In this document: in pieces, positions 1 through 33,794 of the stretch
Layout: each line of letters starts with the position of its first letter
How positions within the stretch are numbered: the stretch's first letter is position 1
Assembly (NCBI GenBank): GCA_913009835.1
Contig: CAJVXH010000016.1
Location: 1-33,794 of the forward strand
Reading direction: 5' to 3'
Length of the DNA: 33,794 nt
From: an uncultured bacterium
Lineage (GTDB): Bacteria > Electryoneota > Electryoneia > Electryoneales > Electryoneaceae
Position numbers and translations under genes: made by a program
The notes under the pieces: generated by a model
Told to the model about the DNA's origin: nothing
Database searches by the model: none
What the model saw: only the letters and a program-made list of their open reading frames with translations

Positions 1-337
1 TCGGAAAACAAATACAAATGCAGCCTCCGGTCAACATACTGACCCTGTCTTTTCTCTTGCTCATAGCTCACAGCTCACAGGCTTGAGTGATTCGTGTGGA
101 CAAGCCGGATTTATTATGAGGCATCCTCTTCAAGAACCAGTATAAAGTATAGCCTCTCCAGCGCTCACGCAAATGCATACGCCGAAATAATGAATGTAGA
201 TCAATTTGACGAGCAATTGTCCGAATAATAGAACAACACGCGATATTCCCCTGGTCCAGCTGGATACAGCCCTCCCCACGGTGAATGAGATCATGTCTCT
301 CACTAACAGTTGTACTAAATCCCTCCATAGAGAGAAA

Positions 338-364
338 ACCCCGCGTACAATTTGTACGCGGGGT
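338..364 (-). terminator. Rho-independent terminator of the 395..3292 gene
   Basis: ACCCCGCGTACAA-t-TTGTACGCGGGGT, 13-bp perfect arms, followed on the minus strand by a TTTT run, about 30 bp past the stop. Confidence 0.85.
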
Positions 365-394
365 GAGAATGATAGATAATTCTGGAAAAACAGC

Positions 395-3292
395 TTACTT
401 CAGCAATGTGATCTTGCGCAGTTCACTGAGCTGACCTGGAACTTCAGCCTGGATGAAATACAGACCACTGGCCATGTTCGCGCCGTTGAAGGTCAAGGTG
501 TGCACACCAGCGTTGAATGTATCGTTGGCGAGTACAGCAACCTGCTGACCCATGACGTTGAACACTGTAACCTTAAGATCCGCTACTGCCGGCAAGCTGA
601 CGGAAATAGCAGTTGTCGGGTTGAACGGGTTCGGATACGCCTGGCCAAGTGAATACTCTTCCGGCAAGGAGGCTACAGCACCTTCTTCACCAGCAATACC
701 GAAGGATTCACCATCAACTGTCCATTCGGTGGAACCATCAGCAACCGCACCAGCCTTGGTGAAGGTGAAGGAACCCTGTGTGTAGTCAAATCCAGGATGG
801 TAACCGATATGACCTTCGAATGTGTACTGACCCGCAGGTGCTCCACCCGGAACCACAACCGAACGCGGTACTGATACGTTCATGAACGGCATGAGGTTGA
901 AGGTAAGTGGCGGACTAACTGGAATCGTCGTCATGTTCGGCAGAGTGGCTGTCTCCCAATAATCAACACCATTGAAGGTCGCACCAATAAAGGACTGGAG
1001 ACCTACCGTGTAGTTGATTGTACCGCCGCCAGCTGGAAGATCCGTGTTGTTGGTCGGAGTCAGATCCAGTGTGACAACCGGGCTCGCCAGGTTAGTAAGA
1101 ACTGCAGTTACGTGATGGCCATAATTCGCGTTGAAGGTGCCGGCCATTGCGTCAGCGTATGTGTAGAACTGAGTTTCCTGGTTGTCGTTCGGACCAGTCT
1201 GGTACGGGAACGGCTGCATGTAGCCATTAGTACCTGGAGTGGTCAATCTAGCTTCGACCCAGAAATCACCACTGAATCCCTGAAGAGCCGGAGCAGCGCT
1301 GACATCGAGGACAGCCTGAGTACCACCAGTATATCCAACAGCTTCGGTGAAGTTGTAGGTACCCTGATAAATCACCGCGCCCGGAACAGTACCGCCTGCA
1401 TAAACCAGGAAGTCCATTGAGCAGTTAGCTGGTGCTCCGCCTGCTGCCGAATGGAAGAAACCATTCATGCGCAATTCGGAGAAGTCAAACGTCCCATCAA
1501 CGTCGAAGTAATCAGAGTTAATGTCGGTCGGGTCAATGTGGACAGTCGGACCTTCGTTAATCAAATGACCGGCAGACAAGGAGCCAAAGAAGTTACGGGA
1601 GTCCGTACCGACCTCAAACATATCGTCAGCAAGAACGTCGACTTCCACTGCATAGGCATCGTTAGTCGGGATTTCGTCGCCAGCGAGAAGGTGGTATGCA
1701 CTGATTGGTACTAGACCACCAGCAGTTGGAACCCAGTAACCGATTTCCGGAGAGGTAGGATCATCAATCCAAAGATCAAGAGTTTCGCCAGCATTCAAGC
1801 TGTAAGGACCAGCTGGGTACACTGGATAAACCAATCCACCCAAATCCCAGACAGCCATGAAACCGGTTTCGTCGTTCGGAGCGTTGTTTGTCAACGTGAT
1901 CTTACCATAAACATCGGTACCAACCGAGGTCGGATAGGACATATCCAACACGGTCGAGATATCATGCTGCAGACTCATCTTTTCGACGGTCATATCGTCA
2001 ATCAGGTGATGAGTCATGGTACGTGCTACAGCTGGGGCGCTGAAATAAATACGCGTACGGACACCGTCCATACCAGCATACTCGGACATATCCCAGTCAT
2101 AGGTGAATCCGGATTCTGAGAACAGCTCCCAGACCGAACCATTGCCACCCACATACACGTAGTTACCTGTGGTAGCTACTGCAACCCAGCCGTTGGTGGT
2201 CGGGTTCCAGATTTCCGGACGCCAGACAAATTCATCCGGGAACTGGTTCGCGTATTCAATGTCACTGTTGAACTGCAGATCCATCCAATAGCTCTCACCT
2301 GGATTGAGGTCGGCAAGGTTGAATTCCGGACCTTCGAGGTAATGGGAGAATGGTTGGTCGATGTCAGCGAAGACACCAGCAACCATGGTCGGAGATGGTG
2401 CGGGCTGATATGCTACCGGGCAGGTAGCGATCTCAACCTGGAACGGAAGTACCGGAAGACCGGCAGCGGCAGCACCAGTTTCGAAAGTCGCCGGACCACC
2501 AATGTTGTTGCCGTCGGCATCATCTGCCCACACGGTATTACCATCAACCGTCACATCAATATCATCAACGATGAAACCGGTCATGGCGGTGTCGTTACCT
2601 GAGTTCCAGGCGGTGTCCGAGGAGAACCCAAACACGACGTGCACGTTTGAGTAGCCTACGTAAGCACTCAGGTCAAAGCTAGCAGCGACAAAGTTAGTCA
2701 TCCAGGGTTGCGTCGCAAATCCATCACCAGACCACACTGGATAGGCAGGAAGAAGGGCACCGAACCAGATGTGGAACGCTTCAGCATTAGCATCGCTGTA
2801 TGCGGGAGCGGTTGGTGTAGCGATTACCTTGGTCAAGCTGCCAGGATCGTTTCCGTAGAACACCCAGACATTTGCGCCGTCCCAGTTACCGCTTTCGAGG
2901 TTTGCCATGAAGTTGAATGTCAACGATGCTGAAGTCGCGGCAGACATATCAATCACCGGGCTGACCATGAACTGAAGCCAGTCATCAGCGTAACCACCCG
3001 TTGCCGGATCGCCATAACCATAGTCTGCACAACGCCAAGCGTTGACACCGTTCGCGGCCATGTAGTCGTCCGTGAACCAGTAATTTTGCTGGACGTCAGG
3101 ACTGGTCTGAGTCCAATCACTTACATCACCTTCAAAATCTTCACTCCAAACGATCTCATCCATCTCACCAATACTTGGTGACTGTGGATTTACGTTGAAT
3201 GAAGTTCTCTGCTGTACTATCGGGGCAGTCGCAAAAGTAGTTCCTGCCATAAGCAGAGCTAACGTGAGAAAAAGCACGATGTTCCTACGCAT
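395..3292 (-). CDS. Large secreted protein with C-terminal T9SS type A sorting domain
   Basis: 965-aa ORF; signal peptide (MRRNIVLFLTLALLMAGTTFA); GGAGG 5' of ATG; C-terminus YPNPFNPTTAISVSLP...FNVMGQQVAVL...GLYFIQAEVPGQLSELRKITLLK. Confidence 0.93.
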   Translation of the reverse strand: MRRNIVLFLTLALLMAGTTFATAPIVQQRTSFNVNPQSPSIGEMDEIVWSEDFEGDVSDWTQTSPDVQQNYWFTDDYMAANGVNAWRCADYGYGDPATGGYADDWLQFMVSPVIDMSAATSASLTFNFMANLESGNWDGANVWVFYGNDPGSLTKVIATPTAPAYSDANAEAFHIWFGALLPAYPVWSGDGFATQPWMTNFVAASFDLSAYVGYSNVHVVFGFSSDTAWNSGNDTAMTGFIVDDIDVTVDGNTVWADDADGNNIGGPATFETGAAAAGLPVLPFQVEIATCPVAYQPAPSPTMVAGVFADIDQPFSHYLEGPEFNLADLNPGESYWMDLQFNSDIEYANQFPDEFVWRPEIWNPTTNGWVAVATTGNYVYVGGNGSVWELFSESGFTYDWDMSEYAGMDGVRTRIYFSAPAVARTMTHHLIDDMTVEKMSLQHDISTVLDMSYPTSVGTDVYGKITLTNNAPNDETGFMAVWDLGGLVYPVYPAGPYSLNAGETLDLWIDDPTSPEIGYWVPTAGGLVPISAYHLLAGDEIPTNDAYAVEVDVLADDMFEVGTDSRNFFGSLSAGHLINEGPTVHIDPTDINSDYFDVDGTFDFSELRMNGFFHSAAGGAPANCSMDFLVYAGGTVPGAVIYQGTYNFTEAVGYTGGTQAVLDVSAAPALQGFSGDFWVEARLTTPGTNGYMQPFPYQTGPNDNQETQFYTYADAMAGTFNANYGHHVTAVLTNLASPVVTLDLTPTNNTDLPAGGGTINYTVGLQSFIGATFNGVDYWETATLPNMTTIPVSPPLTFNLMPFMNVSVPRSVVVPGGAPAGQYTFEGHIGYHPGFDYTQGSFTFTKAGAVADGSTEWTVDGESFGIAGEEGAVASLPEEYSLGQAYPNPFNPTTAISVSLPAVADLKVTVFNVMGQQVAVLANDTFNAGVHTLTFNGANMASGLYFIQAEVPGQLSELRKITLLK

Positions 3293-3329
3293 CGCTTACC
3301 TCCATGTTTTCCTTAACCCATTTGGGGTA

Positions 3330-3432
3330 CCTACAACCCCATATGATTTCTTTGTACTGCAAAAATCAGACTCACAACTTAAACATATCACGTTGAGATC
3401 CCTACAACCCCACATGATTCAATACTGCAAAT
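3330..3432. repeat. Two direct copies (~33 bp) in the upstream region of the 395..3292 gene
   Basis: cctacaaccccatatgatttctttgtactgcaaaaa (3330) and cctacaaccccacatgattcaatactgcaaata (3401), 71 bp apart. Confidence 0.7.
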
Positions 3433-3661
3433 ACCCAATATCTCCTGAAAAAGATCCCGTTAGTTGTAGATCCGTGAAAATACATAGCGAAGCTAAATTT
3501 AGAACTTTTTGAGTTCGCTCACAATCAATTCAACCAGCTTTATCCGAATATTGGAAGATAATGAGAGACACTCGAAAACTCCAAATCCTGAGTCCAATTA
3601 AACTCATCTCCACCCTGAATACATCTGCGTCCTTGCTAAACGTTGACTACAAGATGAATTA

Positions 3662-5878
3662 CTACTGTACGTGAATAAGCTTCTGCGTCACAGAACTTTC
3701 TCCATCCAACGTTGCCCGGATAAAATACACACCGCTGGAGAGACCGTCGCTGGACAGGCTGAATTCATGACGGCCCGCGTTGAAATCTTCCTCGGCCAAA
3801 ACACGCACCCTGCGCCCCTGAATATCATAGACCGCAACATGCAATTGAGCAGGATGGCTCAAATTCACGCGGATTCTGGTTTCAGAGTTGAAAGGGTTCG
3901 GCCAAGCCTGCTCCATGCTGAAACTATCTGGCAATGGCAGGTCCGACGCGATAAAATCACCGTTTGTACCCCAACCATCGATTGGATCGTCATCTATCCC
4001 GGTCATAACACCCTTGGAAAACTCAAACGAATCCTGCACCATCACATCCGGATACTCACCAACAAATCCGATCAGCGAATATGTTCCGTTGGGTGCATAT
4101 GAAGGTATACTCTGCGATAACATTGGAGAGGTTACTGTAGCCTGAGCATCGAGGGTGAATGGTTGGCTGGTGAATAACAGGCCGTAATCCTCACCGTTTG
4201 GCAGGTTGGCCATCGTCCAGAACTGTAGTCCACTGAAAACTGTGTCGGTATAGTTCACCAGCGTGGCATCAAATGTGATCACCCCGCCGCCATCACCCAC
4301 CTGAATCTCTTCCGGATCGAGTGAAAGAGATACTGTATCTGAAGAAAACACACCGCTAACTATCAAACTGAAATCCTGAGAACCATCTAACAACTCGCCA
4401 TCGTTCAGGACTTGTACCTGATAAACACCCGCGGTTGGATTCGCGACATACACCTGCTCGACATTATCCAGATCGTTGTCGCCCGTAAAGGCTGTCTGAG
4501 ATGGATCATTTGGGTTCAGAACGTAAGGCTGCCAGTCAGTTCCATCACTGACCCGGACAATCCTCATGTCGAGATCGTTGATCAATACCGGATTTGCACC
4601 CGGATCCGAAGCGGGCTCAGTCCAGGCAATCGTTGCCCGAAGCGGGGTTGATCCATCGGCAACAAACTCATAGGAGAACAACTCACCTTCAGTCAACACC
4701 AATTGCTGGATCAGGTCAGGGTTCTCCACATCCGCGGATATCATATCTGCCGCCGCGCGGATATTCAGCAACCCCCAACCGTACTTGTAGTCAGGGCCAT
4801 CTGCGCCACCACACTCATCTGCGGTGTGAATTGCCAATGCCTTTGATGTAGCCGATGGTAATGGCTGCCAGCTATGTGTGTTCTGGTAATGCTCTGCGAG
4901 CAAAAACATGCCACCAGCTACATTCGGGGTGGACATGGAAGTGCCTGACATGGAGGTATAACCAGTCGATAGCGTCGAATACAGCTGCACGCCATTGCCC
5001 ACCACATCTGGCTTGATGCGACCATCTTGAGTTGGACCACGACTGCTGAAGCCCGCAAGTGAAACGCTTCCGGGACCGGTATAGTTCAACACATCGTTGA
5101 CCGCCCCGACGGTCAGTACATTCTTGCCGAGGTTGCTCGATGCAATTGTTGACCAACCTGGGCCATCATTGGCCGCAGCCTGACAAATCAGGTAATTCGG
5201 CGCGAGGTAAGCAATCTCATCAAAACCAGCGGTTAACCAGGTGTATTCACTGTATTGACCACCAGAAGAATATGAGTGGCTCGATACCTTTAACCAATGA
5301 GCACTGCTCGCCATCTCTTGCTGATCCATAGCCCAATCGAACGTGGTGAGAGTTGTTCCGTAAGCCATGCCACGAGCATTCACATTAATTCCCGCAGCTG
5401 CCAACGTGCCAGAGGTGTGGTTCGCATGGGCTTCGTAATTTGATGTCCCATCGCCATTGCTGGATCGACCGGCGAATTCCGGATTGTTCGGGTTAGTCAC
5501 ACCATTATCCCAGACCGCTAAACCCCACGCGGTTGAACCATTCAGATCGTATCCGGTAATTCCACCTGGGTTCACTTGATTCACGCGAATCGTACGAGCT
5601 GCGTTCACATTGGAAGTGTACATGATGACAGGAGTACCATCTTTTTCTACACCTACCAGCTCTCGCTCCGGATCGGCATTGAGCTCACCCCAATAACCGG
5701 TACGAATTGCTTTCAGACGCTGATACTCCGGCCCCTGCATGGAGAGGTATCTCTCCGTCAGACGCTCACTCAATGCCTTCAACCCAGCTTCATCAGTTAC
5801 ACGGAGTTCTGCCAGGGCGGAAAAACACACCAGAAATGCGGCGACTAAAATTGTCAACCGCAAGAATCTCTTGCTCAT
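3662..5878 (-). CDS. Secreted S8 (subtilisin-like) serine peptidase with T9SS type A sorting domain
   Basis: Triad motifs LAVWDNGV, HANHTSGT and SGTSMSTPNVAGG; C-terminal AWPNPFNSETRIRVNL...LIHVQ. The ORF track starts at 5914 on a TTG; ATG at 5878 (MSKRFLRLTILVAAFLVCFSALA) is the more likely start. Confidence 0.93.
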   Translation of the reverse strand: MSKRFLRLTILVAAFLVCFSALAELRVTDEAGLKALSERLTERYLSMQGPEYQRLKAIRTGYWGELNADPERELVGVEKDGTPVIMYTSNVNAARTIRVNQVNPGGITGYDLNGSTAWGLAVWDNGVTNPNNPEFAGRSSNGDGTSNYEAHANHTSGTLAAAGINVNARGMAYGTTLTTFDWAMDQQEMASSAHWLKVSSHSYSSGGQYSEYTWLTAGFDEIAYLAPNYLICQAAANDGPGWSTIASSNLGKNVLTVGAVNDVLNYTGPGSVSLAGFSSRGPTQDGRIKPDVVGNGVQLYSTLSTGYTSMSGTSMSTPNVAGGMFLLAEHYQNTHSWQPLPSATSKALAIHTADECGGADGPDYKYGWGLLNIRAAADMISADVENPDLIQQLVLTEGELFSYEFVADGSTPLRATIAWTEPASDPGANPVLINDLDMRIVRVSDGTDWQPYVLNPNDPSQTAFTGDNDLDNVEQVYVANPTAGVYQVQVLNDGELLDGSQDFSLIVSGVFSSDTVSLSLDPEEIQVGDGGGVITFDATLVNYTDTVFSGLQFWTMANLPNGEDYGLLFTSQPFTLDAQATVTSPMLSQSIPSYAPNGTYSLIGFVGEYPDVMVQDSFEFSKGVMTGIDDDPIDGWGTNGDFIASDLPLPDSFSMEQAWPNPFNSETRIRVNLSHPAQLHVAVYDIQGRRVRVLAEEDFNAGRHEFSLSSDGLSSGVYFIRATLDGESSVTQKLIHVQ

Positions 5879-6040
5879 GGTAACCGTTCTTTTTAGACCC
5901 AATTGTGACCTCAACCATTCTGAGGACTATGAGAGGACAAATATAACAAATGCCTTGACCCAAGATACTTCAAATCACCTGACACGGACCCTGAAGAGTC
6001 CGTGGCATATTTCAATATGATTCATCTTAACCGCGATGAA

Positions 6041-8296
6041 TTATTTCATCAAAACCAGCTTGTGCGTCATATTCATATCGCCCGGTACTGAAGCCGTCAC
6101 GAAATACATGCCGCTGGACAAATCGCTGCCATCGAAGGTCAGGGTGTGGTTTCCAGCTTCGACGCGACCTTCGCTCAATGTCGCCACTAAACGACCATTC
6201 AAGTTGAACACCTGCACCGTCAGATCAACAGCCTCAGGTAGACTGACTACCATTGAGGTGGTTGGGTTAAACGGGTTCGGATACGCCTCACTCATTGCAA
6301 ATTCAACCGGAATCTCACTCCGTGAAGCCGCATCCCCGGTTATTACCTCATCAAAACCAGTACCCGACCAAGCTGCCAGATCACTATCAGACAAGCTGCG
6401 GTTTGAATTACCGCCCAGCTTCACCATCTCAAACGAGTCGCTGACAAGAATGGTTCCCGGGAAATATCCAACGTTACCGATGTAGTCATATGACCCGGTG
6501 GGGGCATATCCCGGAATCTGAAGCATCATGGTCCGGTCAACGTGCAGGTTCGGCGCGGCAGTGAAAGGATACTCAAACACCGGTCCGTAAGGGTTGCCGT
6601 TGGGTAGTACAACCGTGTTCCAGTAAGTGAGACCAGGAACTGTCTCGTTGAAGGTGTTTTGGAAATCGATGTTGTACGTCAATTGACCACCACCAGGGGC
6701 GATGTAGTTGTTGATCGGCGTCAGGCTCAACAGGAATTGAGGAGCGTCGCCACCAGTCAGTCCACGCACGACCAGGCTGTAATCCTGTGATCCATCCTGC
6801 AAAACGCCCTCGTGGGTGACGTGAACCATGTACGAACCAGCGTTCGGATTCTCAATCCAGATCTGCTCGACGTTGTCCACGTCATTGTCACCAGTAGTCG
6901 CTGCCGCAGCAGGAGAGTTCACGTTCAACTTCCACGGGTAGTACAACGTACCACTTCCCAAATCTTCAACCACCACGTCAATATCATTGATCAGTGTCGG
7001 GTTTGCCCACAAAGCCGCTTCAGGGTCGGTCCAACACACTGTTACTGTGATCGCCTCGAGGCCATCACTACTGAAGGTGTAATCGTGCTGCTCACCTGTT
7101 GTGAGTTGATATTCACCGATAACCGATGGATCCAGCTCATCAGATGCGATCAAATCGCAAGCGGCACGGGTGTTCATCAAGCCCCAACCATACTTGTAAT
7201 CCGGGCCGTCATTCGAACCACACTCATCAGCGGTGTTGAATAATACCGCACGCATCGTTGAAGAGAGCGGCACCTCGCTGTTATGAGTTTGTTCGTATAG
7301 CTCATACATGAGGAACATGGACCCGGCGATGTTCGGCGAGGCCATCGAAGTCCCTGTCATGGTAGTGTAGCCGGTGTTTGAGGTGCTGTAAAGACTCGTT
7401 CCATTGCCCATGATGTCCGGCTTGACACGACCATCATCCGGAGGACCTACCGAACTGGAACTGTTGATATTAACACTGCCCGGGCCGGTGTAGTTGCTCA
7501 CATCCTGTACGTTTCCGACCGCGAGGCTGTTCTTGCCACAGACATCATCATAGAGCGTGTGGAAACTACCTGCACCGAGGTTCCCGGCTGCAATGACAGC
7601 CTGGTAGTGAGGGGCGTCGTGCATGATCGTATCATATCCGCGCGCCCATTGATCATAGCTCCCGCTGTAGGGATCGCCAAATCCATATGAATGGCTGGAT
7701 ATCTTCATCCCTTGAGTTGCCGCAATTGCCATCTCGGCCTGGTCATTGTTCCAGTCATGAGAGGTCAAATGCGCGCCATTTGCCATGCCCTTAGCGTTGG
7801 CGCTGAGACCGGTCGCTATCATCGTGCCAGCGGTATGATTAGCATGACTTTGGTTGGTTGATGAACCATCCCCATTCGTTATACGACCAACGAACTCCGG
7901 ATGGTTGCCATTGGCCGAACTGCCGTCCCAATGATACAATCCGGTCGTCGTTGAACCGTCCAGGTCATATCCGGTAACACCACCGACCTGCACCAGGTCT
8001 GCACGAGTTGAATGTGCAGCGTCGACGTTGCGATACTGTGCAACAATAGCCTTGCCATTCTCGTCAACACCAACGAGAACCAAGTCTGGATCAGCGTTGA
8101 TCTGACCGAAAATTCCCGTGGTCATCTGCTGTGCTTCCAGAAAAGCCGGTCCACGCCAGCTCTCCCAGCGTGCTGAATATTCAGCCGCAAAGGCTTCCAG
8201 ATCCTCAACATTTGTTACGACCTCAAAGTCGCGCGCAATTGCTGATCCAAACGAGAGAACCAAGACTATCAGTAATAAGAAACTAGTGCGCATCAT
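6041..8296 (-). CDS. Secreted S8 serine peptidase with T9SS type A sorting domain, paralog of the preceding gene
   Basis: SHANHTAGT, TGTSMASPNIAGS, ALPEA/AYPNPFNPTTSMVVSLP...KLVLMK; GGAGG lies just upstream of ATGAGGATGATG, so the start is inside the listed ORF (8371). Confidence 0.93.
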   Translation of the reverse strand: MMRTSFLLLIVLVLSFGSAIARDFEVVTNVEDLEAFAAEYSARWESWRGPAFLEAQQMTTGIFGQINADPDLVLVGVDENGKAIVAQYRNVDAAHSTRADLVQVGGVTGYDLDGSTTTGLYHWDGSSANGNHPEFVGRITNGDGSSTNQSHANHTAGTMIATGLSANAKGMANGAHLTSHDWNNDQAEMAIAATQGMKISSHSYGFGDPYSGSYDQWARGYDTIMHDAPHYQAVIAAGNLGAGSFHTLYDDVCGKNSLAVGNVQDVSNYTGPGSVNINSSSSVGPPDDGRVKPDIMGNGTSLYSTSNTGYTTMTGTSMASPNIAGSMFLMYELYEQTHNSEVPLSSTMRAVLFNTADECGSNDGPDYKYGWGLMNTRAACDLIASDELDPSVIGEYQLTTGEQHDYTFSSDGLEAITVTVCWTDPEAALWANPTLINDIDVVVEDLGSGTLYYPWKLNVNSPAAAATTGDNDVDNVEQIWIENPNAGSYMVHVTHEGVLQDGSQDYSLVVRGLTGGDAPQFLLSLTPINNYIAPGGGQLTYNIDFQNTFNETVPGLTYWNTVVLPNGNPYGPVFEYPFTAAPNLHVDRTMMLQIPGYAPTGSYDYIGNVGYFPGTILVSDSFEMVKLGGNSNRSLSDSDLAAWSGTGFDEVITGDAASRSEIPVEFAMSEAYPNPFNPTTSMVVSLPEAVDLTVQVFNLNGRLVATLSEGRVEAGNHTLTFDGSDLSSGMYFVTASVPGDMNMTHKLVLMK

Positions 8297-8561
8297 CCTC
8301 ATGCCTCCACAGACAGTTGTGCTCTTCCCCACACCCATGAGGAGAGAACCGTGCCAGACCCAAACCTTCAATCTAAAGTATTCGCTTCAGATGAATCAAT
8401 GAAAAGTCAACAATCTGAAAAATATTCAATCCGCTGAACCCAAAATGAGAGGACAATAATAGTCAGCGACAAATGACTGAATACACGTTCAACATCGGTC
8501 AAACCTGAACGGTGAACCGCAAAATCAGAACATCAATAAAGGTGGAATATAAGAGGGGCAA

Positions 8562-8585
8562 ATGCAGTGATCATGATCACTGCAT
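8562..8585. promoter_or_regulatory. 24-bp perfect palindrome
   Basis: ATGCAGTGATCATGATCACTGCAT is self-complementary with no loop; intergenic, upstream of the 776-aa S8 protease gene. Confidence 0.75.
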
Positions 8586-8633
8586 GGACCCCACTCCGCC
8601 ACGCTTACTGTTCAGTTGATTACATCTGAGACT

Positions 8634-8661
8634 AAAAGCCCCTGCCATTTGACGGGGGCTT
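8634..8661 (-). terminator. Probable rho-independent terminator of the 8685..9434 gene
   Basis: Minus strand AAGCCCCCGTCAAATGGCAGGGGCTTTT; AAGCCCC/GGGGCTT arms plus T-run. Confidence 0.8.
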
Positions 8662-8684
8662 GGTATTCTTCGCATGAAGACAAA

Positions 8685-9434
8685 TTAAGGTAGCTTGGTG
8701 AATGTAAACGAATCAGTAAGGGCCGAATTTGGATAAAATCCCACATGCCCATGCAAGGTGTATTCACCAGGTGCCCAGGAGGCCGGAATATTCTGTGGCA
8801 ATATATTTCGAGTTATATGCATGAAAGGAGTGAGAGTGAAATTGTACTGAAATTGAACTCCGGTCATGATACCACTCGGACGCTCTATGATCGACCAGAA
8901 ACTCACACCAGGGTACGATGCACCGAAAGTCGATTGCAGGTGCACGCCCCAACGCATCAAACCGCCACTGGCTGGCATCGTTTGAGTGTTCGACCACACT
9001 GCGAGCAAGACTGGAAAATCAGAACTGTTGATCCTCACATACGCTCCAAATCCACTGCCAAAGAGAGCATCACCAATATCGTACTGTGCCAGAGCAGGCT
9101 GTTCCTGATCCGCTGACTGATCCCATAGCTTGTAGTAAATCTCATTGCCGGCTGTGAAACCGTTGATGACTACATCGTCGTTCTTTTCCCATGCGGTCAT
9201 GCTCAGCGGCCAAGTTCCAACCACAGCAGCGCCAACACACAGATCACCGTCATAAATACCTATCTCATCTCCTGCCTGCAAAGATGGACCATAATCCCAG
9301 GTGGCATCTTCAACTACTATTGCATATGGCAAACCCGTAGAAGCAACAGGAGTAAAATGTACTTGTGCAGAAACGCTCATCACCGTCATCAGGCAGGCTA
9401 GCAGGACTAAGCTCGCCGTTCTAATCGCCTTCAT
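8685..9434 (-). CDS. Small secreted protein made of an N-terminal 'GDEIGIYDGDLCVGAA' domain and a C-terminal shared module; no sorting domain
   Basis: Signal peptide MKAIRTASLVLLACLMTVMSVSA; RBS GGAGG; ends ...YTLHGHVGFYPNSALTDSFTFTKLP. Confidence 0.88.
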   Translation of the reverse strand: MKAIRTASLVLLACLMTVMSVSAQVHFTPVASTGLPYAIVVEDATWDYGPSLQAGDEIGIYDGDLCVGAAVVGTWPLSMTAWEKNDDVVINGFTAGNEIYYKLWDQSADQEQPALAQYDIGDALFGSGFGAYVRINSSDFPVLLAVWSNTQTMPASGGLMRWGVHLQSTFGASYPGVSFWSIIERPSGIMTGVQFQYNFTLTPFMHITRNILPQNIPASWAPGEYTLHGHVGFYPNSALTDSFTFTKLP

Positions 9435-9620
9435 CACTACCTCCAGGTGGTCTGGTATTTATGGGTTAAACTGTCCAATACATCTCCGCCACAAAAATAC
9501 GAAATAGAAGTGGCCTGGGCCATAGATAATACTAAAAAACAAGAAAAAACTTTGGAGATTGTATGAAAAGGAGAGACTGGTCAATAAATCAAACGGGTCC
9601 AGATAAAGAAACCCTTAACT

Positions 9621-11009
9621 CTAGATTTCAGGCAGGATTACCGAAGTCTCCATGACTTTCTCAAAAGCCTTACGGCTGGAATATGTCGCTCGAAGACGTA
9701 TCCTCAACATGTACTCTCCTGGAGGCAACACTCCGGGACGTTCAACTTCTGGCTCGAATCTACCGGCAGCACGCACAAAATGTACGTTGTCATAACGCCA
9801 GATTATCGACTGCTCACCACCATCAAGAATGCGAGTGTGATCGCGCACAACCTCACCTTCTCCATCTACCAGTTCCAGATCGACCTGGGCTCGCTCGGTG
9901 AGTGTGAGACCTACTCTGATCCGTCCGGGCTCGCTGACCTGCAGCCTCGGCGGAACGGTCAAATCTACTCCCACCCAGACATAATGTGCGCCACCAGCAT
10001 GAGCGATGAAAGTTTGGCCAAAACGTCGCCATATCGCGATGCCGGTAGGTCCATCGAAGCGCGTCCGGCCCTTGCCACCCTGGCCCCAGGCACTGAGAAA
10101 TTCCAAATCCTTGTTGAATTTCAGTATACGGTTGTTGGTGCTGTCGGTGACGATAACGTTGTGATAGAGGTCAATCTCGACATGGCCAGCATAGGTTCCA
10201 CCCGTTCCCTCCATGCGAGAGATATCCACTTCATTGAGTATGGTCCCGTCATACCCGACACGACGCAAACGCTGCCCACCGCTATCAGTTACCGCGAAAT
10301 AGTTCAAACGGGGATTGGTATAATTATCTAAACTGTCAACCGCTGCGAGACCGACTGGACGATCGAATCCTTCTATGGTGTGTGAGAATACACCGCTGGT
10401 GTCATACACCACCACCCGATCACTCCCGGCATCAGCCACCAGTACGTATCCACCGGCGGTAACCGCAATTCCTCTGGGCAAAACGAGAGTCTCATCCCCG
10501 TGATTGCCAAACTCGCCCTCATAAATAAGATCGCCGTCAATATTACGCAATTTTACCACTCGACGATGACCTGAATCAGTCACAAAAACAAGGCCGTTCG
10601 GCAGGGCTGCCACATCCCAGGGCTCCTTGAGTGAGCCCGGGCCCTCATCACTGTACCCGTAAAGCCCTATGCTGTGCATGGACTTGTTATATATGATCCC
10701 ATTTTCGCCGGTGTTGATGCCATAGACTGTCACTTCGTCATCATCACCCTTTTTCTCCGGATCATCTGTGGCTTCCAGACGCACTACAGCCATTCCCTGC
10801 GGATTGTCAAAGTGCACCCGCCCGAAAGTGAAGATGTCCAGGTGAATTTGACGTGCCAGCACCACTCCCCAGGTGTGCTCCCAGGGTGGATACACCCAGG
10901 TGGTATGGTCCTCCTCGTAACGATCCGCCTTGTCCTTTTTGAATAAGGGCAGACCCATCCCCAGCTGCACGAACATCAGGGAAACCAGTATGATTAATGC
11001 TTGTGGCAT
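9621..11009 (-). CDS. Secreted NHL-repeat (beta-propeller) protein
   Basis: Signal peptide; repeated GLVFVTDSGHRRVVKL, YVLVADAGSDRVVVYD, NVIVTDSTNNRILKFN blades; FlgD-like C-terminal region (RTRILDGGEQSIIWRYDN). Confidence 0.85.
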   Translation of the reverse strand: MPQALIILVSLMFVQLGMGLPLFKKDKADRYEEDHTTWVYPPWEHTWGVVLARQIHLDIFTFGRVHFDNPQGMAVVRLEATDDPEKKGDDDEVTVYGINTGENGIIYNKSMHSIGLYGYSDEGPGSLKEPWDVAALPNGLVFVTDSGHRRVVKLRNIDGDLIYEGEFGNHGDETLVLPRGIAVTAGGYVLVADAGSDRVVVYDTSGVFSHTIEGFDRPVGLAAVDSLDNYTNPRLNYFAVTDSGGQRLRRVGYDGTILNEVDISRMEGTGGTYAGHVEIDLYHNVIVTDSTNNRILKFNKDLEFLSAWGQGGKGRTRFDGPTGIAIWRRFGQTFIAHAGGAHYVWVGVDLTVPPRLQVSEPGRIRVGLTLTERAQVDLELVDGEGEVVRDHTRILDGGEQSIIWRYDNVHFVRAAGRFEPEVERPGVLPPGEYMLRIRLRATYSSRKAFEKVMETSVILPEI

Positions 11010-11088
11010 GAAATGAGTCAGTCCGTGAAAATCAGAATCAGCGAATGTACACCGGGTTGCACTCAGGTAGGGAGATGAGGTTCCGTAT

Positions 11089-12990
11089 TCAAGACTGCCT
11101 TAACTCTGCAAGCAGCTTCTCCCCTGCCTTCTCAGAAAAGCCCGGCACTTCGGCGATCTGCTGAGAACTCGCTTCCTTCAACCGTTTCAACGATCCGAAA
11201 TGCCGCAGCAACTCCTTTGCCTTAGAGGGGCCAATACCGGATATGTTCTCGAGAGTTGAAGAGACCGACGCACCCTGTCGGAGTTTACGGTGATAAGTAA
11301 TCGCAAAACGATGGGCCTCATCACGCAGCTGCATCAGCAACTTCAACGCCGAACTGGTTTTCGGCAACGTGATCGGCTCCGCGTTTCCCGGAAAAACGAT
11401 CTCTTCCAGACGTTTTGCCAACCCAACTACCGGCAATTCGCGTAATCCCAGCTCATCCACAATGCGTCGCGCGGCGTTGACCTGCCCCCGTCCCCCGTCA
11501 ATAAGCACCAGGTCAGGCAGCTTGTCCCGATCCTCTTTCAGCAAACGACGATAACGCCGTCCAACCACCTCCTCCATCGACTTGAAATCGTCAATGCCCA
11601 CGACCGTCTTGATCTTGAAGTGGCGATACTCACGTTTGGCCGGACGTCCATCCTGAAAACGAACCATAGCCGCAACCGGCTGCTGACCGAAGAGGTTCGA
11701 GTTGTCGAAACACTCTATTGCCAACGGCGGATGATCCAATGATAGATGATCCGCCAGCATCAACAGGCTGTGCGGTATGCGTTCCGCCTTGGCCTTTGCC
11801 TGTAAACGTTCCCCGAGTAACAGCTTCGCGTTCGTCTTGGCGAGATGTACCTGCCTGAATTTTTCACCTCGCTGGGGGACAATCAACTTGACCTTCCGTT
11901 CGCGCTTCTCCGCCAGGTACATCAGCAACAGCTCTTCATCTTCCGGATCAAGTTCTGCCGGGATAAGGATTTCCGCCGGGACATGATGCACTTCGCCGAG
12001 ATAATAATCGGACAATACCCGCAGCCAGACCGTCGTCGCCGCATGTTCCTTAAGACGACTCAGGTTCATGTGATGTCGGCCGATGATCTTCCCCTCACGC
12101 ATCCTCAGAACCGCAACCACCCCGTCCTCGTCCTGTTGAGCCAACGCGAACACGTCGCGATCTATCGAATCCCGGGTCAACACGGTCTGACGAATGGTAA
12201 GCTGTTTCGTCCGCTCGATCTGATCACGTACCTTCGCCGCCTGCTCATACTTCAAATTCTGAGCCAGATCATGCATCCGCTGCTCGAGCATCTCGATTAA
12301 GGGAGCGTGTTTACCATGAATCGCGTTAACGAGTAACTTTAAGCCGTCTCCGTATTCGCTCTCACTGACCAGACCTTCACACGAGCCTTCACAGTTGCCG
12401 ATATGATACTCGAGACAGATCTTGTGCTTCTTCCGCTTGATGCTCTCCGGGGTGATCTTCAAGTTGCAAATACGAATCTGACACGCCTTCTGAAGCGTGC
12501 GCATCGTCTCCCGCATCTCGCTTACGTTTGTCAGCGGCCCATAATACTTCGACCCGTCCTGACTCGGCTTGCGAGTGAGAAATACCCTCGGAAAACCCTC
12601 TTTGGTAACCTTCAGATAGGGATACGAGCCCGGGTCGCGGACATCCATGTTGAAACGGGGACGGAAACGACGGATCAAGGTCGCTTCGACCACCAATGCG
12701 TCAACTTCGTTGGCGGTGACGATGGTCTCGAGATCCGCTATACGTGAGACCAGCATCTCGTACTGGAAACGTCCGTCATGACCCTTGGTGAAATAGCTGC
12801 GGACACGGTTGCGCAACACCTTCGCCTTGCCGACGTAGATCGTCTTTCCACTCGCGTCCTTGAACAGGTACACGCCTGGGTCTGTGGGCAACAGATCCAG
12901 CTTCTCCTTGATAGAGAGGGCTTCCAGCTCTTCAGACGCTGAAACATGGGCGTCGCTGTTCTTCACGGTTGTGTTGGGCATGATGGACAT
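11089..12990 (-). CDS. uvrC: Excinuclease ABC subunit C
   Basis: GIY-YIG domain (GVYLFKDASGKTIYVGKAKVLRNRVRSYF), RNase H-like ECFDNSNLFGQQPVAAMV / LVLIDGGRGQVNAA, C-terminal HhH (ISGIGPSKAKELLRHFGS). Confidence 0.98.
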   Translation of the reverse strand: MSIMPNTTVKNSDAHVSASEELEALSIKEKLDLLPTDPGVYLFKDASGKTIYVGKAKVLRNRVRSYFTKGHDGRFQYEMLVSRIADLETIVTANEVDALVVEATLIRRFRPRFNMDVRDPGSYPYLKVTKEGFPRVFLTRKPSQDGSKYYGPLTNVSEMRETMRTLQKACQIRICNLKITPESIKRKKHKICLEYHIGNCEGSCEGLVSESEYGDGLKLLVNAIHGKHAPLIEMLEQRMHDLAQNLKYEQAAKVRDQIERTKQLTIRQTVLTRDSIDRDVFALAQQDEDGVVAVLRMREGKIIGRHHMNLSRLKEHAATTVWLRVLSDYYLGEVHHVPAEILIPAELDPEDEELLLMYLAEKRERKVKLIVPQRGEKFRQVHLAKTNAKLLLGERLQAKAKAERIPHSLLMLADHLSLDHPPLAIECFDNSNLFGQQPVAAMVRFQDGRPAKREYRHFKIKTVVGIDDFKSMEEVVGRRYRRLLKEDRDKLPDLVLIDGGRGQVNAARRIVDELGLRELPVVGLAKRLEEIVFPGNAEPITLPKTSSALKLLMQLRDEAHRFAITYHRKLRQGASVSSTLENISGIGPSKAKELLRHFGSLKRLKEASSQQIAEVPGFSEKAGEKLLAELRQS

Positions 12991-13013
12991 AATACGAGTT
13001 CAACAGTGAGGAC

Positions 13014-13041
13014 GGAGTCTGGAGTTGGGAGTCAGGAGCAA
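13014..13041. repeat. Heptad tandem array GGAGNNN x4
   Basis: ggagtct ggagttg ggagtca ggagcaa, followed by aaagacagg. Confidence 0.75.
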
Positions 13042-13072
13042 AAGACAGGTAAGAAAAACCAGTTGTGAAAAT

Positions 13073-13108
13073 ACAGGCCCGTGCTTGCTCGTCAAGCGCG
13101 GATTATCC
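13073..13108 (+). repeat. Dispersed hairpin element H, copy 1
   Basis: acaggCCCGTGCTTGctcgtCAAGCGCGGattatcc. Confidence 0.8.
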
Positions 13109-13139
13109 AGACTGAGCAATGAGCTCTGAGTCACATCTC

Positions 13140-13244
13140 GACCCCGAAGGGGTCATATCTGAATAGCTCCGGGTGTCAACCCGGAGGAACGGATGAACCC
13201 TCCCAACCTGCTCTTCCTCAAATACGTCCGCCCTGAAGGGGCGG
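13140..13244. repeat. Cluster of three short GC-rich hairpins
   Basis: GACCCC-GAA-GGGGTC (13140-13154), CTCCGGGT-GTCA-ACCCGGAG (13167-13186), CCGCCC-TGAAG-GGGCGG (13228-13244). Confidence 0.8.
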
Positions 13245-13266
13245 TATAAAATGTGAGGCGTCATCG

Positions 13267-15639
13267 TCACTTCACCAATATGATGCGCCGGTTGAGTACT
13301 TGTTCAGGAGTGTTCAACCGCAGGAAATACGATCCGGATGGTAGTTCGCTTGCATCAAACTGTACGCTGTGTTCACCCTGAGTAAGTAAACCTTCTTGCA
13401 GGGTAGCAACCCGGCGACCGAGTAGATCGAACACCTCAAGCCGTACTTCGCCAGGCCGTGTCAAGGAATACTGTACTGTAGTAGTGCCATTGAACGGGTT
13501 CGGGTACGCGCCGAGTGTCGCATAGGAAGCTGGTTGGAATTGCCAGACATCTTCTCCAACATGCGTGGTGGGGTTGTCCAGGTAGGCGAGACCGATACCT
13601 GTATCAATCCAAAGCCTGTCCCGCCATTGATCATACGCCACAGCCAAACAGACTTCCTTGCTGTAATCGCCAGGCATCTCTATGTCTTGTTCATCCCAAG
13701 TCAAACCCATGTTGGAGGAAGTGAAGAGAACGGGCCAATCATACGCTCCCGCAACCATCAAAGTGTCGTCGATTCCGGTAACGATATCCCAGGCAAAAAA
13801 GAATGATCCTGTTCCTCCATTATAAATTTCACCTCTTCCCTGCCAGACTCCATCCGGCAGATAACAAAACAATCTTGAACCAGCTCGCACGTATACCGTG
13901 TCACTCAAAAACAGCATTGGTGTTATTACTGATCCCACCAGGTTATCCGGCTGTGGAAAATTCAATTCCTCCCATGTTTCCCCAATGTCATCACTTCGAT
14001 ATATATCAGGAGGGTATGGAAATACGCCTGTCGCATATATTGAATTGTTGTGTACTTGAGGATATGACAATGAGGCCGGTGTAGGTCTCGTCTCCCAGGT
14101 TTCTCCGTTGTCCGTCGATACGCTCATATCATATGCCAAACCAAAAGAACCAACATATACAGTGTCCGAATCACTCTCGATCTGCGATATCCATCGGGGC
14201 GAGTCATAAGCGGGAAACTCGTTTTCCACGGAGAACGACCAACTTGCACCATCATCCGTCGATTTCATGAGGGTATGATAGTCTATCTCACCGTTGAAAG
14301 CCTGTTTCGTTCTTGACACTACTATGGTATCCGGTTGATAAGACACTGGTGCGAGAAAATACCCTTTGTCATCATCAACCCCCAGGGTTGGGATCGGTTG
14401 GAATTGAGTTGAACTCTCAGAAGCAAAAAACATATCACCGCCGGTACCGCATTGCAGAACACCGCCTTCTTCAATTAACAGTCCATGCCACATCTGCCAT
14501 GTCTCTATCCCGGTTTGGGGCATTGGGACTGGATACCAGTTCTCACCGTAATCCGTTGATTTGTACAGTCCCTGCCCCTCAAGCCCTACGTACAAATGAC
14601 CACTGAACTCGTTTCGGTAAAAAACACGGACATACCGTGGTACTTCGGGCAATCCCCGGTACACTCTGCTCCAGGTCAAACCTGAATCGACACTCTCCCA
14701 AACGCCCGTGTTATACCCGCCGATGAATAGCTTTCCAGCTACTTCAGGCACTGCCAAAATCCGAGTCACATAAGTGCTTTCTGGAAGACCTGAGGGGTGA
14801 ATCAGCGACCATGTTGATCCGTTGTCGTCCGAATAGAGCAATATTGTTTGGGGCTCATCCACCCAGGCAGTGGAACCAAGTGCATACAACTCGTCATCCG
14901 TACCGCGAGCCATGGATCCAACAAAACCCCGGTCTTCAATAAGGTCTTCCATGGGCGTCAAACGTTGCCAGTTCACACCACCATCAAATGAAGCAACAAT
15001 CCCACCAACTTCCGGTCCACCATTTGGACTATCTGGTCCCCAGTAGCCATAAAAATAGATGGTATCTGGCCGACATTGTTCCAATAATACTCCCGACACG
15101 CCAGCTGATATCGATTCATATTCCACAATCACCCAAGATGCACCGTGGTCATAGGAGAGTCCGATTCCAGTAACGGACACGAAATAGATCCGATCAGAGA
15201 ATATGTAAGTGGGTTCACCTTGGATGGCAATTGCATCGAGTGTGTCCGGCCACCAGGGCCAGACATCATAGTAGTCCCAAGTCATTCCACCATCGAAACT
15301 ATAGTTATTATAATGATCCAGATCATAGCGATCAAACACCGAGACAACCAGCGTGTCTGCTGATGATCCCATAGCAACACTATAACCACCATCTCCTTCC
15401 ACCGTTTGCATTACTGGTGAATCTGTTATTCGATCATTTACCTGTTCCCAATTGTTACCACCATCATTGGTCAGCCATACTCCCCCCAGTTGTAAACTCA
15501 TGAGAAGCCTGTTTCCGCTGCTGTCAGCAACTAGGCTTATTGGAGTGCCACTACCATGAATTGAGGCCTCCCACTGAGCTACTAACACGGTCGGAATCAA
15601 CAGAATAATAAGCGCAAAGCACCAGCCCGATTTTGTCAT
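13267..15639 (-). CDS. Secreted BNR/Asp-box beta-propeller protein with T9SS type A sorting domain
   Basis: Repeated Asp-box motifs (SDDNGSTWSL, SVDSGLTWSR, STDYGENWYP, STDDGASWSF, STDNGETWET, SDDIGETWEE); C-terminal AYPNPFNGTTTVQYSLTRPGEVRLEVFDLLGRRVATL...IILVK. Confidence 0.92.
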   Translation of the reverse strand: MTKSGWCFALIILLIPTVLVAQWEASIHGSGTPISLVADSSGNRLLMSLQLGGVWLTNDGGNNWEQVNDRITDSPVMQTVEGDGGYSVAMGSSADTLVVSVFDRYDLDHYNNYSFDGGMTWDYYDVWPWWPDTLDAIAIQGEPTYIFSDRIYFVSVTGIGLSYDHGASWVIVEYESISAGVSGVLLEQCRPDTIYFYGYWGPDSPNGGPEVGGIVASFDGGVNWQRLTPMEDLIEDRGFVGSMARGTDDELYALGSTAWVDEPQTILLYSDDNGSTWSLIHPSGLPESTYVTRILAVPEVAGKLFIGGYNTGVWESVDSGLTWSRVYRGLPEVPRYVRVFYRNEFSGHLYVGLEGQGLYKSTDYGENWYPVPMPQTGIETWQMWHGLLIEEGGVLQCGTGGDMFFASESSTQFQPIPTLGVDDDKGYFLAPVSYQPDTIVVSRTKQAFNGEIDYHTLMKSTDDGASWSFSVENEFPAYDSPRWISQIESDSDTVYVGSFGLAYDMSVSTDNGETWETRPTPASLSYPQVHNNSIYATGVFPYPPDIYRSDDIGETWEELNFPQPDNLVGSVITPMLFLSDTVYVRAGSRLFCYLPDGVWQGRGEIYNGGTGSFFFAWDIVTGIDDTLMVAGAYDWPVLFTSSNMGLTWDEQDIEMPGDYSKEVCLAVAYDQWRDRLWIDTGIGLAYLDNPTTHVGEDVWQFQPASYATLGAYPNPFNGTTTVQYSLTRPGEVRLEVFDLLGRRVATLQEGLLTQGEHSVQFDASELPSGSYFLRLNTPEQVLNRRIILVK

Positions 15640-15710
15640 GTTATGATCTCCTGATGCTGCGAGAGACGCAGATAAGCGCCTCTCGCAATTCTGATATCAG
15701 CTGGTTCTCT

Positions 15711-16136
15711 TCACTCTTCTTCAATAGACATGGACATGTACGCATTACCATGGTTGTAAGTAGCATTCCATGAGAGCCCGTACCACCCATCCGTAGTGTT
15801 CGTTTCGTTGTGAATAACATAACTACCTGAACCAGGGCCTTGAAGGAAATAGGAATACCCCTCCTGTTGAACTTCTCCCTTGCACTGTTGCCCACCTGCA
15901 TTTGAGATCGTACCAGAGAGCTGGATATCTACCTGTACAGGCATGTCATCCCCATTTGGATAGAAAAAGAATGGAATATCCTCATAATCCGACGAAGGAT
16001 TCCCACCAATGGCCAATGTTGGCCCTGTCCATGGTAGACGAATCGGTGGTATTTCAGGTGGTATTGCCAGCATTGCTGGCACAATACCGATAATCATCAC
16101 AGTGATGATCGCGAAAACTAACGTCTGCTTCTTCAT
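15711..16136 (-). CDS. Small secreted protein of unknown function
   Basis: AGGAG 5 nt before ATG; signal peptide MKKQTLVFAIITVMIIGIVPAMLA; ~140 aa; no sorting domain. Confidence 0.75.
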   Translation of the reverse strand: MKKQTLVFAIITVMIIGIVPAMLAIPPEIPPIRLPWTGPTLAIGGNPSSDYEDIPFFFYPNGDDMPVQVDIQLSGTISNAGGQQCKGEVQQEGYSYFLQGPGSGSYVIHNETNTTDGWYGLSWNATYNHGNAYMSMSIEEE

Positions 16137-16484
16137 AACCACTCCTTTGTAAAACAGATCATTGTGGTGTCCACCCAGTCATGTCCGATAAAGATAACAT
16201 GATAGCAGTCACCTGTCAGTATAAAATACCCCCCCCAACTGTTATGCAAGTCCATTCCGCAACTAATTGCAGTTAGGAGAGACAAACATTACGTCATTGA
16301 ACTAGTTGTATACAAGTTATTCTACACCCATACTCTGTGATTTCCAAGCCATACCGAATAGAAACGGGCGCGCGCGAGGAGAAACGGAGCGATACATTAA
16401 CGTTAGGCCATCCCTGCTGGAAAAGCCCGCAGGGGCACCGTGTTGGGGTCATCGTCCAGCGGATAGAAATTGATAGAAGAAAAA

Positions 16485-16513
16485 CTGCCACGGACTTTTC
16501 CAGTCCGTGGCAG
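16485..16513. repeat. Dispersed hairpin element P, copy 2
   Basis: CTGCCACGGACTtttccAGTCCGTGGCAG. Confidence 0.8.
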
Positions 16514-16535
16514 ATCGTTTCTTATGTCTCGGGTC

Positions 16536-16574
16536 GGATGATCCGCGCTTGACGAGCAAGCACGGGCCTATCTT
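16536..16574 (-). repeat. Dispersed hairpin element H, copy 2
   Basis: Reverse complement gaagataggCCCGTGCTTGctcgtCAAGCGCGGatcatcc. Confidence 0.8.
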
Positions 16575-16579
16575 CTCCC

Positions 16580-16614
16580 GACTCAAGTCTCAGGACTCAA
16601 GACTCAGGACTTCT
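16580..16614. repeat. Heptad tandem array (GACTCAA-like) x5, abutting the stop codon of the C25 gene
   Basis: gactcaa gtctcag gactcaa gactcag gacttct, then tta (TAA stop) at 16615. Confidence 0.8.
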
Positions 16615-19600
16615 TTATTTCAGCAGCATAATCTTCTGACGGTTCATCTGCTGCCCATATTGCACCTGCAGGAAGTAGACACCGCTGGAAATTCCCTTGT
16701 CCGGACTGAACAGGAATTGGTGACGTCCAGCATCCATATTCTTGGTAACCGACATAACCTGCTGACCGAGTACGTTGTAAACGGCGAAGGTGACTTTGCC
16801 CGTCTGCGGCAGAGCGTATGGAATCGTAATCGTCGGGTTGAACGGGTTCGGATAACCAGAACCGACCTCGAATTCAGTCGGCAGTGCGGCAGAACGAACT
16901 ACCAATTCCGCATGCGAACCTTGACCGAATACCAAGTCATCACCAACCAGCTCCGTTTCCAGAACTGAACCAGACCCATCCAGCACCCGAACGTCGAGAC
17001 TCGAACCTTCACCGAATCCAGCGATCTGCGACTCAGTATCACCCTTCCAGGCGACGATGATCGCGTCATCACGTTCCGGAAGCATATATCCAGAGCCGAC
17101 AACCGTCTGACCATCAAGGATCTCGATCACATCGACATCCATCTCCTGCATATCCTCATGCAGGGTCAGATGCACCAGGTAGGGCATACCTGACGGATCC
17201 GGTGCATTCGGTGCAACTGGCAATTCGGTGATCATCTGCTCGGTTGGTTGTCCAGCGAGCATCATACTGCTGCTGTATGCCCAGTTGACATTCGCATCAA
17301 CATAGACCTGGAGACCATCGCCTGGCGTCATGCTACCGATGGTATTTACACCCATATCCGGCCAGTAAATATCACCATCATCGTTCATGACAATGTTGAG
17401 ATTGGCAGCAATCGGGCTGAATGCCACGCTGACCGCAACCGGCGTTACAAAAGGTTGTCCGACCCAGTTCCACTGGTCCGCGGTGGCGCTGTACATCGTT
17501 GAAGGATTCAACTCGTCACCGTTGAAAACAAAGTTTTGCGCGGTATCAGTGTAGAAGCGATATCCTTCAGTCTGATCAATGTCGCCAATCGTATTGATAG
17601 CATGACTCGGCCAGTAAACGCCGCCGTCATCATCATAGACAATTTCCAGATCGGTGACAGACGCGAATACCTGATCTACAGCCAAGTCCAGAAGTGTTAC
17701 CGGGAAGGAAACCAGCTCGAATCGTCCACCCGCAACCGGAACAGAAATAATACCTGAACCCACCGTGAAGGTGGCGTCATCGCTGCCAGAGGCCATCATC
17801 GGGTTGGTAGCTGTAAAGGTGATTGTTTCAGAACCAATCCACGCCGGTGAAGGCGGAGTGATGGTCGCGACACGGTTCACGATACCAACGGTGAGATCAA
17901 CCTGACCCGTAGCTTCCCAGGTCAATTGATTGTCAGGATAATTCGGATCGGAAACGTAATCATCCAGATTGATCGTGGTGAAACTCTGACCCGGATCAAT
18001 TGACTGGTTAGGAATGTCGGTGACTATCGGCGGCTGGAAGGCATTACCAACGTACATGGCAACCGGAATGTCAGTGGATGGATGATCCTGATCGTTGGTG
18101 GCGACATTCACCGTTCCTTCGTAAATACCGTCTGGCAGGCCATCGCCGTCAAACGCTATCCGAGCGTCTGTGGATTCGCCCGGTTGCAGCAATCCGACTG
18201 TATCCAGAGCTTCAAACCATGTCGTCACCACCGAATAGCGGATAGCCAGATCATCCTCAACGTAAGTACCGTTATATACCGACGTCAGGCCGATAGTGCC
18301 GCCATCATTCTGCATACCAATTGTGGCAGAAGTAATGTCTACGGTGCCCATGTTAGCAAATTGGAAAACAATCGATCCATCGCCATGCAGCAACATCTGG
18401 AAACGATACTGTCCATTTCCACCATAACCGCCAATGTCGTAGTAGGTGATAACGGCAAGATCGCTGTTGTTGGTGTAGAAATAGATCGTGCCGCCCTGAC
18501 CCAGATCGAGGTCATCCCAGAACGGGGCAATCATCGATGCTGGCGGGTTGATCGGAGCCGAAGTGCTCGGCAATGCCTCATTACTGTAGGAGCCAGAGGC
18601 GGTCTGTCCCGAAGCAAATGTCAGGAAACCGTTGGTGTTAATGTAGACGTTGGTGTAGGTGACACCATAATACTCAAAGCTGAAACCAAGCGACCGAGCT
18701 GAGAAATAGCCGTCATCGCCACCACCATTGACAATGTCGCCTAATGGAAGAGCCGTGCCGTAGTTGCTGTGCCAGCTATATGTCGGACCACCAAGCTCGT
18801 TGCTATCAATCCATGAATAACCGTAGCTGTCAGGACCGCCGAGGTCATCGGTGCTGTTTCCACCACCGTTGTTATCCTTCAAATTATCGAGATCAATCGT
18901 GCGGGATTCTCCGGCAGCTTCCAGCTCCTTCTGACGCTGATACTCGTCCGGATCAACCGAGACTACTTCGGCTTGAGGTGTGTCAACCGATTCAGCGGGC
19001 AAGCCAACAGAAGCACGACGTTCTGCACTCTCAACCACGTTGTCAATTTCGGTGATGCTCCAATATACGTTGCCTTCAGCACCAACATTGGCAATGTGAA
19101 CGTTCTCAATGACAACTTGACCATCATATGGAACATTGATCTCAGCAGGAGTGATCTCAACTTCAGGATCTACTCCACCAAATCCACCAGACAAATCGTC
19201 GGCAAACACAATTGCGGTACCACCACTGATCGAGGAAGTATTATCACCATACATGCCCCAGTACAACCACTGGATACCATCATCCTGGTTCGGGCTTTCA
19301 ATACCGACCGTGCAAAGGTCGTTATCAGTGCCTGCACTACTCTCCTGTGAGAATGACTGGTATTGGAATTTGATCACACCATTCCCGGATGCAGTCGGCC
19401 ATAGCGCTGGATTGTAGAGGATGATCTGGAATACCTGAGAAGCACCGGTATAACGAGTCTGGCAATTCCACTGAACTGTATAGGTGCCATTGCCAACGTC
19501 ATAATAACCGTAGACACCACCACCTGTAGTAAGCAAGTCATCCCAGTTGGCGGCAAGCATCGCAGGAGGACCAGTCGGGCTCGGAATCGGCCAGTTCCTG

Positions 19601-22464
19601 AAGTTGTAAAGATCGTTTGAATCAAGCGAAATCGTGCCGTTGCTGTTAACTGTCATCACGCTGTAGAGTCCACCATAATACCCGAACACGAATGGAAGGT
19701 TGACCACCGTGCCATCATCGTCCTCGTTGGATGTATCAGAAATCCCCAGGTTATTACCTGGTGTCGAGATGTCCAGCCACACATAATCTGCATTCACACC
19801 ATAACCGCCGTCAATATTACTCAATGCCCAGTAACCATAGTTGTCTGGACCGGTAACGCCGTTGGCGGCTGGATCGCTGACAAAAACCCGGTAGGTTGTT
19901 GAGTCGCGGCCATTATCCTCATCCTCAATCACCAGCTTGAATTCTATCGGCATGCCTGGCCAGGCATCTGCTGTCGCTGTGATCGAGAATGGATCGCCAC
20001 TGTTAGATCCAACGCCGTTTGCCGGTACATCCGGATAGTTCGCTACGCCATCATTGATCGTTATGTTAGGAGTGGTCGTAGTGAGGGTTCCTGTAGCTCC
20101 GCTGACAGTGATGTCACCGAGGTTCGTCCAGGGAACCGCCATGTAGGCGGTCTCATCTGGATCAAGCTGACCGTCCCCTCCGAAAACCACGACCTGTGAA
20201 CCAGCCGCAACTGTGAAACCATAGACTGTCAACTGAGCATCCGAAACCTGATTCGCACCCACAGTAACTGTCAGTTCGGGGGTCATTCCATTCGGAGTGT
20301 TCGGGGAAACCGTAACCGAAACCGCGTCAGTAACGGTGGTCGAACCACCTGACGCCAGTGCCGGAACGGCAAAGGTATTCCCACCCACTATGGTGAGGTA
20401 AGGACTGCTCGTTGTCACTGTTGCTGTCTGGGAACCCACCGACGTCGAACCACCATTACGCATGGTCATATCAAGTGCAACAGTCTCACCAGGATTGGCA
20501 AGGTTGTCATCGCCAGCGCCATCATCGACCACTGTCGACTGAACATATACGTAATCCGCTGCCGTGCTCACTGTAATAGTAGCCTGGTAAGGGACCACGT
20601 TATCACCAACGACTGTCAGTGTCATCGAAGTTTCAACATCACTCGGATCGAACATCAAACGAATTGAACCCGAAGCGTCAATCCGATGCGTTGAAAGAAC
20701 CTCATCTCCATCGGCGAGAGTCGCCCAGATAAGTTCCGGCCAGTCACCTGGATGGTTTACATCAACATCGAGGTAGTTCTGACCCCAGTTGATAGCAGAA
20801 TCGTGAGTGACTACGATTTCATCCGGAACTCCAACCCAGGCACGTAGTGTCGGATCACCCATCAAATTGTTCCAATAGCTGAACCAATGAATGTTGGGAT
20901 CGCCCTGACTCGTACCCGTATAACCCTCATACAGGCGAAACTTACCGAGGTTCAAGGCCCAACCGAGGGAACGGATATTCCGCATGGTCATAGCCTCATA
21001 TATTCCAGAAACTACGACATTGTTGCATCGCGTGTTGGTGTGACTTGTACAAGTTCCAATCGCCGCGACACCACCCCGGAATGTGTTTCCACCTGAACCC
21101 GCGCGAAGGAAACCTTCCGTGAACTCTGTGGTCTCTGTGCCGAAATTCCCTGTGGAACAGGTAAGAATTGTGACGATAGGCAATCGTGAATCGTTGTTCA
21201 TTTGATCCAGGTAGGAGTTTGACCAACCGTTCATCCCGATATAGCCACGGTAATTGTGGAAGCTGATGCCTGCGTTAAAGGCATCCACTGTAGCCTCGGA
21301 AAAATTTCCTCCCATGGTATACCAGAGAGTATCAGAGTCAATGCTATACACATCGAGCATTTTCATAATCGCGCGATTTGTCATAATCGTGCTGATCCCA
21401 GAGGTAGAGGAACCAGCCTGCATATCAGCCTGGCTCAACCATGATGTATCGGTCATGTAGACATCGCGCTCATACGCAAGCGTCTTGTTTACCACACGGG
21501 CGAGTTCTGTGTTGCCATCCTGGACGGAGAAACGTCCTATTGCCAGATCAGCGATAAGGTCGCCGCCTTCCATCATCGTATAGGGATGATCAGTGTAGCA
21601 AGTCTGCCCGGAGTAGCTGTCGTAAGTGGCAGCCATATCACATGAGCCGTTGTGATCACCAACCAGCAACACGTATTCCAGCGGAATCGGATGGCCATTG
21701 TTGTAAGAGTTGCTAATGAGCGTGTTGATCGCCGAAGAGGAGCTCGTGCTGGTCGGATGACCAATCTCGACCACATATCCCTGCTGACGCTTCCACTGAA
21801 CGTAAGGCTCTATCCTGGTCATGAAAGTGGCGTTGTTCTCTATCACCACCAGGAGACGACCGACCGGCGCGACCTCGTTGACGTTGATCTCGTCAATGTT
21901 CATCACCATGCCACGAATTGTACGCGCCATCTCGGAAGAAACTGCAAACGGTTCCACACTGCCCTCGGCACGATCATCTTCACCTGCAAACTCCACCTCG
22001 AGATGCAAATCATTGGCGATCATGATCTCACCATCAGCGGCTACCCGAGCCGGAAGGACCGTTATTGGGAAAAGCCTGATACCCTTGAAAACGACAGGGT
22101 CACCGACTTCAACGCTCTCAAGAGTTCCCGCAAGTTCTTCAGCATATAGACCTGTGCCGACATACTCTGTTGCGTTTATCTGAGCCACAACACCCAGACC
22201 GTTCGGGACAACAATCATCGTCGTCGTACTAGGTAATGGCGACCCATTTGGAAGAAAGCCAGGGATGCTGATATAGCTACCTTGGTCATCCGTAACGAAT
22301 TCAACCATCGGTACTGATACCTGAGCTCGAACACCAGTCATGGTGCTCTCTACATTCTGCCATACCTGGGCAGATTGAGAGTCTAACGGTGCTGAAGCAA
22401 ATCCCAGCGAAACCATAATCAGAAGCAGGAAAGTCGTTCCCAAAGCAATCCCATGCCGATGCAT
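16615..22464 (-). CDS. Giant secreted C25 (gingipain-like) family protein with T9SS type A sorting domain
   Basis: C25-like region ([10 protein letters not shown]...[13 protein letters not shown]...[14 protein letters not shown]...GDPTLRAW); duplicated downstream domains; C-terminal [33 protein letters not shown]...KIMLLK; RBS GGAGG before ATG at 22464 ([18 protein letters not shown]), so the listed start 22494 is probably too early. Confidence 0.9.
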   Translation of the reverse strand: [1949 protein letters not shown]

Positions 22465-22844
22465 TCTGTATCCTCCTAAAGCCAAACTGATCAATGTCTC
22501 TCACAATCCGTTGCCAGCGCCTTAATTCTAACACTGCAACCGATCTGCGGAAACTATTCAAGTTTTTCGTGTTCTTGGGTTTCAAAGCCACTACACCCGG
22601 AGCAATTACGAAAGTAGGTAATTTTGAACGCTAAATGAAGTGCTAGCGCTAATATTCCCAAAATAAAGTGAGTAGATCGGAGCTATTAGTTTCGAGATCG
22701 TGATTTCCAGTCCACTTCCACGAGAATAATACCAATTCCTCGAAAAATGCCTGAATCATATAATGCGAAAAACATAGATATAGATTACTGATACAATATA
22801 CTTTCAGACCCACTTTCCCGCTTGAACATTAATAGCTGAGAAAG

Positions 22845-22875
22845 GCAAGGACACATGATTTCCATGTGTCCTCAC
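22845..22875 (-). terminator. Probable terminator of the SUMF1 lipoprotein gene
   Basis: GGACACATG-atttc-CATGTGTCC, 9-bp perfect arms, just past the 22916 stop on the minus strand. Confidence 0.65.
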
Positions 22876-22915
22876 GGCCTTAGTTCAGAAAAAGTGGCTC
22901 CGTTTCAGCTCTACC

Positions 22916-24085
22916 CTACTCTCCCAGCACTAATTCTGTCATCTGATTGGCAGCTACTCGAAAACCAATTGTGCTGAAACGGGTACTCGCCTCCATGGGC
23001 GCGCGAGATGCTGAACGAGAACTGTCCGGGGAGCTGAGGAAACTACCGCCCCTGGTTACTTTCATCGTGAAACGAGGCAGATGTTCATATGCAGTACCAT
23101 CCTCGGGCAATTGGCGATAATTATCGAAATAATCATCCTCAACCCACTCACTCACATTCCCATGCATATCGAACAAACCAAAGGCGTTGTACCGTTCAGT
23201 CGTCTTGACTTCGCTCAGAGTACCATACGGCCCGACCCAATCACTCTCCCGCAATTCGGATTCCGTCGCACCACTCCAGTATGGCGAATCCTCCCAGGCA
23301 CGGCAGGCATATTCCCACTCAGATTCGGTCGGCAAACGATAGTCCTGACCTGTCAGATGATTCAGTCGGTTTATGAATTCGTGGGCTTCATCCCAGTTCA
23401 GATAACGAACCGGTTCATCCAATGTCCAACTCGGAGGCGCGTTTCCAGACTGCCAACGGAAGGGTAGATCCCCCATCACAGACTTCCACTGACGTAGAGT
23501 CACCTCAGTTTGACTCAGCCAGAACTCGGTTATCTGTACCTCTTTAGTCGGCCCCTCATCCAGATCTCGCCCGATCTCATCTTCACCTGACCCGATCTCG
23601 AATGAACCTTCAGGGATCCTCGCAAATGACATTCCATAGGGACCGTCAACTATGTCAATCGTGTGAACCTCAGGCTCTTCTGGTTCAGGGGCAGGCTCAG
23701 GATCTGCTTCAACGACAACCGCGGGAGGAGGAACGGGAATTACCAAAGATTCCTTGCGCAATTCCTTGATGGGCGTGCGTTCACGAACCACTTCTCGCGC
23801 TGGCTCGACCACTATTCCGGGTTCTGCAACAACCGGTGCTGGAGCTCTCTCCACCTTGACCGGTTCCGAATTCATCACGTCCGCAGTGTCAGGACGGATC
23901 ACCTCAAGACTCTCAGGTGGAACAGGTTCTGAGATCGTCTCCGGCGGAACCACTGGCGCTTCCGGTTCTGCTTCACGTTGACAGGAGCAGCCACCGTCAC
24001 ACCCCGCGAGCAACGCTCCCAGGATGACCACCACTACAAGCAAACGAACAATCCGTATCGTCACGACAAAGCCCTCGTTGTTCAT
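22916..24085 (-). CDS. Lipoprotein with C-terminal SUMF1/formylglycine-generating-enzyme-like domain
   Basis: Lipobox LLAGC; P/E/V-rich linker; IPEGSFEIGSGEDEIGRDLDEGPTKEVQITEFWLSQTEVT...YRLPTESEWEYACRAW...GLFDMHGNVSEWVEDDYF...VTRGGSFLSS...GFRVA. A GTG at 24064 is an alternative start. Confidence 0.92.
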   Translation of the reverse strand: MNNEGFVVTIRIVRLLVVVVILGALLAGCDGGCSCQREAEPEAPVVPPETISEPVPPESLEVIRPDTADVMNSEPVKVERAPAPVVAEPGIVVEPAREVVRERTPIKELRKESLVIPVPPPAVVVEADPEPAPEPEEPEVHTIDIVDGPYGMSFARIPEGSFEIGSGEDEIGRDLDEGPTKEVQITEFWLSQTEVTLRQWKSVMGDLPFRWQSGNAPPSWTLDEPVRYLNWDEAHEFINRLNHLTGQDYRLPTESEWEYACRAWEDSPYWSGATESELRESDWVGPYGTLSEVKTTERYNAFGLFDMHGNVSEWVEDDYFDNYRQLPEDGTAYEHLPRFTMKVTRGGSFLSSPDSSRSASRAPMEASTRFSTIGFRVAANQMTELVLGE

Positions 24086-24090
24086 ACTGA

Positions 24091-24224
24091 CTATAGGAAA
24101 AGATAGGCTATAGACTATAGGAAAAGATAGGCTATAGGCTATAGGAAAAGATAGGCTATAGGCTATAGGAAAGACAGGCTATAGGCTATAGGAAAGACAG
24201 GCTATAGGCTATAGGAAAGACAGG
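24091..24224. repeat. Higher-order tandem array: (CTATAGG)x2 + AAA(A)GA(T/C)AGG, 6 cycles
   Basis: Three cycles with a 10-nt aaaagatagg spacer, then three with a 9-nt aaagacagg spacer; the last spacer runs directly into hairpin H copy 3. Confidence 0.92.
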
Positions 24225-24254
24225 CCCGTGCTTGCTTGCAAGCGCGGATCACCC
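24219..24254 (+). repeat. Dispersed hairpin element H, copy 3
   Basis: gacaggCCCGTGCTTGcttgCAAGCGCGGatcaccc. Confidence 0.8.
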
Positions 24255-24296
24255 ATCGTATGTCAGCTGCGTTGGCGGAGCCAACATGGGCAAGAA

Positions 24297-24335
24297 TCAG
24301 AAATCAGCAGTCAGTAATCAGTATTCAGTGATCAG
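24297..24335. repeat. Heptad tandem array TCAGNNN x6 (last partial)
   Basis: TCAG at 24297, 24304, 24311, 24318, 24325 and 24332, exactly 7 bp apart. Confidence 0.85.
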
Positions 24336-24365
24336 CCGCGCTTGACGAGCAAGCACGGGCCTGTC
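24336..24365 (-). repeat. Dispersed hairpin element H, copy 4, inverted relative to copy 3
   Basis: Reverse complement GACAGGCCCGTGCTTGCTCGTCAAGCGCGG. Confidence 0.8.
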
Positions 24366-24482
24366 AGTCTCCGCAGCCAGCAGCCATGAATATAACCTCT
24401 CAGCTCGCTACTAACCATCTCCAGATCGTAATTGACATCAAATTTCAGATCGGCTATCTGATCCTAACCTATCGACTGACAG

Positions 24483-24504
24483 CCGGCACAATAAGTTGTG
24501 CCGG
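24483..24504. repeat. Intergenic hairpin
   Basis: CCGGCACAA-taag-TTGTGCCGG, 9-bp perfect arms. Confidence 0.7.
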
Positions 24505-24743
24505 GGAACAGCTTAAGAAAATAGGCGGAACAGGTTGACGAACCTACAGCATAACTCAACGAGGCTTTATACTTGAATATTCGAGTTGCTCTATCTCAGG
24601 GAATATCCTGATATTGTGAGTCACGCTCAGAACTACTAGCTGTTGATTGACCAAGCATAAACATGATGTGAGCTACGTGTAGACCGTGCCTGCAAAGCAG
24701 CACGGCGTGAAAATGCTCATAAGCACACTCCTTGGGGGAGGAC

Positions 24744-26855
24744 ATGAGACAAAACCCACATCTTTCGCTTGCGATTGTCTTTGCTATCCTGTTATTGGCA
24801 TTGCCAGCAACAATGGTCGCGACACCGCTGCATCCAGAGACACTGGAGCTCGTTCAATCGGGACAAATCCCACCACCATATGCCTATGAACATTCCGTCG
24901 AATTGCATCAGATGGGCGTCGACGCGCCGATGCCTGTTTCCTTAGCTGGTGGAGCTCTGGACGTATACGCATTCAACTCCATCGTTCTGCTGGCACAATT
25001 CGCCGATAAACCGGCCATGACGCCACCCCCATTATATGACAACCTGATATTCTCTAACACGCCAGGGACACTTTACGATTATTTCCAGGAAGTGAGTTAC
25101 GGAGAATTCCAACTGGTCACTAGTGATTTCCCCAGCATGACCAATTGGCTGCCCATGCCGCAACTCTATTCATGGTACGTCAACGGCCAAAATGGCCTCG
25201 GTACGTATCCGCAAAACTGTCAGAAGATGGTTGAGGACGCCGTGGCAGCAGCAGATCCCATGGTCAACTTCGCCCAGTATGACCACGATGGAAACGGATC
25301 TGTCGATGGCCTGGTCCTGGTCCACTCTGGTACGGATGCCGCATGGTCGGGGTCAAATAACGATGTCTGGTCACACGCCTGGACGCTGCCTGCACCGTTC
25401 TGGACAGCCGACGGTGTCTACATCTCCACTTATTGCACAGTCCCGGAATTCTATAACGTCTCCGGCGACCTGACACCCGGTGTTATCGCGCATGAGATGG
25501 GACACGCTGTTCTCGGCCTGCCCGACCTATACGATACCGATTACAGTTCGATGGGGCTCGGATATTGGAGCTTGATGTCATACGGAATGTGGAATGGACC
25601 CATGCTGATGGGGGGATCACCAGCTCACTTGGATGCCTGGTCAAGGATTCAAGCCACCTTCGCCGCACCTGAGAACGTGATTCAGGATATGCCAGGTTTC
25701 CTCATCATGCCAGTAGAGCAAACCCCGCACATCATGAGGCTGTGGACCAACGGGATGTATGGAAACGAGTATTTCCTGGTTGAGAACCGTCAACCGTTCG
25801 GCTTCGACACATGGTTGCCAGGGGCGGAATTGCTCATCTACCACATCGATGACAATGTGACGACCTGGAACAACAACGAATGGTATCCGGGATACACCGC
25901 GAACGGCCATTATCGCATTGCAATTGAACAAGCTGACGCGATGTGGCACCTGGAGCAAAACGTGAACATGGGCGACCCGACAGATCCCTGGCCAGGCGCA
26001 CTGGGAGTGCCGTCCTTCGACCAGATCAGCTGGCCTAACAGCAATGATTACAACGGAAACGTTACAAACGTCGGCTGCGCGAACATGATGTCAATGCCAC
26101 CCACTGTTGGAGTTGATCTGCTGGTAGGCAATCCCATACCGCCATTTCAGCCAGCTTGGATCAACATTATCCCTCACACCTACCCAATCTTCATTCCAGT
26201 TGGAGGGGGATCATTCGGCTATGACATCCACATCTACAATAGTATTCCCGTGTCGAGATCCGGTCAGTTATGGTGGGAAGCCATTTTGCCCAACGGTAAC
26301 ACCTATTACATCGGGCGCCAGAACATCACAATCCAACCTGGACTCCCCTGGTCGAGCTTTAACCGGACCCAGAACATACCGGGGTGGGCACCGAATGGGG
26401 CATACCAGTTCGTCTGCAATGTCGGATACTATCCGGGTTTCATCGCTACAACTGCCATGATCCCATTTACCAAACAGGCATTGGTTGCCGATGGCGGTGA
26501 AATCGTTGAAGAATGGTCGATGGATATTCCCGACGACGAAAACGTCTACATTGAGTCCGCCGAACCGTTCGGACAGGATATGATGCTGCCAACTGAGTTC
26601 GCTGTCAGCGAGGCATGGCCTAATCCGTTCAACGCCGAAACCCAGATCTCGGTGTCATTGCCGGTCGCTACTGAAATCGTCGCGACGGTCTACAACACCC
26701 TGGGACAAAAGGTCGCAGTCATGGCTGATGGAGTTTTCCAAGCCGGTGATCACACGCTGACATTCTACGCTTCAGACCTTACCAGCGGAATGTATTTGCT
26801 AAACATTCGCACCGAAACAGAGAGCTTCACACGTAAACTGGTGCTGATGAAGTAG
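24744..26855 (+). CDS. Secreted M6 family metalloprotease with T9SS type A sorting domain
   Basis: HEMGHAVLGLPDLYD zinc motif, GYWSLMSYGMW; C-terminal AWPNPFNAETQISVSLP...YNTLGQKVAVM...KLVLMK; RBS GGGGGAGG before ATG at 24744 (the listed 24732 is a TTG). Confidence 0.95.
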   Translation: MRQNPHLSLAIVFAILLLALPATMVATPLHPETLELVQSGQIPPPYAYEHSVELHQMGVDAPMPVSLAGGALDVYAFNSIVLLAQFADKPAMTPPPLYDNLIFSNTPGTLYDYFQEVSYGEFQLVTSDFPSMTNWLPMPQLYSWYVNGQNGLGTYPQNCQKMVEDAVAAADPMVNFAQYDHDGNGSVDGLVLVHSGTDAAWSGSNNDVWSHAWTLPAPFWTADGVYISTYCTVPEFYNVSGDLTPGVIAHEMGHAVLGLPDLYDTDYSSMGLGYWSLMSYGMWNGPMLMGGSPAHLDAWSRIQATFAAPENVIQDMPGFLIMPVEQTPHIMRLWTNGMYGNEYFLVENRQPFGFDTWLPGAELLIYHIDDNVTTWNNNEWYPGYTANGHYRIAIEQADAMWHLEQNVNMGDPTDPWPGALGVPSFDQISWPNSNDYNGNVTNVGCANMMSMPPTVGVDLLVGNPIPPFQPAWINIIPHTYPIFIPVGGGSFGYDIHIYNSIPVSRSGQLWWEAILPNGNTYYIGRQNITIQPGLPWSSFNRTQNIPGWAPNGAYQFVCNVGYYPGFIATTAMIPFTKQALVADGGEIVEEWSMDIPDDENVYIESAEPFGQDMMLPTEFAVSEAWPNPFNAETQISVSLPVATEIVATVYNTLGQKVAVMADGVFQAGDHTLTFYASDLTSGMYLLNIRTETESFTRKLVLMK

Positions 26856-26982
26856 GCCATAGGCCATAGGCCATAGGCCATAGGCCATAGGCCATAGGCC
26901 ATAGGCCATAGGCCATAGGCCATAGGCCATAGGCCATAGGCCATAGGCCATAGGCCATAGGCCATAGGCCATAGGCCATAGG
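26853..26982. repeat. Perfect heptanucleotide tandem array (CCATAGG) ~18.6 copies
   Basis: taggccataggccatagg... 130 bp, uninterrupted; the first TAG is the stop codon of the M6 gene. Confidence 0.98.
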
Positions 26983-27000
26983 AAAAGACACAAACATCAA

Positions 27001-27026
27001 CTGCCACGGACTGAAGTCCGTGGCAG
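27001..27026. repeat. Dispersed hairpin element P, copy 3
   Basis: CTGCCACGGACTgaAGTCCGTGGCAG, 12-bp perfect arms. Confidence 0.85.
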
Positions 27027-27034
27027 GTATTTTT

Positions 27035-27052
27035 CTCCAGACTCCAGACTCA
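27035..27052. repeat. Short heptad array CTCCAGA x2.6 running into the ppx stop codon
   Basis: ctccaga ctccaga ctca; the stop TGA (minus) is 27050-27052. Confidence 0.65.
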
Positions 27053-28603
27053 ATGTCGCAAATTTACGAGCTTCAGCGTGTATCCAACCTCCAGCCAGCG
27101 CTCCTGCTCACGTGCCAACTGACGCGCAACCAATGGATGCTCATGCAACCAACCCGGTTGAAATTCGGCTTCAAATCCGCTTTGTACGACTCGTAAAGCG
27201 CGCACCGGATCCTCTATAGAAGTGCGTTTTCTGTTCAGAGCCCATGCCATTCGGAACAGGAACAGCAACGGCATCGGGACGGCATCTTCCACCTTCAGTC
27301 GATCCAGTTTAATCCGCTTTCGATGATTCAGCACCAGAAAGGCGAGGTGTCCCTGTTCCTCACGAGTAAAACCTGGGAAATCACTGTTCCTGATCAAGTA
27401 TGTGCCATGCTTGTGGTAACTGGAATAGTTGATCGTCAGACCTATTTCATGGAGATCAGCAGCCCAGCGAAGAAGACGTTTCGGTGAACACAAGGAGCTG
27501 GGCAGATCCAGACGGATTTCGTCAAGATGCGCCGCAGCGAAATCGTAAACCCTGTCCCTCTGGAGTCGATCTACTTTGTGCCGATCCATCAAACGAGTGA
27601 GTGTCGCTATTCTACGATCTTTCCCGTCAGGAACCATCATCATATCGTGAAGAATACCCTGGCGCAACCCAGCCTTGGTGATGCGAATCCTATCCAGCTC
27701 AAACGTTTTCATTATCCCTGTCAGCAAAGCGAGGGCACCGGGGAATGAAGCCACACGCTCTTCGGGTAATCCTGCTCTGATAAAACTGTTCGTCTTGTTC
27801 TTGATAAACATCTTTGTGAGATTCTTCAGTGGTTTGAGTTCAATCCCGCCTGACCCCAACTCCATTTGTTCTATCAGAGAAGCGACCAACCGCATGGTAC
27901 CCGACGCACCGAGCACAACCTCAAACGACTCGCGACAGTCATAGACCTTGGTCGCACACAAAGCTTCAGCCACATCCGCAACTGTCGCCTTGAAAAGATC
28001 TGCGGTCAACTCCCGACCCTCGAAAACATTCCTGGTCAGGCTGATATTCCCCAGAGCTACGCTGTCTATGCAGACTGGCGAACGACCCTCACCGTAGATA
28101 AATTCCGTCGATCCGCCGCCAATATCTATTATGAATCGTTTCCGCTCCTGCGGAGCATCTTCGCTGATGATGCCCAGATAAATGAGACGCGCCTCTTCTT
28201 CTCCAGAGATAATGTCAATCGGAAAGCCAAGTGCTGCCTCGGACTCTCGGAATAGCTGCGAATCCCGACGCAATTGGCGAAAGGCGCTGGTACCAATCAC
28301 TCTAACATTCCCGGACGAAAAACCGGTGATTCGTTCTCCATACCGACGCAATACCAACAACACTTCTTCGCGTTTGCTGGGCTCAATAATACCGTCCGGC
28401 AGAAGGCCATCAACCAGTTTCGTGACCTCACGATGGTGATCCATATGCCGCCACTCACCATCGAGAACCCGGATGACGTGCAGGTGAAAGCTGTTCGAAC
28501 CGAGATCGACAATGGCGTATTCGTGACGGAGATCGTCTGGCGTAGTTTTAAGGTCCGTTGAATTCGCCTTCGGTTTACCGGATGTGTCCTGCCCAGGTTT
28601 CAC
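27050..28603 (-). CDS. ppx: Ppx/GppA family exopolyphosphatase
   Basis: YAIVDLGSNSFHLHVIRV, FIIDIGGGSTEFIYG, VLGASGTMRL; HD-like C-terminal region; adjacent to ppk. Confidence 0.93.
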   Translation of the reverse strand: MKPGQDTSGKPKANSTDLKTTPDDLRHEYAIVDLGSNSFHLHVIRVLDGEWRHMDHHREVTKLVDGLLPDGIIEPSKREEVLLVLRRYGERITGFSSGNVRVIGTSAFRQLRRDSQLFRESEAALGFPIDIISGEEEARLIYLGIISEDAPQERKRFIIDIGGGSTEFIYGEGRSPVCIDSVALGNISLTRNVFEGRELTADLFKATVADVAEALCATKVYDCRESFEVVLGASGTMRLVASLIEQMELGSGGIELKPLKNLTKMFIKNKTNSFIRAGLPEERVASFPGALALLTGIMKTFELDRIRITKAGLRQGILHDMMMVPDGKDRRIATLTRLMDRHKVDRLQRDRVYDFAAAHLDEIRLDLPSSLCSPKRLLRWAADLHEIGLTINYSSYHKHGTYLIRNSDFPGFTREEQGHLAFLVLNHRKRIKLDRLKVEDAVPMPLLFLFRMAWALNRKRTSIEDPVRALRVVQSGFEAEFQPGWLHEHPLVARQLAREQERWLEVGYTLKLVNLRH

Positions 28604-30794
28604 GCCTGCTCTTCCCTTTTGAGGTGATCTTTTTCAACTTCTCGCTCTCGCGTTCACGACGTCCAGCTATCTTCATCAAAAATTCCTGGCCGTTTTCCAG
28701 CGAGTGCCCTTTGTAATGCATCGGCCGGCAATATGTCCCATCCGATTGCATTTCCCAATGATTGTACTTGTTCGAGAAACAATGATCCAGTATTGCGATC
28801 AGCTCCTTTTGTAGAAGCCCATCATCAACCGGACACAACACCTCAACACGATGCTCCAGGTTTCGCCGCATCGCATCAGCCGAACCTATGTAAAGCTCGT
28901 CCTCACCACCGTTATGAAAATGGAACACCCGGCTGTGTTCGAGGAAACGCCCCACAATGCTCCGCACCTGAATGCTGTCACTCAAGCCTGGAACTCCCGG
29001 ACGCAAACGGCAGCTATCTCGAACACACAGCTCTATTTTCACTCCTGCATGTGAAGCCTGGTATAACGCACGGACGATGTCCTTATCCTCCAGAGCGTTC
29101 AGCTTCATCCGGATCAATCCATTGTGGTTCTTCTGCTGATGCTCTATCTCCCGCTCAATCTTGGAGAGTAACCCCCTTTTCAACGTGCTGGGGGCCATCA
29201 ACAATTTCTGATATTTTCTGGAAGGACTGTAACCAGTGTTCAGAAAGTTGAATATCTCAGTTACATCTCGACCTATCTCACGGTCACAGGTCATCAAACC
29301 TAAGTCCGTATACTGTAGTGCGTTATCAGCATGATAATTCCCCGTGCTGACATGAGTGTAGGTTCGGAATCCGTTATAATCCTTGCGCACGATCTGAATC
29401 AGCTTGGTGTGAGTTTTGAAGCCCAGCACCCCGTAAGTTACATGAATCCCCACCTTCTCCAACTGATTGGCCCAGGCAATGTTCGCCTGTTCGTCGAAAC
29501 GCGCTTTTAACTCAATAACTACCGCCACCTGCTTACCATTTGCTACCGCTGCTTTCAAATATTCCACAACTCTGCTCTCTGAGGAAGTACGATACAAGGT
29601 CATCCGAATCGCGCGGACCTTTGGTTCCTCAGCAGCTTCACGGAGCAGACGCTCGACGGAACTGGTGAACGACTCGTAAGGGTGCACCAAAAGAATGTCA
29701 CCCTCGCGACGAAGAGCGTGAAAGATATGCTTCACCCCGTGCAGACGAGGGTGCTCTATCGGACGATGGGCTGGATATTTCAGATCCGGAAGGTTGAGCG
29801 AAGCGAGCTCCATCAAATCGTTCTTCCCGACCATGCCGTCAATCATGAACACATCCGACTCATCCAGCTTTAACGCACTAAGAAGCATCTCCAGATGAAG
29901 CGGGTCCATATCCGCCTCCACCTGCAGACGAACTATCGGTGCAAATGCCCGATCCCTGACTTCCTTCTCGATCAGTTCGAGCAAATCGTCTGCCTGCTCC
30001 TCGTTCTTCTCAGTGTTTGAGTTGCGAGTGACACGGAAAAGATCAATATTTTCGATCTCCACGCCCGGAAATAATAGATCCAAGTTGTGCGCGATTACGT
30101 CCTCAGCTTTTACAAACCTGAGTGAATCCCCAATCTTGATAAAGCGAGGAACGTCCAGTCCGACAGGTACTTTAACACGAGCGAGAGAACTCTCACCATG
30201 AGAGAGATGCTTGATCGTTACCAGCAAATTGAGCGACAAATTCGAGATGAATGGGAAAGGATGTGCCGGGTCCACTCCCTGGGGAAATACCAACGGAAAG
30301 ATGTTTTCGACAAAATGGTTTCGGAGGTTTTCGGCTTCTTCCCCGGTCAGATCCTGGTAGTCAAGTATGTCAATACCGCGTGGTTTCAACAAACGACGCA
30401 AGTTTTCGAAAATCTCAGACTTGTCATTCTCCAGACGCATGATCTCTTCATACGCCCAGCGTAATTGCTCCTCCGGACTGCGTCCATCAATGCTGAATGA
30501 ACGCACTCCCGCACCTATCAACTGCTTCAAACCGCCGATACGTTTCATGAAAAATTCATCGGTGTTCGACGAGCAAATAGCAACGTACTTCAAGCGTTCG
30601 AGCAGAGGATTTGCACTCTCCTCCGCCTCGTGAAGCACCCGGCGGTTGAAATTCAGCCAGGTCATCTCACGGTTTAGATACATCCCCGGCGCATCGAGCT
30701 GACTGTCCGCAAACTCCCACCCATCAGGTAGAGGGTCAGCGCCGATGTCAATGAGAATCGGATCACGTTCAGTTTCTGACTTTTTCCTTGTCAT
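28575..30794 (-). CDS. ppk1: Polyphosphate kinase 1
   Basis: MYLNREMTWLNFNRRVLHEAEESANPLLERLKYVAICSSNTDEFFMKRI; active-site region YTHVSTGNYHADNALQYTDLGLMT; overlaps the ppx ORF by 29 bp. Confidence 0.97.
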   Translation of the reverse strand: MTRKKSETERDPILIDIGADPLPDGWEFADSQLDAPGMYLNREMTWLNFNRRVLHEAEESANPLLERLKYVAICSSNTDEFFMKRIGGLKQLIGAGVRSFSIDGRSPEEQLRWAYEEIMRLENDKSEIFENLRRLLKPRGIDILDYQDLTGEEAENLRNHFVENIFPLVFPQGVDPAHPFPFISNLSLNLLVTIKHLSHGESSLARVKVPVGLDVPRFIKIGDSLRFVKAEDVIAHNLDLLFPGVEIENIDLFRVTRNSNTEKNEEQADDLLELIEKEVRDRAFAPIVRLQVEADMDPLHLEMLLSALKLDESDVFMIDGMVGKNDLMELASLNLPDLKYPAHRPIEHPRLHGVKHIFHALRREGDILLVHPYESFTSSVERLLREAAEEPKVRAIRMTLYRTSSESRVVEYLKAAVANGKQVAVVIELKARFDEQANIAWANQLEKVGIHVTYGVLGFKTHTKLIQIVRKDYNGFRTYTHVSTGNYHADNALQYTDLGLMTCDREIGRDVTEIFNFLNTGYSPSRKYQKLLMAPSTLKRGLLSKIEREIEHQQKNHNGLIRMKLNALEDKDIVRALYQASHAGVKIELCVRDSCRLRPGVPGLSDSIQVRSIVGRFLEHSRVFHFHNGGEDELYIGSADAMRRNLEHRVEVLCPVDDGLLQKELIAILDHCFSNKYNHWEMQSDGTYCRPMHYKGHSLENGQEFLMKIAGRRERESEKLKKITSKGKSRRETWAGHIR

Positions 30795-30819
30795 GCACCA
30801 TTCCTGTAAACAAAGGGCT

Positions 30820-30911
30820 GTAGCAGGTGGGCTTTAGGCTATGGGAAATGACGAGATAGACAGTGTTTTTCATTTCCTATTGCCTATAGCCTTCAGTTCC
30901 TATAGCCTGCT
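30820..30911. repeat. Imperfect inverted repeat carrying CTATAGG-type heptads between sixA and ppk1
   Basis: agcaggtgggctttaggctatgggaaatga ... tcatttcctattgcctatagccttcagttcctatagcctgct. Confidence 0.6.
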
Positions 30912-30916
30912 GTTCG

Positions 30917-31438
30917 TTACCACTTTTCATCGGGAAACATGAAACTCACCCACCGGGGTGTCATCAACCACTCGAGAACTCCTGGCCCATGGTAAGATTG
31001 ACCGGCGAACCGTACAGATGCCAACCCCGCTGTATCCATGTCCAGCATCGCAGTGTTATTAGCTGAAATCGCCCAGGCCAGAGCGTGGCTCATATGAGGT
31101 TGATGACCCACCATCATCACGTTTTCGCCCGGCTTGCGCATTTGAGTCAAAACGTCCTCAAGATCAAACGGGCTGCGTTCCGGAAGCAATTCCGATATCT
31201 CCTGCATCCGATCAACCCCGAGTTCATCGGCGGCAATCTGAGCTGTCTGTTGCGCACGGAGCAAGGGACTGTGAAAGATAATGTCAACCTGCCCACCTAT
31301 CCTCTTCAGAGCACAAACTACCAGCGAAGTGCGGTGGCGTCCCTTTTCCGTTAACGGACGAAGAGCATCGTTATAACTGCCATCGACAGCTTGATTCGCC
31401 GCAATCCCATGACGCAGAAAATACATCCGCCAATCCAT
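30917..31438 (-). CDS. sixA: SixA-type phosphohistidine phosphatase (histidine phosphatase superfamily)
   Basis: MYFLRHGIA, HSPLLRAQQTAQIAADELG, VMMVGHQPHMS. Confidence 0.88.
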   Translation of the reverse strand: MDWRMYFLRHGIAANQAVDGSYNDALRPLTEKGRHRTSLVVCALKRIGGQVDIIFHSPLLRAQQTAQIAADELGVDRMQEISELLPERSPFDLEDVLTQMRKPGENVMMVGHQPHMSHALAWAISANNTAMLDMDTAGLASVRFAGQSYHGPGVLEWLMTPRWVSFMFPDEKW

Positions 31439-31582
31439 TTATCGTCTCCCGATCACATTGATAGTTGCAGAAGCTCAAGTATCGCTACCTTTGAACCGGG
31501 TTTGCAAGTTTCTAGCGGCCAAGTATGCACAACCTTGGGACCTGACTCTCAGGTGCGATATGCGAGATCTGATAAAACGTCT

Positions 31583-31666
31583 GCCCCGACTTGCTTGTCA
31601 AGTCGGGATTATCAAGCTGAGTCTTTTGAAAACAGGCCCGGGGAGTGCTTGCAAGCGCGGGTTATC
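31583..31666 (+). repeat. Dispersed hairpin element H, two divergent copies (5 and 6)
   Basis: gcCCCGACTTGcttgtCAAGTCGGGattatc (31583-31613) and aacaggcccggggagtgcttgcaagcgcgggttatc (31631-31666). Confidence 0.65.
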
Positions 31667-31674
31667 TCTGATTG

Positions 31675-31804
31675 ATATGCCCCTGTTACGACCGAAGGTC
31701 ATAACAGGGTTGATCCGCAACTTCACTAATACGAATTAGTTTCTCAGGACTCAAGCTGGCGAATCCCTGCGAACCGCAAACAGACGCGGGTCACAGGGGC
31801 ATAT
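31675..31804. mobile_element. Candidate MITE-like 130-bp element with 12-bp terminal inverted repeats
   Basis: ATATGCCCCTGT (31675-31686) and ACAGGGGCATAT (31793-31804), exact inverse; internal hairpin CCTGTTACGACC-GAA-GGTCATAACAGG. Confidence 0.4.
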
Positions 31805-31822
31805 TTTTCTTCACTCCACTTG

Positions 31823-33322
31823 TCATCGTCCAATTCGGGTGAGGAACTGGCTGGAGTCTGAGGCGGCTGATGCTGCGTCCGGCACATTCCCCGGAAACGG
31901 CTGCTTGATGAAGTAGAATGCGTCCTCAGCGATGACGGTTGCTGGTGCAAGTCCCAGACGGGCGACGAGCAGGTATTCACCCGAAGGATATCCAGCCGGG
32001 AGATAATGCTGGATCTCATCTACGATGATCGGAACTCCGGGCTCAATATTGACATAGCGTTGGATGGGGATGTTAGGGTTGTCAGCGGGGCCATAGACTG
32101 TGACCTGTCCGATGTAGGTGGTGCCTTGAGCCAAGGTGTTGGTGATGTTGGCGGAATAGCCGAACCAGCCTCCAGTTTCAGGGATAATTGTTGGTGAATT
32201 GAAGGGTGCGATGGAGAGAGAAACACCGACATTGGTAACGCGATCATTTTCCCACCAGCTAACCATATCATCGTTGTTATATGGTATTACGACATCCAGG
32301 TCACCGTCACCATCCAGATCCCCGATATCCATGTCCTGCCCCCCACCTCCAGGTATGTAGTATATCGTTTCATACACATCATTACCCTGGTTTTCGAATA
32401 AAAATACGGAACCACTGAGTTCATTGAGGAAATCAGTGTCACCATCTCGATCAAAATCTATTGGAATTACTTTCTCTGGTCCGGTCATCCCAAAAATGCC
32501 AGTGAAAACTTGAATGTACTCAAGATCTCCTACATTCTTGAAGTACTTCTGTGGATTAATGGAAACGCCAACAGCGAAGTCGTTGAAACCATCATCGTTG
32601 ATATCGTCGATGGCAATGTCATATACCTCACCGTTAATTGGGACTGTGAAACCTGGTTCAAAACCATCGTCGAATTCAAATATGTAGATATTATACATTA
32701 CATCAGTCCAAACCATGTCGAGATCGCCATCATTATCCAAATCACCGAGGTCATAAGGCCCAGTCAACTGTCCAAAATAAAGATCGTTGTAGATCGCTGT
32801 AGAATCGGAAAAGACAAGATTTCCCAGGTTTTCCCACCAGAACACACCTTCATCATCCAAATTACCAATACAACAAATGAAATCCATATCTCCGTCTGTA
32901 TCGACATCGGCAGCTTTCATATTCCAGTGACCAATGACTGGGTCTATAGGGTAGAGGAGGGAGAAAGTTCCGTCGCCGTTATTAACTCGAAAAGTCACTA
33001 TCGTATCTTCGCCACTTCCGCTGATGATATCGGTGTCACCGTCGTAATCAAGGTCGCCTGCCCAGAATTGGGGATAAAGAGGAAGGTTTTCTGCAATCAG
33101 ATGATAGGTGAATTCACCCGCGCCATCATTCTCCCACCATACAAGATCCCTAATCCCTGAAGCGATGACATCCCCGTCACCGTCGTTGTCCATGTCAACT
33201 ACCTGAACTCGCCATGCTCCTCCTAATTCGACTGGCAGAACATGTTCGATGGGCTGGGCTAAGGCAGCTGATACCAACGAGATACCCAGTACAATAGCAG
33301 CAAGAATTCGACGTATGTTCAC
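31823..33322 (-). CDS. Secreted FG-GAP/VCBS-repeat protein ending soon after the shared C-terminal module; no sorting domain
   Basis: Multiple D.D.DGD.D repeats (DMDNDGDGDV, DLDYDGDTDI, DVDTDGDMDF, DLDNDGDLDM, DFDRDGDTDF, DLDGDGDLDV); GGAGG before GTG at 33322 (VNIRRILAAIVLGISLVSAALA); listed start 33361 is probably too early. Confidence 0.87.
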   Translation of the reverse strand: MNIRRILAAIVLGISLVSAALAQPIEHVLPVELGGAWRVQVVDMDNDGDGDVIASGIRDLVWWENDGAGEFTYHLIAENLPLYPQFWAGDLDYDGDTDIISGSGEDTIVTFRVNNGDGTFSLLYPIDPVIGHWNMKAADVDTDGDMDFICCIGNLDDEGVFWWENLGNLVFSDSTAIYNDLYFGQLTGPYDLGDLDNDGDLDMVWTDVMYNIYIFEFDDGFEPGFTVPINGEVYDIAIDDINDDGFNDFAVGVSINPQKYFKNVGDLEYIQVFTGIFGMTGPEKVIPIDFDRDGDTDFLNELSGSVFLFENQGNDVYETIYYIPGGGGQDMDIGDLDGDGDLDVVIPYNNDDMVSWWENDRVTNVGVSLSIAPFNSPTIIPETGGWFGYSANITNTLAQGTTYIGQVTVYGPADNPNIPIQRYVNIEPGVPIIVDEIQHYLPAGYPSGEYLLVARLGLAPATVIAEDAFYFIKQPFPGNVPDAASAASDSSQFLTRIGR

Positions 33323-33511
33323 GATAAACCTCCCTCTGATTAGGTGTCTGATGCAAAACATAAGATGGTTATTCGGAATCGCTAAGTCCAGTGTGGGCGG
33401 ACGATTTTCTTATTATTGCTGATAATCGTTGCGAACATGCCCCTGTGATGCCGCCGTCTTTTCAACAGTTCACGGGGATACTCAATCTCGAGAAGCAAAT
33501 AGGGTGTCATT

Positions 33512-33533
33512 CTGAGCGAAGCGAAGAATCTAG
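33512..33533 (+). repeat. REP-like unit CTGAGCGAAGCGAAGAATCTAG
   Basis: tgtcattCTGAGCGAAGCGAAGAATCTAG; a near-identical inverted copy is at 33651-33672. Confidence 0.6.
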
Positions 33534-33668
33534 CTGTTTCATACGTCAGAGATGGTGCGTGGAATACGGTTGAGCGTGCAATTGGTTCGCTCTAACTTCC
33601 TCTCACGCGCACACATACTTCTACGTATTATCATGCTCGATACTCGTCAACTAGATCCTTCACTTCGT

Positions 33669-33794
33669 TCAGCGACTGTATTCCGGAGTCAAGTTAGTTG
33701 TCTCCATATTCGGGTCTACGAAAGGCTTCATATCGCGCATCATCTGGTTGAGAATGACCAGCATTTTTCGTGAGATCGCGACGATGGCCACTTT
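33669..33794 (-). CDS. C-terminal fragment of a probable IS110-family transposase (continues beyond the window edge)
   Basis: Minus-strand reading KVAIVAISRKMLVILNQMMRDMKPFVDPNMETTNLTPEYSR*; the IS110-type C-terminal 'RK(M/L)L..LN.M.RD' signature is recognised by eye. Confidence 0.65.
   Translation of the reverse strand, partial: KVAIVAISRKMLVILNQMMRDMKPFVDPNMETTNLTPEYSR

Follow-up and report, generated by a model that had tools for sequence, protein, structure and literature searches.

REP-like hairpins and heptanucleotide repeat arrays side by side in intergenic islands of an uncultured Electryoneaceae bacterium

In several intergenic spaces of the DNA analysed here, short arrays of 7-bp repeats stand beside a linker and a GC-rich hairpin, which raises the question whether the three parts belong to one element or are separate repeats sharing the same space. 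The window, that is, the whole stretch of 33,794 nucleotides, is contig 16 of a 3.59-Mb bin in 264 contigs (86% complete) from an uncultured bacterium of the family Electryoneaceae. It was compared with related genomes, including that of a sister species; of the relatives named below, G001 is of the same genus and G002 and G003 are of the same family. An earlier note, made from the window's sequence, had described the order heptads, linker, hairpin at four sites and proposed that hairpin and linker may form a mobile or recombinogenic unit which seeds heptads next to it.

Anatomy of the islands

As shown in Table 1, the islands were present at all four sites by direct reading of the sequence and TRF, with refinements. 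Downstream of the C25 gene, the minus-strand heptads at 16611-16580 read GTCCTGA GTCTTGA GTCCTGA GACTTGA GTCGGGAG. In the island beginning at 24091, TRF found the linker itself repeated inside a 23-24-bp higher-order unit. Beyond the four sites, a further island was found around the minus-strand hairpin H at 24336-24359, which has GGCTGCTGGCTGCGG-AGACTGACAGG before it and AATCAGT-type heptads on the other side. The recurrent order is thus real at the four sites, although heptads followed by AAGA(C/T)AGG and H proved to be a minority arrangement, the linker preceding just 8 of 83 H copies. Hairpin P, which takes the place of H in the island after the M6 peptidase gene, is a palindrome separate from H.

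Table 1 Features of the islands in the window (H and P, hairpins; ".", no strand assigned).
Feature	Positions	Strand	Basis or remark
End of 5-copy dispersed repeat, GAGCTGT heptads + GAAAAGACAGGG, without H	1..144	-	
GGAGNNN heptads + AAAAGACAGG	13014..13046	+	Direct reading
Hairpin H with its own ACAGG 5' flank	13078..13101	+	~30 bp after the array's linker
Hairpin P	16485..16513	.	Stem of 12 bp, perfect; T-rich tails on both sides, as in a terminator
Hairpin H = REP, CCCGTGCTTG-CTCGT-CAAGCGCGG	16543..16566	-	3' flank ATCATCC at 16542-16536
'Linker' AGAAGATAGG	16567..16576	-	AAAAGA-like array cap + TAGG, 5' flank of REP
Heptad array, GTCCTGA/GTCTTGA type	16580..16614	-	TRF period 7/14; directly 3' of C25 stop codon
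Peptidase C25 gene + Por secretion tail	16615..22494	-	PF01364 E=1.3e-42, PF18962, ORF; stop codon abuts heptads
CTATAGG heptads interleaved with AAAAGATAGG/AAAGACAGG linkers	24091..24224	+	TRF
Hairpin H	24225..24247	+	Exact-pattern match
AATCAGT-type heptads between two H copies	24294..24335	+	TRF
Hairpin H, second copy, inverted	24336..24359	-	Exact-pattern match
GGCTGCT-GGCTGCG heptads, then AGACTGACAGG	24360..24385	-	Upstream of inverted H
M6 peptidase gene	24732-26855		ORF
CCATAGG heptads, 18.6 perfect units	26853..26982	+	TRF 100%; begin at M6 peptidase stop codon
AAAAGACA heptad-array cap	26983..26990	+	AAAAGA(C/T)A contexts
Hairpin P	27001..27026	.	Pattern match
Two CTCCAGA heptads	27035..27048	+	Direct reading

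Hairpin H as a REP element

Exact copies of H numbered 93 in the bin, and the reversed-pattern control gave 0. The sister species carried 2-4 copies and G003 carried 13, while H was found in 0 of the 36 other genomes of the phylum that were searched. The hairpin has a 9-bp stem with one G-T pair, and its predicted fold as single-stranded DNA was -9.0 kcal/mol on this strand versus -6.9 on the other. Because of this wobble pair, a generic search for perfect 9-bp stems was a poor stand-in for the family patterns. The architecture is [C/T]AGG, the stem, and AT[T/A]ATCC, with [C/T]AGG directly upstream of 78/83 copies. The information in the flanks was highest at -5 to -1 (ACAGG) and at +1 to +7 (ATTATCC). 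Upstream, A occupied -5 in 73% of copies, C/T -4 in 96%, A -3 in 100%, G -2 in 98%, and G -1 in 99%; downstream, the preferred bases from +1 to +7 were A (66%), T (93%), T (55%), A (80%), T (68%), C (79%), and C (54%). Beyond -5 the flank was near background, slightly A-rich at -6 to -10, and past +7 only weak preferences were seen.

H is therefore a short imperfect palindrome with many intergenic copies and a conserved unpaired flank, and in this it resembles the REP elements and REPtrons of RAYT (TnpA_REP) transposases, which are likewise short imperfect palindromes present between genes in tens of copies (PMC3733652, PMC8266576, PMC2817692). The two described REP super-families are marked by the tags GTAG and CGTC (PMC3733652). 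Membership of H in either of them was considered and rejected, as its flank consensus ACAGG / ATTATCC contains no such tag, and H was therefore filed as a RAYT-associated REP outside those super-families. The H, H2, R, D, C, and S families of the bin differ in their stems and have the 3' flank AT[T/A]ATCC in common, so that this flank (GGATNAT on the other strand) is possibly a further class of REP tag.

The same hairpin was found around a RAYT gene in the relative G003. Gene L240 on its contig C81 scored 91.7 bits against NCBIfam REP_Tyr_transpos (cut-off 80); exact CCCGTGCTTGCTTGCAAGCGCGG hairpins lie on its upstream side, and about six inverted H-type hairpins, four of them exact, lie downstream. 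Inverted hairpins on the two sides of a RAYT are also the arrangement of REPtrons. A paralog in the same genome (L227 on C160) is bracketed by ACAGG-CCCGCGGTTGCTTGCAACCGCGG. With exact copies flanking a RAYT in G003, H belongs to the REPs of a RAYT lineage present in this family of bacteria, and the idea that the hairpin is a dispersed element of mobile type was borne out.

Within the bin (86% complete), six Y1 transposase matches were obtained and a seventh RAYT was found by protein search; none of the RAYT-like genes was flanked by H, and they carried other hairpins or none of H type. The RAYT on C97 is bracketed by CCCAGACAT..ATGTCTGGG, that on C146 by CCCCTGCGGGCT..GCAGGG, that on C148 by CCCGGTTTC..GAAACCGGG, and that on C13 by CCCCTGTGACCCGC..GCAGGG. 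H thus differs from described REPs in its flank, ACAGG / AT[T/A]ATCC, and in having its RAYT copy in a relative.

Some further observations concern these genes. A RAYT-like gene on contig C71 of the bin (L071) is bracketed by AATTAGGGACAGACCCCTATT inverted repeats and resembles the TIR-associated 'TIRtrons' of PMC3733652. The 5.8-Mb genome G002 gave 24 Y1 transposase matches, far above its relatives. On contig C112 of the bin (L057 3907-4930), a 192-aa ORF of unassigned function lies between two head-to-tail tandem H arrays of 6 and 4 exact copies with a period of ~47 bp. The ORF had no Pfam match above cut-off and, not being a recognisable RAYT, was rejected as the RAYT of H.

Heptad arrays and their caps

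Array statistics cover 1.67 of the 3.59 Mb of the bin, in stretches partly picked for H content, and genes there are simple ORF calls. On this basis, 84 period-7 arrays were counted, 69 of them intergenic, versus 0-8 for each of the other periods from 4 to 13; the sister species had 20 period-7 arrays in 237 kb. After alignment over rotation and strand, 35 distinct heptads shared a core near AGYC / GRCT (GRCTNNN-like), with 5.13 bits of information compared with 4.23 ± 0.15 (maximum 4.53) for shuffled heptads.

The number of units varied at fixed flanks. In a ~150-bp tandem triplicate on contig C9, 3, 4, and 5 GTCCTGA units stand between the same flanks. A ~165-bp dispersed repeat, found in five copies and free of H, likewise varies from copy to copy in its count of GAGCTGT units, and it holds two variable arrays, TGTGAGC (GAGCTGT) and GAGCCCC. 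Its copies lie at window positions 1-144 and at L033 ~9213-9485, L089 ~15145-15360, L189 ~14294-14529, and L206 ~16-248. The unit of the C9 triplicate (L095 14350-15050) consists of an R hairpin, heptads, and H, and its junctions fall inside the H hairpin.

Heptanucleotide SSR arrays are known from bacteria, such as GGGNATC in Xanthomonas and Nostoc (PMC4692102) and TAACTGA in Beggiatoaceae (PMC4679880). As recounted in the latter source, heptanucleotides were the most abundant category of long SSR in most genomes surveyed, and polymerase slippage has been proposed for them. The arrays of the bin are similar in being intergenic, of period 7, and variable in copy number. They differ in that a single genome has many heptads with a GRCTNNN-like core, and in that arrays often have AAAAGA(C/T)A as a cap at one end and REPs as neighbours.

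This cap, AA..GA(C/T)A, was found at exactly one end of 19/69 arrays (about a quarter) and never at both, and the linker was accordingly rejected as a conserved part of every array. In 12 of the 19 capped arrays, no H, H2, or P hairpin lay within 80 bp on the cap side. The longer form AAAAGA(C/T)AGG occurred 28 times between genes, mostly without H, and AAAAGACA together with AAAAGATA occurred 67 times between genes, before H, before P, between heptads, and before unrelated sequence. Before P, the spacer was fairly constant and AACAAACNTCAA-like. The linker was also rejected as a part of H. Since the cap follows arrays and mostly does so without a hairpin, AAAGACAGG is thus read as the cap running into the ACAGG of the REP, or as the cap alone. 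The conserved flank of H comprises just (A)[C/T]AGG and AT[T/A]ATCC, and the proposal that hairpin and linker are one unit was not upheld.

Adjacency and the origin of the islands

A REP of some family was present within 60 bp of 33/69 arrays, whereas random intergenic placement gave 6.7 ± 2.4 (maximum 15 in 300); the controls for these statistics were drawn from the same 1.67 Mb, and the relaxed H pattern used for the array-REP count counts copies twice, so that the figure it gives for H should not be read as the number of copies. Half of the arrays had no REP of the families searched. Period-7 signal was found in the left flank of 22/81 H copies and in the right flank of 10/81, compared with 3.1% of control intergenic stretches and 0-4 for other lags. 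The hairpins stood at the cap or A-run end of arrays in 14 cases and at the other end in 2. When H was placed randomly within its own gap, the 6 arrays observed within 30 bp compared with 3.5 expected (35/500 simulations), while the same test was stronger for H2 (1/500) and P (7/500). The within-gap excess of H being weaker, part of the association comes from shared long, permissive gaps. The sister species showed a weak association (3/11 versus 0.6 expected). The tests of this analysis were numerous and are uncorrected. The adjacency of REPs and arrays genuinely exceeds chance. Its polarity is not predicted by simple co-tolerance.

We consider it probable, at roughly 0.7, that the islands are mosaics in which separately evolving repeats, namely RAYT-mobilised REPs and heptad arrays subject to slippage, have come to occupy the same permissive stretches between genes. 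H would be a non-autonomous REP that depends on a RAYT (TnpA_REP) to copy it in single-stranded form, a role suggested by the gene in G003, with [C/T]AGG upstream and AT[T/A]ATCC downstream of the stem as its putative ends. E. coli TnpA_REP cleaves at a CT dinucleotide (PMC8266576), and CCTGT on the tag strand of H would offer such a dinucleotide to a mobilising RAYT. The GRCTNNN-like arrays may gain and lose units through replication slippage or unequal recombination, which would account for the differences in unit number, and the apparent linker AAAGACAGG would arise where an array cap meets the REP's own ACAGG. Adjacency would then most likely reflect shared tolerance plus occasional insertion or retention of REPs at ACAGG-like array ends. 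Insertion of REP families into a recurrent DNA tract has been described for GTAG-15 of A. variabilis and GTAG-23 of T. roseum (PMC3733652 section 7). The REPs of the bin are similarly associated with another repeat, a possible target; the tract there is a palindrome with a regular link, whereas in the bin the REPs are linked statistically to the ends of heptad arrays. Counting for the mosaic reading are the copy number and flanks of the REPs, the RAYT linkage in G003, the excess of adjacency, the differences in heptad number, the caps that mostly occur without H, and the absence of the heptad array from the homologous M6-PPX gap of G003; counting against it are the missing H-type RAYT in the 86% complete bin, the lack of a clean pair of H-empty and H-filled sites, and the polarity.

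Hairpin P bears on another reading, in which gene stop, heptads, cap, and P work together as a 3' UTR or terminator module, P being the terminator and the heptads either a spacer that can be tuned or a repeat to which a protein binds. The full P pattern occurred at 4 exact places in the bin, with 20 relaxed copies in the 1.67 Mb. P was never in a divergent gap (0/18), whereas 151/747 of all gaps are divergent, and this absence fits a 3' location; the window copy at 16485-16513 scored as a terminator on both strands. Within 100 bp 5' of A-run-oriented arrays, a stop codon outnumbered a start by 22 to 6, but in a larger sample the excess fell to 23:13 within 150 bp. Moreover, a T-rich tail followed only 5/20 P and 12/92 H copies, arrays also occurred in divergent gaps (10/63), and an Rfam search for a known RNA family returned no match. 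Heptads were also absent from two homologous sites in relatives, the M6-PPX gap of G003 and, in G001, the stretch that follows PPX, where the surrounding sequence was too diverged for junction analysis. Taken together, such a module seems unlikely.

In the seeding model, which builds on the proposal of the earlier note, the hairpin and its AAAGACAGG linker move or recombine as a single unit, and stalling of replication at the hairpin starts and lengthens heptad arrays beside it. The 7-bp periodicity on the left of H was indeed ~9-fold over control and polar, hairpins preferred the cap side of arrays, and the association extended to several hairpin families and weakly to the sister species. However, the linker is rare before H and abundant without it, most H copies have no heptads, and the sister species is heptad-rich with its few H copies. 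Arrays near REPs were neither longer (median 36 versus 34 bp, p=0.49) nor purer (p=0.79) than those away from them, and heptad number varied between the ~165-bp repeat copies without any H. Candidate pairs of H-empty and H-filled sites within the bin were ambiguous mosaics only. On these data, REPs that landed or stayed on next to arrays are no less likely than arrays that grew next to REPs, and we regard seeding by the hairpin as quite improbable.

The polarity heptads, AAAAGA(C/T)A, REP could also come about if a RAYT cut and rejoined single strands at the ends of arrays, at the CCTGT complementary to ACAGG, and thereby created or extended one-sidedly capped arrays, which we hold to be very unlikely. 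That REPs have no preference for array ends and merely co-occur with arrays by chance in repeat-rich intergenic space is scarcely credible, since the weak within-gap excess of H agrees with it but the stronger tests for H2 and P, the REPs beside 33 of 69 arrays, and the polar adjacency do not.

REP hairpins and heptanucleotide arrays are both known kinds of repeat. The analysis brings to light a REP family from an uncultured lineage about which little is known, its RAYT having been identified in a relative, and it shows that in a single genome several hairpin families with different stems share AT[T/A]ATCC (GGATNAT), a flank distinct from the tags GTAG and CGTC. The association between two abundant repeat classes that are usually studied apart is quantified and proves to be polar, and the natural copy-number variants of the heptads make slippage testable. 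Among the neighbouring genes of the window are those for secreted peptidases that carry Por secretion tails, for UvrC and Ppx, and for polyphosphate kinase.
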